From Candidatus Nitrosopumilus sp. (GTDB lineage: Archaea > Thermoproteota > Nitrososphaeria > Nitrososphaerales > Nitrosopumilaceae): 64,000 nt of DNA. Both the position numbers and the translations under genes were made by a program. The notes beneath the pieces were generated by a model that worked only from the letters and a program-made list of their open reading frames with translations, made no database searches and had not been told where the DNA came from. Location: the NCBI RefSeq assembly GCF_029882185.1, contig NZ_JAOULD010000006.1, forward strand, positions 1 through 64,000. The letters run 5' to 3'. This document shows positions 1 to 64,000 of this stretch, piece after piece (the stretch's first letter is position 1; each line of letters starts with the position of its first letter).

Positions 1-35
1 TTAACTTAATATAAGGAAATTCGAGACCGATCACA

Positions 36-782
36 TTGACATTTGATAAAGGATCATTAATTCTAGTTGATTATACTGCAAAAGTAAAAGATACTGAAGA
101 GATTTTTGATACCACTATTGAAGAAGATGCAAAAAAACATTCTATTCATGAACAAAATGTCAAATATCAACCAAAACTAGTTTCTATTGGAGAAGTTTCT
201 TATCCTGTTCTAAAAGGACTTGAAGAGGCCCTTGCAAAAACAGCAGTGGGAGATAAACTTACAGTAGAAGTAACACCAGACAAAGGTTTCGGTGAAAGAG
301 ATTCTGGAAAAGTTAGAATGATTCCTATTCGAAAATTAGGAGAAGATGCAGAAAAAGTAACAGTTGGTGATACAATTGAAGTTGATAACAAAAGAGGAAT
401 TATTCGTTTTATTGGTTCTGGCAGAGTTCAAGTTGACTATAATCACAGATATGCAGGAAAAACAATTTTGTTTGATGTTAATGTCATCAAATCACTTGAT
501 TCTCCAAATGATAAAATTGATGGAATTCTCAAAAATAGATTGCCTGTTGAGGATACAAAAATTGCATTTGACTTAAAGGATAAAGAAGTAAGCATTACAA
601 TTCCTGAAGAAATTTTACGTGCTGATGGACTACAAATAATGAAACATTTTATTCAGTTGGATATTTTCAAATTTGTTCCTACTTTAGAAAAAGTTAGTTT
701 TGTTGAAACACATATCAACAAACAAGCTCAAACAAAAAAACCTGAAACAAAAGAAAAAACTCCTGAACAAAAAACCGCTTAA
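36..782 (+). CDS. FKBP-type peptidyl-prolyl cis-trans isomerase (SlyD-like)
   Basis: Predicted cytoplasmic prolyl isomerase and folding helper of 248 aa. The N-terminal FKBP core has the strand LILVDYTAKV near residues 8-17 and an insert-in-flap region ending at RYAGKTILFDV, matching the HPLAGKTL signature of SlyD-type FKBPs. About 90 extra residues follow the FKBP fold (archaeal long form), then a Lys/Thr/Glu-rich tail. The start is TTG; no in-frame ATG precedes the fold. The 3' end overlaps the convergent G1P dehydrogenase gene by 4 bp. The family call is firm; the role of the C-terminal extension is unknown. Confidence 0.9.
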   Translation: MTFDKGSLILVDYTAKVKDTEEIFDTTIEEDAKKHSIHEQNVKYQPKLVSIGEVSYPVLKGLEEALAKTAVGDKLTVEVTPDKGFGERDSGKVRMIPIRKLGEDAEKVTVGDTIEVDNKRGIIRFIGSGRVQVDYNHRYAGKTILFDVNVIKSLDSPNDKIDGILKNRLPVEDTKIAFDLKDKEVSITIPEEILRADGLQIMKHFIQLDIFKFVPTLEKVSFVETHINKQAQTKKPETKEKTPEQKTA

Positions 783-1843
783 ATTACTTTAGTACTCTTT
801 GCAAGATTTTTAGCTCTTCTTTCTGTCATATCAATTTCTTTTAGAATTGTATATCTTTCTGGTCGTAAATCTTGTGCAATCATTAATGCATCCACTACTT
901 GTTCTGGAGTTACACCAATTTGTTTTGCAGTAGTTGGAGCGCCTACATCTTTTAATGTTTTAATGATCTCTTTCCAGTTTTGTCCTTGAAGTTTTGCAAT
1001 CATAATTGCACCCAATCCACATTTTTCACCGTGCAATCCTTTGCCTGGTGCAATTTTGTCTAATGCATGTGAAAAAAGATGTTCTGCACCTGAACATGGT
1101 CTGCTACTTCCTGCAATACATGATGCAACTCCTGCACTAATCAAAGCTTCAACTATTACTCTTGCATCTAAACCTTTCTTAGCATATTGACTAGATTGTT
1201 CCATAACAATTTCTGCACTCATAATTGCTAAATTAGCTGAATATCTTCCATAATATTCTCCTGTTTTATCTCGTCCTAGTTTCCAATCTTTAACAGCACT
1301 GATATTTGCTACTAAATCTCCACATCCGCTTGCAAGTAATCTTAATGGTGCTTTTTTGATGATGTCAATATCTACAAAAACACCTAATGGTGCAGATGCA
1401 ACAATTGAATGAGGTTTATCACTTTTTATAGAAACAAATGGACTAGCTATTCCGTCATGTGAAGCAGCTGTTGGTACACTAACAAATGGAATATCCAAAT
1501 TAAAAGCAACCATTTTTGCTGTATCTACAGAACGACCGCCACCTATTCCTGCAATAATATCACTATGATCTTTTTTTACATCCATCTGAATTTTTTTCAA
1601 ACTGCTGAATTGATTATCTTTTGATATATGCCAAACAAATTTGATTTTTTTATTTTCTAATGATTTTTCAATTTTTTGTCTGAGAATTTTTTTTACATGA
1701 ATTCCCGAAATTAACGATACTTTCTTAGGCTTGATTAAATCTTGTAGAAATCCTGCAAATTCATTAATGTTCTTTTCACCCACAACAATTTGTCTAGGTA
1801 ATTCCATTGTGTGTGAATCCATGCGATCTTGATTTTTTCTCAT
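779..1843 (-). CDS. egsA: sn-glycerol-1-phosphate dehydrogenase
   Basis: NAD(P)H-dependent enzyme that reduces dihydroxyacetone phosphate to sn-glycerol-1-phosphate, the backbone of archaeal ether lipids. The 354-aa length is normal. It shows the nucleotide-binding GIGGGRSVDTAK loop near residues 97-108, the ASHDGIASPF segment that includes a metal-ligand Asp, and the metal-binding His regions GAEHLFSHALD and LHGEKCGLG. In-frame Met codons at residues 8 and 13 are alternative starts; MELPRQIVVG at residue 13 looks like the family N-terminus. It is divergent from the proteasome gene and shares its short AT-rich promoter region. Confidence 0.95.
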   Translation of the reverse strand: MRKNQDRMDSHTMELPRQIVVGEKNINEFAGFLQDLIKPKKVSLISGIHVKKILRQKIEKSLENKKIKFVWHISKDNQFSSLKKIQMDVKKDHSDIIAGIGGGRSVDTAKMVAFNLDIPFVSVPTAASHDGIASPFVSIKSDKPHSIVASAPLGVFVDIDIIKKAPLRLLASGCGDLVANISAVKDWKLGRDKTGEYYGRYSANLAIMSAEIVMEQSSQYAKKGLDARVIVEALISAGVASCIAGSSRPCSGAEHLFSHALDKIAPGKGLHGEKCGLGAIMIAKLQGQNWKEIIKTLKDVGAPTTAKQIGVTPEQVVDALMIAQDLRPERYTILKEIDMTERRAKNLAKSTKVI

Positions 1844-1865
1844 TATTTATGATTTCAATGGATCA

Positions 1866-1882
1866 AAAAGTTATTTAAAAGG
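1866..1882. promoter_or_regulatory. Shared TATA-like region between egsA and psmB
   Basis: The segment reads ttatttaaaa on the plus strand and ttttaaataa on the minus strand. It lies about 30 bp from the egsA start and about 40 bp from the psmB start, so one AT-rich box could serve either gene. Inferred from spacing only. Confidence 0.4.
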
Positions 1883-1918
1883 GATAGATTCACTTCACAT
1901 TATCTTAGTAGGTGTATT

Positions 1919-2551
1919 TTGTCAAATAACGTTGAAGAAAAAATTTTGCATGGGACTACCACTGTAGGTATCAAGACTAAGGACGGTGTCGTATTATGTG
2001 CTGATATGAGAGCCAGTGCAGGCTATTTTATCGCTAATAACAATACCATGAAAATTCAACAAATTGATCAACATGCAGGACTAACATTGGCAGGCGGTGT
2101 TGCAGACGCACAAAATATTGTAGATATTTTACGTTATCATTCTAATCTTCACAGAGTTAAAAAACAAGGTTCCATCTCAATTCATTCACTAGCAAGACTT
2201 TGTTCATTAATTTTCCATCAAAATAGAGGATATCCCTTCATGGCAGATATCTTGCTTGGAGGATATGATGAAAATGGTCCTTCATTATTTAATGTCGATA
2301 TGTTTGGTTCAGTTGAAGAGAAATCATATGTTACAACTGGTAGCGGTTCTCCAGTAGCTTATGGTTTACTCGAAGAAGAATATAGAGAAGATCTTACTAT
2401 TGAAGAAGCAAAACAAGTAGCTCTACGAGCTGTTAAAGCCGCAATTGTTAGAAACATTGGTACAGGCGATGGAATCAACATCGCAATTATGGACAAAGAT
2501 GGTTTCCGTCTATTAACCGATGAACAAAAAAAAGCCGTCATCGAACTTTAG
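1919..2551 (+). CDS. psmB: Proteasome beta subunit
   Basis: Catalytic N-terminal nucleophile hydrolase of the 20S proteasome. A 12-residue propeptide ends in Gly and is followed by TTTVG, so Thr13 becomes Thr1 after self-cleavage. Counting from there, Asp17 (CADMRAS) and Lys33 (NTMK) sit at the canonical active-site positions. The GSGSPVAYGLLE segment is also typical. The start is TTG, with AGGTG four bases upstream. The next gene, aCPSF1, follows immediately and the two probably share a transcript, linking protein and RNA turnover. Confidence 0.96.
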   Translation: MSNNVEEKILHGTTTVGIKTKDGVVLCADMRASAGYFIANNNTMKIQQIDQHAGLTLAGGVADAQNIVDILRYHSNLHRVKKQGSISIHSLARLCSLIFHQNRGYPFMADILLGGYDENGPSLFNVDMFGSVEEKSYVTTGSGSPVAYGLLEEEYREDLTIEEAKQVALRAVKAAIVRNIGTGDGINIAIMDKDGFRLLTDEQKKAVIEL

Positions 2552-2558
2552 TGATTTA

Positions 2559-4499
2559 ATGCAAAGAAAACAACAATCAAAAGAATTACCTCCTACTAGC
2601 CAGAATATAATGGCCACCATACTGCAAAGTATACCTAAAGAAGCGAGTGTTACTAAGATAGAATATGAAGGACCAAGAATTGCTCTTTATACAAACTCTC
2701 CTAGATATCTGATGGAAAATAATGATACCATTTCAAATCTTGTAAATATAATTAAAAAAAGAATTGTTGTCAGAACTGATGAATCTATTAGAAAACCTGA
2801 AGATGAAGCTAGAAAAATCTTAGCAGATTGTGTTCCAAAAGAAGCAAAGCTAGAAGGAACTATTTTTGATACAGCAACTGGTGAAGTATCAGTTGAAGCA
2901 AAAAGACCTTGGCTATTACAAAGGAATGCTAAAGAATTCAATCATGCAGAAGTTACTGAGAAAATAGGCTGGAGATTACGTATCAGAAAATCTACCACCA
3001 TTCCTTCACGTACAATTCAAACAATTAATGCAACTCTAAAGCAAGCATCAATGGAAAGAAGCAAACAGCTTAAACAGGTAGGTGATGAAATTTTCAGATC
3101 TAGATTATCTCAAAGAACAGAGGTGTCACTTTATACTCTTGGTGGATTTGGCCAAGTAGGAAGATCCTCATTATTATTATCAACTCCTGAAAGTAAGATC
3201 CTAATTGATTGTGGAATTAACCCTGGTGCACGATCTCCTATGGATGCATTTCCAAGATTGGATTCTCTAAACATAACATTAGATGAACTTGATGCAATAG
3301 TTATTGGACATGCACACTTGGATCATACTGGATTCTTGCCAACACTTTGTAAATATGGGTATAAAGGACCAATATATTGTACTGAGCCAACACTTCCAAT
3401 GATGAATTTGATTCAGTTAGATGCAATCAAAGTAGCTTCTGCTCAGGGTAGAACTCCAATTTATTCAGAACGAGATGTAAAACAGATTATGAGACAAACA
3501 ATTACTTTACCATATGGAACTGTAACTGATATTTCTCCTGATATCAAACTTGTACTTGCAAATGCAGGTCATATATTAGGCTCAGCTTTATGCCACTTCC
3601 ATATTGGAAATGGTGATCATAATTTTGTTTATTCTGGTGATATTAAATTTGGAAAAAGTATTCTGTTTGAAGCTGCTAGTTGGAATTTCCCAAGAGTAGA
3701 AACATTATTGATCGAAAGTACATATGGTCTTAAAGAAGACATTCAACCAACTAGACAAGAAGTTGAATCTGCTTTCATTAATGCAGTAAACAACACTTTA
3801 GCAGATGGTGGCAAAGTTCTGATTCCAATTCCTGCTGTTGGACGTGCACAAGAAATCATGATGGTAATTGATCATTATATGAAATCTGGAGAAATGGTTG
3901 AAGCACCTGTATTTACAGAAGGGATGATCTCAGAAGCATCAGCAATACATGAATCATACCCAGAATATCTTGCAAGGGAATTAAAACAAAAGATTTTGGA
4001 AACTGATGATAATCCATTTGATTCAGAATATTTTACTAATATTGAACATGCCGATGCTAGGGAAGAACCTATAAGAGATAATTCTCCATGTATAATATTA
4101 GCAACATCTGGAATGCTTGAAGGTGGACCTGTTTTAGAATATTTCAAAAATATTGCACCTGATAAAAAGAACAAGGTTCTATTCGTTTCATATCAAGTAA
4201 ACGGAACTTTAGGACGAAGAGTTCTAGATGGCTCAAAACAAGCAACTATGTTAGGTAAAGAAGGTAAAGTTGAAGTTGTTTCAATAAACTGTGGCGTAGA
4301 AAAATTAGATGGTTTCAGTGGTCACAGTGATTATAATCAGTTAATGTCATTTGTACAAAGACTAAGACCAAAACTTCGTCGTGTATTAGTTAATCATGGA
4401 GAACGTAAAAAATCAGAAAATCTTGCTATGAACATTAGACGAATGTATAAAGTTCCTGCACACTATCCACAAGTTCAAGAAGCTATAAAATTATTTTAG
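2559..4499 (+). CDS. aCPSF1: KH-domain beta-CASP ribonuclease
   Basis: Archaeal CPSF73 homologue that cleaves RNA 3' ends and drives transcription termination. N-terminal KH domains cover roughly the first 180 residues. A metallo-beta-lactamase fold follows (LGGFGQVGRSS), with the HAHLDHTG zinc motif near residue 253, the beta-CASP region, and GFSGHSD and VNHGE near the end. I prefer the ATG at 2559, preceded by AGTGAT, giving 646 aa. An in-frame ATG at 2520 lies inside psmB without a Shine-Dalgarno site, and another ATG lies at 2610. The family identity is secure; the exact start is not. Confidence 0.93.
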   Translation: MQRKQQSKELPPTSQNIMATILQSIPKEASVTKIEYEGPRIALYTNSPRYLMENNDTISNLVNIIKKRIVVRTDESIRKPEDEARKILADCVPKEAKLEGTIFDTATGEVSVEAKRPWLLQRNAKEFNHAEVTEKIGWRLRIRKSTTIPSRTIQTINATLKQASMERSKQLKQVGDEIFRSRLSQRTEVSLYTLGGFGQVGRSSLLLSTPESKILIDCGINPGARSPMDAFPRLDSLNITLDELDAIVIGHAHLDHTGFLPTLCKYGYKGPIYCTEPTLPMMNLIQLDAIKVASAQGRTPIYSERDVKQIMRQTITLPYGTVTDISPDIKLVLANAGHILGSALCHFHIGNGDHNFVYSGDIKFGKSILFEAASWNFPRVETLLIESTYGLKEDIQPTRQEVESAFINAVNNTLADGGKVLIPIPAVGRAQEIMMVIDHYMKSGEMVEAPVFTEGMISEASAIHESYPEYLARELKQKILETDDNPFDSEYFTNIEHADAREEPIRDNSPCIILATSGMLEGGPVLEYFKNIAPDKKNKVLFVSYQVNGTLGRRVLDGSKQATMLGKEGKVEVVSINCGVEKLDGFSGHSDYNQLMSFVQRLRPKLRRVLVNHGERKKSENLAMNIRRMYKVPAHYPQVQEAIKLF

Positions 4500-4769
4500 A
4501 TCGTATTCTGGTTTCCAGATCTTTATACTAGATGGGGCAACAATAATTCTCTCTTCTCCCAATCTTGCAATTTCTGCATTAGCTGCTTTTGCAATAGAAT
4601 ACAATTCTTCTACTACTTTACGAAGTTGTTCCACATCTTTTTGTGCTAGTGGTGTAACTCTCAAAATCAAAATCATATCTTTTTTGATGTCTTCTTTAAT
4701 AGAATGAACATCGCTAATATCTCGAATCGTTATAGCCTTCAGATATGTTGGATTTTCTTGTTTTTGCAT
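4491..4769 (-). CDS. sepF: SepF-like cell division protein
   Basis: A 92-aa protein matching the archaeal SepF/DUF552 core: YLKAITIRDISDV at the start, DMILILRVTPL in the middle, and the conserved ARLGEERIIVAPSSIKIW end. In FtsZ-containing archaea SepF anchors FtsZ to the membrane. The usual N-terminal amphipathic helix is very short here (MQKQENPT), so direct membrane binding is doubtful. Thaumarchaea divide with Cdv/ESCRT proteins, so the role here is open. It overlaps the end of aCPSF1 by 9 bp, convergently. Confidence 0.75.
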   Translation of the reverse strand: MQKQENPTYLKAITIRDISDVHSIKEDIKKDMILILRVTPLAQKDVEQLRKVVEELYSIAKAANAEIARLGEERIIVAPSSIKIWKPEYDLK

Positions 4770-4842
4770 CCTTGTTGAAAATGAGATCTACTTCCTCAAA
4801 AACTCTTCCTTCATTTACGCTGATTTTTAAAAAATTTCACGC

Positions 4843-5856
4843 CTACATTCTAAATTTAATGTAAGATTGTTCTTTTGCACATTCTGAACTAATTTCTTGT
4901 ATTGAATCTCCATTTTTGACAGAAACAATACTATGTTCAGTTTCTGGTGCATCAGAATATCTTAGAGTTACAGCTGATGCAAATTGTATGTGGGATTTTG
5001 CATTCTTACCACGTAAAATTGAAACCGGTCCGACATAATCTCTAGCTTCAAGTAAAATATCTCCTGGCAAGGCTAATGCTTTTATCATTTCATTTTCATC
5101 TTTATTTCTTCCAACAACAAATTTTGTTTCTTCATCCAATCTGAAATGTCTTCCAATTTTTAGTAAATCTATTTCATTGATTGACGGGGTTTCAACATGA
5201 TCAAACAAATCTTTAGCTTTAATTCCAAATTGTGGTTCTGTTAACAAACAACCACCTCCTGCATTTGGAGGATTTTCAATTCCATATTCTTTAGCCATTT
5301 GCATTTGAGTCCTTCTTGTTCTACCTCTAATCATTCCAAGATTTTCTCTTTTAATCAAACCATCTTTTTCGGCATCAGTTGCTGGTAATAATCCTGCAGA
5401 TAATGGTCTAACAATTTTTCCTTTCAAATTTGATTCCTTTTCAATAAGATGTAATGCTGGTTCATGTTGACTCATTGGACGTTGTCCTAAAACTTCTCCT
5501 GAAATAATAAATTCTGCACCGATTTCTTCCATGTGTTTTTTTGCTGCATCAAACATCATTGTTCTACAGTCAACACATGGATTAAATCCTGCCCCAATTC
5601 CATGTTTTGGATGTTTTAACATCTCAATATACTCATCACCAAGATAAACTGTTTTTAAATTCACATTAAGATCATCAGCTCTTTCTCTAATTTCAAATCC
5701 ACATCCTCTTCCACAATCAAAATCACAAAAAGGAGTTTTAATTGCAACAGCTGAAACATCAAATCCTTGCTCTTGCATCATTCTTACTGCAAGTTGACTA
5801 TCTAGTCCTCCAGATAGTAATGCCACTACTTTTTTCTTTTCTTTTTCTTCAGCCAT
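4843..5856 (-). CDS. PP-loop tRNA thiouridylase-like protein
   Basis: A 337-aa predicted tRNA sulfur-transfer or thiolation enzyme. An N-terminal PP-loop ATP pyrophosphatase motif (LLSGGLDSQLA, residues 13-23) is followed by cysteine groups CDFDCGRGC and NPCVDC and a later GGGCLL, which could carry persulfide or a metal cluster. It resembles the catalytic part of ThiI/MnmA-type enzymes but lacks an N-terminal THUMP domain. The C-terminal 100 residues (FVVGRNKDENEM onward) look like a small RNA-binding module of the NFACT-R type. The substrate nucleoside cannot be read from sequence. Confidence 0.7.
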   Translation of the reverse strand: MAEEKEKKKVVALLSGGLDSQLAVRMMQEQGFDVSAVAIKTPFCDFDCGRGCGFEIRERADDLNVNLKTVYLGDEYIEMLKHPKHGIGAGFNPCVDCRTMMFDAAKKHMEEIGAEFIISGEVLGQRPMSQHEPALHLIEKESNLKGKIVRPLSAGLLPATDAEKDGLIKRENLGMIRGRTRRTQMQMAKEYGIENPPNAGGGCLLTEPQFGIKAKDLFDHVETPSINEIDLLKIGRHFRLDEETKFVVGRNKDENEMIKALALPGDILLEARDYVGPVSILRGKNAKSHIQFASAVTLRYSDAPETEHSIVSVKNGDSIQEISSECAKEQSYIKFRM

Positions 5857-5927
5857 TGCGATCTAATTCAATTTTCCATATACAAACTTTACATCATACA
5901 TAAATTGAGAATTGTAGATATTTCTTT

Positions 5928-6992
5928 ATGAAGCAACGCAGAAAGAATCTTCTAAAATATGCTAAAAAAATTGATTGTGATACACTGGTTACATTTGAGC
6001 CTGAAAACCTGTTTTATATGACTGGATTTTGGGGTGAGGCAATTGGATTACTTGAAAAAAATGGAAAAACTACCATCATTGCTCCTGAACTAGAAGTTGA
6101 AAGAGCAAAAGAAGAATCTGAAGACTGTGATGTGATTACTGCTGAACGTGGTGAAGGTTTGATTTCATATTTGATTAAAAAAATTAAGAAAAATCAAGTA
6201 TGTACAGATTGCCAAAATTATTCTACCATGATGTCTCTAAAAAAATCAGTTCCAACAATAAAATCCTCTACTGAACCATTTTACAATTCACGTATCATAA
6301 AAGATGAAAAAGAAATACAAATTCTCAAAAAAGGATCAAAGATCATAGATGAAATGTTCCAAATCTGTTCAAAGAAGATGAAAGTAGGCCAAAAAGAATC
6401 TGAATTACAAACAATTCTCATGACATATGCAATGGAACAGGGAATGTTTGATACTGGATACAAATCTACACTTAACCCGCTAATAGTTGCTGGAGGTCCA
6501 AACGGTGCTCTTCCACATGCACAAGTAACTAGTAGAAAATTTAAAAAAGGTGATCTTGTAGTTACTGATCTTACATTAAGATACAAAGGATATGTTTCTG
6601 ATGCAACAAGAACTTTTGCAATTGGAAAAATTTCCTCAGATGCAAATGAGGCATATGAAATTGTAAAAGAATCCCAAAGACTTGGACTAAAAGCTGTCAA
6701 ACCAAATGTTGATTGTAAAGATGTAGATTCTGCATGTAGACAATACATTGAAGATCAAAATTATGGTAAATATTTTATACATTCAACAGGTCATGGAATT
6801 GGTTTAGAAGTACATGAATTACCAACAGTTTCTTACAGAAGTAATACAAAATTAAAAGAAAACATGGCAATTACTGTAGAACCAGGAATCTATATTCAAA
6901 ATAAATTTGGAATTAGGATTGAGGATTCACTCATTGTAAAAGAGCAACCAATTATAATGCACAAATTTACCAAAGATTTAGTCACAGTTTAA
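5928..6992 (+). CDS. pepQ: Xaa-Pro aminopeptidase (M24 family)
   Basis: Cytoplasmic metallopeptidase that removes residues next to proline. The pita-bread domain has all five metal ligands: Asp in VVTDLTLRYKG, Asp in GYVSDATRTF, His in STGHGIGLEVHE, Glu in TVEPGIYI and Glu in GIRIEDSL. The first 120 residues form a creatinase-like N-terminal domain. The 354-aa length is typical. A TATA-like catacataaatt lies about 27 bp before the ATG, which suggests a leaderless transcript. Aminopeptidase P versus prolidase cannot be decided here. Confidence 0.9.
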   Translation: MKQRRKNLLKYAKKIDCDTLVTFEPENLFYMTGFWGEAIGLLEKNGKTTIIAPELEVERAKEESEDCDVITAERGEGLISYLIKKIKKNQVCTDCQNYSTMMSLKKSVPTIKSSTEPFYNSRIIKDEKEIQILKKGSKIIDEMFQICSKKMKVGQKESELQTILMTYAMEQGMFDTGYKSTLNPLIVAGGPNGALPHAQVTSRKFKKGDLVVTDLTLRYKGYVSDATRTFAIGKISSDANEAYEIVKESQRLGLKAVKPNVDCKDVDSACRQYIEDQNYGKYFIHSTGHGIGLEVHELPTVSYRSNTKLKENMAITVEPGIYIQNKFGIRIEDSLIVKEQPIIMHKFTKDLVTV

Positions 6993-6994
6993 GG

Positions 6995-7480
6995 CTAATC
7001 GTAATAGTTTACTAAATCAATAATGTGTTTTGCTTCTGAATTATTTGATGTAATTTCTTCTGAACTTGCATTAACATTCCAATCATAATTTATTTCTCCC
7101 TTATGAGATTTAAAATTAAAAATTATTTTATATTCTTCAGAGTTTAGCTTTGTTACAGTTAGATCTAATATAGTTTTTTTATGATCAAAAATTTTCTCAT
7201 CAGGATATTCTTCATTAATTTTATTCTCTAATGCCTCAAAGACAGTTAGTCCATCATTATTTGGACCATTATATTTCATCAAAATATCTACAATCTGTTG
7301 CTCTTCAGCTGAAAATTCTGGCAAACTTTTTTCCAAAGTTCCTTTTGTCATTTCAGGTATTACAAAAACTACCAACATTGCGATCAAAGCAAGGTAAATT
7401 GGAGCTCTCTTTTTGAGAAATGATTTGAAATCATTCTTTTTTGGTTTGCTCTCTTCTTTCTTTTTCTTGTCTTTTGCCAT
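6995..7480 (-). CDS. Hypothetical single-pass membrane protein
   Basis: A 161-aa protein with no family I recognise. A very basic N-terminus (MAKDKKKKEESKPKK) is followed by a transmembrane helix around residues 30-46 (IYLALIAMLVVFVIPEM), and the remaining 110 residues should be extracytoplasmic. The outer part has a mixed alpha/beta pattern and an NYDWNVN motif. It is the last gene of the minus-strand run that begins with the CoA biosynthesis genes, 12 bp after the methyltransferase. A link to CoA is not implied by its sequence. Confidence 0.7.
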   Translation of the reverse strand: MAKDKKKKEESKPKKNDFKSFLKKRAPIYLALIAMLVVFVIPEMTKGTLEKSLPEFSAEEQQIVDILMKYNGPNNDGLTVFEALENKINEEYPDEKIFDHKKTILDLTVTKLNSEEYKIIFNFKSHKGEINYDWNVNASSEEITSNNSEAKHIIDLVNYYD

Positions 7481-7492
7481 TTCTCTTAATTT

Positions 7493-8335
7493 TCAGTATT
7501 TTGCAGTTAAAATTAAAACTTCCCAAGGAAATATGATTGTTCCATCTCTTTTTGTGTATGGTTTTGTGTTATGCCTTACCATATCTCTGAGTTCTTTTCT
7601 CTGAGACTTTTCTAATTTGTCCAGTTTTTCTTTTACTGGCATTGCAATATATCTCAAATAATTTTTCCAATATTGCTCAAATGTACCAGAACTGTAGGGA
7701 AAATCATAATCATTTACTTTGATTTTTAAAAACCCTGCTTTTTTTATCTCATCTTTGAGTTGTTTTTTTGTTCCAAATCTATCAAAATCTGGAGTACCTG
7801 GAGGTACATAATCTGGAATAAACTGAGTTACTGCCTCAAAAATACAATCGAAATATGGCACTCTATTAGGATGCCCATGAACTGAAATGCCTAATTTTCC
7901 ATCTTTTTTGAGGCTATTTTTCATGTTTTTTAGAGCCTTTTGAGAATTTGGAAAAAAAAACAGTGCGTATTGACATGTTATAATATCAAATTTTTCTTTG
8001 AATGAAAAATTTTCTGCATCAGCATTCACAAACAAGAGATTTTGAGATTTTTCATTCCATTTTTTTGCAATCTTTATTGCACTAGTTGATGTATCTGCAC
8101 CAATAACATACCCTGCTTTTCCTACCTTTTGTTTTAATAACTTAGTAACAACACCTGTTCCACTTGCAACATCCAAAACGTGATCACCTTTTTTGATTTC
8201 AAGTAATGAAACTAGTTTTTTTGTACTTTGAAATGGACCTTTACTAGCTGTAGCCCATCTTTTATGATATCGTGGAGCAACCTCATTCCAAATTTTCATA
8301 TTTCGTTTTTTGTATTCAGATGATTTTGTTCTCAA
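7493..8335 (-). CDS. Class I SAM-dependent methyltransferase
   Basis: A 280-aa Rossmann-fold methyltransferase similar to the UbiE/Methyltransf_11 group. Motif I is VLDVASGTGVVTKLL near residues 53-67, an acidic residue follows in VIGADTS, and the post-motif segment is FDIITCQYALFFF. The TTG start overlaps the stop of the upstream 59-aa gene (TTGA), so translation is probably coupled. The substrate cannot be told. It lies downstream of coaBC in the same minus-strand unit. Confidence 0.85.
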   Translation of the reverse strand: MRTKSSEYKKRNMKIWNEVAPRYHKRWATASKGPFQSTKKLVSLLEIKKGDHVLDVASGTGVVTKLLKQKVGKAGYVIGADTSTSAIKIAKKWNEKSQNLLFVNADAENFSFKEKFDIITCQYALFFFPNSQKALKNMKNSLKKDGKLGISVHGHPNRVPYFDCIFEAVTQFIPDYVPPGTPDFDRFGTKKQLKDEIKKAGFLKIKVNDYDFPYSSGTFEQYWKNYLRYIAMPVKEKLDKLEKSQRKELRDMVRHNTKPYTKRDGTIIFPWEVLILTAKY

Positions 8336-8511
8336 TCTTCTCTAAATTCCTTTAAATCTGATTTTAATGTTCTTCCGGTCTCATGATAATATCTATGTTC
8401 TATCTCTTTGAGTTTTTCAGATAGTTTGATACTATCTGTATTTTTCTTTTTTTGTTTGATGATAGTCTCTTTGTATTGTGAAATTAATTTTCTAATATCA
8501 GAATTTTTCAT
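8332..8511 (-). CDS. Small charged protein between coaBC and a methyltransferase
   Basis: An unrecognised 59-aa ORF. It begins MKNSDIRKLISQYKE and ends LKSDLKEFRED; it is rich in Lys/Glu and predicted helical, possibly a coiled coil. The ATG overlaps the coaBC stop (ATGA) and its TGA stop overlaps the TTG start of the methyltransferase gene. Such overlaps on both sides strongly suggest that it is translated. Function unknown; it could be a small partner of either neighbour. Confidence 0.7.
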   Translation of the reverse strand: MKNSDIRKLISQYKETIIKQKKKNTDSIKLSEKLKEIEHRYYHETGRTLKSDLKEFRED

Positions 8512-9767
8512 TTTATTTTCATTTCAATTTCTTTTCTGATAAACTTTACAATTTTTTCTTTTTTCTTCCAACCAGATGCAATAACTTTTTTTCTATCCAC
8601 AAAAAATACTTGGTTATAATTTGTGTTTTTTTGATATTTTTTACCTATATCATTTGCAATAATAATATCTGCACCAGAATCTTTCATCTTTTTTTGTGCA
8701 GATTTGATTAACGCATTTTTTGTTAGATTAGTTTCTGCTTTGAATCCAATCAAAAATGTATCTTTTTGTAATTTTTTTACCTGATCAATGATTTTTGGAG
8801 CCTTTTTGAGCCTGATTACCAGTGATTCTTTGTCGCTTTTTATCTTAGATTTTGATGTGTTTTGAGGTGTATAGTCTGAAGCTGCTGCTGCCATAATTAC
8901 AATATCATATTTTTTCTTTAATTCTTTTTTTGTTTCATCAAGCATTTCTTTGTTTGTTGTAACATTAATTATTTTGACACCTGATGGTGGTTTTTCATTT
9001 GCAGGACCATAGATTAGAGTCACTTTAGCACCTGCAGAAATCAATTCAGATGCCAAAAGGGATCCTGTTTTTCCAGAACTCAAATTTGTAATAATTCTAA
9101 CAGGATCAATGTATTCTATTGTAGGCCCTGCAGTCATTAACACTTTTTTATTTTTTAATACAGATGAAAATCCAAATTTATTTAAGACAAAATCTAAAAC
9201 GTCTTCAGGTTCAGGAGATTTTGCTTTACCTTCTATCATTTTAGGGGAAAGAAATTCAATTTTGTTTTTTAAAAATTTTATATTCTTTTTTACTGCAGAA
9301 TTTTCATACATTGATACATGCATTGCAAGACACATCAAAATAGGAATTTTTGAACCAAATCCTACTGTGAGTACTGTTGATACTGGCGTATCATCAATTC
9401 CATTGGCCAATTTTCCTAGTGTATTTGCAGTTGCAGGATATACTATTATCAAATCTGATTGATTGTAATCTGCTAATCTTATGTGTTCTAATTCTCCTGT
9501 AAGTTTTGTTATCACTTCGTTACCTGTTGCCCATTTGAAATATTCTGGCTGAACTAATTTTGTAACTGCATTACTTGTCACACATTTTACATCTGCACCA
9601 TGTCTCATTAGTAATCTTGCTAGTTCAATTGCTTTGTATGCAGCAACACTTCCTGCTACACAAAGTACAATACGTTTTCCAGATAATTCTACTCCATGTG
9701 AACTGACAATGTCTAGTGACGGATGATCTTTTTTCTTTATTTTCTTTTTAACTACCAATTTGTTCAC
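8508..9767 (-). CDS. coaBC: Bifunctional phosphopantothenoylcysteine decarboxylase / phosphopantothenate-cysteine ligase
   Basis: Catalyses the two CoA steps from phosphopantothenate and cysteine to 4'-phosphopantetheine. The N-terminal flavoprotein domain has GSVAAYKAIEL, the catalytic His in LEHIRLAD and PATANTLGKLANG. The C-terminal ligase domain has TAGPTIEYIDPVR, NLSSGKTG and AAAASDYTP. The flap Cys of bacterial CoaC is not evident; KMIEGKAKSPEPED occupies that region. An extra Lys-rich stretch of about 30 residues precedes the fold, so the true start may be internal. The ORF overlaps panB by 20 bp. Confidence 0.94.
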   Translation of the reverse strand: MNKLVVKKKIKKKDHPSLDIVSSHGVELSGKRIVLCVAGSVAAYKAIELARLLMRHGADVKCVTSNAVTKLVQPEYFKWATGNEVITKLTGELEHIRLADYNQSDLIIVYPATANTLGKLANGIDDTPVSTVLTVGFGSKIPILMCLAMHVSMYENSAVKKNIKFLKNKIEFLSPKMIEGKAKSPEPEDVLDFVLNKFGFSSVLKNKKVLMTAGPTIEYIDPVRIITNLSSGKTGSLLASELISAGAKVTLIYGPANEKPPSGVKIINVTTNKEMLDETKKELKKKYDIVIMAAAASDYTPQNTSKSKIKSDKESLVIRLKKAPKIIDQVKKLQKDTFLIGFKAETNLTKNALIKSAQKKMKDSGADIIIANDIGKKYQKNTNYNQVFFVDRKKVIASGWKKKEKIVKFIRKEIEMKIK

Positions 9768-10587
9768 GTAATTTCTTTAATTCCTCATCATTCATAGAAA
9801 ATGAATTTTCTTTAGTAGGAAATTGCCCTGATTGTACATCTTTTTTATAATCTTTAAGTGATCTTACAATATCTTCAGATAAATTCATGTATCTTTTAGC
9901 AAACTTTGGTTTAATTTTATCATACATGCCTAGCAAATCTTGAACAACTAACACCTGTCCATCACAATTTACTCCTGAGCCAATTCCTATAACTGGTACA
10001 TTTACTGTTTCAGAAATTATTTGAGCAACTTCATGACTAACCATTTCTATTGTAATGCTGAAAACTCCTGCTTCTTCAAGTTCTTTTGCATCTTCAATTA
10101 ACCTCATCGCAGTTTCTTTGGTTTTTCCCTGAACCTTGTAACCTTCTGAAAGCATTGTAGTCTGAGGTTGTAATCCAATATGACCCATTACAGGAATTCC
10201 GACATCTACAATTGCACTAATTGTTTCAGTCATTATTGAACCGCCTTCAAGTTTTACTGCATCTGCTCCTGCTTTAATCAATCTTCCAGAATTGTTAATT
10301 GCGTTTTCAATACTTGCTTGATATGACATGAATGGTAAATCAGATACCAATAAGGAATTTTTTCTTGCTCTACTTACAGCTTCTGTAAACATGCACATTT
10401 GATCCATAGTTACTGGAATTGTATTTTCATATCCTAGCATCACCATTCCAGCACTATCTCCAACTAACAACACATCAATTCCTGATTTATCGCATAATGA
10501 AGCTAAAGTATAATCATAACTTGTAATTACCGAAATTTTCTTTTTCTCTTTTTTCATATTGATGATATCTTGAATAGTTTTATGCAA
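9748..10587 (-). CDS. panB: 3-methyl-2-oxobutanoate hydroxymethyltransferase
   Basis: Transfers a hydroxymethyl group from methylene-tetrahydrofolate or methanopterin to 2-oxoisovalerate, giving ketopantoate. The 279 aa carry ITSYDYTLASL, LVGDSAGMVMLGYENT with metal-binding Asp, AVKLEGG and VPVIGIGSGVNCDGQVLV, the standard PanB signatures. It overlaps the phosphopantothenate synthetase gene by 8 bp. No ketopantoate reductase is seen in the window, so that step must be encoded elsewhere. Confidence 0.95.
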   Translation of the reverse strand: MHKTIQDIINMKKEKKKISVITSYDYTLASLCDKSGIDVLLVGDSAGMVMLGYENTIPVTMDQMCMFTEAVSRARKNSLLVSDLPFMSYQASIENAINNSGRLIKAGADAVKLEGGSIMTETISAIVDVGIPVMGHIGLQPQTTMLSEGYKVQGKTKETAMRLIEDAKELEEAGVFSITIEMVSHEVAQIISETVNVPVIGIGSGVNCDGQVLVVQDLLGMYDKIKPKFAKRYMNLSEDIVRSLKDYKKDVQSGQFPTKENSFSMNDEELKKLREQIGS

Positions 10588-11344
10588 TCTTGGCTCTCCT
10601 TGATAAATTATTTTTTATTTGTATGACATTATTCCTAAGATTTTTTTTATTGTCAAAATTCTTAATAATTTTTAGAAGTGTTTTTTGATTCTCTTTTGAT
10701 AATTTTTTTGATTCTGCTATTAACAAATCAATTGCTCGTGTTACGTTATCTACAATTGTAATGTTGGCAGTTTCTGAAGTTCTAGAAAGGGGATTTAGAT
10801 CAAATGTGATGACTGTTTTTCCTGCTTTTCTAAGTGCCATTGTTCTATCACCATCTTCTAATGGAACTACCACTACATCTGCTACAAAAATACCATCCTT
10901 ATCTACAATTCTTCTTGCTGAATCAATGCCTGGAAGTTTCTTTGATGAAGTAATTTTTGAGCCTAACACTTCTTTTGCACCGTTTTTTTTGAGAGTTTTG
11001 ATAATTGCTTGTTTTCTTTTTTCATTTGTATAAAATAGATTTACTTCTAATTTTGCTTTAACTTGTTTAGATAGTCTTACAATTTCTTTTGGACATAATG
11101 CTGCTATATTTCCATTTACAGATATGACAGGCATTTTTGCTATTAGTAATTGTGCTGCAGCAGCTCTAATAGCTTGTAATGCATCTTTACCTGTTTTCTC
11201 TCCTAAAAGATAATCAAAGGCTTCTCCTCTCCCTTGAGCCAAAAGACCTTCTTTTGCAACTAATCCATTATCAAACCCATCAACGAGCTTTTCACGAATT
11301 AATAATGATTTAGCTCTTGGATGAGATTTAGGAATTAAAGACAT
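10580..11344 (-). CDS. 4-phosphopantoate-beta-alanine ligase (phosphopantothenate synthetase)
   Basis: The archaeal replacement for bacterial pantothenate synthetase: it joins 4-phosphopantoate to beta-alanine using ATP (COG1701/DUF137). The 254 aa include the family start SLIPKSHPRAKSL, the VSVNGNIAAL segment, NLFYTNEKRK and DGDRTMALRKAGK. The position between pantoate kinase and panB in one operon supports the assignment. Confidence 0.93.
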   Translation of the reverse strand: MSLIPKSHPRAKSLLIREKLVDGFDNGLVAKEGLLAQGRGEAFDYLLGEKTGKDALQAIRAAAAQLLIAKMPVISVNGNIAALCPKEIVRLSKQVKAKLEVNLFYTNEKRKQAIIKTLKKNGAKEVLGSKITSSKKLPGIDSARRIVDKDGIFVADVVVVPLEDGDRTMALRKAGKTVITFDLNPLSRTSETANITIVDNVTRAIDLLIAESKKLSKENQKTLLKIIKNFDNKKNLRNNVIQIKNNLSRRAKIA

Positions 11345-11353
11345 AATTTCTGA

Positions 11354-12265
11354 TTAATTGTTTAGAACTCTTGCTCCATTACGATCTAATTCTGATTTAA
11401 TAATTATTCCATCAGGATATTTCTCTAATATTTTTAAAACCTTGGTTTCAATTTTTTGTGGAATCATTGAAAAAATTGTTTCACCAAAAAGTGCAATTCC
11501 ACATTTGATATTATTTTCAGATAATTCTTTAACTATCTTTTGCATTCTTGGAGTCATAACATCTACATATTTTGCAAATTCTAATGACATGTCTTGAAAA
11601 TGTTCATAATTTTTTGATTCTAATAATCTGTTTACCATTTTTCCTCCCAGTCCATTGATTTGAGATAATCGTTCTTTGATGAATTTATTTGTAGATATTG
11701 GAGAAAAACAAATCATGATAACAGAAATTTTATCTGTAGCAATTTTTTCGACTTGACCTATTCCTGGTGCACCTGGTTTTACACGAATTTCAAATCCACC
11801 ATGATATGATGCTAAAACATCTCCTAATCCAGTTTTACAACTTACCTCTGCATTATGAGCAATTTGTCCTATGGTTGTTTTATCTAATTTTGTATTGAGT
11901 GCTTTATCTAATGCAAATGACAATGATAATGCAACTGCACTGCTAGATCCTAAACCGTATCCTACTGGAATTGATATTTCATGTTTAATATCAAAAAACT
12001 TTGTTGAAAATTCTCCTAATTTTAAAAACTCATTTAATACATATTCTGAAACATCTGTCTTGTCTGCCTGATATCCTTTTGTTGTGATTTCAAAATTTGA
12101 TTCTTGATTTTCTATTTCTTGAACATTAACTGTAGTAGTAACTCCCTCTTTAATTGAAAATCCTGCTCCAATAGAACCTAAATTCTCCAAATCTCCCTGC
12201 TCATCTTCCAAATGTGCTTTGAAAAAACCTGTGATATGTGCAGGACAAAATGCTGTTGCTTCCAT
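11354..12265 (-). CDS. Pantoate kinase (GHMP family)
   Basis: Phosphorylates pantoate to 4-phosphopantoate, the first step that separates the archaeal CoA route from the bacterial one (COG1829). The 303-aa protein shows the N-terminal EATAFCPAHITGFF signature and the GHMP ATP loop PVGYGLGSSSAVALS near residues 101-115. It is the first gene of the minus-strand CoA operon and ends 9 bp before the ligase gene. No enzyme of beta-alanine synthesis was seen nearby. Confidence 0.92.
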   Translation of the reverse strand: MEATAFCPAHITGFFKAHLEDEQGDLENLGSIGAGFSIKEGVTTTVNVQEIENQESNFEITTKGYQADKTDVSEYVLNEFLKLGEFSTKFFDIKHEISIPVGYGLGSSSAVALSLSFALDKALNTKLDKTTIGQIAHNAEVSCKTGLGDVLASYHGGFEIRVKPGAPGIGQVEKIATDKISVIMICFSPISTNKFIKERLSQINGLGGKMVNRLLESKNYEHFQDMSLEFAKYVDVMTPRMQKIVKELSENNIKCGIALFGETIFSMIPQKIETKVLKILEKYPDGIIIKSELDRNGARVLNN

Positions 12266-12330
12266 TGATCTGAGTTTAAATTTTACACAAAATATAAGAA
12301 TATGGCTTAAATTAATTATATTAGTATAAA

Positions 12331-13311
12331 TTGACTAAATTCATTCGACGCCTACAAAGAATTGGAAGTAGTATCTTAGTTTCTTTACCTAAGGAATGGG
12401 TAGATGCAAACAATTTGGATAAAAGCAGTCAAGTTGAAATTGAAACTGGTCAAGACAGTATTTCAATCTCTGCAAACAAAGAAATTAGACCTACAAAAGA
12501 ACTTGTAATCTCGTATCCATTACCTAAAGAAGAAAATATTGTAGCTAATATCACAGGGGCTTATCTTTTGGGATATGATGTTATAGTAATTAATTCAAAA
12601 TCAATTATTCCTGGTAAAGACAGAGAAGAGATCCGTAATTCTATGAGACGTTTGGTTGGCATGGAAATAATTGAAGAGGATGCATCTCATATTAACATGC
12701 AGTTTCTTTTGGATGCAACAACTCTTAATCCAGCAAAAATTCTAAAACGAATGAGCTCTATAGCACTAGGAATGTATGATGATGTATTAAATGGATTAAT
12801 TTCAGATGATAAATCAAATTTACAAACATTATCAAAACGTGATGTTGAAGTAAATAGACAATATTTTCTACTTGTACGTTTAATTCGAAGTACTTTAGTT
12901 GATAAGAGATTATCCAATGTATTTAATTTAGAAAATATCGATGTATTAGATTATAGAGTTGCAGCAAATGTCCTTGAAAATGCTGGTGATTCTATTGTAG
13001 AGTTATCTGAGTTTATTTTCAATTTTTCTTTATCAGAAGAATATTCAAAAAAAATCTATGATGTAGTAATAGATTTCAATAAAGTTGCTGAAAAATCCAT
13101 TATTGCATTTACAAAACCAGATAGATTATTAGCTATCGAAGCTATATCTATGCATAAACAATATGAAGAAAAACTTAGTTTATTGCGAACTTCATTAGGA
13201 AATAAAAAACAAATTACGTTAGATTTTCTAGATTTGATATATATGTTTGAAAGAATTGCACAGTCTTGGGCAGATGTTGCCGATCTTGTACAGCCTATTT
13301 ACAATAAATAA
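12331..13311 (+). CDS. AbrB/PhoU-domain regulator
   Basis: A 326-aa protein with an N-terminal SpoVT/AbrB-type DNA-binding fold (FIRRLQRIGSSILVSLPKEW) followed by two PhoU-like helical repeats. Archaeal homologues are annotated as phosphate uptake regulators. No phosphate transporter lies nearby, so its target is not shown by context. The TTG start lies about 25 bp after the TATA-like cttaaatta, which fits a leaderless message. Confidence 0.85.
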   Translation: MTKFIRRLQRIGSSILVSLPKEWVDANNLDKSSQVEIETGQDSISISANKEIRPTKELVISYPLPKEENIVANITGAYLLGYDVIVINSKSIIPGKDREEIRNSMRRLVGMEIIEEDASHINMQFLLDATTLNPAKILKRMSSIALGMYDDVLNGLISDDKSNLQTLSKRDVEVNRQYFLLVRLIRSTLVDKRLSNVFNLENIDVLDYRVAANVLENAGDSIVELSEFIFNFSLSEEYSKKIYDVVIDFNKVAEKSIIAFTKPDRLLAIEAISMHKQYEEKLSLLRTSLGNKKQITLDFLDLIYMFERIAQSWADVADLVQPIYNK

Positions 13312-13827
13312 TTAGTATAATTTTTTCTTTGTAGCATATGCTAAAATCGCACATATTGTTTTTGAATCTTGAATTTTACCTGACTTTATCATTGACAGGG
13401 CTTTTTTGAAATCCATTTTTACTACTGATAAAATTTCATCCTCATCAAGTTTTAAATCCGATATTTTTTTTAATCCTGAGGCTACAAAGCAATGGATAAT
13501 CTCGGCATTATACCCAATTGAGGGATAATATGTAATGAGAGGAGTCATTTTTTTTGCTCTATATCCTGTTTCTTCTTCTAATTCTCTAAATGCACATTTT
13601 ATTGGCTCTTCTTTTTTCTCTAATGTTCCTGCAGGAATTTCTAAAACATAACCATGTGGATATCTATGTTGTTTTACTAGTATTATTTTTTTTTCTTCAT
13701 CAAAAGCTAGCATTGCTGCAGCACCTCTATGTTTGATATATTCTCGTTTAACTTTTCTACCTTCTATTTTTCCATCATAAACGCTAAGACCTAATATTTT
13801 TCCTTCATAGATCTTTGTTTCTTTCAT
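13312..13827 (-). CDS. Nudix hydrolase (ADP-ribose pyrophosphatase-like)
   Basis: A 171-aa hydrolase of nucleoside diphosphates linked to another moiety. The Nudix box starts at [11 protein letters not shown] and continues through [13 protein letters not shown], matching GX5EX7REUXEEXGU with all catalytic Glu residues. The [20 protein letters not shown] segment downstream is typical of ADP-ribose or NDP-sugar pyrophosphatases. It is convergent with the AbrB/PhoU gene and abuts it. Confidence 0.9.
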
Positions 13828-13852
13828 ATAGTATGCTGAAAATTGTTATTAT

Positions 13853-14755
13853 TTAATTTGTTTGATATGTTAAATGTAATTTTGGAGATTTTCTAAAATT
13901 ATTAATAGCTTCTTCAATCCATTTTACATAAAATGAAATCTTTTTTGGAATGAACAAATCAGCTGATTTTATATTTTGAATATTCCTTACTTTTTGTGTT
14001 AATTCATCCATTTTGTAAATATTATTACTATACATAAACAGAACAATTTGATTTTTTGCTACAAAGGGAATTTGCAAGTATGATTCAGAAAATGAATTAT
14101 TGAGATTTCCTAAAGTTTCTTTAAGATCTCCTTCTATCCATGTTAATATGGCATGAGGAATAAAATCTTCAATTTTTTTAGGGTCATAAACTAATGTGAA
14201 TTGAATTCCATCATTTCCATACAATTTTTCAATACATCTTGTTATTGTTTTTGTTGACATTCCTGTATTTCTTGCAATTTGTTCTATTCTTTGTCTAGGA
14301 TCTTTGATTAGCTCTTCTAAAATCTCTAAATCTGTTTTTGTAAGATTTGAATCATATCCTGGATTTTCTGCTTCAAAAATTGATAAAACTCTGACATCTT
14401 TCATTAATTTTTTTGCTAACTCTATTTTTTGTTCCATGTTCTCTTTTACAGAAATGCCACAAACCGTTACTCCTCCAACACATGGAACAACAAAATACGG
14501 TTCTCCTACAAGACTAGCTTGCTCTAAAATTTCTTTTGTATTTTCACCTGATACAACAAAGTACAAGACACCATAACCCAAAACAGGAGGTTCAACTTTG
14601 ATGAAAAATTCTTCAATAATCTTCTTTGCCTGCATTTTTCTAATTCTAGCTCTTACTGCTCCTCCGGAAATTCCTAATTCTATGCCTATTTGCCTGTCTG
14701 ATTCTCTACAATTATTTAATAATCTAGTGAGGATTTTCATATCTAAATTGTCCAT
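13853..14755 (-). CDS. Lrp/AsnC-family regulator with two HTH regions
   Basis: A 300-aa transcription factor. The first HTH (MKILTRLLNNCRESDRQIG) is followed by an Lrp ligand-binding-like domain. A second HTH (LEILEELIKDPRQRIEQIA) sits at about residues 143-180 and is followed by another alpha/beta domain, so the protein looks like a duplicated Lrp unit. Only about 100 bp separate it from the ABC exporter operon on the other strand, which makes that operon a reasonable target. No effector can be inferred. Confidence 0.85.
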   Translation of the reverse strand: MDNLDMKILTRLLNNCRESDRQIGIELGISGGAVRARIRKMQAKKIIEEFFIKVEPPVLGYGVLYFVVSGENTKEILEQASLVGEPYFVVPCVGGVTVCGISVKENMEQKIELAKKLMKDVRVLSIFEAENPGYDSNLTKTDLEILEELIKDPRQRIEQIARNTGMSTKTITRCIEKLYGNDGIQFTLVYDPKKIEDFIPHAILTWIEGDLKETLGNLNNSFSESYLQIPFVAKNQIVLFMYSNNIYKMDELTQKVRNIQNIKSADLFIPKKISFYVKWIEEAINNFRKSPKLHLTYQTN

Positions 14756-14775
14756 TTTATCACCTATAATGACTC

Positions 14776-14858
14776 CTATGACTATAAAAATTACTAATAT
14801 GATATAAAATTGTCTATACTGTTAGCACTATACATAATAGACATTAAATATTAGACTA
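14776..14858. promoter_or_regulatory. Divergent promoter region with GACTAT-type repeats
   Basis: The spacer between the Lrp-type gene and the ABC permease holds GTCTAT at 14812-14817 and its complement ATAGAC at 14837-14842, plus further GACTAT-like copies near 14780 and 14854. A TATA-like ttaaata at 14844-14850 lies about 27 bp before the ATG at 14872. It may be an Lrp-type operator, though AT-rich sequence makes chance matches likely. Confidence 0.35.
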
Positions 14859-14871
14859 TTTGACTTATTTT

Positions 14872-16059
14872 ATGGATTATCGATTAAAACTAGCAAAACG
14901 AATGCTCTTCAATAAAAAAGGCAGTTTGATTGGGGCTGTATTAGCGGTAACAATTGGAATTTTAGTTATTCATGTAAACTTTGTAATTTTTCAAGGATTG
15001 TTTGATGCAATAGTTAGAGACATCAGTGATTATAGAAATGGTGATATTCTTGTAACTGACGAAGCTGACTTCATAGATAAATCCGATTTGTCAATTGTAA
15101 ACTGGTTTGAAAGAATTCCATATGTTGATGCGGCAACACCTCGGCTTTCATCGACGGCTGAAATGAATATGACTAAAAACGGGAAATTAATCGAAGAAAC
15201 AAGAATTCCAATAGTTGGAGTTGATCCATTTCGTGATATATTAGCATCAACTGTACATGAAACAGTTTCTGAAGGAAGTTATGTATTTTCAAGAAATTCA
15301 ATTGTTTTAGGAACCTCTGTAGCAGAAGATCTTGGAGGAGCTCAAGTTGGAGATAGTGTCAAAGTTCTTGTAGTTGATAGATGGGGACAAGATCAAATTA
15401 GGAGATTTACTGTTTCTGGAATTGCTAAATCTCCTGGAGGTCAAGGATTTGATTACACTGCAGTTGTACATATTGATACTTTACGTGATATGATGAATAG
15501 ACATGGGGACACAGGTTCATTTATGGTAAAACTAAATGATCCTTCTAAAGCATTTGAGGTAAAAGAATTCTTTTTACGTTCATTTCCAAATGATGATTTT
15601 CTTGCAGAAACAATAGAAGAATCAGCAGAACAACAGCTTGCTGGTTTTAGATCTGGAATTGCAATGATTAACATGATCGGATATTTTGGAATGATGTCAT
15701 CTGCATTTGCAATTGTAACAATTCAGATGATGTTAGTTAATGGAAAAACAAAAGAAATTGGTGTAATGAGAGCAATCGGGGCTAAAAGAAAAGACATTCT
15801 AATTATCTTTATTTTTCAAGGTATGATAATCGGAGCAATCGGAGCTGGAGTAGGAACAGCTGCAGGTTTAGGGTATACTGTATATGCAAAAGAGACAAAG
15901 ATGTCATTTAACAATAGTTTGCCTCTAGAAGTTAGTTACAATTGGGAAAAAATCATCCAAACTGCCTTGACTTCATTTGCTTTGGCCATCATTGCATCAC
16001 TATATCCGTCGTATAGAGCTACAAAGCTGTTACCTGTGGAGGCGATGAGAACTGTCTAG
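14872..16059 (+). CDS. FtsX/MacB-like ABC transporter permease
   Basis: A 395-aa inner-membrane subunit of a MacB/LolCDE-type ABC system. One N-terminal helix (residues about 18-40) is followed by a MacB periplasmic-core-like domain facing outward, then three helices carrying FtsX-family motifs such as KTKEIGVMRAIGAKRKDI and YPSYRATKLLPVEAMR. The ATG at 14872 is preferred because a TATA-like box lies about 27 bp upstream; a TTG at 14860 is the alternative. The gene is followed directly by its ATPase and an exported protein. Confidence 0.9.
   Translation: MDYRLKLAKRMLFNKKGSLIGAVLAVTIGILVIHVNFVIFQGLFDAIVRDISDYRNGDILVTDEADFIDKSDLSIVNWFERIPYVDAATPRLSSTAEMNMTKNGKLIEETRIPIVGVDPFRDILASTVHETVSEGSYVFSRNSIVLGTSVAEDLGGAQVGDSVKVLVVDRWGQDQIRRFTVSGIAKSPGGQGFDYTAVVHIDTLRDMMNRHGDTGSFMVKLNDPSKAFEVKEFFLRSFPNDDFLAETIEESAEQQLAGFRSGIAMINMIGYFGMMSSAFAIVTIQMMLVNGKTKEIGVMRAIGAKRKDILIIFIFQGMIIGAIGAGVGTAAGLGYTVYAKETKMSFNNSLPLEVSYNWEKIIQTALTSFALAIIASLYPSYRATKLLPVEAMRTV
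16038..16046 (+). promoter_or_regulatory. Strong Shine-Dalgarno site before the ABC ATPase
   Basis: GGAGGCGAT matches 8 of 9 bases of the ideal archaeal site GGAGGTGAT. It ends 5 nt before CTG at 16052 and lies inside the end of the permease gene. It argues that the ATPase is translated from that CTG. Confidence 0.65.
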
Positions 16060-16759
16060 TGTACTTGAGGTAAATAATCTCAGTAAAATTTACGGAGAAG
16101 GTGATAATCAAGTAAAAGCTCTTGATAATATTTCATTTACAATTAAGCAAGGAGAATTTGTATTAATTGTTGGAAGTTCTGGTTCTGGTAAATCCACGTT
16201 ACTAAACATGATTGGATTATTAGATTCTCCAAGTAATGGAGAAATTTTCATTGATGGAACAAACACCACATCACTTGGAGATGATCAAATTTCTTCATTT
16301 AGAAATAAAAAATTAGGATTTATTTTTCAATTTTCTAATTTACTTACTGATCTTTCAGTTTTAGAAAATGTATTACTACCAATCCAAATTGCAGGATCAA
16401 GTAACACTGCTGAAAAAGATGCTAGAGATTTGTTAAAAGCAGTTGGACTAGAAGACCAAATCAGTAAACGTGCAAATAAAATATCTGGTGGCCAAGCTCA
16501 AAGAGTTGCTATTGCAAGAGGATTAATCAATAAACCTTCTATAATATTAGCAGATGAACCAACTGGTAATCTTGATTCAATAACATCTCAAACTATAGTA
16601 GAATTAATGAAATCAATGGCAAAAAAACTCAATCAAACATTCATTATCGTTACACACGATAGAGAACATTTTGGTAATGTTGACAGAGTAATTACAATTA
16701 AAGATGGTAAAGCATTTGAGGGCGATCAACCATCAGAAATGGAGATTGTTACAAAATGA
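16052..16759 (+). CDS. ABC transporter ATP-binding protein (MacB/LolD type), probable CTG start
   Basis: ATPase partner of the upstream permease. From CTG it is 235 aa, normal for the family. The N-terminus reads SSVLEVNNLSKIYGEG, followed by Walker A GSSGSGKST (residues about 40-48), signature SGGQAQRV, Walker B IILADEPTGNLD and the His of VTHD. The first in-frame ATG (16208) would remove Walker A, so it cannot be the real start. No ATG, GTG or TTG exists between the in-frame stop at 16046-16048 and Walker A. The gene overlaps the permease by 8 bp and the next gene by ATGA. Confidence 0.85.
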   Translation: MSSVLEVNNLSKIYGEGDNQVKALDNISFTIKQGEFVLIVGSSGSGKSTLLNMIGLLDSPSNGEIFIDGTNTTSLGDDQISSFRNKKLGFIFQFSNLLTDLSVLENVLLPIQIAGSSNTAEKDARDLLKAVGLEDQISKRANKISGGQAQRVAIARGLINKPSIILADEPTGNLDSITSQTIVELMKSMAKKLNQTFIIVTHDREHFGNVDRVITIKDGKAFEGDQPSEMEIVTK

Positions 16760-18060
16760 GTTCTAAAATTATTTTATTATTATTTTCAATTGGATTTTTA
16801 CCACTTGTTTTTGATAATTCTTTTGCACAAATTACCTCTGGAGGATTTGGTCAATCTCCATTTGAAAGAGATTTTGGTGATGTCAAATTTTTAGATGCAT
16901 ACTTTGGTACAATTAATGAAAAAATTGAAGTTGAAGCAGGAGATGAAAATGTTCCATTTACTGTAGTATTGGCAAATGTTGGAACTCAGGATATTACGGG
17001 AATTAGAGGTCAGTTATCTTTACCTATGGGTTTTTCCGCATCTGATGGTCCTAGCTCAATTATTCGTGCTGACAGTGACTCAAATTCACTGGCTGGAGAA
17101 AATTTCCACATTACATTTTTTGTGAATATTGATAACAATGTCAAGATACAACAATATCCAGGAACTGTAAAAGTTGATTATTCTAGATTAAGAGAATCTG
17201 GAGTTAGAACAGCATTTGCTGATTTTGATTTTAAGGTCACTGGAGACAGTGTGATAAATGTTAAAGCACAAGAACCTTTTCTTACATCTTTAACAACAAA
17301 TAATGTTGTTATTGAGATTTCTAACGATGGAACTGCACCAATCTCTAGCGTAGATATTGTTGCAACAAATACATCTACAGAATTGGCATCTACTTCATCA
17401 TCAACAACTAATGTTGAAAATGTTGTAATTTTAGAATCAAGCTGGGATATTGGAAATATTAATCCAAAATCATCAAGATATCTTACTGCAACCGTATACG
17501 TTCCTGAAACACTAAAGGGTGATACATTAAGAATACCATTATCTATTTCATATTATAATGCGCATGGAGATCTTCATACAATTTCAAAAATTGTTGATTT
17601 TTACATCAAAGGACTAATTGATTTAACAATTTTCAATGTTGAAGTGATCAAATTATCTGGTACACAAATGGTGATTGGAGAAATTATTAATGAAGGAAAT
17701 GAGGATGGATTATTTGGTTTTGTCTCTATCAAACCAAAAGGCGATTCTAATATTAAACAAAGTACTCAATTCATTGATGAAATTGAAGTTGATGCACCTG
17801 TACCATTTAATGTTCCAATTGAATTTAACGGTCAACCAAGATATGGGGAACATGAGATTACAATTACAGTTAGATACAAAGATAGTACTAGAGATGAGAT
17901 ATTTCTAACTCAAGATCAAATAATTAATGTTGTCAAGCCATCAAATGATGATGAAAATGAAACTGATCCTGCAATAATCGTAATTCCAATTATTTTGATA
18001 GTAGGAATCGCAATTTACATAATTCGTAGGCGTAAAAAAACTGCAATTAAGGCAAGTTAA
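16756..18060 (+). CDS. Exported membrane-anchored protein of the ABC operon
   Basis: A 434-aa extracytoplasmic protein. A signal peptide (residues 1-24, ending SFAQ) is followed by repeated beta-sandwich domains like the COG1361 S-layer or CARDB type. A C-terminal helix (IIVIPIILIVGIAIYII, about residues 407-423) and a basic tail complete it. The ATG overlaps the ATPase stop. The position mirrors the adaptor partner of MacAB-like systems, so it may present substrates to the exporter or sense the envelope. The function is inferred from context. Confidence 0.8.
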   Translation: MSSKIILLLFSIGFLPLVFDNSFAQITSGGFGQSPFERDFGDVKFLDAYFGTINEKIEVEAGDENVPFTVVLANVGTQDITGIRGQLSLPMGFSASDGPSSIIRADSDSNSLAGENFHITFFVNIDNNVKIQQYPGTVKVDYSRLRESGVRTAFADFDFKVTGDSVINVKAQEPFLTSLTTNNVVIEISNDGTAPISSVDIVATNTSTELASTSSSTTNVENVVILESSWDIGNINPKSSRYLTATVYVPETLKGDTLRIPLSISYYNAHGDLHTISKIVDFYIKGLIDLTIFNVEVIKLSGTQMVIGEIINEGNEDGLFGFVSIKPKGDSNIKQSTQFIDEIEVDAPVPFNVPIEFNGQPRYGEHEITITVRYKDSTRDEIFLTQDQIINVVKPSNDDENETDPAIIVIPIILIVGIAIYIIRRRKKTAIKAS

Positions 18061-18104
18061 GAATATAATTTGAATCTAAAATGGAGAAATAAGGAATAAC
18101 AAAA

Positions 18105-18437
18105 TTGAGATTAACCATTATTGTTCTCATTGTAGTTTTGTCTGTAGGCAGTACAATAATTTCTCTAGGGTTTCTAACATCTCAAAAATACATTGACGTT
18201 CCTGAAATTTCTAATCAATATGAAAAATTAGAAAAGTACAAGAACGAACTGGAAAAAATCAATCAACATAATCAACAAGTGCTAAAAGATCTTGAAGAAC
18301 AAATAAAAAATTCTGACGATGTTCATCTTGATCAGATTAATACAGAAATCAAAATAATAAAACAAGTAATTAAAGAAAATAAAGAAGAACTTGAACAAGT
18401 AATTAAAAAATTGTCTCAAATGGAATCTGATCCATAA
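18105..18437 (+). CDS. Membrane-anchored coiled-coil protein
   Basis: A 110-aa unrecognised protein. An N-terminal helix (LTIIVLIVVLSVGSTIISLGF) should anchor it, and residues about 40-105 form a long Lys/Glu/Gln-rich coiled coil. The start is TTG. It follows the ABC operon by 44 bp on the same strand and may be cotranscribed. Function unknown. Confidence 0.65.
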   Translation: MRLTIIVLIVVLSVGSTIISLGFLTSQKYIDVPEISNQYEKLEKYKNELEKINQHNQQVLKDLEEQIKNSDDVHLDQINTEIKIIKQVIKENKEELEQVIKKLSQMESDP

Positions 18438-18507
18438 TAATTCTAATTTTCATTTTTGGGAAATTTACATCATAATTATATCATATCTTAAGGGAATATT
18501 ATTGGGT

Positions 18508-18576
18508 ATGGCAAAGGGTATCTTTCTATTTCTAGCAGGTAGTATTATAGGATTTATCACTACACCTTTACTGTAA
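18508..18576 (+). CDS. Possible 22-aa membrane microprotein
   Basis: A short ORF, MAKGIFLFLAGSIIGFITT plus three residues, made almost entirely of one hydrophobic helix. A TTG two codons upstream is an alternative start. It sits in an otherwise empty spacer. There is no family evidence, and chance ORFs of this size are common, so confidence is low. Confidence 0.3.
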   Translation: MAKGIFLFLAGSIIGFITTPLL

Positions 18577-18623
18577 GTGCAACAAATAATCTTCCTAAAT
18601 TCATATAGTTACTAACAATGTGA

Positions 18624-18815
18624 TTGTTGTTGGAAATACATCAAAAATTAACAATTGTTGGATTAGTTTTGTTGGTTGTAACTTTTTTGATTAATTACTA
18701 TCATCAAGAAAATCATCCTGGCATCGGGTTTAATTATGCATATGTTCCCGGGGTTGTAATGCTAATTGCATTTTCAATTAGTTTTATAATGTTTACAAAA
18801 AACCAACTAAAGTAA
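18624..18815 (+). CDS. Small two-helix membrane protein
   Basis: A 63-aa protein with two predicted transmembrane helices (residues about 8-25 and 41-57) joined by a short loop with HQENHPGIGF. The start is one of three consecutive TTG codons. No family recognised. Confidence 0.55.
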   Translation: MLLEIHQKLTIVGLVLLVVTFLINYYHQENHPGIGFNYAYVPGVVMLIAFSISFIMFTKNQLK

Positions 18816-19033
18816 TTTTGATTTATAATTATTAGACAATAAAAGAATACAAAAATTCTCTTTCTAATTTTTTATCTAAAAATTATATTTTTTAAAAGAG
18901 ACATGCAGAAATCGGTAAGACCATACTAGTTTACAAAATATTTTTCTTATAATCAAAACATGATCTGTTTTTGGCTTTGCGCTGTTGCTAGTGGCTGCCG
19001 TAGAATTATAAGCAATTACTTGATCATGCGATC
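18816..19033. other. Intergenic spacer with a short GC-richer patch
   Basis: The first 140 bp are A/T-rich with no clear ORF. Around 18970-19010 there is a GC-richer segment (ttggctttgcgctgttgc and following) with no tRNA-like acceptor or T-arm. A direct repeat of GATCATGC lies just before the next ATG (19021-19037). It could be a small RNA or a 5' leader; nothing decisive is visible. Confidence 0.3.
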
Positions 19034-19417
19034 ATGCCTGGAGATGAGATTGAAGTTCCAAAGGAATTACGTGAATTTATGCTAGAAGATGCTGAAGAAA
19101 CATTCCTTGGACAAAAAAATGGCGCAAAAAAACAATACCGTTATGGAAATTTACACATTAGAGAATATGACGATAAATTCTTAATTCATAATGACAAAAT
19201 AGATCCTAGAAAAGATCCAATAGGTCATTTGGTTTATGATGCACCTGAAGTTTTGGTTGGTTTAGCATGTGCAATCTTTGGAGGTTCAGAAATTACAAAA
19301 AAAATAATGAATAAAGATTCAAAAAAATTTACTGTTACTTCTGGATTACTTTCATCAATGATTTCCGGATATGTAGGATATCTAGCTACTAAAAAAATTA
19401 AAAATTATTTGGAGTAA
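19034..19417 (+). CDS. Hypothetical protein with C-terminal membrane segment
   Basis: A 127-aa protein. The first 75 residues are polar and charged. They are followed by a hydrophobic stretch (PEVLVGLACAIFGGSEI, about 74-90) and a second one (GLLSSMISGYVGYLA, about 105-119), and the protein ends in a basic tail. No known family. It ends 5 bp before the UbiB-like kinase gene, which suggests a shared transcript. Confidence 0.65.
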   Translation: MPGDEIEVPKELREFMLEDAEETFLGQKNGAKKQYRYGNLHIREYDDKFLIHNDKIDPRKDPIGHLVYDAPEVLVGLACAIFGGSEITKKIMNKDSKKFTVTSGLLSSMISGYVGYLATKKIKNYLE

Positions 19418-19422
19418 ATATC

Positions 19423-20967
19423 ATGTCAACTATTAGAACCGTCCAAGTGCTCATTAAACTTTTGCCGTCTATTATTGCATTACGTAAAGATAGAAAGAAA
19501 TGGATTAATCAAGAAAAAAATCAAATAGATTCAGAACAATTTAGAAAAAATGCTCGTAAGATCCTTGCTACCTTTATCTCACTAGGCCCTGTCTACATAA
19601 AACTTGGACAATGGCTTTCTTCAAGAGCAGATATTTTACCTCAACCATACTTGGAAGAGCTTTCAAAACTTCAAGACAGTGTGCCTTCTGCTCCATTTGA
19701 TCAAGTAAAACCCATCATTGAAAAAGAACTTGGCCCAATTGATAAAAAATTTGATGAAATTGATCCTAATTCTATCTCAGGTGCTTCGTTAGGACAAGTT
19801 TATCGTGGCTCTGTTTCTGGCCAACAAATCGTTGTAAAAGTAAAAAGACCTGGGATAGAAAAAATTGTAGTAAAAGATCTTAGTGTTTTGAAAAAAGTTC
19901 TTCCACTAGCATTAAGATTTGTTGATCCAAATTTACGCTATTCTGCAAAAGCAATGCTTTCTCAATTCATTGAAACAATACACGAAGAAATGGATTACAC
20001 TAATGAATTACAGAACCTAAAAACAATCAAAAATGATATGGCAAATTCAGATAAAGTTGTTATACCATCTGTATATGATAATTTATCTTCAAAAAATGTA
20101 CTCACAATGGAGTATTTGCCAGGAATTAAGATAACAAACGTACAAGCCCTTGATGAGAAGGGTATCGATAGAGAACAACTAGTCATAGATGTTCACAAGA
20201 TCTTTTTTACAATGCTTCTCAAACATTCTGTTTTTCATGCTGATCCTCACCCTGGTAACATTTCAGTCACTGATGATGGAAAACTCATTTTATATGATTA
20301 TGGAATGGTGGGAAGAATAAACAATGAAACAAGATTCAAACTAATTCGACTTTATCTTGCACTAGTCGAAAGAAATCCTCCAAGAGTAGTAAATGCCATG
20401 AATGAACTTTCAATGCTTACCCCTGGATACAATAGAACTGTAATCGAAAAGGGAATTGAACTTTCAATACGTGCAATGCATGGAAATAAACCTGATGAAA
20501 TGGAAGTGCAAAGTTTGATGGAACTTGCAAACCAAACCATGAGCACATTTCCATTTGTGTTGCCCAAAAATTTAGCGCTATACATGAGAATGGCATCAAT
20601 CATTGAAGGAATTTACAAAACACATGACGTTGATTTTAAATTTGTTAAAGTTTTAAAAAATATTCTTGAAGAAGAAAATCTTATTCCACAAGCATATGTA
20701 CAAGAATTAAAAATATCATTTGAAAATTTTTCAAAATCTATTGATTCTGCAATTCGTTTAGGACCTGAGATGCAAAAATTAATGGATGAAGCTCAAATTT
20801 TTATGAAAAAAAGAAAACCAACGGTTTTACTAAGTGGAAGCATATTTGCATCTGCAATATTTATGGGATCTGCATTTTTGTATCAATCAAATGAATCTCT
20901 TGGAATTATTGGAATGATTAGTTCTGGTATTGTAATGGTAACTTCAGGACTGTTTAGAAAATACTAA
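19423..20967 (+). CDS. ABC1/UbiB-family atypical protein kinase
   Basis: A 514-aa UbiB-type kinase-like protein. The family motif YIKLGQWLSSRADILP lies near residues 52-67, the catalytic-loop HADPHPGNI near 280, and the DFG-equivalent DYGMVGRI near 297. Two C-terminal helices (residues about 470-510) place it at the membrane. In bacteria and mitochondria such proteins support quinone biosynthesis; here it may act on thaumarchaeal menaquinone or lipids, which is inference. Confidence 0.9.
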   Translation: MSTIRTVQVLIKLLPSIIALRKDRKKWINQEKNQIDSEQFRKNARKILATFISLGPVYIKLGQWLSSRADILPQPYLEELSKLQDSVPSAPFDQVKPIIEKELGPIDKKFDEIDPNSISGASLGQVYRGSVSGQQIVVKVKRPGIEKIVVKDLSVLKKVLPLALRFVDPNLRYSAKAMLSQFIETIHEEMDYTNELQNLKTIKNDMANSDKVVIPSVYDNLSSKNVLTMEYLPGIKITNVQALDEKGIDREQLVIDVHKIFFTMLLKHSVFHADPHPGNISVTDDGKLILYDYGMVGRINNETRFKLIRLYLALVERNPPRVVNAMNELSMLTPGYNRTVIEKGIELSIRAMHGNKPDEMEVQSLMELANQTMSTFPFVLPKNLALYMRMASIIEGIYKTHDVDFKFVKVLKNILEEENLIPQAYVQELKISFENFSKSIDSAIRLGPEMQKLMDEAQIFMKKRKPTVLLSGSIFASAIFMGSAFLYQSNESLGIIGMISSGIVMVTSGLFRKY

Positions 20968-20968
20968 A

Positions 20969-21349
20969 TTATTCTATAGTGATATCTTTTCCTTTTTTTA
21001 TTACAGGTATAATTAGTGTTAGAATGCCATTTTCGTATTTTGCAGATTCAATTTTCTCTTCACCTTGTTTAATTTCAATTGGGAGCCTGATTTTTTTATC
21101 AATTATGTTTGGTCTTTGATTTGAAATCAGAGATTCAGATTCTTTTTCATCAATAATCTTTTTGGCGTTGATAGATAAAATATCTCCACATAAAGATAAT
21201 TCAATATCTTTTTTGGCAAATCCTGGAATATCAATAACAATTTTTAGATTATCTGCATTAAGATACATGTCAATTGGAGGTAAAACAAATTCATAGAATT
21301 CTCTTGATTTGTTTCCAATTTCTTTGATTACCTCTTTCACAAGTCCCAT
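20969..21349 (-). CDS. Small heat-shock protein Hsp20
   Basis: A 126-aa alpha-crystallin-type chaperone. The domain has LKIVIDIPGFAKKDIELSL and ends with KYENGILTLIIP, the usual GxLxL-type strand. The N-terminal arm is short and there is little C-terminal extension beyond KGKDITIE. A TATA-like tttatatcta lies about 27 bp before the ATG on the minus strand. It is convergent with the kinase gene (1 bp gap) and divergent from tmk. Confidence 0.92.
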   Translation of the reverse strand: MGLVKEVIKEIGNKSREFYEFVLPPIDMYLNADNLKIVIDIPGFAKKDIELSLCGDILSINAKKIIDEKESESLISNQRPNIIDKKIRLPIEIKQGEEKIESAKYENGILTLIIPVIKKGKDITIE

Positions 21350-21426
21350 TTTGTGTTACATGCTCAATTTTTAGATATAAACTTTGATAGATTTTTAATC
21401 AATTAATTTCTCAGTTTTGTTAACTT

Positions 21427-22029
21427 ATGATTATTGTAATTGAAGGAGGAGACCAGGCAGGAAAATTAACACAATCAACACTGTTGGAAAAAACATTGAA
21501 AAAACAAAAGATCAAAACCAAACTATTTCATTTTCCAGATTATGATACTCCAATAGGCAAAGAAATTCGAAAATATTTAGACGGAAAACGAAAATTTCCA
21601 CCACAAGTAATTCACTGTCTTTTGACAGCAAATAGATGGGAAAAACTAGATGAAATTTTAGAAGCCGAAGAAAAAAATTCTGTTTTGATTATGAATAGAT
21701 ATTATCATTCTAATTTGGTATATGGTTTAGCAAATGGTTTAAAACAAAAATGGCTTGAAAATCTTGATCATGGTCTACCAAAAGCTGATCTTGTAGTATT
21801 ACTTGACGTTACACAAAAAGAATCTTTTTCAAGATCACCTAGGAATGAAAAGGGAAAAATTATGAAAAGAGACAAATTTGAGAAAAATGAACAATTTTCA
21901 AGGAAAATATCCCAAATCTATCGTACTACTGCAAAGAAAAAGCATTGGAAAATTATCGATGCATCAAAATCTAAACTTGAAATTCATGAAGAAATACTAA
22001 AGACATTTTCAAAGAAACTTGGGATATGA
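21427..22029 (+). CDS. tmk: Thymidylate kinase-like protein
   Basis: Predicted dTMP kinase of 200 aa. It has the N-terminal P-loop region EGGDQAGKLTQS, the FPDYDTPIGKEI segment and the NRYYHSNLVYG substrate-binding motif, as in human-type thymidylate kinases. The P-loop reads GKLT where GKST or GKTT is expected, so the Mg-coordinating Ser/Thr is Leu14. Its stop overlaps the next gene (ATGA). Confidence 0.85.
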   Translation: MIIVIEGGDQAGKLTQSTLLEKTLKKQKIKTKLFHFPDYDTPIGKEIRKYLDGKRKFPPQVIHCLLTANRWEKLDEILEAEEKNSVLIMNRYYHSNLVYGLANGLKQKWLENLDHGLPKADLVVLLDVTQKESFSRSPRNEKGKIMKRDKFEKNEQFSRKISQIYRTTAKKKHWKIIDASKSKLEIHEEILKTFSKKLGI

Positions 22030-23261
22030 AAAAAATTTACCTTGACATCATAGATCCAATCCATGACTTTATTCGCGTATATGATTACGAACTTCCCATT
22101 ATTGACAGTCCTATTTTTCAAAGATTAAGACGAATAAAACAGCTTTCTGGTGCCCATTTGACTTATCCTGCAGCTCAGCATAGTAGATTTGAACATTCTC
22201 TTGGAGTGATGCATATTGCTAGTCAAGCTGGATTTGCATTAAATGAAAAAGGATTTCTAAATTCAGATGATGTTCAAATGTTACGTCTTGCAGGATTGTT
22301 GCATGATATTGGTCATGGACCTTTTTCTCATCTGTTCGAAGAAATAATTCAAGAAAAAAAAATTTCACATGAAGATTATGGAAAAAAAATTATTTTAAAT
22401 TCTGAGATTGGTGATGTTTTATCAAAAACTGGATTTGACAAAAAATTAATCACAAAAATCGCATTTGGAGAATCAAAATTTCAATATCTTAATGAAATTG
22501 TTTCAGGTGCTCTGAGTGCAGACATGATGGATTACTTACTAAGAGATGGCTATTTTACAGGGGCTGAACATGCAAAAGTAGATCATAAAAGAATAACACA
22601 ATCACTTGATGTTTACAAGAAAAAACTTGCCTTGGAGCGTTCAGCATTATACTCTTTTGAATCAATGATGCATTCCAGATACCAAATGTTCAAAGCAGTA
22701 TATTTTCATAAAACTGTACGTGCAGCAGAAGTTATGCTCATTCAGGCACTAAGACTATCTGATGATGAATTTGGCTTTACATCTTTTAACCTAAATGAAT
22801 TTGTGAAACTAACTGATGAATTTGTCCTGTCATCTCTAATTTCCTCAAAATCTACTAAACTAAAACGAGCGAGGCAATTAGCTGAAGATTATCAAAATAG
22901 AAAATTACTAAAATGTGTATTTGAGAGAATACTTACTAGTCAGACAAATTTGAAAAAAACTCGTACTGATGAACTCAGAATCGAACTTTCCAAGAAATCT
23001 AAAATCAATGAAGATGAAATTTTTGTAGATAGTTCTGTTACTCCATCTATTCCACTTGCACCATCAAAAAATGAGTCAAAATCAATAGTTTTAACTTCTA
23101 ACGAAGATGGAAAATCATCTGCACAAGAGATGCCAATTTCTAAAATACCCGTAGTTTCAGCTATTTCCGGCTTTATGAACATACTTAGAATCTATACACA
23201 TCAAAAAAACAGAAAAAAAGTTGAAATTGCCGCAAAATCAATCATTGGTGATCTAAAATAA
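22026..23261 (+). CDS. HD-superfamily phosphohydrolase (dNTPase/SAMHD1-like)
   Basis: A 411-aa metal-dependent phosphohydrolase of the COG1078 type. The metal site shows [12 protein letters not shown] and [15 protein letters not shown], with a later Asp in [11 protein letters not shown]. Related enzymes hydrolyse dNTPs or other nucleotides. It is translationally coupled to tmk and followed by UMP kinase, so all three genes may balance nucleotide pools. About 60 low-complexity Ser/Glu residues precede the last helix. Confidence 0.9.
23247..23252 (+). promoter_or_regulatory. Shine-Dalgarno site before UMP kinase
   Basis: GGTGAT, a perfect match to the archaeal 16S rRNA 3' end, ends 5 nt before the ATA at 23258. 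The same 5-nt spacing is seen at the CTG-started ABC ATPase. It decides the UMP kinase start. Confidence 0.6.
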
Positions 23262-23941
23262 AAAAACGAATTGTCATCAAATTATCAGGAAGAGTTTTTG
23301 GCATGGATAACGTCAAATCTCTAAAAGATTATGCAGCATTTCTAGTAAAAATTAGCAAGATTTGTCAACCTATTGTTATTGCTGGCGGCGGTACGATTGC
23401 ACGACATTATATTTCTCATGCGAGATCTTCTGGTGCTGATGAGTCCACTCTTGATGAATTGGGAATTGAAATTTCAAGATTAAATGCAAAATTGTTGATT
23501 TATGCACTAAAAAACAAGGCATACTCACATCCCCCAACCACTTTGCAAGAAGTAAAACATGCAGTAGATGACGGATTAATTGTTGTTACAGGGGGTCTAC
23601 ATCCCGGTCAAAGTACAAATGGTACTGCTGCATTGATTGCAGAAAAAGTACAAGCTGAACAATTTCTTAATGCCACTGATGTTGATGGAGTTTATGATAA
23701 GGATCCAAATAAATTCAAAAATGCCAAAAAATTCAAACGAATCGAAATGAAAAATTTGAAAAATATGTTAGTCCATGAAGATTCTGTAGCTGGTGGTTAT
23801 GATCTGATGGATATTGTCGCTCTAAAAATTATTGAACGTTCTAAAATTAAAACACGCATTTTAAAAGCTAATACAAAAACTATTGAAAAGGCAATAAAGG
23901 GTAGCGATGTGGGAACCGAAATTATTCTCTCTTCAAAATAA
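23258..23941 (+). CDS. pyrH: UMP kinase, probable ATA start
   Basis: Phosphorylates UMP to UDP; amino-acid-kinase fold. From ATA the protein is 227 aa with the N-terminal strand [14 protein letters not shown], which holds the essential phosphate-binding Lys and Gly. The first ATG (23303) would delete this strand. The upstream stop at 23249-23251 leaves no ATG, GTG or TTG before it. Other motifs are [23 protein letters not shown] and [13 protein letters not shown]. The HD gene stop (TAA) overlaps the start as ATAA, parallel to the common ATGA. Confidence 0.88.
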
Positions 23942-24295
23942 TTATTCTATATCGTTCTGAATAGTAGGTCTTGTTTCTGACCATATCTGAATCTCTTTTT
24001 CAGGATATTCCAAAATTCCAGTTTCTCTGAGCTTCTTGTAAATTGATATGGCTTCTTCTTTTTCAACAGCCTTGGATTGAGCTTTTGTAAAACCATCTTT
24101 ATCAACAATCACTGCAACATGACCATCTGGAGAACTAATCACTGCAGCAAACTCTTCTTCTCCTACTGGATGAAATTTACCATCGATCTTTTTAGTTGTC
24201 AAAGTAAGCATACCAAATCCAGCAACTTCGAACATTTTCATCTGTGATTTACTTGCTCTTTGTTTTCCTTGCTGTACTGCTTGAAAATATTGCAC
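23942..24295 (-). CDS. Conserved hypothetical protein
   Basis: A 117-aa protein that I cannot place in a family. It has an alpha/beta pattern with AGFGMLTLTTKKIDG and a C-terminal acidic helix-rich part (KAVEKEEAISIYKKL). A longer reading reaches 24451 but would run through the divergent gene. I chose GTG at 24295 because a TATA-like ttattata (24317-24324) sits about 25 bp upstream; ATG codons at 24241 and 24235 are alternatives. Confidence 0.6.
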   Translation of the reverse strand: MQYFQAVQQGKQRASKSQMKMFEVAGFGMLTLTTKKIDGKFHPVGEEEFAAVISSPDGHVAVIVDKDGFTKAQSKAVEKEEAISIYKKLRETGILEYPEKEIQIWSETRPTIQNDIE

Positions 24296-24316
24296 AATTT
24301 TTTCAATCGGGAATGG

Positions 24317-24324
24317 TATAATAA
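24317..24324 (-). promoter_or_regulatory. TATA-like box for the 117-aa gene
   Basis: Reads TTATTATA on the minus strand. The predicted transcription start about 25 bp downstream falls on the GTG at 24295, consistent with a leaderless transcript. Confidence 0.4.
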
Positions 24325-24365
24325 CTATCTCAACATTTAAGATATCAAGAGGTAATGCAAACACT

Positions 24366-24920
24366 ATGAATCCTAAAATTTTTGTTGGTGCTGCAGTTGC
24401 TGGATTAGCTTTAATTTTAGGTGGGATTCTTTTATCAGGTCCTACAATCATGATATCTTCACAGGAAGGAAATACTGAAATTCAAAATATGCCTCAAGTA
24501 AAACCTCTTCAGATTGAATTAGAAGATATCTCGATATCAAAAATATCTGAGCGATCAGTTACCATTGACTTAGCATTCAAACTCTCTAATCCAAATCCTA
24601 GAGCAATGATTGTACAAACTATGGATTATCAATTATTTGAAACAGGTTATTCAGAAACTGAGCAGATCACTGGTGGTCAGATTGGTAGCAGGCCTCAAGG
24701 AATGGTTGAGTTTGGTTCAAATTATTATACTCTGCTTGGAGAAAATTCAATAATTCTAAGAGATTCTCAGACAATCAAAAATTCTGGAAATACTGCTGAT
24801 TTATGGGAAGCATTTGAAGACGATATCAATACCTGGAGAGTTTCAGGTGATGTATTTTACAATCTCAGTTCAATGACTAGCGGTCAAGAAAATGAACTTC
24901 ATTTTGAATTTATAAAATAA
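24366..24920 (+). CDS. LEA14/WHy-like exported protein
   Basis: A 184-aa protein. An N-terminal anchor (residues about 6-24, VGAAVAGLALILGGILL) is followed by a beta-sandwich of the water-stress/LEA14 type: ELEDISISKISERSVTIDLAF and KLSNPNPRAMIV match the strand and NPN motif. Probably outside the membrane. The biological role of this family in archaea is uncertain. Confidence 0.75.
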   Translation: MNPKIFVGAAVAGLALILGGILLSGPTIMISSQEGNTEIQNMPQVKPLQIELEDISISKISERSVTIDLAFKLSNPNPRAMIVQTMDYQLFETGYSETEQITGGQIGSRPQGMVEFGSNYYTLLGENSIILRDSQTIKNSGNTADLWEAFEDDINTWRVSGDVFYNLSSMTSGQENELHFEFIK

Positions 24921-24986
24921 TCTTTATGTATCATAATATTTTAAAATTATGATAATATGTTTTTAGAGAAAAAATATTGGCAAAGT

Positions 24987-24994
24987 TATAAAAA
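24987..24994 (+). promoter_or_regulatory. TATA-like box for the 36-aa membrane protein
   Basis: TTATAAAA preceded by purine-rich caaag, 24 bp before a likely transcription start and 31 bp before the ATG at 25018. It is one of the cleanest promoter-like boxes in the window. Confidence 0.5.
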
Positions 24995-25017
24995 CCCGTC
25001 TCATTATTCTTTATCAA

Positions 25018-25128
25018 ATGGCAGAAGCAAGTATGGCCGCATATGGCGCAGCAGCAGGAGTCGCAGTTGCACTCGCAGTAGTATGTTTCGCTCTTCGTGG
25101 TAAAGGACATCCAGAACCACTAGATTAA
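25018..25128 (+). CDS. Small Ala-rich single-pass membrane protein
   Basis: A 36-aa ORF beginning MAEASMAAYGAAAGVAVALA, continuing VVCFALRG and ending KGHPEPLD. One transmembrane helix spans about residues 8-26. Its DNA is clearly GC-richer than the surroundings and its third positions avoid A/T runs, as expected of a highly expressed gene. A good TATA box precedes it. I do not recognise the family. It could be a small subunit of a membrane complex. Confidence 0.65.
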   Translation: MAEASMAAYGAAAGVAVALAVVCFALRGKGHPEPLD

Positions 25129-25167
25129 ACGAAGGAATTTTTCATTTACAACATTTTTCTGATTTTT

Positions 25168-25815
25168 CTATTCTTTCTTGCCAAATCCTAGCATTTCTGC
25201 AAGATCTAATTGTTTGGTATTTTTCTTTTTCATAAAGCATCTTTCATAATATTGGCATTCAGAGCATTCGGTAGAAGGTTCTAAGATAGGCGTCTTTTGC
25301 TCTTTGAGAAGATCATTTAGAACTCTGACTCTTCTGATTACTTCTTCAAACATTTTTTTATTTCGTGAGATTGAAAATATTGTCTCTTTTTGATCTCCAG
25401 TGATATAAACAATAATTCCATCTGGTTTATCATAAATCCACATACATGCATTAAGATAAAGAATATCATTTGATTGAGGATTTTCTAACTCATTTGTAGC
25501 TCCTCTGAATAAGAAAATTGAATCATCAATTAACATATCAACTTGACCTTTCAGTTTGATGTCATCTATGGCAAATTCTTTTGGTTTACTTACATATTGT
25601 AACTTTCTTAGTAATCCTGATAGAAGCTCATTGAATCCCCTTCTTTGTACCTCTTGAGGATCAATTCTATCATAATATGAACGTCTTAGACACTTGACAA
25701 CCTCATGTAGATGTATGGTCTGAATATCTGCTGAATCAACATCAATTTCTAATTCTTTTCCAATGGAATCTAATGCATTTTCAACAATACTTCGAAAATC
25801 TCTATCTCCCATCAT
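25168..25815 (-). CDS. Cas4-like RecB-family Fe-S protein, nuclease site apparently altered
   Basis: A 215-aa protein resembling Cas4/DUF83 nucleases. Cys42 (KCLRRSYYD) and Cys184, Cys187 and Cys193 (ECSECQYYERC) fit the four iron-sulfur ligands. GQVDML at 90-95 supplies the catalytic-site Asp. The following ExK element is not visible; IFLFRGA occupies that strand, so cleavage activity is doubtful. No CRISPR array or other cas gene is in the window, so a repair or regulatory role is more likely. Confidence 0.7.
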   Translation of the reverse strand: MMGDRDFRSIVENALDSIGKELEIDVDSADIQTIHLHEVVKCLRRSYYDRIDPQEVQRRGFNELLSGLLRKLQYVSKPKEFAIDDIKLKGQVDMLIDDSIFLFRGATNELENPQSNDILYLNACMWIYDKPDGIIVYITGDQKETIFSISRNKKMFEEVIRRVRVLNDLLKEQKTPILEPSTECSECQYYERCFMKKKNTKQLDLAEMLGFGKKE

Positions 25816-25849
25816 TATGAATTATCTTTTCTATATCATCACTTATACT

Positions 25850-26086
25850 TTAGCTCAGTATCAAAGTCAAAAATTTTGAAATTCTTGATGAAAACGCCAA
25901 AGTTACAAAATGCACTGAAAATCCCAAAATTGCACCTATAATTAGATTTCCAGTACCAAAATAAATCCCTAAAAATATTCCTAATGGAGGTAATGAAAAA
26001 ATCATTGCCATAAATGCACTTACCCAGATAGTGTTGATGACTGTTTCTGTAGAAATATCTTGTTTTTTCTTTGGAAATCTAATCAT
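25850..26086 (-). CDS. Small two-helix membrane protein downstream of atpC
   Basis: A 78-aa protein with two hydrophobic segments (residues about 20-45 and 46-70) and a basic N-terminus MIRFPKKKQ. Its start overlaps the end of the ATP synthase subunit C gene by 8 bp, so it is cotranscribed with it. An AtpI-like assembly role is possible, but there is no sequence proof. Confidence 0.6.
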   Translation of the reverse strand: MIRFPKKKQDISTETVINTIWVSAFMAMIFSLPPLGIFLGIYFGTGNLIIGAILGFSVHFVTLAFSSRISKFLTLILS

Positions 26087-27128
26087 TTTGAAAACTATTT
26101 ACAATTAGTTTTGACATTGTGATGTCTGTAGCAATTTTTTGCTCTACTGCATAAGCAATTGCTGCTAAATTCCTTACTTCAAAAGCTGTTAATTTTGTAA
26201 TACCTATGATTGTGGCAAAACTGAACATTTTTGTAAATGATCTTATTGATGAATTGTAAATTGCCATCTCAAATGATCTTTCAAATTGAGCTACAGCGTC
26301 TAATTCGTTTTCAACATCAGGAATTAAATTCTTGTATTTTGTGTTTGATAATTCAGCAAATGCATCTCTGATTGTTGCAGATGCCATCATTCTTTGAAGT
26401 AATTCTTTAGGAACTGATGGGGTTTGTGAGACAATCAAATCTTCAATTTGTGAATCATCCAATCCCCAAAATTTACCTCTGATGACACTGAGAAGATTGT
26501 AAAAATCAACATCCATTCCAACTAATTTTATCACTTCTCTATCTCTAGTGTTTTTCAAAGCACGTCCTAGTTGTTGATATAAAATTTTATCAAAATATGT
26601 ATCAAAAACTTGGAGATTTTTTGTTTCATTATACAATGAAGCTGCTTTTGAAATTTCATCCCCGAATTGAACTGAATTTAAACTGGCAACTGTTTCTTCT
26701 AAATCTTTTGAAACTAATGCTTTGATTATTACATCTCTTTGTTTAATTAATTCTTCTGCACGAAGATTAATGTGAGTCTCAATTTCCTCTTGAGATTTTC
26801 CCAAAACTTTACCCTTGAGAATTTGTTTTAAGTTTGAAATAATAAATTTCATATAATATGCATCTAAAATATCTGAATTTCCTGCAGTCTTTGCAATTGA
26901 ATAATGAGCTCCTGCTAAATGACCTCTCAAGCCAGATTCAATACTCTGAGAAGTATATGGCTTTTGGACATTTGAAATTGCATCACCATAAACTGTATTC
27001 TTGATTCGAGTCATCAATTCTTCAAGATCTCTGGATTCTGCTAGTGTTTGAAAATCTGTTTTTGCAAGCAATTTACCTCTTTTACTGTATGCTTTAACTG
27101 AGGTATAGACATTTTTTGATGATCCCAT
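26079..27128 (-). CDS. atpC: A-type ATP synthase subunit C
   Basis: The V/A-ATPase subunit C/d socket that joins the c-ring to the central stalk. The 349-aa length and all-helical repeats fit, with the N-terminal VYTSVKAYSKRGKLL and the C-terminal EVRNLAAIAYAVEQK typical of the family. It lies 5 kb from the main ATP synthase cluster, separated by the Amt/GlnK and rhodanese genes, and on the minus strand. Confidence 0.88.
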   Translation of the reverse strand: MGSSKNVYTSVKAYSKRGKLLAKTDFQTLAESRDLEELMTRIKNTVYGDAISNVQKPYTSQSIESGLRGHLAGAHYSIAKTAGNSDILDAYYMKFIISNLKQILKGKVLGKSQEEIETHINLRAEELIKQRDVIIKALVSKDLEETVASLNSVQFGDEISKAASLYNETKNLQVFDTYFDKILYQQLGRALKNTRDREVIKLVGMDVDFYNLLSVIRGKFWGLDDSQIEDLIVSQTPSVPKELLQRMMASATIRDAFAELSNTKYKNLIPDVENELDAVAQFERSFEMAIYNSSIRSFTKMFSFATIIGITKLTAFEVRNLAAIAYAVEQKIATDITMSKLIVNSFQND

Positions 27129-27154
27129 ATATTGGAAATAAATACGAATAGATT

Positions 27155-27790
27155 TTAATGTTTAGAACTAATATATGATAGAATTTGCAATATTTTTCTT
27201 TGATTATCTCTGCTGTATGATAATATTGATTTTATAAACTTTAAATTACATTTTAATGAGAATTCTTCTACTTTACTAATACTTTCTAATGTGATTGGTA
27301 TTATGTTCTTTTCACTTATACACATTGTTGATATATATTTTTCTAGTAATAAAAAACATAAAGTAGGACTAATTGCATATAATAAGTTTAATTTTTCTCC
27401 AAGATCTTGTTGATCCGTGAACTCTGTAAAGTCTATTTTCATTTTATTATCTTCTATACAAAATAACAATAACGAACCTATTTTTGTTAATTTATAATAT
27501 CCTGTACCTTCTTTTTGTAGTAAACGCGGTCCTTTTTTAAGTGGAATTCTTCCTCCCTCTTCAATTATTTTTTGGGGCAACAAAATTTTTTCAATATCGT
27601 TATAGACACCAGAATAAGAATTTTTCCAAGATTGTTTATTCTCTACACTTATCTTTCTTGAAATTTCTACTTTTGTTCTCTGGTTTGAATTATTTGTGGT
27701 TCCGATGATTTTTATTATTTTTCTTTGTCTTTTTGCCTTCCCTGTGAGTTGGTTTGTTAACTTAAAGGTTTCAAAAAGAGATGTTTTCAA
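27155..27790 (-). CDS. Hypothetical winged-helix-like protein divergent from amt
   Basis: A 211-aa protein rich in Lys, Ile and Asn. Residues about 60-110 (GVYNDIEKILLPQKIIEEGG, then a turn and GTGYYKLTKIGSLLLF) look like a winged helix with a wing hairpin. The rest is helical. It is divergent from the ammonium transporter gene with a 124-bp spacer, so it could regulate it. The annotation is tentative. Confidence 0.5.
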   Translation of the reverse strand: MKTSLFETFKLTNQLTGKAKRQRKIIKIIGTTNNSNQRTKVEISRKISVENKQSWKNSYSGVYNDIEKILLPQKIIEEGGRIPLKKGPRLLQKEGTGYYKLTKIGSLLLFCIEDNKMKIDFTEFTDQQDLGEKLNLLYAISPTLCFLLLEKYISTMCISEKNIIPITLESISKVEEFSLKCNLKFIKSILSYSRDNQRKILQILSYISSKH

Positions 27791-27914
27791 CGTACCTAAT
27801 GTTATATTTTAGATTATAAAAGATTAGTCTAAAAATAATTTTATTTCTAATAGTAACATAATTTGTTAAAAATAATAAAATATATTTTTAAATGATTACT
27901 TTTGAATATGAAAA
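27791..27914. promoter_or_regulatory. Divergent promoter region of amt and the winged-helix-like gene
   Basis: A 124-bp A/T-dominated spacer. A TATA-like atatatttttaaat lies near 27880-27893, about 25-30 bp before the amt ATG. On the other side, ttatattttagattataaaag offers a box for the leftward gene. No convincing operator stands out. Confidence 0.4.
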
Positions 27915-29474
27915 ATGAAAAATCAAAAAGCTTTTCTTATCATAATGTTTACGCTGGTTTCGGTTGTTTCTGCTACTGCGATGACTCAAGCTTATGCACA
28001 GTCTATAGATGATGGAATGGATGGTTATGTAATTGGAAGTTCTGGAATATACACCAACAATCCTAATGAATGTTGGTATTCTGATGATGATGGTAACATG
28101 TTACCTTGTAGAATTGACACTGGTGACACAGCTTTTATATTAATAGCTACCTCTCTGGTGCTTTTGATGAGCCCTGCTGTGGCTGTTTTCTATGGTGGTC
28201 TTGCTAGAAGTAAGAATGTCGTTAATGTTTTTGGTATGACTTTAGTAATTATGGGTATAGCAGCTGTTCAATGGCTTGCATTTGGTTATTCTTTGACTTT
28301 TGGTCCTAATGATGGAGTAGGTAATGCATTTATGGGTTCACTTGATTATGTTGGGTTCAACGGTGTTTCTCATTATGCTCCACTTGGCTCAGCAGGTCCT
28401 TGTAGCGATACATGGTCAGCTGCATATCAAATGAATGCAATGGTAGATGCGGATCAATGTAGCCAAGATTGGCCTGGCACTATTCCTCATATGCTTTTCG
28501 CAGCATTTCAGGGAACATTTGCAATAATTACTCCTATTCTAATTATTGGTGCTGTTGTTGACAGAATGAAATTTAGCGCAGTTTTGATATTTGTTATACT
28601 TTGGTCCACATTTGTCTATTACCCAGTTGCTCATTGGATATGGGGTGGCGGATTTATGGCTGATGGTACATTAGATTTAGATCCTTCTCTTGCACCTAGT
28701 TCTGTACTTGACTTTGCCGGAGGAGCAGTTGTACATATTACTGCTGGATTTGCAGCATTAGCTGCTGCGCTTGTCCTAGGAAGAAGAATGGGACTTGGAA
28801 AAGTTCCAATGGAACCACATAATATTCCAATGTGTGTTTTAGGTGCTGGTCTTCTCTGGTTTGGTTGGTTTGGATTTAATCCTGGAAGTGAAGTTATGGC
28901 TGATGGTATATCTGTTAGTGCTTGGATGGCCACCAACATAGGTGCTGGAATGGGTACTGTAACATGGGTGTTACTTAGTTGGGCTCATACCGGAAAACCA
29001 AGCATAATTGGTGCTGCCACTGGAACCATTGCTGGATTGGGAACCATCACTCCTGCATCTGGATGGGTAGGTCCAATGGGTGCTTTGATCATCGGAATTG
29101 CTGCTGGTGCCGTATGTTATGGCGCAGTTGCATACAAAAATGCTAGAAAATGGGATGATGCTTTAGATGTTTGGGGAGTTCACGGTATGGGTGGATTAAC
29201 CGGAACTATACTTACTGGTACACTGGCAAGTCCGCATATATGGGATACTGGTGATGGTATTGGTGCATGGACTGGTACCGCAGAGGGTATGGAACAACAA
29301 AGTATTCAAATAATTGGGGCTGCCATAACCGTTGGTTATACCTTAGCAGTTACAATTGGTATTCTTAAAGTGATGGATCTAGTATGGCCTGGTGGTATTA
29401 GAGTTACTCCTAGAGAAGAAGAAATAGGATTAGATTTAGCACAGCATGGTGAACGCGCCTATGTTAATGAGTAA
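27915..29474 (+). CDS. amt: Ammonium transporter
   Basis: Amt/Mep/Rh-type channel of 519 aa with a signal peptide (residues 1-29, ending AYAQ) and 11 predicted transmembrane helices. The twin pore histidines lie in GAVVHITAG and VWGVHGMGG; AFYGGLARSKNVVNV is the family signature. An extracytoplasmic loop holds two Cys (GPCSDTW and DQCSQDW) that may form a disulfide. It supplies ammonium, the energy substrate of this type of organism. GlnK follows 227 bp downstream on the same strand. Confidence 0.96.
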   Translation: MKNQKAFLIIMFTLVSVVSATAMTQAYAQSIDDGMDGYVIGSSGIYTNNPNECWYSDDDGNMLPCRIDTGDTAFILIATSLVLLMSPAVAVFYGGLARSKNVVNVFGMTLVIMGIAAVQWLAFGYSLTFGPNDGVGNAFMGSLDYVGFNGVSHYAPLGSAGPCSDTWSAAYQMNAMVDADQCSQDWPGTIPHMLFAAFQGTFAIITPILIIGAVVDRMKFSAVLIFVILWSTFVYYPVAHWIWGGGFMADGTLDLDPSLAPSSVLDFAGGAVVHITAGFAALAAALVLGRRMGLGKVPMEPHNIPMCVLGAGLLWFGWFGFNPGSEVMADGISVSAWMATNIGAGMGTVTWVLLSWAHTGKPSIIGAATGTIAGLGTITPASGWVGPMGALIIGIAAGAVCYGAVAYKNARKWDDALDVWGVHGMGGLTGTILTGTLASPHIWDTGDGIGAWTGTAEGMEQQSIQIIGAAITVGYTLAVTIGILKVMDLVWPGGIRVTPREEEIGLDLAQHGERAYVNE

Positions 29475-29701
29475 ATTAAGGTGTAAATTTTATTTTAAAA
29501 TAACTATGATTGCACGTATTACTAAATAGTTTTGATTTAATATTTACAAATTAATATCAGAATAATTAAAAAAATTCATTCGTGTTTTTATTTTCTATAT
29601 TTTTATGATGCACAATTAAAATTTTAAAATTGTTATACAAAATGATTTTACATGTTACTTGCTTTCTATATCTTTTTTAATAAGATGCTATTAATAAAAA
29701 C
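29475..29701. other. Spacer between amt and glnK
   Basis: 227 bp of very A/T-rich sequence with T-runs that could terminate amt transcription and a promoter-like ttttttaataag segment before glnK. No ORF or stable hairpin recognised. Confidence 0.35.
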
Positions 29702-30046
29702 ATGAAAAGACTTGAAACTATAGTCAGGAGCGATAGACTTTCTGATGTAGTCCATGCAATTAGATCTGCAGGTGCAAAAGGTGTAACCGTGACAAGTATA
29801 AAAGGTCAAGGTTCTGGAGACCGACCTATGCTTAGAAGTGGTAGAGGAACAACACAGTTTCGGGCTGAATATAATAACATGGACTTCGTCATGACAATTG
29901 TAGATGATGCTGAAGTTTCCAAAATTATTTCGGCCATAACTGAATCTTGCTATACTGGAAAATCTGGTGACGGACTGGTGATTGTTACTGACGTCGTTCA
30001 AGTAGTCAATATTGCTAGTAAGAAGACAGATTCAGAGGCATTATAA
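29702..30046 (+). CDS. glnK: P-II nitrogen regulatory protein
   Basis: A 114-aa trimeric 2-oxoglutarate/ATP sensor that usually binds and blocks Amt. It has the family start MKRLETIVRSDRLSDV, the T-loop region GQGSGDRPMLRSGRGTT and the nucleotide-binding TGKSGDGLVIV. The T-loop has no Tyr at the position uridylylated in enteric bacteria, so covalent control of that kind is unlikely. Pairing with amt supports a GlnK role. Confidence 0.93.
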   Translation: MKRLETIVRSDRLSDVVHAIRSAGAKGVTVTSIKGQGSGDRPMLRSGRGTTQFRAEYNNMDFVMTIVDDAEVSKIISAITESCYTGKSGDGLVIVTDVVQVVNIASKKTDSEAL

Positions 30047-30221
30047 CAAATAGTGCCTTATTTTATTAGTTTTTTATTTTTTTTTATGTGTAAAATACAT
30101 GTCATTTTTGTATAGAATTAATGTGTAACTAAAGACAAGATGTTGCTGTGTTCCAAATGGGCAGGAAATCCTCTTTTATTTTAATCCAAATAAATTTACA
30201 TTTGATCATTTTATCTAAATC
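30047..30221. other. Spacer after glnK
   Basis: 175 bp. A long T-run (30064-30085) is a plausible archaeal terminator. A GC-richer patch at 30140-30175 contains only a 14-codon ORF. A TATA-like catttgatc region precedes the rhodanese gene. Nothing else seen. Confidence 0.35.
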
Positions 30222-31001
30222 ATGTTAATTACTACAAAAGAACTCAATTCAATTCTAAATGATCCTAATCTCATTATTGTTGATACTCGTTCATTCAAAG
30301 AATATTCTGAAGGTCATATTCTAAGAGCAGTACACCTTGATCTTTTTGCATTTCATTGGATTGATACTACATTAGAAGGAATTGAAAATTTCAATAAACA
30401 AACTCAAAATCTACTTTCATTTCTCGGAGTAACTCCAGAGAAAAAAATTGTATTTTATGATTCAATTTCTGGAATGCTAGCAGCCAGAGGTGTTTGGATG
30501 TTGATGTATTTATCACATCAAAATGTTTCAATGCTTGATGGAGGAATTACAAAATGGAAAAAAGAAAATTTATCTCTCGAGACAAAACCAAATGGCTTCA
30601 AACCATCAGTATTCTCAGGAAAAATCAATCCGGACATTATTTCAGGATTTGAGTATGTTCAAAACAATCTTGAAAATGTGAAAATTCTTGATGTCCGTTC
30701 TTCTGGAGAATATAATGGAGATATAGTTAGAGCCGCCCAATCCGGTCATATTCCAAATGCCATCAATATTGATTGGAATCAAAATATCTCAGAAGATGGG
30801 ACTTTCAAAAGCGATAATGAATTATCTAAAATGTATGAGTATCCCAAAGATTCTGAAATTGTGACATATTGTCAAGGCGCATATAGAGCCGCCAACTCCT
30901 TTTTAGTTTTGAAAAAATTAGGTTTCAAAAATGTTAGAGTTTATCTTGGTTCTTGGGGAGAATGGGGAAATAAATTAGAATTGCCTGTAGAAAAGAAATG
31001 A
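30222..31001 (+). CDS. Thiosulfate/mercaptopyruvate sulfurtransferase (tandem rhodanese)
   Basis: A 259-aa two-domain rhodanese. The N-terminal domain is inactive-type (VDTRSFKEYSEGHILRAVHL). The C-terminal domain has DVRSSGEYNGD and the catalytic Cys in TYCQGAYRAAN near residue 219. The loop CQGAYR is closer to thiosulfate sulfurtransferases (CRxGxR/K-like) than to mercaptopyruvate enzymes. Its stop overlaps the next gene (ATGA). Confidence 0.92.
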   Translation: MLITTKELNSILNDPNLIIVDTRSFKEYSEGHILRAVHLDLFAFHWIDTTLEGIENFNKQTQNLLSFLGVTPEKKIVFYDSISGMLAARGVWMLMYLSHQNVSMLDGGITKWKKENLSLETKPNGFKPSVFSGKINPDIISGFEYVQNNLENVKILDVRSSGEYNGDIVRAAQSGHIPNAINIDWNQNISEDGTFKSDNELSKMYEYPKDSEIVTYCQGAYRAANSFLVLKKLGFKNVRVYLGSWGEWGNKLELPVEKK

Positions 31002-31789
31002 AAAAAATTCTATATGTAATTATTCCAATTTTTGCATTTTTAACAATTTTCATCAATGCATTTTTTGGTCATATGATTTTTTCAACAGAGACTCAGGAGG
31101 TGATAAACAAGTATTCAGTATATGTTCACTTGTTATCAGAATGGGAAAGTGATTCAAAGAACATTATTTTTGATGTCACAAATTCTTGGCACAAATCAGA
31201 CAAAATTAGTAATATCAATCATGTTTTTGATGCAGAATCTAAAGAATACAACATAAATCAACTTCATGAAATAAATGGAAAATCATATGTTGAATTAAAA
31301 CATGAATTTAGTAATTGTGAAGAAGAATGGCAACCAATGCTGTATAGAAAAGCTGTAGATATCGTTAGACATGAGATAGAATATGTTCAAGGACAACAAC
31401 TAAGCACAGATCCTAGTGTTTCAGTTTATCCAAATATAGAGAACAGAAATTATGATAATTTAGATCAACAATTAAAAATTAAAAATGGGTTTGCACAGTT
31501 TTTCCCTATTTGTACTTCAAAGTATATTACATCCTATGATTATAGTGTTAAAACTGATAATAAAGACCTGGGTTTTGATGTATACTTTGTTTCTTCATAT
31601 GTTCAACGTGAAAACTTTGGGAATTCTAAATTTGATTATTATGTAGAATCTGGTTGTTTTGGACAAAACAAACAAAGTTACAGTGGCACATGTAGCAACA
31701 TCAAAAAAGATGGTGGCTTACTAGTGATATTTCCTGATGAACTAAAACCATGGACTACCAAAGTCACAGTAAATCTCTATGAAAATTAA
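30998..31789 (+). CDS. Hypothetical membrane-anchored exported protein
   Basis: A 263-aa protein with an N-terminal anchor (ILYVIIPIFAFLTIFINAFF, residues about 4-23) and an extracytoplasmic domain with four Cys (NCEEEW, PICTSKY, ESGCFGQ, GTCSNI) that could form disulfides. It is coupled to the rhodanese gene by an ATGA overlap. No known family. Confidence 0.65.
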   Translation: MKKILYVIIPIFAFLTIFINAFFGHMIFSTETQEVINKYSVYVHLLSEWESDSKNIIFDVTNSWHKSDKISNINHVFDAESKEYNINQLHEINGKSYVELKHEFSNCEEEWQPMLYRKAVDIVRHEIEYVQGQQLSTDPSVSVYPNIENRNYDNLDQQLKIKNGFAQFFPICTSKYITSYDYSVKTDNKDLGFDVYFVSSYVQRENFGNSKFDYYVESGCFGQNKQSYSGTCSNIKKDGGLLVIFPDELKPWTTKVTVNLYEN

Positions 31790-31833
31790 TAGATCATTTA
31801 CTTACAATAACACTAAAGTGATTTTTAAAGAAA

Positions 31834-31931
31834 ATAAAAGATATTGGTGAAAAAGGCACTAAATTAGGAACCCCAGGTATGAGGGTGCTAAGGATGCTGC
31901 CAAAAAAGGACACGACAAAGCTAAAAAATAA
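31834..31931 (+). pseudogene. Small frameshifted Lys-rich ORF
   Basis: One frame reads KDIGEKGTKLGTPG, then the next residues continue in another frame as YEGAKDAAKKGHDKAKK to a TAA at 31929. Adding one T after ggt (ggt-tat-gag) joins both halves into a smooth 33-35 aa basic peptide, so a single-base deletion or sequencing error is likely. There is no ATG; an ATA at 31834 is the only plausible start. It lies in the 156-bp spacer before the convergent atpI gene. Confidence 0.4.
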
Positions 31932-31945
31932 TTAAATTTTCTTTT

Positions 31946-34045
31946 TTATTTTTTCTTCCAAATGAATTGATTGTAAATCAATTCTGGTCTAATTTGTCTA
32001 AATGGTTGTGCACCACCATCATACCATTTCGTAAAGAATTCGTACAAGTGCAATCTGAGAGACTGAATGTACACAATTAATCCCTCAATCATCATAATTC
32101 CCAAGTTACCTCCAATAATCATTGCCATTGCGCCACCTGATTCAGCACCACCAAGTGAATGATATGCATTGTTTACTGTCATTAACAATGCTGCGTGAAC
32201 CAATAACATAATTCCTAATCGTGCATAACTGATTGTATGTGCTAAACTTTCAACTGTTTTTCCAAGGAATACTTCCATGACAACATTTGCTGCAGAACCT
32301 CCTTCTTCTGGATGTCTTTTTGCATGCATTATACCACCGACCATCATCAATACCATTGATGCAATGATTATCACGACTGCAATTCTTGTAATAATCCACA
32401 CTTCAGCCCACTCGCCTAAGAACATTGTAACCCAAGGAACTGCTTCAGTGTGAACTTTGGAATACATATTCATCACATCATAGTTTGCACCTATTGCACA
32501 CATCATGATTACTACAATTCCTCCATAGAGTGTGATATTTGGAATTGCTTCCATAAACATAACAAACTTGTGACCTTCAGCAGCTAATCTCTTTACTCGA
32601 AGTACCATGGCCCAAACTAAATGAATAATTCCAATGAATAACGAAACTTTGAGAATGTTTATGACTTGATCAAATGTTAGTTCTGCAACACTGAGAATAC
32701 CTACAATCCAACTTACAGAATGTAATGCTCCGCCTTTTTCTAGCAAACCCTCTAGTGGTCCCATATGATCTAGGTGGAATCCAAACGCTTCACCTGCACC
32801 TACACCTGCTATTGCAGATGCGGCACCAGAAATTGCAATTAACATGCCCCATCTTGAAAGGGAACCCTGTCCTTTGACTTTGAATAGTAATCCCATTCCC
32901 ATAAGCAATAAACCGTGACCCATATCTGCAAACATTATTCCGTAGAAAATTGGCCACATTAGAGCAATCATAGGTGTAGGATCTGCTTCACCATGTTTTG
33001 GAATGCCCTGACTTTCTGTAATTACTTCAAAAGTACGTACAAATTTTTTATTATCAAATAATGTTGGAACTTGTTCTTTTAATTTTGGATCAGTGATATC
33101 CTCTACTACTGATGTCCATTGTTTAGTTGAATTTTTAAATTTCTCTTCCATCTTGGTTGGGATAAATCCTTGAATTACTGCGAAATGCTTTGTTCCGCCT
33201 GGTTTTCTGATTGTTTCAAGAACATCTTTTGCTACCAAAGCTTCTTCATGAATTGCTAAAATATCTCTTCTAATTTTTTTAGTTATTACTGCCAATTTTT
33301 TAGAATTAGATTTTTGTTTTTCAGTTAATTCTTTAATTTTTGATTCTACTAATGCATAAGCCTCTGAAGGAATTTGAGAAATTCCTTCTGGAATGACAAA
33401 TGGATTTGCATTAAATCCTCTTAGAATTTTGAGAGTTTTATCCGAATCAGAAATGCTTGAAATTACAAGAATAGCTGCTTTGTCTTTACTTGAAAGATCA
33501 TATTTGTAAAATGTAATGCCTTCTAATGCTCTGGCAATTTCTTCATAGTCCGTAGAGTTTATCACAAATAGATTTGCGTAAAAATATTTCATTAATCCAA
33601 ATCCTGAAATATCTATGTTCAATTTTTTGGCTATCTCTAATGTCTCTTTAAGAGATGTATATTCTTCCAATGAACGTTTTGTTGTTGCTTGTTCTTCTAA
33701 TAATTTTGATGGTTCTTCAATTATCGATGGTGCCCTTTTCTTGAGGTCTTTTATCAGGTCCTCAATTTCATCAATTTCATAGTCTTTCTTTTTGATGGTG
33801 GTTCCTTTGAACATGATCTCTAAAATTCCAACCATTGGTGGAACTCCCAACCCTTTGACAACATCATCAATGGATTGGTATGTTTGCTGAGCATCTAACA
33901 ACAAATCATCAATTTCTGGTGTGACTAGATCACTTTCAGTATCAATTTTATGAAACCATTCAAATTCAGTCAATCTTGAAATTGCCCTTGGAGAATCACT
34001 TCTTGGTAAAATTATACTTCCGAGCTTTAGATCTGCTACTACCAA
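31946..34045 (-). CDS. atpI: A-type ATP synthase subunit I (a subunit)
   Basis: Membrane stator and proton-channel subunit, 699 aa. The cytoplasmic N-terminal half is rich in coiled coil (about residues 80-310), and the C-terminal half has 7-8 helices starting at MWPIFYGIMFADMGHGLL. The conserved essential Arg region is SLRLHLYEFFTKWYDGGA at the end. It is divergent from atpE, with a TTG start. Opposite orientation to the rest of the cluster. Confidence 0.94.
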   Translation of the reverse strand: MVVADLKLGSIILPRSDSPRAISRLTEFEWFHKIDTESDLVTPEIDDLLLDAQQTYQSIDDVVKGLGVPPMVGILEIMFKGTTIKKKDYEIDEIEDLIKDLKKRAPSIIEEPSKLLEEQATTKRSLEEYTSLKETLEIAKKLNIDISGFGLMKYFYANLFVINSTDYEEIARALEGITFYKYDLSSKDKAAILVISSISDSDKTLKILRGFNANPFVIPEGISQIPSEAYALVESKIKELTEKQKSNSKKLAVITKKIRRDILAIHEEALVAKDVLETIRKPGGTKHFAVIQGFIPTKMEEKFKNSTKQWTSVVEDITDPKLKEQVPTLFDNKKFVRTFEVITESQGIPKHGEADPTPMIALMWPIFYGIMFADMGHGLLLMGMGLLFKVKGQGSLSRWGMLIAISGAASAIAGVGAGEAFGFHLDHMGPLEGLLEKGGALHSVSWIVGILSVAELTFDQVINILKVSLFIGIIHLVWAMVLRVKRLAAEGHKFVMFMEAIPNITLYGGIVVIMMCAIGANYDVMNMYSKVHTEAVPWVTMFLGEWAEVWIITRIAVVIIIASMVLMMVGGIMHAKRHPEEGGSAANVVMEVFLGKTVESLAHTISYARLGIMLLVHAALLMTVNNAYHSLGGAESGGAMAMIIGGNLGIMMIEGLIVYIQSLRLHLYEFFTKWYDGGAQPFRQIRPELIYNQFIWKKK

Positions 34046-34122
34046 GATAATCCATTCGTAATTTCTTTGATTTTAATATCTTTCTGAATTTGCTTTTCTG
34101 TTCCCAAACATTAAAATCTATT

Positions 34123-34737
34123 ATGGATAAATTCCAACCATTGGCGAATTCTTCTCTTGAACAAACTATTGATAAAATACTAAGTCAAACAGAAAAAGAG
34201 ATCGAATCTAATATCAGTTCCGCTTTATCTGATTCTCAAAAAACCCTTAATGATGCTCTTCCTAATCTTGAACGTGAATATGATAAAATTATAGCAGATG
34301 GCAAGAAAGAAGCCGATAAAATCGAAAAACAGATTACTGGTGGTGCTGATATTGAAGCAAGAAACAAACAACTTTTGGCTTTAGAAGAGTCAGTTGATAA
34401 GGTCTTTAAAAGTGCCCTCGATCAAATTGTAAACGCTGATCGCTCTGATGATTATGCCAATCTCATTAAATCATTATTAGAAGAATCAACCAAAATTTTA
34501 GGTACATCTGAGATTATAGTATTCACAAATTCTAAAGATAAGGACATAGTTCAATCATCATTGTCAGGATTTCCGGGATCTGAGTTATCTTCAGAAACAA
34601 TCGAATGTCTTGGTGGTGTAAAAATCAAATCAAAGGATGGTGCCATGACTTTTGACAATACTTTAGATGCAAGAATTGAACGTCTGAAGCCTTTAATTAG
34701 GAAAGATATTGCAGCAAAATTCGGAGTGAACAATTAA
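34123..34737 (+). CDS. atpE: A-type ATP synthase subunit E
   Basis: Peripheral stalk subunit of 204 aa with a long N-terminal coiled coil (residues about 10-90, [19 protein letters not shown]) and a C-terminal alpha/beta domain ending VFTNSKDKD and the [18 protein letters not shown] signature. I chose the ATG at 34123; a TTG at 34090 adds 11 residues without support. It is the first gene of the forward operon. Confidence 0.88.
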
Positions 34738-34738
34738 G

Positions 34739-36517
34739 ATGGCAGCACAAGGTACAATTGTTTGGGTAAGTGGCCCTGCAGTAAAAGCAAATGGAATGTC
34801 TGATGCAAAAATGTATGAAACTGTAACCGTAGGAAATTCAAAATTAGTAGGCGAAGTAATCAGATTAACAGGAGATGTAGCATTTATCCAAGTATACGAA
34901 TCAACAAGTGGTCTAAAACCTGGTGAACCAGTAGTTGGCACAGGAAACCCATTAAGTGTATTATTAGGTCCAGGAATTATTGGACAACTCTATGACGGAA
35001 TTCAAAGACCTCTAAGAGAATTATCTAAAGCATCTGGTTCCTTCATCGGAAGGGGTATCACAACATCTGCTGTAGATATGACAAAAAAATATCACTTCGT
35101 CCCAACTGTTAGTAATGGAGATGAAGTTACTGCAGGAAATATTATTGGTACCGTTCAAGAAACCGATCTTATCGAACATGCTATTATGCTTCCACCAGAT
35201 CATGTAGGTGGAAAAATTTCAAACATTGTATCCGAAGGAGATTATGATTTAGAAACTGTTCTGGCAAATACTGAGAAAGACGGACAATCAATTCCAATCA
35301 AAATGTATCATAAATGGCCTGTAAGAAAACCACGTCCATATCACAAAAGATATGATCCAACTGTACCTTTACTTACAGGACAACGTGTAATTGATACATT
35401 CTTCCCAATTGCAAAAGGAGGAACTGGTTCAATTCCAGGAGCATTTGGAACTGGAAAAACAGTCACTTTACACCAAATTGCAAAATGGGCTGACTCTCAA
35501 GTTGTCGTTTACATTGGTTGTGGTGAAAGAGGAAATGAAATGACTGAAGTATTAGTTGAATTTCCACATCTTAAGGATCCACGTAGTGGAAAACCATTGA
35601 TGGATAGAACTGTTCTTGTTGCAAATACAAGTAACATGCCAGTAGCAGCAAGAGAAGCAAGCATCTACACTGGTGTCACAATTGCAGAATATTACAGAGA
35701 TATGGGTAAAGACGTTGTACTTGTAGCAGATTCAACAAGTAGATGGGCTGAATCACTTAGAGAAATGAGTGGCAGATTAGAAGAGATGCCCGCAGAAGAA
35801 GGTTATCCATCATATCTTGCATCAAGATTAGCAGAATTTTATGAAAGAGCAGGTCGTGTTCAGGCAGCTGGAAGTCCAGAACGTGACGGTTCAGTTACTT
35901 TGATTGGTGCTGTATCTCCATCTGGTGGTGACTTTACAGAACCAGTTACAACTCACACAATGAGATTCATCAAAACTTTCTGGGCTTTGGATGCAAAACT
36001 TGCATACTCTAGACATTATCCATCAATTAATTGGATGAACAGCTATTCTGGTTATCTTGCAGATATTGCAAAATGGTGGAGTGAAAACATTAGTGAAGAT
36101 TGGTTTAGCATTAGAAGTCAAACTTATGGTGTCTTACAAAGAGAAGATACACTCAAAGAAATTGTCAGACTCTTAGGTCCAGAGGCATTACCTGATGAAG
36201 AAAAATTAATTCTTGAAGTTGCAAGAATGGTAAAGATTGCTTTACTACAACAAAACTCATTTGATGATGTTGATACTTATTGTAGCCCAGAAAAACAATT
36301 CAAATTAATGAAATTATGTGTTGACTTTTACAATAAAGGACAACAAGCACTAAAAGAGGGTGCATCATTATCTGATATCCGTGAATTAGGTGTGGTAAGC
36401 AGTTTACTCAAAGCAAGAATGGATGTCAAAGATGACGAAATGCCAAAATTAGATAAATTAGAAAAAGATATGCAAGAACAATTCAAATCAATTTCAGGAG
36501 TGAAAGTATCAAATTGA
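34739..36517 (+). CDS. atpA: A-type ATP synthase subunit A (catalytic)
   Basis: Catalytic ATPase subunit of 592 aa with P-loop GAFGTGKT (residues about 235-242), the non-homologous bulge region after residue 110, [11 protein letters not shown], and [19 protein letters not shown]. One base separates it from atpE, and its stop overlaps the TTG start of atpB. Confidence 0.98.
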
Positions 36518-37899
36518 CAGTAGAAGGTGGAGTACAATATAGTAAGATTGCAGAAATCAAAGGACCTCTAGTTGTTGTAGATGATGTTGAAAATGCAGCA
36601 TTTGATGAATTAGTTGAAATTGAAACTACTGAAGGTGAAAGAAGATTAGGTAAAGTTCTCGAAGTAGGAAATGGTAAAGCAATTGTTCAAGTCTTTGAGG
36701 GAACAACTGGATTATCAATATCTGGAACTAAAGCAAAATTTGTAGGTAAAGTAATGGAAATGCCCGTATCAAAAGAGGTACTTGGTAGAGTATTTGATGG
36801 ATTAGGAAGACCAAAAGATGGACTACCAGATCCAATTGCTGATAAATTTGTAGACATTAACGGTGAACCAATGAATCCAGAACAACGTGAATATCCAAAA
36901 GATTTCATTCAAACCGGTGTATCTGTAATTGATGGATTGATGACTTTAGTTAGAGGACAAAAACTACCAATCTTTTCAGGTTCTGGTATGTCTCACAATC
37001 TTCTAGCAGCACAAATCGCAAGACAAGCAAGTGTTGTTGGAACACAAGATGACTTTGCTGTAGTATTTGCAGCAATTGGTGTGCAATACAGTGAAGCAGA
37101 ATATTTCAGAAGAAGTCTTGAAGAATCTGGTGCACTCAAAAGAAGTGTTCTATTTCTAAACACTGCAGATGATCCTGCAATTGAAAGAATTATCACACCT
37201 CGTGTAGCTTTAACTGTAGCAGAATATCTCGCATTTGACTTAGGAATGCATGTTCTAGTAGTAATTACTGATATGACAAACTATGCAGAGGCACTAAGAG
37301 AAATTAGTGCAGCAAGAGAAGAAGTTCCTGGAAGAAAAGGATATCCTGGTTATCTATACACTGACCTTTCAACACTTTATGAAAGAGCAGGAAAACTCAA
37401 TGGACGAAAAGGAAGTGTTACACAAGTTCCAATCTTATCAATGCCTTCTGATGATATCACTCACCCAATTCCTGACCTTACTGGTTATATTACAGAAGGA
37501 CAAATAGTAGTTGGTAGAGATTTATTCAGACAAGGAGTTTATCCACCAATCAATATTTTGATGAGTCTTAGTAGATTGATGAAAGACGGTATTGGTGAAG
37601 GAAGTACTAGAGAAGATCACAGTGAAGTTTCTAACCAAGTTTATGATGCATATTCTAGAGCACAAGAAGTAAGAGCACTAGCTGGTATTGTAGGTAAGGC
37701 AGGACTGACTGAAATTGACCTCAAATACTTGGAACTTGGAGATACATTTGAAAAAGAATTCCTTACACAGGCAACTGATGAAAATAGAACTATCGAAGAA
37801 ACACTTGGTCTAATGTGGAAGATTGTATCAAAACTCCCAAGAAATGAGATTACTAAAATCAAAGACAAGTACGTAGAACAATATTACAAGGAAGAGTAA
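36514..37899 (+). CDS. atpB: A-type ATP synthase subunit B
   Basis: Non-catalytic nucleotide-binding subunit of 461 aa. The P-loop position is degenerate as usual (FSGSGMSHN). [19 protein letters not shown] and [18 protein letters not shown] are the family signatures. The start is TTG, overlapping the atpA stop (TTGA). Confidence 0.98.
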
Positions 37900-37903
37900 C
37901 TAA

Positions 37904-38536
37904 ATGTCATTTGGACAAAACGTTGCAGCAACAAAAATTGAACTTTTCAAATATAAAAAATCAAGCCAAATAGCCGTAATGGTTCAACAAATCTTAGATG
38001 ACAAACGTAAAGTTCTTTTAAAAAATATTGAGGAAATGATTCAAGAGGCATCTAAAGCAAGAGGTGGCATCTGGGATCCTTTACAAGATATTTACAAATC
38101 AGTAAACGAAGCTTATCTTGCATTAGGAACAAATACCGTTGATTCTGTTGCAGAATCCACTCCTCCTGTAATGGAAGTAGATGTGCATGTTAGAAGAGTT
38201 GTAGATGTGAAAATTCCTGCACTTACAGTTATTGAAAAAGATACTAAATCAATGCCTTATGGATTTGCAGATACCAATTCATCAATTGATAGAGCTGCAA
38301 AACAAATCAAAGAATTAATGCCAAAAATTTGTAAAGCAGCAGAATATGAAAACTCCATCTTTAGTCTTGCAAAAGCATTAGAAAAGACACAAAAATTACT
38401 AAATGCTCTTGAAAATGTGATTATTCCTCAATACAAGGAAAATATTCGATTTATTCTCTCTACTCTTGAAGAGAGAGAAAGAGAAGAATTCGCAAAGTTA
38501 AAAAAAGTGAAAGAAAAGATGGAAAGTGGAAAATAA
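37904..38536 (+). CDS. atpD: A-type ATP synthase subunit D
   Basis: Central stalk rotor subunit of 210 aa with the two long antiparallel helices expected: the N-terminal AATKIELFKYKKSSQIAVM and the C-terminal KTQKLLNALENVIIPQYKE followed by a Lys/Glu tail. Four bases separate it from atpB. Its stop overlaps the start of the next small gene (TAATG). Confidence 0.94.
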   Translation: MSFGQNVAATKIELFKYKKSSQIAVMVQQILDDKRKVLLKNIEEMIQEASKARGGIWDPLQDIYKSVNEAYLALGTNTVDSVAESTPPVMEVDVHVRRVVDVKIPALTVIEKDTKSMPYGFADTNSSIDRAAKQIKELMPKICKAAEYENSIFSLAKALEKTQKLLNALENVIIPQYKENIRFILSTLEEREREEFAKLKKVKEKMESGK

Positions 38537-38661
38537 TGGCTAAAGACGAAATTAAGAAATTACTTGAAAATTCTAAAAAAGTAATAGAACAAGATCATGA
38601 AGATTTCTCAAAATCTATCAAGAGCGATCTAGCCTCTTTCAAAAAGAAAACATTAGGTTAA
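38536..38661 (+). CDS. 41-aa protein inside the ATP synthase operon
   Basis: A small ORF starting at the atpD stop (TAATG) and reading MAKDEIKKLLENSKKVIEQ, then DHEDFSKS and ending FKKKTLG. It is highly charged and predicted as one helix. Position and overlap strongly suggest that it is translated with the ATP synthase subunits. It is far shorter than subunits F or H, neither of which is found here. It could be a reduced stalk component or an assembly or inhibitor peptide. Confidence 0.65.
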   Translation: MAKDEIKKLLENSKKVIEQDHEDFSKSIKSDLASFKKKTLG

Positions 38662-38682
38662 TCTGATTTTTTATTATCATGA

Positions 38683-38690
38683 TTTAAATA
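38683..38690 (+). promoter_or_regulatory. TATA-like box before atpK
   Basis: TTTAAATA, 34 bp before the atpK ATG. A separate promoter would allow extra transcription of the c-ring subunit, which is needed in many copies per complex. Confidence 0.4.
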
Positions 38691-38716
38691 AGGATTTGAG
38701 AAAGCGTGATCATAAA

Positions 38717-39025
38717 ATGAAACCTATCGTTTTACTACTTTTGGCAGCAGCAGTAATATCCATCTCTGGATCTACTGGAATTGCATATGCTGCAGAAGGT
38801 GATGCAGCAGCTAGTTCTGATTCACTGAAAATTCTTGGTGCAGGCTTAGCATTTGGTCTTGCAGCATTTGGCGCAGGCATTGGTCTTGGTCAAGTAGGTG
38901 CAGCAGGTCTTGCAGTAATTAGTGAGAATCCAGCATTACAGTCAAAGGTATTCATCTTCGTAGGTATGGTTGAATCAATCGCAATCTACGGTATAGTTAT
39001 GATGTTTATCATCTTAGGACAATAG
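38717..39025 (+). CDS. atpK: A-type ATP synthase subunit K (proteolipid c)
   Basis: Membrane rotor-ring subunit of 102 aa. A cleavable-looking signal peptide (KPIVLLLLAAAVISISG through AYA) precedes a Gly-rich hairpin of two helices (GAGLAFGLAAFGAGIGLG and VFIFVGMVESIAIYGIV). The ion-binding Glu is in GMVESIAIYG. The ATG at 38717 is preferred over a TTG at 38696 because it gives a normal signal peptide. Confidence 0.95.
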   Translation: MKPIVLLLLAAAVISISGSTGIAYAAEGDAAASSDSLKILGAGLAFGLAAFGAGIGLGQVGAAGLAVISENPALQSKVFIFVGMVESIAIYGIVMMFIILGQ

Positions 39026-39062
39026 TCCAAACTACAAATTTTTCAAATTTTTAGATTTTTAT

Positions 39063-39524
39063 TTAATTATATTTTAGCTTGTTAACATCTAGCACTCTAG
39101 CACAATATCTGCATTTGAGAACTCTTCCTTCTTTATCAATTACATCCATGACTGATTCTATGTGTTCTGCACTATTTGTAATACAATCTGGGTTTGAACA
39201 TCTAAAGATCCTGTCAATCTCATTAGGTAATGATACTCTTCGCTTCTCAACAAGTTTGTATTCTTTGATCATGTTGATTGTTGCCTTTGGAGCAATCACT
39301 GCTAACTTGTTTGTGTCGTCATCTTTTAGAAACTTGTTTTCAACTTTGATAATGTCTTTTTTCTTAAATTTGCCACTAGGAACATTTAGGGCTATGGTGA
39401 TTAGACTACCGTCATCCCCATTTATTCTCAAAGCGTTTAGAACTTGAAGACCTTTACCTTCATCTATATGGTCAATTACAGTACCCTCCTTAATTCGTCG
39501 AACCATAAGGTCGGACTGTTCCAT
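39063..39524 (-). CDS. pyrI: Aspartate carbamoyltransferase regulatory subunit
   Basis: Allosteric subunit that binds nucleotides and holds the catalytic trimers together. The allosteric domain starts LMVRRIKEGTVIDHI with DEGKGLQVLNAL, and the zinc domain has four Cys (CSNPDCI and CRYCARVLD). I chose the ATG at 39524 (153 aa) because a TATA box about 26 bp upstream predicts transcription starting there; a longer start at 39545 would run into that box. Divergent from pyrB, the reverse of the usual pyrBI operon. Confidence 0.93.
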   Translation of the reverse strand: MEQSDLMVRRIKEGTVIDHIDEGKGLQVLNALRINGDDGSLITIALNVPSGKFKKKDIIKVENKFLKDDDTNKLAVIAPKATINMIKEYKLVEKRRVSLPNEIDRIFRCSNPDCITNSAEHIESVMDVIDKEGRVLKCRYCARVLDVNKLKYN

Positions 39525-39532
39525 CAGAATAC

Positions 39533-39557
39533 TTTGTATAGTCACCTGTATATATTA
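39533..39557. promoter_or_regulatory. Overlapping divergent pyrI/pyrB promoters
   Basis: tatatatta at 39549-39557 serves best as the pyrI box (about 26 bp to the ATG at 39524). tttgtata at 39533-39540 lies about 27 bp before the pyrB ATG at 39566. Both genes would then be leaderless with interleaved promoters. Confidence 0.45.
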
Positions 39558-39565
39558 TTGAAAGA

Positions 39566-40495
39566 ATGAACGAGTTCTACCAAAAAGACATTATATCAAT
39601 TAAGGATTATACCAAAGATCAACTGGAAACTATTTTTGCATCAACTGATAAAATCATACAATCAAGTCCTTCTGAAAGAAGAGAGATTTGTAAAGGAAAG
39701 ACTCTGGGATATCTGTTTTATGAGCCAAGTACTAGAACGCGTCTGAGTTTTGACTCTGCCATGGCCTCAATTGGTGGTAACTCCTTGGGAATTTCTGATA
39801 TTACATCTTCATCAACTCAGAAAGGTGAAAGTCTTGCAGATACTGTTAGGATAATGTCGATTTATTCAGATATCCTTGTTTTGCGTCATCCTTTAGATGG
39901 CTCAAGTAGATTCGGAGCTGAAATTTCTGATAAACCTGTTATCAATGCAGGAAGTGGGACTGAAGAACATCCAACTCAAGCAATTCAAGATTTGTTTACA
40001 ATCAAAAAAGAAAAGAAAAAGATTGATGGCCTAAAGATTGGAATAGTCGGTGATCTAAAGTATGGACGTACGGTATATTCTCTATTACATGGACTAGGAA
40101 ATTATGATGTTGATGTAAGATTGATTTCCCCTGAATCGCTAAGAATAAGATCAGACTCAACTTACGAAATCAAAAAGAAACTGGACTTGACTGAAACTAC
40201 TGACATTGAAGAGCACTTAGACGATCTTGATGTTTTGTATGTTACAAGAATCCAAAAAGAGAGATTCCCTGATGAGGAAGAATATCTCAAAGTTAAAGGG
40301 AGCTATGTTGTAGGGTTGGATATGCTAAAACGAATGAAGGATGATGCCATAATTTTACATCCACTGCCAAGAATAGATGAAATTTCAGCTGATGTTGATA
40401 AAACAAAAAATGCAAAATATTTTGAACAAGCCGAATATGGAAAACATATTCGTTCTGCTCTGTTAGGTATGATTCTCAATGAGAATGGATTTTAA
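39566..40495 (+). CDS. pyrB: Aspartate carbamoyltransferase catalytic subunit
   Basis: Condenses carbamoyl phosphate and aspartate in pyrimidine synthesis. The 309 aa have the carbamoyl phosphate site FYEPSTRTRLSFDSAM, LRHPLDGSS, the GSGTEEHPTQAIQDL motif and HPLPRIDEI. Works with PyrI encoded on the opposite strand. Confidence 0.97.
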   Translation: MNEFYQKDIISIKDYTKDQLETIFASTDKIIQSSPSERREICKGKTLGYLFYEPSTRTRLSFDSAMASIGGNSLGISDITSSSTQKGESLADTVRIMSIYSDILVLRHPLDGSSRFGAEISDKPVINAGSGTEEHPTQAIQDLFTIKKEKKKIDGLKIGIVGDLKYGRTVYSLLHGLGNYDVDVRLISPESLRIRSDSTYEIKKKLDLTETTDIEEHLDDLDVLYVTRIQKERFPDEEEYLKVKGSYVVGLDMLKRMKDDAIILHPLPRIDEISADVDKTKNAKYFEQAEYGKHIRSALLGMILNENGF

Positions 40496-40548
40496 TTTTT
40501 TTAGAATATCAGTATTCCATATATCTAGAGACATTCCAATAATACCAG

Positions 40549-41259
40549 TTGACTGAAACCAAAATTATTCCTATTTTTCCGTTAGACTTGGTGTTATTTC
40601 CAAGACAAGAATTGCCACTTCGAATTTTTGAGCCTAGATACAAGCAACTAGTTGATGATTGTATGCTTGGTGATGGTCAATTTGGCGTGTGTTTGATTGA
40701 TGAAAATACTTCTATCAATGGTTGGAATTCACCTAAATTGGTAGGTACGATTGCTAAAATTTCAAAATGCGAAGATGTAGAACTTGATGGATTACAACTA
40801 CACATTGAAACTCTGGGAAGAAATTCGTTTAAAATCAAAAGAATTATTCCACCATCTATTTCTCAACCTGAAAATTATGATCCTCTCTCAGTAGAGGGAC
40901 ATCAAGAAATTTCTGAGTTACATGAGAAAATTGGAATAGGAGAAAAAATGTATATCCAGGCTGAAGTTGAAATGATTCCAGAAATCGATGAGAATATTTC
41001 TCTTGAAAAATGGGAGTCTCTAGTTGAACTATGGAAAAAGAAAATCATCAAACAAGCTTTACCTCAAGTTGTTGACTCACATTCATTGGATCATGTATTG
41101 GAACAATACTATTTGAATACTGATACTCCGACGATTGATTACATTTATTCATTATCTGCATTGGGCGCTAAGGATCCAAATGAACTTCAACCTGTTTTAG
41201 AGGCCAGATCAATGGATGAACTAATTAAACGAGTCGAGGAATTACTAGCAGTAAAATGA
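40549..41259 (+). CDS. LON substrate-binding-domain protein
   Basis: A 236-aa protein equivalent to the N-terminal domain of Lon protease, standing alone: IIPIFPLDLVLFPRQELPL followed by RIFEPRYKQLVDDC. No ATPase or protease domain is present. The start is TTG, about 27 bp after the TATA-like catatatct. Function unknown; it may recruit substrates. Its stop overlaps the next gene (ATGATG). Confidence 0.85.
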   Translation: MTETKIIPIFPLDLVLFPRQELPLRIFEPRYKQLVDDCMLGDGQFGVCLIDENTSINGWNSPKLVGTIAKISKCEDVELDGLQLHIETLGRNSFKIKRIIPPSISQPENYDPLSVEGHQEISELHEKIGIGEKMYIQAEVEMIPEIDENISLEKWESLVELWKKKIIKQALPQVVDSHSLDHVLEQYYLNTDTPTIDYIYSLSALGAKDPNELQPVLEARSMDELIKRVEELLAVK

Positions 41260-42614
41260 TGTCTTTGAAAAATTTTGGAATATTTGCAATGATTGCATGT
41301 TTGTTGTTTCCTGCAAGTAATGTTTATGGACATGGATTTGGTGTTGATACAATATCCTCAGTAGATATTCAGGGGAAAAAACTATCAATCATGGTAGAAA
41401 TGCCAATGTATTTTGAAAACCAACAGGATCAAATTACAATTACTGCAATTGAAGATGAATCCAAAGAAAATGCAAAAAATGTGACTTTTCTTATTGGATT
41501 ATTTCATAAAGATGAAATGATTTTTAGGAACTATTTCTTTGCCGAGAATGGTATTTTACCAATAATTGTCACTCCTACTGAAGATCCTGAAATAACAATT
41601 CATGGCAAACAAGATTCTCTGCTTGGGGCATGGCATGGAACTGAAACAAACCCGATAGAAATTTCAGGACCTTTGTTCAATACAGGTGGCTTGTACAATT
41701 TTGAGATTGAGGTTAGAACAATTGATGAGCCTACCAATATCATAGAAAATTCTGGCATCTATAATGCAGATTTGAGCCTGATTGAGACTATATCTTTCAT
41801 TGAACAAGACTCTGAAAATAATGATGTTGAATTTCGCTCAAAGTCATATTTTGATACTGTAACTAATTTTGTATATGATCCTAACGCAAAAGAAATTCGA
41901 TTTGAAATGCCATTTGACTGGAGTGAAAAACAAATGTCTCATGTGAATGTGGTCCATGTGGAAACTCATTTTCCTAAAGATTTTGTTGAATTCCTACCTC
42001 CCAGCTATTCAGCTTTTGCAAACGGAATTGAACTTTTCAAATCATCTATATCAGTTGATGATTATACAGAAGACGATGAAAGAATAGTTCATCTTGTCTT
42101 ATTACAAGATCATTTACGATTTTTGAAAAATGAAATGAAAAAATCTAGTGACCCTCTACCTGATAATATGGTATTTAGAATATCAACAAGTGAAGATATA
42201 GCATTTCCTTTAGAAGCTTATACAAAAAGTGAAGATTTCAAAATAAATTTATCTTGGGATCCATTGATTGTTGAACCTGAGGTTCCTACGAATTTTATTT
42301 TTACTATTAGAGATGGAAGAACAAATGATCCTCTGAGAAGCTCAGATTACACATTTCTAATCATTCAAAACGGCAAAGAGATTCATCGAGTATCTGGAAT
42401 AGCACAAGTTGGTGGTGAATTTGAGAAATTTACATTCTCTGAAGAGCAAACAGGCCCAACAATAATCAAGTTTGAAAATATTAGAAATACTGGACAGGAA
42501 ACTGAATTTGCACTAGTTGTAGTGCCTGAATTTGGAAGTGTTGCTCTACTTGTTTTAGTGATTTCTATAACAAGTATAATTTTTGTAACAAGAAAATCTT
42601 CACTTAATATCTAA
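41256..42614 (+). CDS. Exported His-Gly protein with PEFG-CTERM anchor
   Basis: A 452-aa surface protein. The signal peptide probably ends VYG, leaving a mature N-terminus of HGFGVD. The body contains NPIEISGPLFNTGGLYNFEI and FEMPFDWSE, which recur in the genes at 50895 and 52861, so the three are paralogues. The end carries VVPEFG followed by a helix and a basic tail, the PEFG-CTERM signal recognised by thaumarchaeal archaeosortase. It has no WIKNNAxWW repeats. Confidence 0.85.
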   Translation: MMSLKNFGIFAMIACLLFPASNVYGHGFGVDTISSVDIQGKKLSIMVEMPMYFENQQDQITITAIEDESKENAKNVTFLIGLFHKDEMIFRNYFFAENGILPIIVTPTEDPEITIHGKQDSLLGAWHGTETNPIEISGPLFNTGGLYNFEIEVRTIDEPTNIIENSGIYNADLSLIETISFIEQDSENNDVEFRSKSYFDTVTNFVYDPNAKEIRFEMPFDWSEKQMSHVNVVHVETHFPKDFVEFLPPSYSAFANGIELFKSSISVDDYTEDDERIVHLVLLQDHLRFLKNEMKKSSDPLPDNMVFRISTSEDIAFPLEAYTKSEDFKINLSWDPLIVEPEVPTNFIFTIRDGRTNDPLRSSDYTFLIIQNGKEIHRVSGIAQVGGEFEKFTFSEEQTGPTIIKFENIRNTGQETEFALVVVPEFGSVALLVLVISITSIIFVTRKSSLNI

Positions 42615-42994
42615 AGTGCTACTAGTTTAACAGTATCCATGTTTTTGTTTATCTGAAAATCTTTTGTCATGATAGATACTTTTTCAGCATCACCATCAAT
42701 TAGAAAAAGCTCCATGCATTTTTCTTTCTCAATTTTACTATGAAGATGTGTCGTAATCAGATCTTCAAAATTATGAGTAATTCCTGAAACAACATGATCA
42801 AACTCATCATTATGTACAACTAAAAGAATTGCATGAATATTTCCTGCCAAATCAGCCTTTTGTTTCTCTTCCGAAACAAAAGCTCTAATCCCGGCTCTAA
42901 TTGCTTCAGATCTTCCGGAAAATCCCATAGAAGTTTGGAGTTTGTCTAATTCTGATAGAATCTCATCATTTAATGAAATTGAGACTATTGGCAT
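42611..42994 (-). CDS. NikR-like metal-responsive ribbon-helix-helix regulator
   Basis: A 127-aa regulator with a ribbon-helix-helix DNA-binding domain (residues 1-45, VSISLNDEILSELDKLQ, GRSEAIRAGIRAF) and an ACT-like NikR domain. Aligned to NikR, the ligands His76, His87 and Cys95 correspond to His74, His85 and Cys93, while His89 is replaced by Lys87; an extra His83 lies nearby. It is divergent from the metal ABC transporter, with an inverted repeat between them. It may sense a metal other than nickel. Confidence 0.85.
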   Translation of the reverse strand: MPIVSISLNDEILSELDKLQTSMGFSGRSEAIRAGIRAFVSEEKQKADLAGNIHAILLVVHNDEFDHVVSGITHNFEDLITTHLHSKIEKEKCMELFLIDGDAEKVSIMTKDFQINKNMDTVKLVAL

Positions 42995-43033
42995 ATGCCT
43001 AATGTTATTAATTATGTTATAAGTTTAGCAATT

Positions 43034-43048
43034 AATCTTATTAAGATT
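43034..43048. promoter_or_regulatory. Inverted-repeat operator candidate of the metal ABC operon
   Basis: AATCTTA-T-TAAGATT, perfect 7-bp arms around one base, immediately upstream of the TATA-like ttataaattta (43049-43059). A repressor bound here would block the transporter promoter. The adjacent NikR-like gene is the obvious candidate. Confidence 0.5.
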
Positions 43049-43072
43049 TTATAAATTTATTAATAATTTGGA

Positions 43073-43996
43073 TTGAATTGCTGCGTGAACATCCAAATCA
43101 AGATGGCAATTATTGCAATTCTGATAGTAATTCCATTAACTTCTGTTTTTGTTTATACGACTAATACCAATCAACTGTTTACAAATAATGATAATTCTAA
43201 ACTCAAAGTTATCTCATCCTTTAATCCACTACATGAATTTTCACAAATAGTAGGCCAAGAAAAAATTGATGCAACATTATTGGTTCCAGTTGGAGTAGAA
43301 CCTCATGATTGGGAACCTACTATAAAAGATGTGCAACAAATGCAAAAATCAGATCTAATTGTAATTAATGGAATTGGTTTTGAAAATTGGGTTGATGATT
43401 TAACAGAAAATGATTATCAAGGAACTATAGTTAATACTAGTAAAGGAATTGTAATTATAAAATCAATTCATGATGAAAACGATTCACATGAATCAGGTGA
43501 TCCCCATATTTGGCTAAATCCTATATATGCAAAAAAACAAGTTGAGAACATTGCATTAGCCTTTTCTAATACAGATCCTGAAAATAGGGAATTCTATATG
43601 ATCAATGCGGCAAAATATAGTGAAGAATTACATGAGCTTGATTTAAAAATACGAAATGAGTTATCTGCATGTAGTAAAGATTTCATTGCATTCCATGATG
43701 CATTTTCATATTTTGCAGATGAATATGATTTGAATCAACATACTATTGTTCAAACAACTGATTCTCATGGTGAAGTAACTGCAAAAACATTAGAAAATGT
43801 AATCTCAAAAGCTAGAACATTAAACATCAAAGTAATTTTTAGTGAAGAAACAGTTAACACAAAAACCTCACAAATAATTGCAAATGAAATTGGTGGCAAA
43901 GTCTTAGTTTTATCTCCACTTGAGATTGTATCTGATGATAACTATATTTCAAAAATGACTCAAAATCTTGAAAATCTCAAGGAGGCATTGTGTTGA
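43073..43996 (+). CDS. Metal ABC transporter substrate-binding protein (ZnuA/MntA type)
   Basis: A 307-aa cluster A-I binding protein. The metal ligands expected for Zn or Mn are visible: His in VEPHDWEPT, His in SGDPHIWLNP, His in AFHDAFSYF and an acidic residue in FSEETVNTK. It has an N-terminal anchor helix (AIIAILIVIPLTSVFVY) and a short His-containing loop before the second ligand. The start is TTG at 43073; GTG 43085 and ATG 43103 are alternatives. Zn versus Mn versus another metal is undecided. Confidence 0.9.
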   Translation: MNCCVNIQIKMAIIAILIVIPLTSVFVYTTNTNQLFTNNDNSKLKVISSFNPLHEFSQIVGQEKIDATLLVPVGVEPHDWEPTIKDVQQMQKSDLIVINGIGFENWVDDLTENDYQGTIVNTSKGIVIIKSIHDENDSHESGDPHIWLNPIYAKKQVENIALAFSNTDPENREFYMINAAKYSEELHELDLKIRNELSACSKDFIAFHDAFSYFADEYDLNQHTIVQTTDSHGEVTAKTLENVISKARTLNIKVIFSEETVNTKTSQIIANEIGGKVLVLSPLEIVSDDNYISKMTQNLENLKEALC

Positions 43997-44712
43997 AAAT
44001 AGTCGAAATCAATAACTTGACCGTTCAGTATCCAGACGTAAAGGCTCTAGATGATGTAAGCTTAGTTGTCAATCAAGGTGATTTTTTAGGCATAATTGGG
44101 CCTAATGGAGCGGGAAAATCTACTCTTTTTGCTTCGATGCTTGGACTAAATACAAAATACAAAGGAAAGATCAAATTCTTTGATAAAGATATAAGAAAAT
44201 CAAAAAATTATCTAAAAGAACTTGGGTATGTTCCACAAAAACCAATCTTTGAAAAAAATTTCCCTGTCACTGTAACTGATGTAGTTAGAATGGGATTAAG
44301 AAAAGAATCTGATGAAAATAAAATTGATGAGATTTTACAACAATTATGGATTCATGAATTACGTAATAGACGAATAGGGGAATTATCTGGAGGCCAGCAA
44401 CAACGTGTCTTTATAGCAAAGGCTCTGGTCAATAATCCAAAAATTTTGATCTTAGATGAACCAGTAACAGGAATTGATCAACAAAGCATTGATTTGTTTT
44501 ACAGTATTCTTAGAGAATTAAACTCTAAACAAAAAATTACGATTATCTGGTCATCTCATGATTTAGATGCAGTAAATCAACTAGCAAATCATGTTGCTTG
44601 TTTAAATCGAACTCTATTCTTCCATGGAGAATCTGAAAAATTCTTTTCTGATGATAAATTAGTTAAACAATATTCTGAGGCCTCGATGCAGGAACATATG
44701 CATCATCACTAA
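43990..44712 (+). CDS. Metal ABC transporter ATPase (ZnuC type)
   Basis: A 240-aa ATPase with Walker A IGPNGAGKST, signature LSGGQQQRV and Walker B ILILDEPVTGID. The GTG start at 43990 (or TTG 43993) is preceded by GGAGG at 43981-43985 inside the end of the binding-protein gene. The C-terminus ends in a short His-rich tail (EHMHHH). Confidence 0.95.
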   Translation: MLKIVEINNLTVQYPDVKALDDVSLVVNQGDFLGIIGPNGAGKSTLFASMLGLNTKYKGKIKFFDKDIRKSKNYLKELGYVPQKPIFEKNFPVTVTDVVRMGLRKESDENKIDEILQQLWIHELRNRRIGELSGGQQQRVFIAKALVNNPKILILDEPVTGIDQQSIDLFYSILRELNSKQKITIIWSSHDLDAVNQLANHVACLNRTLFFHGESEKFFSDDKLVKQYSEASMQEHMHHH

Positions 44713-44714
44713 TC

Positions 44715-45533
44715 ATGTCTTTTGAAATTCTAACTTTTAGTTTTATGCATAGAGCATTAATTTCTGGTATTGCCATTGCAATTCTTTGTTCAGTAGTTGG
44801 ATTGTTTCTAGTTTTGAGACGTTATTCATTATTTGGTGATGCAATTGCTCATTCCTCATTTGGTGGAATTGCATTAGGATTACTTGCAGGTGTATATCCA
44901 CTATGGACAGCGTATGGAGTTTCAATAGCTGGTGCATTAATTATAACAAAAATCAAAGATAGATACAACATTTCTGGAGATGCATCTATTGCCGTATTGT
45001 TATCTTCAGGCATAGCAGTTGGCCTTGTAATTATTGGGTTATCTGGAGGCTTTACAATTGATATCTTTAGTTTTCTCTTTGGAAGTATTCTGCTTGTTAG
45101 CGTAGATGATACAATACTGATCTTGTCATTAACTGGTATAATCTTAATTGTAATTTTGATACTCTATAGACAAATTCTCTATTCTACATTTAATGAGGAA
45201 CAAGCTAAGGTTAGTGGAATTCCTGTAGAAAAAATAAATTATTTGATTGTGTTTATGGCAGGAATCACTGTAGTTACATCTATTCAACTAGTAGGAGTAT
45301 TACTAATTTCGGCTTTGTTTGTAATTCCAAACGTCACTGCAATAATGTATGGCAAAGGATTCAAACAAACTGCAATTATATCAATGAGTTTCTCAATATT
45401 TTCAGTTATTGTAGGAATTTTAGTTTCATACGTCTTTGATATTACTCCTGCAGGAACTATTGTATTGATGGCAATTGGTTTACTTGCAGGAACTATGGGA
45501 ATAAAATCTGCAGGACTATTATCTAAGAATTGA
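44715..45533 (+). CDS. Metal ABC transporter permease (ZnuB type)
   Basis: A 272-aa ABC-3 family permease with about eight helices. SLFGDAIAHSSFGGIALG is the family signature. Two bases separate it from the ATPase gene, completing the uptake operon. It overlaps the convergent CopC/CopD fusion gene by 11 bp. Confidence 0.94.
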   Translation: MSFEILTFSFMHRALISGIAIAILCSVVGLFLVLRRYSLFGDAIAHSSFGGIALGLLAGVYPLWTAYGVSIAGALIITKIKDRYNISGDASIAVLLSSGIAVGLVIIGLSGGFTIDIFSFLFGSILLVSVDDTILILSLTGIILIVILILYRQILYSTFNEEQAKVSGIPVEKINYLIVFMAGITVVTSIQLVGVLLISALFVIPNVTAIMYGKGFKQTAIISMSFSIFSVIVGILVSYVFDITPAGTIVLMAIGLLAGTMGIKSAGLLSKN

Positions 45534-48306
45534 TCAAAGAATTTAATCTTCTTTTATCTTGTATACTCTTGACATAAAATAATGATGTTGCAATAATTCC
45601 TAAAGCAATTAATGGTGATGCAAGTTCGGTATATTTTATTTCAATAGTCTTTGATGATTCTGTTTGTGATGGGATTACTGGAATTTCTGTAAGTTTTACT
45701 GTTCCAATTTTATTTGATTGTTGTTCAACAAACCATACATTATCATTTCCATCTGATGTCATAAATTGAATAAAAGATGTTTCAGTTGGAACAGGAACTT
45801 CGATCAAGTTATTGTTATCAGGATCATATGATCCAATAGAATCAATCGTGTGTTGTGCAAACCAAATATTTCCATATCTGTCAAATGTCATTCCAAATGG
45901 TAATGCTTCATCATTAGGAACTGAAATTCTCTCAAATGTCTCTAGAACTGGGTTGAATCTGGTAATTGCCAAGCCTGTATGTTCTGCAATCCATAGATTT
46001 CCATCCTTGTCAAAGAGCAATGCCTCAGGGGCCTGCAAAACTGTATCAGTTGAGATTTCAGTTAGTTTGTTATCATCCGGATTAACGTATCCAATTTTTC
46101 CTGAACCAGTACTAGTGTACCACATTTTTCCATTATCATCAAGTGCTAAAGCAAATGGTAGATTCTCTCTTCCTGGTAGTATAATTTCTTCAAATTCATC
46201 ATCTTCTGGTAAATATTTTACAATTCTATCTTTGTTGACTATCGTAATCCAGATATTTCCATCAAAATCTGCTTTGATAAATAATGGTGTATTTTTTGAA
46301 ATCACTGGATCTAATTTTGGAATTATTTTTGTTGTGATTTGTTTTGTTTCAGGATCAATGAATCCAATCTTGTTTGCTCGGGTATCTGTAAACCAAATAT
46401 TCCCTTTATTGTCTTGTGTTAGAAATGTTGAAGTTAATCCATCAAACGTATATGAAGAAAATTTTTCTGTTTCAAGTGAAAATTGCCATAGTCTAGGAGC
46501 TGATGCATCACTTAACCAAATCGAATTTCCTCCATCATATAATGGGAAAAGCGGTTTTGCATCTTCTGGTAAATCATATTCAGTTATCTTAGTTTGAATG
46601 TCTGCTAGTCTAGGTTTTACAAGTAAATTCAAAATTATTGATTCATTTGCATTTTCATTTCTTAATGCTTCAATCTCTACTAGCCATTCTCCAGAAAATC
46701 CAAATGTTAATTCCCCTTGAAATTCAGTTAGTCTATTTTCATCTTCTTTGATAATCTCCATTGGGATTTCAATTGGAGCTATATTCCGTGATGGATTTGA
46801 AACCTTTACTTTGATTTCTTCAGAATCGTAAATTGGCTTTCCTTCAAAATTACTTGCTTTAACTATGACTGTATTTGTGCCACTAGAAAATGGAGAAATA
46901 TCGATATCAAATTTTACATTCTCAGTAAATTCTATTGTCTTAAATCCATAGACAATCTCTTGTGCATCAACCTTTTGAATTTCACCTGCAGGTAGTGTTC
47001 CATTAGTTAGTAATGCAACTACTCCAAGAAGAATTATTCCTAATACTGCATCAACTTTGAGTGATCTCTTTAATTTTTTATGAACTAAAATTTTCCCCGT
47101 TGAAAAATTCTTTTCAGCATTTTTTTGCACTTTAAACTGGAAAAATCCTCCTAATACTACCATGATTGTTGCAATCGCAATTTTCAGAATTATTAATTGT
47201 CCATATACTGATTCTGTTATTAGTCCTACATCACTTTCTAAGAACCACATCAGTGTGGGTCCTGTAATGATTACAATTCCTAATGCAATGATAAATGCAA
47301 TTGAAAATCTTGGAATTAGTACTAAACTCATTTTCTCTCTGTTTGATTCTTTAAGTTGAGAAAATGTTGGCAACAATGTGAAAACAAAGTAGAATATTCC
47401 ACCTATCCATAATGCAGCCACTAAGTTGTGAATGTAATCTAGTACTATTGCTGGTATTTCTCCACTAGCTGCCCCATGTCCAATTAGACTTGTAGTAGCA
47501 ATTAATGCAAGTGACATGACAAGCAATGGAATTTGATTCTTTTTTGATAGAACTTTTTTCCTGTCTAATCCAAACCAAATTACTAGTAAAATTATTGTTA
47601 TTACCATCCTGATTAACCAAATATTTCCAAAATCAGTTTGAATTGCATTTAATGGAGATGTTTCTAATCGTATTGTCTGTACTGCAATCATCAAAATATC
47701 AGAAACAAAAACTAATCCTAAACCAATACCAGTTAATGACATAAATTTTCCATGATGAATATTTTCAATCTTTTGTAATTCTTCTTTGATAGATTGTTTG
47801 TTTTGTGTTCCCCAAATGAATAGAGATGCAATTACAACTCCTAAAACAATCGTTTGACCTACTAATCCTGGAAATCTAGCACCTGCTTCAGGTAAAAATA
47901 CTAACTCTGATGGTCTTTCTATTCCTAACATAGAAGGATCGATAATCACATCCCCTACTGCAAACAAGAATGCCCCAGGAACAAGATGTCCATCAACTTT
48001 GGATAGGACTTTGGTTGTTACAGTATAAACTCCGTCTTCTAATGGAGGTGTTGTAACAATAAGTGATAACTCTCCTTCATAGTAATTGGTATCTTTGTTA
48101 TCAATCTGATTTCCATTATTGTCAAACACTCTAAGCTCACTAAAGTTTATGTCAACTGGTTCTGAAAAAAATACAATTACTTCTGTGGTTCCTGCTGGTG
48201 CATTTGTTTCCAAGCTTGGAATGGTTTGTTCTGTAAAAGGATGCGCTGCTGCAAATGGTAGTGATATGGATGATAAAACAAACAAAAGTATCAGTAATCT
48301 TCTCAT
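45523..48306 (-). CDS. CopC-CopD-beta-propeller fusion protein
   Basis: A 927-aa multidomain membrane protein. The signal peptide ends AAA, leaving mature His22, the expected copper-ligand His1 of CopC. The CopC domain runs to about residue 118 (YTVTTKVLSKVDGHLVPG). A CopD-type membrane domain with eight or more helices spans about 145-430. A beta-sandwich segment (450-570) and a Vgb-like six-bladed propeller (575-890) follow, with blades such as GNIWFTDTRANKIGFIDP. A final helix lies near 900-918. It probably moves or senses copper; the propeller fusion is unusual. Confidence 0.85.
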   Translation of the reverse strand: MRRLLILLFVLSSISLPFAAAHPFTEQTIPSLETNAPAGTTEVIVFFSEPVDINFSELRVFDNNGNQIDNKDTNYYEGELSLIVTTPPLEDGVYTVTTKVLSKVDGHLVPGAFLFAVGDVIIDPSMLGIERPSELVFLPEAGARFPGLVGQTIVLGVVIASLFIWGTQNKQSIKEELQKIENIHHGKFMSLTGIGLGLVFVSDILMIAVQTIRLETSPLNAIQTDFGNIWLIRMVITIILLVIWFGLDRKKVLSKKNQIPLLVMSLALIATTSLIGHGAASGEIPAIVLDYIHNLVAALWIGGIFYFVFTLLPTFSQLKESNREKMSLVLIPRFSIAFIIALGIVIITGPTLMWFLESDVGLITESVYGQLIILKIAIATIMVVLGGFFQFKVQKNAEKNFSTGKILVHKKLKRSLKVDAVLGIILLGVVALLTNGTLPAGEIQKVDAQEIVYGFKTIEFTENVKFDIDISPFSSGTNTVIVKASNFEGKPIYDSEEIKVKVSNPSRNIAPIEIPMEIIKEDENRLTEFQGELTFGFSGEWLVEIEALRNENANESIILNLLVKPRLADIQTKITEYDLPEDAKPLFPLYDGGNSIWLSDASAPRLWQFSLETEKFSSYTFDGLTSTFLTQDNKGNIWFTDTRANKIGFIDPETKQITTKIIPKLDPVISKNTPLFIKADFDGNIWITIVNKDRIVKYLPEDDEFEEIILPGRENLPFALALDDNGKMWYTSTGSGKIGYVNPDDNKLTEISTDTVLQAPEALLFDKDGNLWIAEHTGLAITRFNPVLETFERISVPNDEALPFGMTFDRYGNIWFAQHTIDSIGSYDPDNNNLIEVPVPTETSFIQFMTSDGNDNVWFVEQQSNKIGTVKLTEIPVIPSQTESSKTIEIKYTELASPLIALGIIATSLFYVKSIQDKRRLNSLINS

Positions 48307-48360
48307 TTACACTTTAGATCATACTTGATAATTTAAACAGTTTTCAAATTATTCGAGATT

Positions 48361-48368
48361 TGTACCAA
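48361..48368. promoter_or_regulatory. TGTACCAA motif in the divergent copC / 48401 promoter
   Basis: TGTACCAA lies 55 bp before the CopC-CopD gene start and 33 bp before the 48401 gene. The same motif or its complement recurs near 56589, 57295 and 58563-58585, so it may be a regulator site shared across the island. Confidence 0.35.
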
Positions 48369-48400
48369 ACCACGTAAAGATAATAACATGTTATTCTAAA

Positions 48401-49039
48401 TTGATTATAGTGAAGATTCTGCTTTTTGTCTTTATTGGATTGTTATTTTCAATTGGGATGATTGTTCCCTCATTTGCCCATACTACTGTTCATGTAGAAC
48501 AATATGAAATCGAAGCAGGATGGGGAATTGAACCTCCTGTTGTAGGCATTAGAAATGATCTAGTTCTGAAAATCATTGAACGAGGAGAAAATGAAGGTTC
48601 ATTTACAGGAATAACAAGTGCTTTCAAAAATGTTGATGCGACTGTAATGTTTGGAGGCGCATCTAAAAAAATTGATATTAATTCTGATCCTAAACCTGGA
48701 TACTATTTTTCTCCGATAATTCCTACTAAAACTGGAACTTACATGGTGGAACTAAAGGGAGATCTTCACGGTACTCTAATTGACATTAAAATTCCAGTTG
48801 AAGATGTAGAATCTACTGCAGTCTTAGATTTTCCTCCAACATCAGGTGGAGGTGATACTGACATTGCCGCATTAAAAAATGCAATTTCTTCATTACAGCA
48901 AGATGTTTCTAAACTAAATTCTGGTGAAACTAAAGTTGCATCTGATGGTGGTGTATCTTATGACTTTGCAATTTTTGGATTATCAATTGCTGGAGCAGCT
49001 ATAATCTTAGCGATAATTGCTTTAGTAAAAAGAAAATAG
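48401..49039 (+). CDS. Exported His-rich N-terminus protein with C-terminal anchor
   Basis: A 212-aa protein. The signal peptide should end SFA, leaving mature HTTVHVEQYEIEAGW, with two His at positions 1 and 5. A beta-sandwich domain to about residue 145, a Ser/Asn-rich linker and a C-terminal helix (FAIFGLSIAGAAIILAIIAL) with basic tail follow. It resembles small copper-domain proteins such as CopC/YcnI in layout and is divergent from the CopC-CopD gene. Start TTG; GTG at 48410 is an alternative. Confidence 0.75.
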   Translation: MIIVKILLFVFIGLLFSIGMIVPSFAHTTVHVEQYEIEAGWGIEPPVVGIRNDLVLKIIERGENEGSFTGITSAFKNVDATVMFGGASKKIDINSDPKPGYYFSPIIPTKTGTYMVELKGDLHGTLIDIKIPVEDVESTAVLDFPPTSGGGDTDIAALKNAISSLQQDVSKLNSGETKVASDGGVSYDFAIFGLSIAGAAIILAIIALVKRK

Positions 49040-49053
49040 AAAAAGAGGAATTC

Positions 49054-49932
49054 CTAAAATCTTGGAATGACTCTAGATTTTGCAGTTACTGCTACGATGC
49101 TTATGATTGCAACCGCTAGTATCATCATTGCAATTGTTCCAAATTCTGGGACAACCTTTGAGAATACTATTTCTTCACCAATTGGTCCTGTTTTAGGATC
49201 GTCAACACCATAACCTTGGAAGGTAATAGTAATGTCTACTGGATCAGAAGAACTTAGTGGTGCTGTTGTATGCATACCTGATCCTTCATGATGATGTGCT
49301 CCCATGTCATCTAGTACTGTTTTACCATTCTGTGTAACAGTAATGTCATGATTGACATGTTCTGAATCTTCAAATTCTACATGAACTTCCATCATCTCAC
49401 CTGCCATTGGTTCTGTAGTCCATACTGAAACTTTTGTTCCATCAGACATCATACCAGTTGCAGATGCTTGTGTCATCAAGTGACCTGCATCGTCCATGTG
49501 ATCATCACCATGATCGTCAGTTGCTTCTTCAGCTTCTACTTCTTGTACTATAATCAAACCTTGCATCCAAGGATGTACCATACAGAAGTATGGATATTCA
49601 CCTACAGTATCTGGACTCCATTCGTATGAACCATCTATCATTAGTAGACTTGTATCAAATACACCATCTGGTCCGCCATCTGGAGTTCCTGATGTGAATG
49701 TATGTGCTGCACTGTCAGTGTTTGTCATAATTACAACACCACCAACATCTACTGTTGCAGTACTTGGAATGTAACATCCTTCTGCTGTATCTTCACAACC
49801 TGGTGCACCAGAACCTGGTGCTGGAACGATTGTGACTTCTGAATGATCTGCAAAGGCAGCTGGTGTCATTGCGACAATACCTGCTGCAATAGCAAATAGT
49901 ACGAAGAAAGAGCTAATTGCTTTAGTCTTCAT
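49054..49932 (-). CDS. Plastocyanin-like cupredoxin with PEFG-CTERM
   Basis: A 292-aa blue-copper surface protein. A signal peptide (KTKAISSFFVLFAIAAGIVA) precedes a cupredoxin domain whose type-1 ligands are visible: His in SAAHTFTSG, then Cys, His and Met in YFCMVHPWMQG. A His/Asp-rich linker (DDHGDDHMDDAGH), a second beta domain, and a C-terminal VVPEFG plus helix and basic tail follow. The ATG at 49932 is preferred over 49980 because it starts the signal peptide. A likely electron carrier or copper reservoir. Confidence 0.93.
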   Translation of the reverse strand: MKTKAISSFFVLFAIAAGIVAMTPAAFADHSEVTIVPAPGSGAPGCEDTAEGCYIPSTATVDVGGVVIMTNTDSAAHTFTSGTPDGGPDGVFDTSLLMIDGSYEWSPDTVGEYPYFCMVHPWMQGLIIVQEVEAEEATDDHGDDHMDDAGHLMTQASATGMMSDGTKVSVWTTEPMAGEMMEVHVEFEDSEHVNHDITVTQNGKTVLDDMGAHHHEGSGMHTTAPLSSSDPVDITITFQGYGVDDPKTGPIGEEIVFSKVVPEFGTIAMMILAVAIISIVAVTAKSRVIPRF

Positions 49933-49988
49933 TAAAGAAATACTTGTCTGGATACATAAAAACCTCACTGGAATTTTCATAAATGGTA

Positions 49989-50798
49989 CTAATTTTTTCT
50001 AAATTGGTACAACTTTAGAATTCCCAACAATGGAATCCCAATATACATCCCAACATTTAGCATAATTATAGAAATACCATATCCCAACATTTCTTCTTCT
50101 GAATCAATATTGACATGATTAAGCAATGACAATGATGATAACATCGGTGTTAATCCTACCTTTACAATTTCTTTGAAAACATGATTTTCTCTTTCAAAAT
50201 CAGATATGCTGGGTGAAAATGAATAATAGAGTTGATTAAATCCACTCATAAACATAGTTCCTGATTCTGTTGTTAAGACCGTATTGTCTCTAAGTTCTCT
50301 GAGCTGTTGAACTTGTGGTGCAAGCTCTGAACCAAATGCTGCCGTTGCAATTAAACATCCTCCATTTTCTTCAGGTGGAACGTCTTTTATTGGTTGAGCG
50401 TGTGCTTCACCTACCATAATGTCAAATGATACTGTTTCTTTAGGAATTGGCTGAAACAAAATACCTTCAATCTCAAAGTCCATAGTATACACACCTTCTC
50501 CTAGATTGAATTCAATTGGAATTTTAACAGAACCAACAGATGTGTGAGTTAGCGGTATTGGTCCAAATACTCTTTCACCATCTTTAGATACAGAAATTGT
50601 ATAATCAATATGCTCTTGAACTTTTTGTGTTTGAGGATTAAGAAAATCAATATTGATTTTTGTTTCAACATTAGGTTCAATTGGATCATGTGATAGTTTT
50701 ACATCTAGTGTTCCTTTTTCTGTAGGCAAAACTTGTGATTCAGCAAATGCTGGTATAATTAATAATGGAATCAGCAAAAATGCAAGCAAAATTTTCAT
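49989..50798 (-). CDS. Exported protein with CFI-box
   Basis: A 269-aa protein with signal peptide (ILLAFLLIPLLIIPAFA), a beta-sandwich domain (residues about 25-130), then CLIATAAFGSELAPQVQQL, the CFI-box motif found in several exported archaeal and bacterial proteins, and a C-terminal helix near 235-258. The Cys of the box may be processed or lipidated. It sits between two surface-protein genes, 8 bp upstream of the cupredoxin ORF. Confidence 0.8.
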   Translation of the reverse strand: MKILLAFLLIPLLIIPAFAESQVLPTEKGTLDVKLSHDPIEPNVETKINIDFLNPQTQKVQEHIDYTISVSKDGERVFGPIPLTHTSVGSVKIPIEFNLGEGVYTMDFEIEGILFQPIPKETVSFDIMVGEAHAQPIKDVPPEENGGCLIATAAFGSELAPQVQQLRELRDNTVLTTESGTMFMSGFNQLYYSFSPSISDFERENHVFKEIVKVGLTPMLSSLSLLNHVNIDSEEEMLGYGISIIMLNVGMYIGIPLLGILKLYQFRKN

Positions 50799-50894
50799 AC
50801 AGTGAGTTTGAAAACCTGAAATAAAAATTGTACTCTATTTTTCAAATAAAAAAATTCCTACGCATAGAAATCCTATACCATATTTAAATATGGA

Positions 50895-52619
50895 ATGAAC
50901 TCAATTTCAACATTGTATAACAAGTTTGCATTATTCATTTCAATTATTGGTATTTTTTCGATTGGTGCTATTCTTCCTGATGCATTTGGACATGGGCTTG
51001 GCGGAGATCAAGCTGAACCGCTATCATTTGGAGATATGGAAGTAACTGTTAGAACACAACTGAGTCCATCTGATATTACAGTTGGAGAAATTGATTCTGC
51101 TAATATGCAAGTACGTTTTTTTGATACCTTAACTGATAAGAATCTTGAAAAAGTGACATATAGAATAGAAGTTTGGCAAAGTGGTGAACTTTTAGCTAGA
51201 AATTTGTTTTATGATATGGATGGAAGACTAGATGTTAAAATCAAACCACAGTCTAGTTGTAATAAAGATAATCTTCATGAATGTTCAATTTATGGTGGAT
51301 CTCAACATGTTAGTGCCCCTGGCGCTTTATATGTACAAGGGGCATCTTGTACTGATGAGAATTTAGATATCTGCGCAAGACCTTCAATCACGGGCCCAAT
51401 ATTTGTAAAAGGTGGATTGTACAAGATTAGAGTAGACATTGAAGCTGCCACTAGTCCAAGAACAGTACTAGCTAACTTGTTAAGTTATGAGACTTTTGTA
51501 AGTGTTGCACAAGAACAAAACTTTTCTTTCCAGACAGCAAATGCTGAAGAAGTTCCAATTGTTATAAAGACGTACTATGATGATGTTGACAATTTCAAAT
51601 TCGATAAATCAGATAATTCAATTTCGTTTGACATGCCATTTGATTGGAGTCCAGATTATGTTAACTTGGTACAAGTAGTACATGAAGAAGTACGAGTTCC
51701 AAAAACATTTGCACCATATGCAGAAGGAAAACAATTCAAAGGATATGTCAACGGCGTTGAAATTGATCAGAGAGCATTACTGAATGATCCATATTCATAT
51801 GATGATACAAACATTGTTCATTTCTTAATTACTAAAAATGACTTAGAAAAAATTAATGCATCACTTGGCCCTTCAAACTATGATAAACAAAAAATGGACT
51901 TGAAATTAGTTCCATTAGCAGAAACTTCAAAAAGTTCTACTGAATTTTATCTTGTAGATACCAAAAACTATGAAAAAGTTCCAACAACTGTTAACATAGC
52001 TTGGGATGGAAAATATGGAGCTAATCAAGAAATTCCATTTGAATTTACATTCTTTGATGAAAATAGAAATTTAATCAAAGATGTAAGATATGCTTATGTT
52101 GTTTTAGATGAATTTGATAAAGAAATTGCCAGAAATGATGGAGATGATCCAGATAACCCAGGAATAATGTCTATTGAAGGATTAGACATTCAAAGAATCT
52201 ATGTTCCATCTCAGGGTCAAATTCGAGTTGATATTCTAGTTTATGGAACAGGATTAGATTATGATCCAACCTATGCTGGAATTGGCTCTGCAATTATTGA
52301 AATTGGTCCTGGTTCTACTACTATCCCTTCAGTTCCTGAAAAAGCACCAATTCCCAGCTGGATTAAAAACAATGCAGAGTGGTGGGCAGCAGGACAAATC
52401 GATGACGATTCATTTGTACAAGGCATTCAATATTTGATTAAAGAAAAAATCATGAAGATTCCACCAACGACTCAAGGAACTGGTGGAACCACAAATAACA
52501 TTCCCAGCTGGATTAAAAACAATGCAGAGTGGTGGGCAGCAGGACAAATCGATGACGATTCATTTGTACAAGGCATTCAATATCTAATCAAAGAAGGAAT
52601 TATGAAAATTCAATCATAG
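50895..52619 (+). CDS. Exported His-Gly protein with two WIKNNAxWW repeats
   Basis: A 574-aa surface protein. The signal peptide probably ends AFG, leaving HGLGGDQ. The body has [20 protein letters not shown] and [11 protein letters not shown], shared with its paralogues at 41256 and 52861; an insert near residues 117-160 has four Cys. The end carries two repeats of the form [19 protein letters not shown] at residues about 486-521 and 536-571, with 84 bp identical at DNA level. A TATA-like ataccatatttaaat ends about 6 bp before the ATG, so the start or promoter needs checking. Confidence 0.85.
52350..52433 (+). repeat. WIKNNAxWW repeat, copy 1 (84-bp identical unit)
   Basis: Identical base for base to 52500-52583, with a 150-bp period. 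A 39-bp core is also found in the next gene near 54313-54351. It encodes one Trp-rich helical repeat. Confidence 0.9.
52500..52583 (+). repeat. WIKNNAxWW repeat, copy 2 (84-bp identical unit)
   Basis: Identical to 52350-52433. The flanks differ, including synonymous changes right after the end (ttgatt versus ctaatc), so the identity is confined to the repeat. Confidence 0.9.
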
Positions 52620-52620
52620 G

Positions 52621-52630
52621 TTTTTAAATA
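52621..52630 (+). promoter_or_regulatory. TATA-like box for the 68-aa gene
   Basis: tttttaaata lies about 25-30 bp before the ATG at 52653, consistent with a leaderless transcript that also covers the next surface-protein gene. Confidence 0.45.
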
Positions 52631-52652
52631 AATTCTGTTAAGTGTTAGTATT

Positions 52653-52859
52653 ATGAAAGACATCAATGACATCATGCCAAAAATTCCCAACATGAGATGG
52701 GGAGCTTTGATGAACAAAGCACCAACAAGTGAAAAAGTAAAAGAGATGAACAAAATTTTTCCAGACAATGGAAAATGGCATACTGTATTTGAAGAGCAAG
52801 ATCAAATTACAATCGATGGAAAAGAAATACGCAAAAAAGATCCAAACAAGTGGACATAG
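52653..52859 (+). CDS. Small hypothetical cytoplasmic protein
   Basis: A 68-aa soluble protein (KDINDIMPKIPNMRWGALM, ending KKDPNKWT) with no signal peptide or family I know. Its stop lies one base before the TTG start of the following surface-protein gene, so the two are cotranscribed. Confidence 0.65.
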   Translation: MKDINDIMPKIPNMRWGALMNKAPTSEKVKEMNKIFPDNGKWHTVFEEQDQITIDGKEIRKKDPNKWT

Positions 52860-52860
52860 T

Positions 52861-54411
52861 TTGAAAAGTTTCTTCTTGTTTGCTATTCTGATATTTTTCT
52901 CCATGTTTGTATTTGATAGTGCATTTGGTCATGGTGTAGGCAGTGAAACTTTTCCACCTGTTGATCTAAACGGAAAACAAGTCACTCTGGAAATTTCATC
53001 TTCAAAAAACGATCCTGAAAAAAATGATGATCAACAAATCTCTATTTCAATGATTGATTTTGATTCTAAAATCACATTGCGTGATGTTACATTTTTAATT
53101 AAATCTTATCGTGGTGAAACTTTTCTATTTGAGCAAGAGTTCAAGGCAGATAATGGATTCGTAGTTTTTAATTTTATATCTGAAGATTCTGATACTGTTG
53201 TAATTGAAGAAGTTGCAGATAATGGGCTTTTTGGCTCTTTACTAGGATTAGAAAGCAGAATGATCAATGTAAAAGGACCAAAACTCAGTGAAGGTGGATT
53301 ATACAAATTCGATATTAGTATACTTACAGCTGATGGTTATTCCCAAAAATTAGCAGAACCTCTTATCTTTAATGCAGGAATATCTATTGCTCAAACTACT
53401 ACACACAATTTTGTTGATCCAAATTTTGGTGAGCAAAATATTGATATAGTTACATACTATGATGAAATTTCGGATTTTAATTATGATTCTCACTCAAAAG
53501 AAATCAGTTATTCTATGCCTTTTGAGTGGAGCGAATCTAACATCAATCAAACATCCGTTGTTCACGAGGAACTTGTAATTCCAAAAACATTTGGTGATTT
53601 ACTGGTATCTGGATTTTCAATGTATGTAAATGGAATCAAGTTATCTGATGATGTTACAACTATTGATGATTTTTTCTCTGATGGACGTGTAGTTCATTTT
53701 ATTATTTATCAAAAAGAACTGCTAAACATATTTCAAAATGGCTCTGATCAAAACCAAATGAATTTTGTGATAAAACCTGATCGTGATTATGTTCATTTGA
53801 GCTCAGTTACAGAAAATGGACAATTTAGAATTCTAGCAACTACGGAACCTGAGAATCTAACATCAAATTCCAATGCCAAGATAATTTTTGATGTAACTGA
53901 TATCTTCTTAAAGAACAAACCTGTTTCTACAACTTATGATTTTTCAGTTACACAAAATGAAAAAATAATTTTTGAGCAGAGTGGAATTAGTACAGATTCT
54001 AAAGATAAACATAACATTGCAGAATTTATGGTTCCTGAAAATATCTCCGGAATTGTCAATTTGAATTTTTATAATTTAGACAATAATGATCTTGCAAAAA
54101 CTTCTATTCCCATTGTGATTAATAGAGTTACAAACCAAAACGAAATTTTGATACCTGATTGGATCAGAAACAATGCACTGTGGTGGTCTGAAGAACAAAT
54201 TGATGATAATACATTCATTCAAGGAATAGAATATTTGATAAAAAACAATATTATTGTAATTCCTCAAACACAACAAGAAACAACAGATGCTCAAAAGATC
54301 CCATCATGGATCAGAAACAATGCAGAGTGGTGGGCAGCAGGACAAATCGATGATGAGACATTTGTTCAAGGACTTGAATTTTTAATCAAGAAAGGAATTA
54401 TTCATGTTTGA
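52861..54411 (+). CDS. Exported His-Gly protein with two WIRNNAxWW repeats
   Basis: A 516-aa surface protein. I place the start at TTG 52861, giving the signal peptide KSFFLFAILIFFSMFVFDS and a mature N-terminus HGVGSE after AFG. A longer frame from 52768 would overlap the 68-aa gene and bury the signal peptide. The body shares PKLSEGGLYKFDI and SMPFEWSES with paralogues. The C-terminal repeats are IPDWIRNNALWW (about residue 430) and [19 protein letters not shown] (about 480). Confidence 0.82.
   Translation: MKSFFLFAILIFFSMFVFDSAFGHGVGSETFPPVDLNGKQVTLEISSSKNDPEKNDDQQISISMIDFDSKITLRDVTFLIKSYRGETFLFEQEFKADNGFVVFNFISEDSDTVVIEEVADNGLFGSLLGLESRMINVKGPKLSEGGLYKFDISILTADGYSQKLAEPLIFNAGISIAQTTTHNFVDPNFGEQNIDIVTYYDEISDFNYDSHSKEISYSMPFEWSESNINQTSVVHEELVIPKTFGDLLVSGFSMYVNGIKLSDDVTTIDDFFSDGRVVHFIIYQKELLNIFQNGSDQNQMNFVIKPDRDYVHLSSVTENGQFRILATTEPENLTSNSNAKIIFDVTDIFLKNKPVSTTYDFSVTQNEKIIFEQSGISTDSKDKHNIAEFMVPENISGIVNLNFYNLDNNDLAKTSIPIVINRVTNQNEILIPDWIRNNALWWSEEQIDDNTFIQGIEYLIKNNIIVIPQTQQETTDAQKIPSWIRNNAEWWAAGQIDDETFVQGLEFLIKKGIIHV
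54313..54351 (+). repeat. 39-bp core of the WIKNNAxWW repeat, third DNA copy
   Basis: aaacaatgcagagtggtggg followed by cagcaggacaaatcgatga, identical to the same stretch in both repeats of the 50895 gene. Confidence 0.85.
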
Positions 54412-54474
54412 TTGATACTAGTTCGAGAAATGAACCAGTCGCTTTAAATGAATAATTGAGTAATTATCATTACT

Positions 54475-54867
54475 TTGTTTAGGCCTGAAACAATTCTTGA
54501 AAGAAAGTCAACTCTATTTTCAATTGTAGTTACTGGCGTAATCGCAATTTTGGCTTTGCCTATAATTGTTCCACATTTGTTCCATGGATATCATCTTGCT
54601 CATATTTTCTTACATGTTGGAGGAATCACACTTGCAGTATTCATTACAGTTCTTGCAGTATTTGCATATTATAGACTGAAGACTAAACGACTCTTACTAA
54701 GTGCAATAGCATTTGGAAATTTTATTGGTGCTGAAGCTGTTTTACTAATTGACGCCACTTGGCCAACTATCTTTGATCTTGATATGATGTCAATTTCTGA
54801 AGTGGGACATTTATTGACATTTGTGACATTAGGATTATTGGCATTAGGAGTGTTTAGAAATGACTAA
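54475..54867 (+). CDS. Four-helix membrane protein with His-rich helix
   Basis: A 130-aa protein with about four transmembrane helices. The second region reads PHLFHGYHLAHIFLHVGG, five His spaced along a membrane-proximal helix, which could bind a metal or heme. Start TTG, about 27 bp after the TATA-like gctttaaat. Its stop overlaps the next gene, a DNA-binding regulator, suggesting a membrane sensor plus regulator pair. No family recognised. Confidence 0.7.
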   Translation: MFRPETILERKSTLFSIVVTGVIAILALPIIVPHLFHGYHLAHIFLHVGGITLAVFITVLAVFAYYRLKTKRLLLSAIAFGNFIGAEAVLLIDATWPTIFDLDMMSISEVGHLLTFVTLGLLALGVFRND

Positions 54868-55360
54868 TAGAGATTTACAAATTCAACAAATCATAGAACA
54901 AAATCCTGGAATTCAATTCCGTGAAATTATGCGTTCATCTGGATTAAAAAACGGAGTTCTCAGTCACTATCTTGGAAAATTAGAAAAAAACGGAATCATC
55001 AAAGCTAATCGTGGTCCACGACAAGTAAGATTTTATCCACCACAAATTACTGAACCTGAATCAATTATAATCAAAGCTTTGCGAAAACAAACTCCTCGTG
55101 ATTTACTACTTGCATTAATAGAAAATGACGGATCAGAATTTTCTGAACTAGTTAAGGCAGTTAAAAAATCACCGTCAACTGTTTCACTATATCTATCACA
55201 ACTTGTAGATGATGAACTAGTAGAAATAAAATTTGTCCATCTCAAAAAAAGATATCATATTAAAGCAAGAGATATCATAGATAAATTAATTGAAGACTAT
55301 AGGCCAAGCATACTTGAGAAATCAACTTCTGGGTTTGAAGACATTTTCAACTCCTTCTAG
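54860..55360 (+). CDS. Transcriptional regulator with two winged-helix domains
   Basis: A 166-aa ArsR/MarR-like protein. The first winged helix spans residues about 5-65 (NPGIQFREIMRSSGLKNGVL, GIIKANRGPRQVRFYP) and the second about 75-135 (SEFSELVKAVKKSPSTVSLY). Coupled to the upstream membrane protein gene and overlapping the following surface-protein gene, so it likely responds to an envelope or metal signal and may act on this island. Confidence 0.8.
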   Translation: MTNRDLQIQQIIEQNPGIQFREIMRSSGLKNGVLSHYLGKLEKNGIIKANRGPRQVRFYPPQITEPESIIIKALRKQTPRDLLLALIENDGSEFSELVKAVKKSPSTVSLYLSQLVDDELVEIKFVHLKKRYHIKARDIIDKLIEDYRPSILEKSTSGFEDIFNSF

Positions 55361-56588
55361 AATTTCACAACTAATCATTCCTATGTTTTTAGGATTATTC
55401 ATTCTTCTGTTACTTCCTACAATTGCTTATGCTGATGTTTTCATACCAGATAGTGAATATGCTGGATATTATGATTATGAAGGAGTTTACACTGTTGTTG
55501 GAAATGTAAAAAACCAAAATGATTTTGCATTAATTCCAATAATTACAATATCTGTTATTGATAATGATCAGAAAAAAATTACTCATACATTACATCATGT
55601 ACCTATACCTGCAATGACTGATATTCCATTTAAATTAAAATTTCCAGAGATTCATGGTGATAATCCCGTCTTACTAAATGCTGAATTAGAGTATTCTAAA
55701 ACCAAAAAAAATCCTGTCCCTATACAGATTATCTATGATAAAACTTTGATTACTCATGAAGATGGTCATGTTACTGGTAGAATAACAAACATTGGAAATC
55801 AAACAGTATACAATCCTAAAATATTTGCGATTGTTCATGGCTATGAAAAATATATTTTAGATGTTGCTCAAAATATAAAACCAATTGAAAAGATTGAGCC
55901 AGGACAAATACTGAACTTTACAATATACCCTGATCCTTCTGTATCTGAACCCGTTCGTTTCTATTCGTGTTTTGCACCAGTTGATACTACTGTAATTCCT
56001 GTAACTGCAAAGAAAAATGGCGGTAATTTTGATTTTAGATATGATTCAGGTGCATGGTATTCTGCTGCAAAGTTTGATGAGAAAGGAACAACGATGAGTA
56101 TTCGTGGGTATAACAGCTATCCATTAGAGACTTATGCTAATTTTGAGTTTCCTCCAATTTCAGGAAATGAAAAATTTTTTGTAACCCTAAATGATGAACC
56201 TGTTGATTTTATTCAAAGCATAGATGAGATGGGATTTTGGCATGTTGCATTTAGAGTTGGACCAACATCACAAGGTACACTCAAAATTTCAGGTTTTGAT
56301 AAAGGATTACCACCTGAGATGCCAAAAATTCCTCAATGGATCAAGACTAATGCTAATTGGTGGATAACAAACCAAATCACTGATTCAGAATTTCTTGAAG
56401 GAATTGACTTTTTGTTTGAAAAACAAATTGTTTCTGTTCCTGAACGAGATGTAATTTCAGAATCACAATGGAAAATTCCATCTTGGGTAAAAAATTCTGC
56501 AGGATGGTGGTCTGAAGAAAAAATTTCAGATGATGAGTTTCTAAATATAATTGAAAATCTTGTAAAGAGAAACATCATTGTGATATGA
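55335..56588 (+). CDS. Exported protein with two divergent WIKxNAxWW repeats
   Basis: A 417-aa surface protein. I chose TTG at 55335, which gives KTFSTPSRISQLIIPMFLG and a signal peptide ending AYA; it overlaps the regulator gene by 26 bp. The body is beta-sandwich-like, with GRITNIGNQTVYNPKI typical of a CARDB/FxLYD fold. The repeats are IPQWIKTNANWW (about residue 331) and IPSWVKNSAGWW (about 381). It lacks the His-Gly N-terminus of the other three. Confidence 0.78.
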   Translation: MKTFSTPSRISQLIIPMFLGLFILLLLPTIAYADVFIPDSEYAGYYDYEGVYTVVGNVKNQNDFALIPIITISVIDNDQKKITHTLHHVPIPAMTDIPFKLKFPEIHGDNPVLLNAELEYSKTKKNPVPIQIIYDKTLITHEDGHVTGRITNIGNQTVYNPKIFAIVHGYEKYILDVAQNIKPIEKIEPGQILNFTIYPDPSVSEPVRFYSCFAPVDTTVIPVTAKKNGGNFDFRYDSGAWYSAAKFDEKGTTMSIRGYNSYPLETYANFEFPPISGNEKFFVTLNDEPVDFIQSIDEMGFWHVAFRVGPTSQGTLKISGFDKGLPPEMPKIPQWIKTNANWWITNQITDSEFLEGIDFLFEKQIVSVPERDVISESQWKIPSWVKNSAGWWSEEKISDDEFLNIIENLVKRNIIVI

Positions 56589-56600
56589 TTGGTACATTCG
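56588..56600 (+). repeat. 13-bp inverted repeat, left arm, flanking the CHRD gene
   Basis: ATTGGTACATTCG, the exact reverse complement of CGAATGTACCAAT at 57291-57303. The arms bracket the CHRD gene (56648-57241) and contain the TTGGTACA motif. Confidence 0.6.
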
Positions 56601-56647
56601 ACGAATATCCCAAACTCGTTTAATAAAAAAAAAGCATTATTTCTTTT

Positions 56648-57241
56648 ATGAAACAAAATAGTACAGTCTTAGGACTATCTATTGCAGCAATTTTTGCAAT
56701 TACTGTAATTGCAATCTCTGCAACACCAACTGCTATGGCAAAATCAGATGCTAATGGTCAACCAGATTTGGTTGCAACATTAACTGCAGAAGGATCAAAT
56801 GATGCGCAAGGTAAAGCATTATTTTGGTTTAATGATGATGCATCAGAATTAAGATACAAAATTATATTGAATAAAGTTGATGTTGGTTCTGTTGGAGATA
56901 ATGGTACAGGTAATGACAAGAATTCTGGAAAAGGATTGGAATATTATGTAACCAAACTCCATATTCATGCAGCTCCTGGAGGAATCCATGCCGGAGAACA
57001 TCTTCTAAATGTTGTTGGTCCAGCAGATGATGATCTAAACATTACAGGTCATACATTATCAGGAATCTGGGATGATGAAGACATGACACATGATCATCAT
57101 GGTCATGGACATAATTCTAAGACTTTAACAAGTCAAGTTGCAGCACTTTGTAACGGAGATACTGATGTGAATGTACATCTTAGTGGTTCTGGTGAATATA
57201 TTCGTGGAATCATTGAAACAAACTCTGATACATGCTCATAA
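56648..57241 (+). CDS. Exported CHRD-domain protein with His-rich loop
   Basis: A 197-aa secreted protein. Signal peptide (LGLSIAAIFAITVIAISA, ending AMA) and then a CHRD domain: LTAEGSNDAQGKALFWF, KLHIHAAPGGIHAGEHLL and VNVHLSGSGEYIRGIIETN match the AHIHxG and VNVHT...GEIRG signatures. A loop near residues 152-162 reads MTHDHHGHGHNSK and could bind metal. No anchor is seen, so it may be released. Flanked by a 13-bp inverted repeat. Confidence 0.85.
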   Translation: MKQNSTVLGLSIAAIFAITVIAISATPTAMAKSDANGQPDLVATLTAEGSNDAQGKALFWFNDDASELRYKIILNKVDVGSVGDNGTGNDKNSGKGLEYYVTKLHIHAAPGGIHAGEHLLNVVGPADDDLNITGHTLSGIWDDEDMTHDHHGHGHNSKTLTSQVAALCNGDTDVNVHLSGSGEYIRGIIETNSDTCS

Positions 57242-57487
57242 CTATAGGATTTCAAATCTATTCTTTATTTTTATTTCTTAATACATCCTACGAATGTACC
57301 AATTCTATTTTTATCTATCAGGTCATAGTAAATTATACAGGTCATAGTTAGGTGAGAAACAGAGGAGTCATAGTACCAGTTTCTCATCTCATTCTTCTAA
57401 GTTAATGAAATTCTAATAAAAACAGGATCATTACAAATTTAAATCTAATAATCTTATTATACAAATTTTATTCAAACAAAATAACTA
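57242..57487. other. Structured intergenic region with hairpin and GTCATAGT repeats
   Basis: 246 bp without a convincing ORF. It holds GTCATAGT at 57322, 57341 and 57367, and an 11-bp stem (AGGTGAGAAAC at 57350-57360 with GTTTCTCATCT at 57379-57389, one G-U pair) around an 18-nt loop that carries the third repeat. Possible small RNA or regulator binding region upstream of the rhomboid gene. Confidence 0.5.
57291..57303 (-). repeat. 13-bp inverted repeat, right arm, flanking the CHRD gene
   Basis: CGAATGTACCAAT on the plus strand, pairing exactly with the arm at 56588-56600. Confidence 0.6.
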
Positions 57488-58246
57488 ATGTTACCAATAC
57501 GAGATGAAAACCCACATCCTCCAGGATTCAAACCGAAAATAACTATTGGTTTAATCATAATGAACGTTGCAATATTTTTCTATGAGATAGCTGTCACTGG
57601 TCAATTTTGGGAATTTTCTAATCAACAAGCAGCACTGATGTTTTTTGAGTGGGGTGCAGTTCCAGGTTGTATTACTGGCTTTACATCTGTAATACAACCT
57701 GGAGTTTCATGTCCTGACATGTCTTACATTTCTTTATTCAGTTCCATTTTCATGCATGGTGGTTTGATGCATCTGGGTGGTAACATGTTGTTTTTATGGA
57801 TTTTTGGAGATAACATAGAGCTAAAGTTTGGCAAAGCAAAATTTCTTTTAATTTATCTTGGATGGGGAATTGGTGCAGGTTTAGCTCATGTTGTAATAGA
57901 TCCAGCAAGCTCCATTCCTGCTGTAGGCGCATCAGGAGCAATATCTGGTGTACTTGGCGCATATCTTGCAGTCTTTCCTAGAGTTCGAATCACTACTTTT
58001 CTAATGCTAGGATTCATCTGGAGAACTATGCATATTCAGGCAAAATGGTTCTTACCATTTTGGTTGGTCTTTCAAAATTTGTTACCCTTTTTCATAGGTG
58101 GCTTTGGTGTTGCAGGCGGCGGCGTTGCATATATGGCTCACATTGGAGGATTTGCAATTGGATTTGCAACTGGATACTTATACAAGAAAACACATAGCTC
58201 TGAATACACTTATGGAACAAGATACGGTTACAGACCAGATTATTGA
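57488..58246 (+). CDS. Rhomboid-family intramembrane serine protease
   Basis: A 252-aa membrane protease with six or seven helices. The catalytic Ser is in PAVGASGAISGVLGAY and the catalytic His in YMAHIGGFAIGF; GGNMLFLWIFGDNIE is the family loop. Rhomboids cleave transmembrane segments, so it could process surface proteins such as those encoded upstream; that link is only positional. Confidence 0.93.
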   Translation: MLPIRDENPHPPGFKPKITIGLIIMNVAIFFYEIAVTGQFWEFSNQQAALMFFEWGAVPGCITGFTSVIQPGVSCPDMSYISLFSSIFMHGGLMHLGGNMLFLWIFGDNIELKFGKAKFLLIYLGWGIGAGLAHVVIDPASSIPAVGASGAISGVLGAYLAVFPRVRITTFLMLGFIWRTMHIQAKWFLPFWLVFQNLLPFFIGGFGVAGGGVAYMAHIGGFAIGFATGYLYKKTHSSEYTYGTRYGYRPDY

Positions 58247-58279
58247 AAGAATAAATCACTGATTCTGTTTGCAATTTAC

Positions 58280-58456
58280 ATGCCTTTGATTACAGTATCA
58301 ATGTATCCTGGTAGAACTCAGGAACAAAAAGACGAATATGCAAAAGCAATAACAAAATCAGCAGTTGAGATTCTAAAAACAAAAGAGAACCACGTAATTG
58401 TTGTTTTTGAAGACAATCCTAAGGAAAATTGGTTTTTAGCAGGAAACCAACTTTAA
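58280..58456 (+). CDS. 4-oxalocrotonate tautomerase-family protein
   Basis: A 58-aa protein, MPLITVSMYPGRTQEQKDEY onward, with the catalytic Pro2 after Met removal and the usual IKTKENHVIVVFEDNPKENW-like strand near the end. The size and pattern match 4-OT hexamer subunits. The substrate in this organism is unknown. Confidence 0.88.
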   Translation: MPLITVSMYPGRTQEQKDEYAKAITKSAVEILKTKENHVIVVFEDNPKENWFLAGNQL

Positions 58457-58472
58457 TTATTTTAAAAAAATA

Positions 58473-58501
58473 TTTGACTGGAAAGTATCTCTCCAGTCAA
58501 A
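58473..58501. other. Perfect 10-bp hairpin after the tautomerase gene
   Basis: TTTGACTGGA (58473-58482) pairs perfectly with TCCAGTCAAA (58492-58501) around a 9-nt loop, 16 bp after the tautomerase stop. There is no T-run directly after it, so it is not a standard terminator; it may stabilise the mRNA end or belong to a small RNA. Confidence 0.55.
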
Positions 58502-58562
58502 GGATGACATACACACTATGATCGGTCTGTATTGTATAGGATGAGTTTGCATAATAAGAAAA

Positions 58563-58585
58563 TGGTACATTTCTAATTTGTACCA
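58563..58585. promoter_or_regulatory. TGGTACA-N9-TGTACCA inverted repeat before the nitrilase gene
   Basis: Perfect 7-bp arms separated by 9 bp, 39 bp before the nitrilase ATG and next to its TATA-like region. The half-sites match the TTGGTACA/TGTACCAA motif found elsewhere in the last 16 kb, so this looks like a complete operator. Confidence 0.5.
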
Positions 58586-58624
58586 CAAGTTTATCCTTTT
58601 ATTGTAATACAATTAACCAATTTT

Positions 58625-59431
58625 ATGAAAGTTGCAGTAGTTCAATTCAAAGCTTCAACTAGTAAAGAGGATAACCTCAAAAAAATCATTTCATACATTT
58701 CAAAAGCTGCATCAAAAAATGCAATGTTATGTGCGTTTCCAGAGTTTATGATGTTTTATACAAATTCATCTCAAACTGCCAGACAACTATCAGAATTAGC
58801 TGAAACAATTAATGGAAATTTTGTTTCAACAATTGCAAAGACTGCAAAAGAAAATGAAATTCAAGTTATAGGATCATTTTATGAGAAAAGCAGAAAAAAA
58901 GATAGAGTTTATGATACTGCATTTGTGATTGATAAAACGGGCAAAATAATCTCCACATATAGAAAAATTCATCTTTATGATGCTTTAGGATTCAAAGAAT
59001 CTGACAAAATGATATCAGGCTCAAAAATCACAAAGCCAATCAAAACATCTGTTGGAAGAATTGGTATGATGATTTGTTATGATTTAAGATTTCCAGAAAT
59101 GTCAAGATCACTTGCATCTACAGGCTCTGAAGTTTTAGTTGCACCGTCTGCTTGGGTTAAAGGAAATATGAAAGAAGAACATTGGATTACAATAAACAAA
59201 ACACGTGCAATTGAGAATGGATGTTATGTTATATCTCCAGATCAGGTTGGAAATATCTACTGTGGACGAAGTCTAGTAGTTGATCCGTATGGAAAAATTT
59301 TACTTGATATGAAAAAGAAACAAGGGATTGGTTTTGTAAATATAGATTTGAACAAAGTAAAACAAACACGAAAAATTTTGCCTTTACTTAAAAACAGAAG
59401 AACTGATATTTACCCTACTTTGAAGATTTAG
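58625..59431 (+). CDS. Nitrilase-superfamily carbon-nitrogen hydrolase
   Basis: A 268-aa amidase-type enzyme with the Glu-Lys-Cys triad in FPEFMMF, YRKIHLYDA and MMICYDLRFPEMSR. Similar proteins act on deaminated glutathione, omega-amides or small amides; the substrate is undecided. Convergent with the zinc-finger gene, with a 17-bp overlap. Confidence 0.93.
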   Translation: MKVAVVQFKASTSKEDNLKKIISYISKAASKNAMLCAFPEFMMFYTNSSQTARQLSELAETINGNFVSTIAKTAKENEIQVIGSFYEKSRKKDRVYDTAFVIDKTGKIISTYRKIHLYDALGFKESDKMISGSKITKPIKTSVGRIGMMICYDLRFPEMSRSLASTGSEVLVAPSAWVKGNMKEEHWITINKTRAIENGCYVISPDQVGNIYCGRSLVVDPYGKILLDMKKKQGIGFVNIDLNKVKQTRKILPLLKNRRTDIYPTLKI

Positions 59432-59879
59432 TTTTTCTGCTGTCACAATTAAAATTCCCACATTGCTTAGTCCATTTTTGATTTCGTGAATAACGAAAAA
59501 TTATCATTGGCCATTTACATATATTGCAAGGCATCTTAGTAGCTCTCATTCTTGCTTTTTGTAATAACGGCGATGACGCTTTGCATCCTCCATAAAAGTT
59601 TGAACAACCCATGAATCGTTTTCTTGTAGATTTAGATCTAATTACCATTAATTCCCCCAACTTGCATTCAGGACATGGAACCAGTCCATTTTTAGGAGAA
59701 TTTGTTCCAATAATGATGTATTTTTTCTCCTTTGATGACCACGAGAGAAATCCGTTACTGTCAAAATACTGGATTATTTCTTTTTTGAACATATTCGTTC
59801 TTGACTTTGTAGTTTTGACTACATGTCTCATAATCGGTTTTTTTACCTGAATGGTTTTAAGATTTGATTTTCTTGGCAT
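59415..59879 (-). CDS. Topoisomerase-type zinc finger protein
   Basis: A 154-aa protein with two C4 zinc fingers of the kind found at the C-terminus of topoisomerase I: CPECKLGELMVIRSKSTRKR followed by FMGCSNFYGGC, and CNICKWPMIIFRYS followed by QCGNFNCDSR. A basic N-terminal segment may form a helix-turn-helix-like DNA contact. It has no catalytic topoisomerase domain. Probably a nucleic-acid-binding accessory protein. Confidence 0.75.
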   Translation of the reverse strand: MPRKSNLKTIQVKKPIMRHVVKTTKSRTNMFKKEIIQYFDSNGFLSWSSKEKKYIIIGTNSPKNGLVPCPECKLGELMVIRSKSTRKRFMGCSNFYGGCKASSPLLQKARMRATKMPCNICKWPMIIFRYSRNQKWTKQCGNFNCDSRKTKSSK

Positions 59880-59935
59880 TATCTATAATGGATTTACTAA
59901 AACAATTTTTATAGGGAAATAGGTCAGTGACATTT

Positions 59936-61090
59936 ATGGAAAAGGTTTGTGTTCTTGGCGCTGGTAGCACCAAATATGGAAAATTAAGTGAAAGTATTGC
60001 AGATATTACTACTCAAGCATCAGTTTCAGCCATAGAAAATGCAGGAATCACTCCAAAAGAGATCAAAGCCTCTTACATTTCAAATGTCTTTGGAGTCGCT
60101 GACAAACAGGTCCATATTGGTCCTGTCTTAATGAGTAGATTAGGAATTCCAGATAAACCATCGTTAACAATAGAGTCTGCATGTGGTAGTGGTTCTGTAT
60201 CTTTTAGAGAAGCATATGCTAATGTCGCCGCCGGATTTTATGATTGTCTTCTTGTTACAGGTGTTGAAAAAGTAACTCATACTGGAACTGAATGGACTAC
60301 AACTTACTTTGCATATTGTTCTGACTTTTTCTATGAAGGTCAAGCAGGCGCATCATTTCCTGGTTTGTTTGCATCTATGGCAAGAGCTTACTTGACAGAA
60401 TTTAATGCAACTGAAGAAGACTTTGCAGCAGTTGCAGTAAAGAATCATGATAATGGTTTTCTTAATCCAAAAGCTCACATGCAAAAGAAAATTACAGTTG
60501 ATGATGTAATGAAGTCTGCTGTGGTTGCAAGTCCACTAAAACTTTATGACTGTTGCCCATTTTCTGATGGTGCAAGTTCTGTTATTCTTTGTTCTGAAAA
60601 ATTTGCAAAAGAACATGGAGGTGACTATATTGAGGTTATTGGTTCTGGCAGAGGTGGCTCACCAGCTGCATTACAAGGACGTGAACACATGACAACAATC
60701 CCTAGTACAAAGATTGCAGCAGCTGATGCATACAAAATGGCAGGTATCACTGCAAAAGATATTGATTTTGCAGAGGTACATGATTGTTTTACAATTGCAG
60801 AAGTAGTTGACACTGAAGACTTGGGATTCTTTGATAAAGGACAAGGTATACAAGCTGTTCGTGAAGGAAGAACAAAATTAAATTCTGATATTTCAATTAA
60901 TCCATCAGGTGGTCTTAAATCTAAAGGACATCCAATTGGAGCAACAGGTGTTGGACAAGTAGTAGAAGTATTTGATCAATTAACTGGAAGAGCTGGTGAA
61001 AGAACTGTTAAAGATGCAAAAATTGGTTTAACTCATAATTTTGGTGCAACTGGTGCAAGTTGTGCTGTTCACGTATTCCAAAGTGTGTAA
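59936..61090 (+). CDS. Thiolase-family acetyl-CoA acetyltransferase
   Basis: A 384-aa thiolase of the archaeal SCP-x-like type. The nucleophilic Cys is in ESACGSGSVSFREA, with His in EVHDCFTIAE and GHPIGATGVGQ further on. Start at ATG 59936; a TATA-like attttatagg about 27 bp upstream fits a leaderless transcript, and GTG 59927 is the alternative. With its DUF35 partner it may perform the acetoacetyl-CoA step of the 3-hydroxypropionate/4-hydroxybutyrate cycle or archaeal mevalonate synthesis. Confidence 0.92.
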   Translation: MEKVCVLGAGSTKYGKLSESIADITTQASVSAIENAGITPKEIKASYISNVFGVADKQVHIGPVLMSRLGIPDKPSLTIESACGSGSVSFREAYANVAAGFYDCLLVTGVEKVTHTGTEWTTTYFAYCSDFFYEGQAGASFPGLFASMARAYLTEFNATEEDFAAVAVKNHDNGFLNPKAHMQKKITVDDVMKSAVVASPLKLYDCCPFSDGASSVILCSEKFAKEHGGDYIEVIGSGRGGSPAALQGREHMTTIPSTKIAAADAYKMAGITAKDIDFAEVHDCFTIAEVVDTEDLGFFDKGQGIQAVREGRTKLNSDISINPSGGLKSKGHPIGATGVGQVVEVFDQLTGRAGERTVKDAKIGLTHNFGATGASCAVHVFQSV

Positions 61091-61091
61091 A

Positions 61092-61457
61092 ATGACTATT
61101 GAAGAACAACTTATTGAATATGCCAAACAAGGTAAGCTTCTAACTCACAAATGTACTGAATGTGGATATCTTCATCTATCTACTGCATATTATTGTCTAA
61201 AATGTGGTAGCAAAGGATTTGAGGATACTGTTTTAGATGGTGTAGGCGCAGTTGCAACTTATACTATAATCACAGTTGCTCCTGCAGGCTTTGAAAAGTA
61301 TACTCCTTATGCTTTTGTTGTACTTCAGTTGGATAACACTGATTTGAGAATATCTGGATTTATGCCAAATATTGCTACCCCTGCTGATCTACCTGTTGGA
61401 ACTAGAGCAAAAATTGGCGGTTTTGATGAACGTGGGATCCTCATCGAAAAACAGTAA
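61092..61457 (+). CDS. DUF35 zinc-ribbon/OB-fold thiolase partner
   Basis: A 121-aa acyl-CoA-binding companion of archaeal thiolases. The zinc ribbon CTECGYLHL and YYCLKCGSKG is followed by an OB-fold (GVGAVATYTIITVAP, YAFVVLQLDNTDLRISG). ATG at 61092 is one base after the thiolase stop. In archaea such proteins channel acetoacetyl-CoA from thiolase to HMG-CoA synthase. Confidence 0.93.
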   Translation: MTIEEQLIEYAKQGKLLTHKCTECGYLHLSTAYYCLKCGSKGFEDTVLDGVGAVATYTIITVAPAGFEKYTPYAFVVLQLDNTDLRISGFMPNIATPADLPVGTRAKIGGFDERGILIEKQ

Positions 61458-61527
61458 AATTATTTGCTTGAATTATTAAAAAAAATCAAAATCTTTTCTT
61501 AATTATTTTGCGTGTCTGATCATTTTC

Positions 61528-61689
61528 ATGTCTGTAGAAATTACATGTGGCAAATGTGGTGAAAAGATCACAAACATGAAGATGCTAAAATCTCTAAAAG
61601 ATGTCCTTCATCCAACAAATGGAAAATGTCCATCATGTGGACAGAAACTTTCAACATCAGAGTTTTCACTTGATGTTCAAGAAAATTAA
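61528..61689 (+). CDS. Small zinc-ribbon protein
   Basis: A 53-aa protein with two CxxC pairs (ITCGKCGEK and GKCPSCGQK) separated by a short helical region, expected to bind one zinc. It follows the DUF35 gene by 70 bp. Target unknown; nucleic-acid or protein binding are both possible. Confidence 0.75.
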   Translation: MSVEITCGKCGEKITNMKMLKSLKDVLHPTNGKCPSCGQKLSTSEFSLDVQEN

Positions 61690-61802
61690 TACAAATTGAT
61701 CTCCAATAAAGATCTTTTTACATTTTTAAGAAATATGATCTAAAAGCCTAAAAAAATAATCTAGTCACAAGTCTTATTTACTCCTTAACTAGAGATGCAA
61801 TA

Positions 61803-63974
61803 ATGAAACTAAGTAAAGAGGAACTAGAATTAGACATAGACCCTGACTTAGATACAGATATTGATGACGACTCAGATCTAGATTCAGATATTGATGACGA
61901 CTCAGATCCAAAGCGAGGTGGAATCTTACAATCTACTTCAAAACGTGTCAGAATGATATTTTCTGTCATGGCAAGTCCCAACAGAATCGATATTCTCAGA
62001 ATCTTAAATTCTAAAGGTCCTTTAACTTACTCTGAATTAAAATCCCTAGCTGGATTCAAATCAAAAAAAGAAAGTGGAAAATTTGCATATCACTTGAGAA
62101 AATTACTTAGACAATCACTTGTTGCACTAAACAAATCTGAAAGACGTTACACCATTACAAATCTTGGAAAACTTGTTCTAAGTTTGGCAAGACAAATTGA
62201 AGAAAGATCAATCATTGAAAGTGGAAAAATGTATGTTAGAACATCCTCTGAATCGATTGAAGAATTCAATTCTCACAAAATTATTCAATCTCTTGTACGT
62301 GAAGGAAGTCTTCCATTAGAACTAGCACAAAAAATTACTGAAGAAGTTGAAAATAGAATTTACAAATATCAGACTACATATCTTACAGGCGCATTAATCC
62401 GTGAAATGGTTAATTCTGTCCTGCTTGAGCATGGTCATGAGGAATATAGGAACAAACTCGCACGCCTAGGCTTGCCTGTATATGATGTTCAAGAAATGAT
62501 TTCAAATTTAGATAATGTAGATAACGGTACTGAAGGCCTCTTGTTTAATACTGGACAGCGAGTATTTGCTGAACATCTTCTAACAAATGTTTTACCAAAG
62601 GATGTAGCAGATTCTCATCTTTCTGGTGACTTACATATTTCAAATCCTGGAATCTGGTCAATGATTCCTGATACAATCTTTGTTAATGTTAAAGAATTAA
62701 TTGAAGATGGAATTGATCTTGGTGGAAAATATCTTGATGTGTCAAGAATTCCTGCATCAAAACAACTTGATGAAATTACAAGCTCATTGTCTGTAGTTAT
62801 TGCTCTTCTTTCAAAAGAAGCTTCACAAGAAGTAGTACTTGATGGTCTAGTCACACTATTTACAAAACATTCCAAATCACTTACAGAACTTGAACAAAAA
62901 TTAACTGATGCATTTGTAACTGCATCAACAACTTCAAAATACAATAAAACTAGTACCAATGTTTCAATTCGCTTACAACTTGGAGCTGACACAAAAATAA
63001 TTGCATCAATAATTAATGCATACAAAAATTATACAAAGATAACACCAATTCCAAAAATTGGTTTAATTATTGATGCTGATAAAGGAAAGATTAGTGATGT
63101 GTCCCAAGCAGTAGCAGAAATAATTTCAATTGGTGGAAAAGTAATGTTTGCTAAAGGACAAACATCAAGCTATGGAATTACAAATGGATCAACAAAAGCT
63201 TCTGGTCCTCTCTCAATAACTTTACAATCTATCTCAATTAATCTTCCAAGATTAGCATTTGAATCAAACAAAGATGAAACTTACTTTAGAGCAAGACTTG
63301 CTCTGCTAATGAAACCAGCATTAGCATCTATGGCATTAAGAAAGAAAGAGATATCCGATCTTACACGAAGAGGTCTAAATCCGATACTTGCAAAGAATAC
63401 ACAATACATGCAAAGGAGTTCTGTATCTTTGGTTGTGAACTTGGTAGGACTCAAAGAAGCAGTCTTTAACATTCTTGGATTCCAAGACAACAAAGAAGGA
63501 CGAAATATTCTTTACAAAGTCATTGAAACTGCCGTTGATGTAGGTGCCAAAAAAGGCAAAGAATTAGGTGATACAGTAGCCATATCCATGACTGAAACTG
63601 AAGGATCTGCACGTTTTGCAACGCTTGATGGTGAAAAATATGGCAAAAATTCATCACTAAATTCAATGGAGTCTGATTTCTATTCTCAAGGTGTAATCAT
63701 AAAAGCATCCGAAGTGTCTGACTATACTAACAAAAGTGATCCTATCTCTGAATGTAACAAACTCTCAAAACTGCTTAACGGCGGATTGCTTGTAACATTA
63801 GATGTTGATAAAAACGCAAATATCGAGGAAATCAAAAAATCCATTGAGAAAACCTCTGAACTTACACCATCATTCAAACCAGTAAGACACACTGCAATTT
63901 GTGCTGAGTGTGGTTTCAAAGATGAACAGTTTGATGACAAGTGTCCAAAGTGTAAGTCATCTTATGTTGTCTGA
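61803..63974 (+). CDS. HTH / ATP-cone / NrdD-like fusion protein
   Basis: A 723-aa protein. An acidic Asp-rich N-terminus (residues about 10-36) precedes an ArsR-like winged helix (about 45-140, MASPNRIDILRILNS). An ATP-cone (about 146-230, VRTSSESIEEFNSHKIIQSL) and a long region resembling class III ribonucleotide reductase (residues about 245-690) follow. It ends with a zinc finger CAECGFKDEQ and CPKCKSSYVV. The glycyl-radical motif RVxGY expected after the zinc site is absent, so reductase activity is doubtful; it may act as a nucleotide-sensing regulator. Confidence 0.75.
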   Translation: MKLSKEELELDIDPDLDTDIDDDSDLDSDIDDDSDPKRGGILQSTSKRVRMIFSVMASPNRIDILRILNSKGPLTYSELKSLAGFKSKKESGKFAYHLRKLLRQSLVALNKSERRYTITNLGKLVLSLARQIEERSIIESGKMYVRTSSESIEEFNSHKIIQSLVREGSLPLELAQKITEEVENRIYKYQTTYLTGALIREMVNSVLLEHGHEEYRNKLARLGLPVYDVQEMISNLDNVDNGTEGLLFNTGQRVFAEHLLTNVLPKDVADSHLSGDLHISNPGIWSMIPDTIFVNVKELIEDGIDLGGKYLDVSRIPASKQLDEITSSLSVVIALLSKEASQEVVLDGLVTLFTKHSKSLTELEQKLTDAFVTASTTSKYNKTSTNVSIRLQLGADTKIIASIINAYKNYTKITPIPKIGLIIDADKGKISDVSQAVAEIISIGGKVMFAKGQTSSYGITNGSTKASGPLSITLQSISINLPRLAFESNKDETYFRARLALLMKPALASMALRKKEISDLTRRGLNPILAKNTQYMQRSSVSLVVNLVGLKEAVFNILGFQDNKEGRNILYKVIETAVDVGAKKGKELGDTVAISMTETEGSARFATLDGEKYGKNSSLNSMESDFYSQGVIIKASEVSDYTNKSDPISECNKLSKLLNGGLLVTLDVDKNANIEEIKKSIEKTSELTPSFKPVRHTAICAECGFKDEQFDDKCPKCKSSYVV
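61855..61908 (+). repeat. 24-bp direct repeat in the acidic N-terminus
   Basis: cagatattgatgacgactca gatc occurs at 61855-61878 and 61885-61908, a 30-bp period encoding DIDDDSD units. It probably varies in copy number by slippage. Confidence 0.7.
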
Positions 63975-64000
63975 AAATCGTAAATGATAAACTAGTTCCG

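Follow-up and report, generated by a model that had tools for sequence, protein, structure and literature searches.

A conserved and probable CUG start codon at an overlapping permease–ATPase gene junction in the Nitrosopumilaceae

Within the 64,000-nucleotide stretch of Candidatus Nitrosopumilus sp. DNA analysed here (the window), an ABC transporter ATPase is very probably initiated at a CUG codon at position 16052, in a manner coupled to termination of the upstream permease through a Shine-Dalgarno (SD) site and a short gene overlap. The CUG start of this ATPase dates to about the root of the Nitrosopumilaceae, a family of ammonia-oxidising archaea, a depth of CUG-start conservation for which our literature search found no earlier description. 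Each component of the arrangement is of a known kind; the depth of conservation appears to be the new part. The position of the start, the constraint on the SD site, the overlap, and the age of the codon are direct results of the comparisons presented below.

The permease–ATPase junction and its operon

Across the junction (Table 1), the permease frame reads CCT GTG GAG GCG ATG AGA ACT GTC TAG, such that its final codons (PVEAMR-TV) harbour the SD site of the ATPase; from 16049, the ATPase frame reads GAA CTG TCT AGT GTA CTT. A TGA stop at 16046-16048 precedes the latter frame, which ends with a stop codon at 16757-16759. As the original prediction had stated, this frame is open only from 16049 and contains no ATG, GTG, or TTG before the P-loop, and initiation at its first ATG (16208, codon 53) loses the Walker A motif; i.e., the P-loop is intact only with initiation upstream of 16208. 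The further claim that the CTG at 16052 yields a normal 235-aa ATPase was likewise confirmed, with the P-loop-containing product scoring 124.6 bits against Pfam ABC_tran (gathering cut-off, 25) and returning phmmer E-values of 5e-57 to MacB and ~1e-55 to LolD and MJ0796. When translated from the CTG, its N-terminus aligns with those of MacB, MJ0796, and LolD starting at residues 3-5. Local RNA folding at the junction is ordinary (z = -0.30).

Table 1. Features of the permease–ATPase locus (window coordinates)
Feature	Coordinates	Strand	Basis
FtsX/MacB-type permease (LolC/E-like), stop TAG 16057-16059	14872..16059	+	Pfam, PDB matches
SD site GGAGGCGAT in permease codons V-E-A-M	16038..16046	+	GAGG invariant in 132 species
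Probable ATPase initiation codon CTG	16052..16054	+	NTG in same register in 131/132 Nitrosopumilaceae
ATPase start/permease stop overlap, 8 nt, CTGTCTAG	16052..16059	+	Kept in family members compared
ABC transporter ATPase, 235 codons from CTG	16052..16759	+	Pfam ABC_tran, phmmer
Walker A GSSGSGKS, residues 41-48	16172..16195	+	Translation of frame; 5' of first canonical start
Next gene, 434 aa, exported-looking, ATGA overlap with ATPase	16756..18060	+	Weak NEW3-type match

The permease itself exceeds the Pfam cut-offs for both FtsX (74 bits) and MacB_PCD (70 bits), with PDB matches to LolF, LolC, LolE, and MacB. Against the respective equivalog models, the ATPase scored 258.1 bits for LolD (TIGR02211), below the cut-off of 307.75, and the permease 121.4 bits for LolC/LolE (TIGR02212), below the cut-off of 362.45. 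In the window (13853-18434), the gene order is a divergent AsnC/Lrp-type regulator, the permease, the ATPase, and the exported-looking protein, the last of which scores 22.8 bits for NPCBM_assoc, under the cut-off of 24.4. In each of the 58 flanked relatives, the ATPase has the gene for this 434-aa protein downstream of it; the complete order is kept in 56 (one mirrored), and a gene for a 110-aa protein follows the operon in 48. Such conserved order suggests a single functional unit. Adjoining the operon is a NUDIX-type ORF (window 13312-13827); its counterpart in relative G010 (C1 1541198-1541581) is shorter, opens inside the conserved region, and may be broken or misassembled.

Conservation and age of the start codon

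Orthologues were recovered from 86 of 95 genomes of the genus and from 216 of 250 genomes of the family (21 of 22 genera), and a scan of genome contigs yielded 80 loci. Order-level matches without a neighbouring permease were excluded as likely paralogues and duplicates were dropped, leaving 149 distinct permease–ATPase junctions, outgroups included. The start is CTG in 106 of these (relative G006, L169, among them), ATG in 19, TTG in 11, ATT in 6, GTG in 3, and ACG in 2. At L251, an ATG stands one codon to the left of the usual register (bringing the ATG total to 20 if counted), three of the six ATT junctions (L228-L230) carry it one codon to the right, and L233 is arranged differently. At L137 (G246) and L142 (G099), ACG takes the place of NTG; this could reflect an error in the sequence, a genuine ACG start of a very rare type, or, in the case of L142, a different N-terminus.

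Across 132 Nitrosopumilaceae, the first base of the start codon is C, A, T, or G in 103, 16, 10, and 3 species, respectively, the second is T in 131, and the third is G in all 132, corresponding to 17, 1, and 0 parsimony steps. Since the second base is silent in the permease frame, its constancy is not explained by permease coding. All four bases of the GAGG core of the SD site likewise took 0 steps by per-site parsimony, including one that is the silent third position of a permease Glu codon; most silent sites near the SD took 25-45 steps. GAG accounts for 25% of the Glu codons elsewhere in these permeases, and GTG for 13% of the Val codons. Weaker SD variants (AGAGG, TGAGG) were present in 7 cases, alongside CTG, TTG, and GTG starts. 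In the window, GGAGG occupies 16038-16042, 9 nt upstream of the CTG, and the longer GGAGGCGAT ends 5 nt upstream. The 16S rRNA 3' end of three complete relatives, GGATCACCTCC, pairs with GGAGGCGAT with one mismatch in nine, bearing out the predicted near-perfect SD at a spacing of 5 nt; a search of the window's own assembly did not find this 16S tail pattern.

These data bear on whether the CTG might be a sequencing error, or the gene a decaying one, with the ATPase starting downstream or nowhere. ORF callers restricted to ATG, GTG, and TTG do begin at 16208; however, such a start cuts off Walker A, and the CTG recurs across independent assemblies, at 106 of the 149 junctions. Moreover, ATPase codons 4-52 display 17.9 steps at third positions versus 5.3 and 2.9 at the others, a purifying pattern indicating that the segment upstream of Walker A is translated, and in 38 of 93 close relatives Walker A is not preceded by any other canonical codon. 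The probability left to error or decay is vanishingly small: conservation of the junction excludes the resequencing error considered earlier and marks the initiation codon.

Highly improbable as well is the absence of any CUG start, in which case a +1 shift of frame where the permease ends would instead generate a permease–ATPase fusion. The two frames do overlap, and the close relative MacB is a fused ATPase-permease, but MacB carries its ATPase domain first, many relatives have ATG at the site, and the codon ahead of the permease stop (Val, Gly, or Ala) varies freely, as does the stop itself (TAA, 73; TAG, 34; TGA, 30), whereas the NTG and SD do not. We rejected a frameshift on these grounds; the 8-nt overlap remains unchanged throughout. 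Conversely, the proposed initiation at CTG is strongly supported by alignment with orthologous operons, through (i) family-wide conservation, with NTG in exact register in all but one of the family members, (ii) in-register replacement by ATG, TTG, or GTG, and (iii) the conserved SD.

For the history of the codon, a tree of the 132 family members was built from permease plus ATPase with a quick FastTree run that leaves deep forks open, making the following switch counts approximate: parsimony places C at base 1 at the family root and counts about 15 separate losses thereafter (C>A, 9; C>T, 3; C>G, 3). Among lineages that share the gene order, the nearest sisters use an ATT start. In outgroups L228-L229, the junction is ATTAG with a 5-nt overlap, an arrangement that requires the non-canonical start ATT (PMC10666635), and farther outgroups start with ATG.

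Probable initiation at a poor codon and its rarity

We propose that either a ribosome ending the permease at its TAG stop (16057-16059) or a 30S subunit drawn to that site would be placed by GGAGG and would then initiate at the CUG overlapping that stop. From what is generally known of initiation, initiator Met-tRNA, rather than Leu-tRNA, most likely reads this codon, and Met would be the first residue. The CUG is probably less efficient here than AUG would be, a handicap that would be offset by a strong SD and an overlap of 8 nt, thus allowing CUG to persist since approximately the family root with occasional swaps with AUG, UUG, or GUG. With its 8-nt stop/start overlap and intragenic SD of invariant GAGG, the gene pair has the makings of a coupled one, and termination-reinitiation would be the likely route. 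In both Haloferax and E. coli, translation is coupled in this way at short overlaps, to a degree of SD dependence that varies; genes for heteromeric-complex subunits are enriched in such overlaps (PMC6728339, PMC10666635). Counting against CUG initiation by such coupling, reinitiation is less effective at -8 overlaps than at shorter ones (PMC10666635), E. coli initiation complexes are less stable on CUG than on AUG, GUG, or UUG (PMC11497404), and the coupling is deduced from gene arrangement.

Given that AUG is generally favoured as a start (PMC5622118), the persistence of CUG calls for some explanation. In line with the original prediction's suggestion that a weak start might set subunit ratios, it could have been selected as a deliberately weak start lowering ATPase output relative to that of the permease, which we consider unlikely. 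CTG is indeed retained in 103 of 132 species with ATG a single change away, and the ATT of the sister lineages is likewise a poor start. However, base 1 (17 steps) evolves no more slowly than bases -1 and -2 (18 and 14 steps), other genes also appear to retain non-canonical starts, and C has changed to A approximately nine times with the SD unchanged, arguing against any strict need for a weak start. Permease coding could also hold the C in place, as the permease residue containing this base is mostly T or S (also N, Y, F, V, A, G, or I). Selection on the start, selection on the permease tail, or plain tolerance may each account for the persistence of C.

CTG starts had been described as rare in archaea, and two lines of evidence support this. 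Among 347 conserved non-shadow ORF pairs compared between 400-kb stretches of relatives G010 and G004, the ATPase is the only gene found to keep, in both relatives, a CTG start with an SD ahead of it, i.e., CTG starts are rare in this sample of the genus. Published reconstructions contain 2 switches to CUG from 61,358 AUG starts, 1 from 5,080 GUG starts, and 1 from 2,468 UUG starts (PMC5622118), which we sum to 4 per 68,906. As switches to CUG are thus almost never seen in close relatives, a root-old CUG kept in most of the family is unexpected. Where the frame of a tandem gene opens close to the stop of the gene before it, G010 and G004 share a conserved canonical start at 79 of 85 junctions. 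A raw scan for an SD plus a near-cognate codon gave many false internal matches (ATT or ATA within genes), hence only cases lacking a canonical start were retained. One candidate, a roadblock-like gene (G004 C1 1528403-1528762, minus strand; L298), has CTG where 29 other orthologues have ATG or TTG, and was rejected as a conserved CTG start in favour of an isolated switch.

Two further genes drew our attention. For a uppS-like gene (G000 C7 42120-42911, plus strand; G010 C1 1308206-1309000, equivalent to L193:8206-9000; orthologues L258-L287), 30 Nitrosopumilus genomes display, at the aligned start, ATT in 22, ATA in 3, ATG in 2, and ATC, GTT, and TTT in 1 each, with a GGTGA-type SD upstream and, in most genomes (that of the window included), no ATG, GTG, or TTG upstream in frame. 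A conserved gene without assigned function (G000 C72 7180-7833, plus strand; orthologues L318-L340) has ATA or ATC, once GTG, as the first codon of its conserved protein; it shows no clear SD and, in most genomes, no canonical start where the conserved region begins, and is possibly leaderless with a non-canonical start. Both genes hint at permissive start selection in the lineage and suggest that non-canonical starts form a small but real class therein. We would tentatively extend this, at somewhat less than even confidence, to the idea that the Nitrosopumilaceae, and perhaps the wider order, are unusually permissive in start selection, with CUG (ATPase, SD-led), AUU/AUA (uppS), and AUA/AUC (the third gene) as stable inherited starts and the affected gene set possibly mis-annotated.

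Were this so, annotators limited to ATG, GTG, and TTG might truncate or miss a definable gene set in these abundant archaea; for the ATPase, such a finder could begin at codon 53 and so delete the P-loop. The junction also offers a natural test of whether a strong SD plus a stop/start overlap relaxes archaeal start recognition, for which the in-register ATG, TTG, and GTG orthologues are ready controls.

Comparison with known systems

The ATPase and permease both match LolCDE, MacB, and MJ0796-type (type VII) ABC transporters. The present system differs in consisting of a single permease gene, an ATPase encoded separately, and an exported-looking protein further downstream, and in scoring under the NCBIfam LolD and LolCE cut-offs. 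Long retention of a rare start codon is also known from bacterial infC, a gene with a conserved AUU start that is autoregulated through IF3; in contrast, nothing links the transporter to start-codon discrimination, and its codon switches freely to AUG.

The overlapping gene pairs that Huber et al. (2019, 2023; PMC6728339, PMC10666635) describe as coupled by termination-reinitiation resemble the junction in their short overlap (-8 here), intragenic SD, and partnership within one complex, with the ATTAG -5 overlap of L228-L229 matching the ATT-requiring case described in PMC10666635. Unlike in those pairs, the start here is a CUG kept across a family, and coupling is here predicted from sequence arrangement. 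Finally, the non-AUG prokaryotic starts analysed by Belinky et al. (PMC5622118) share the combination of a sub-optimal codon with a strong SD, as well as switches back towards AUG; CUG is almost absent among those starts, whereas in the ATPase it is family-long.
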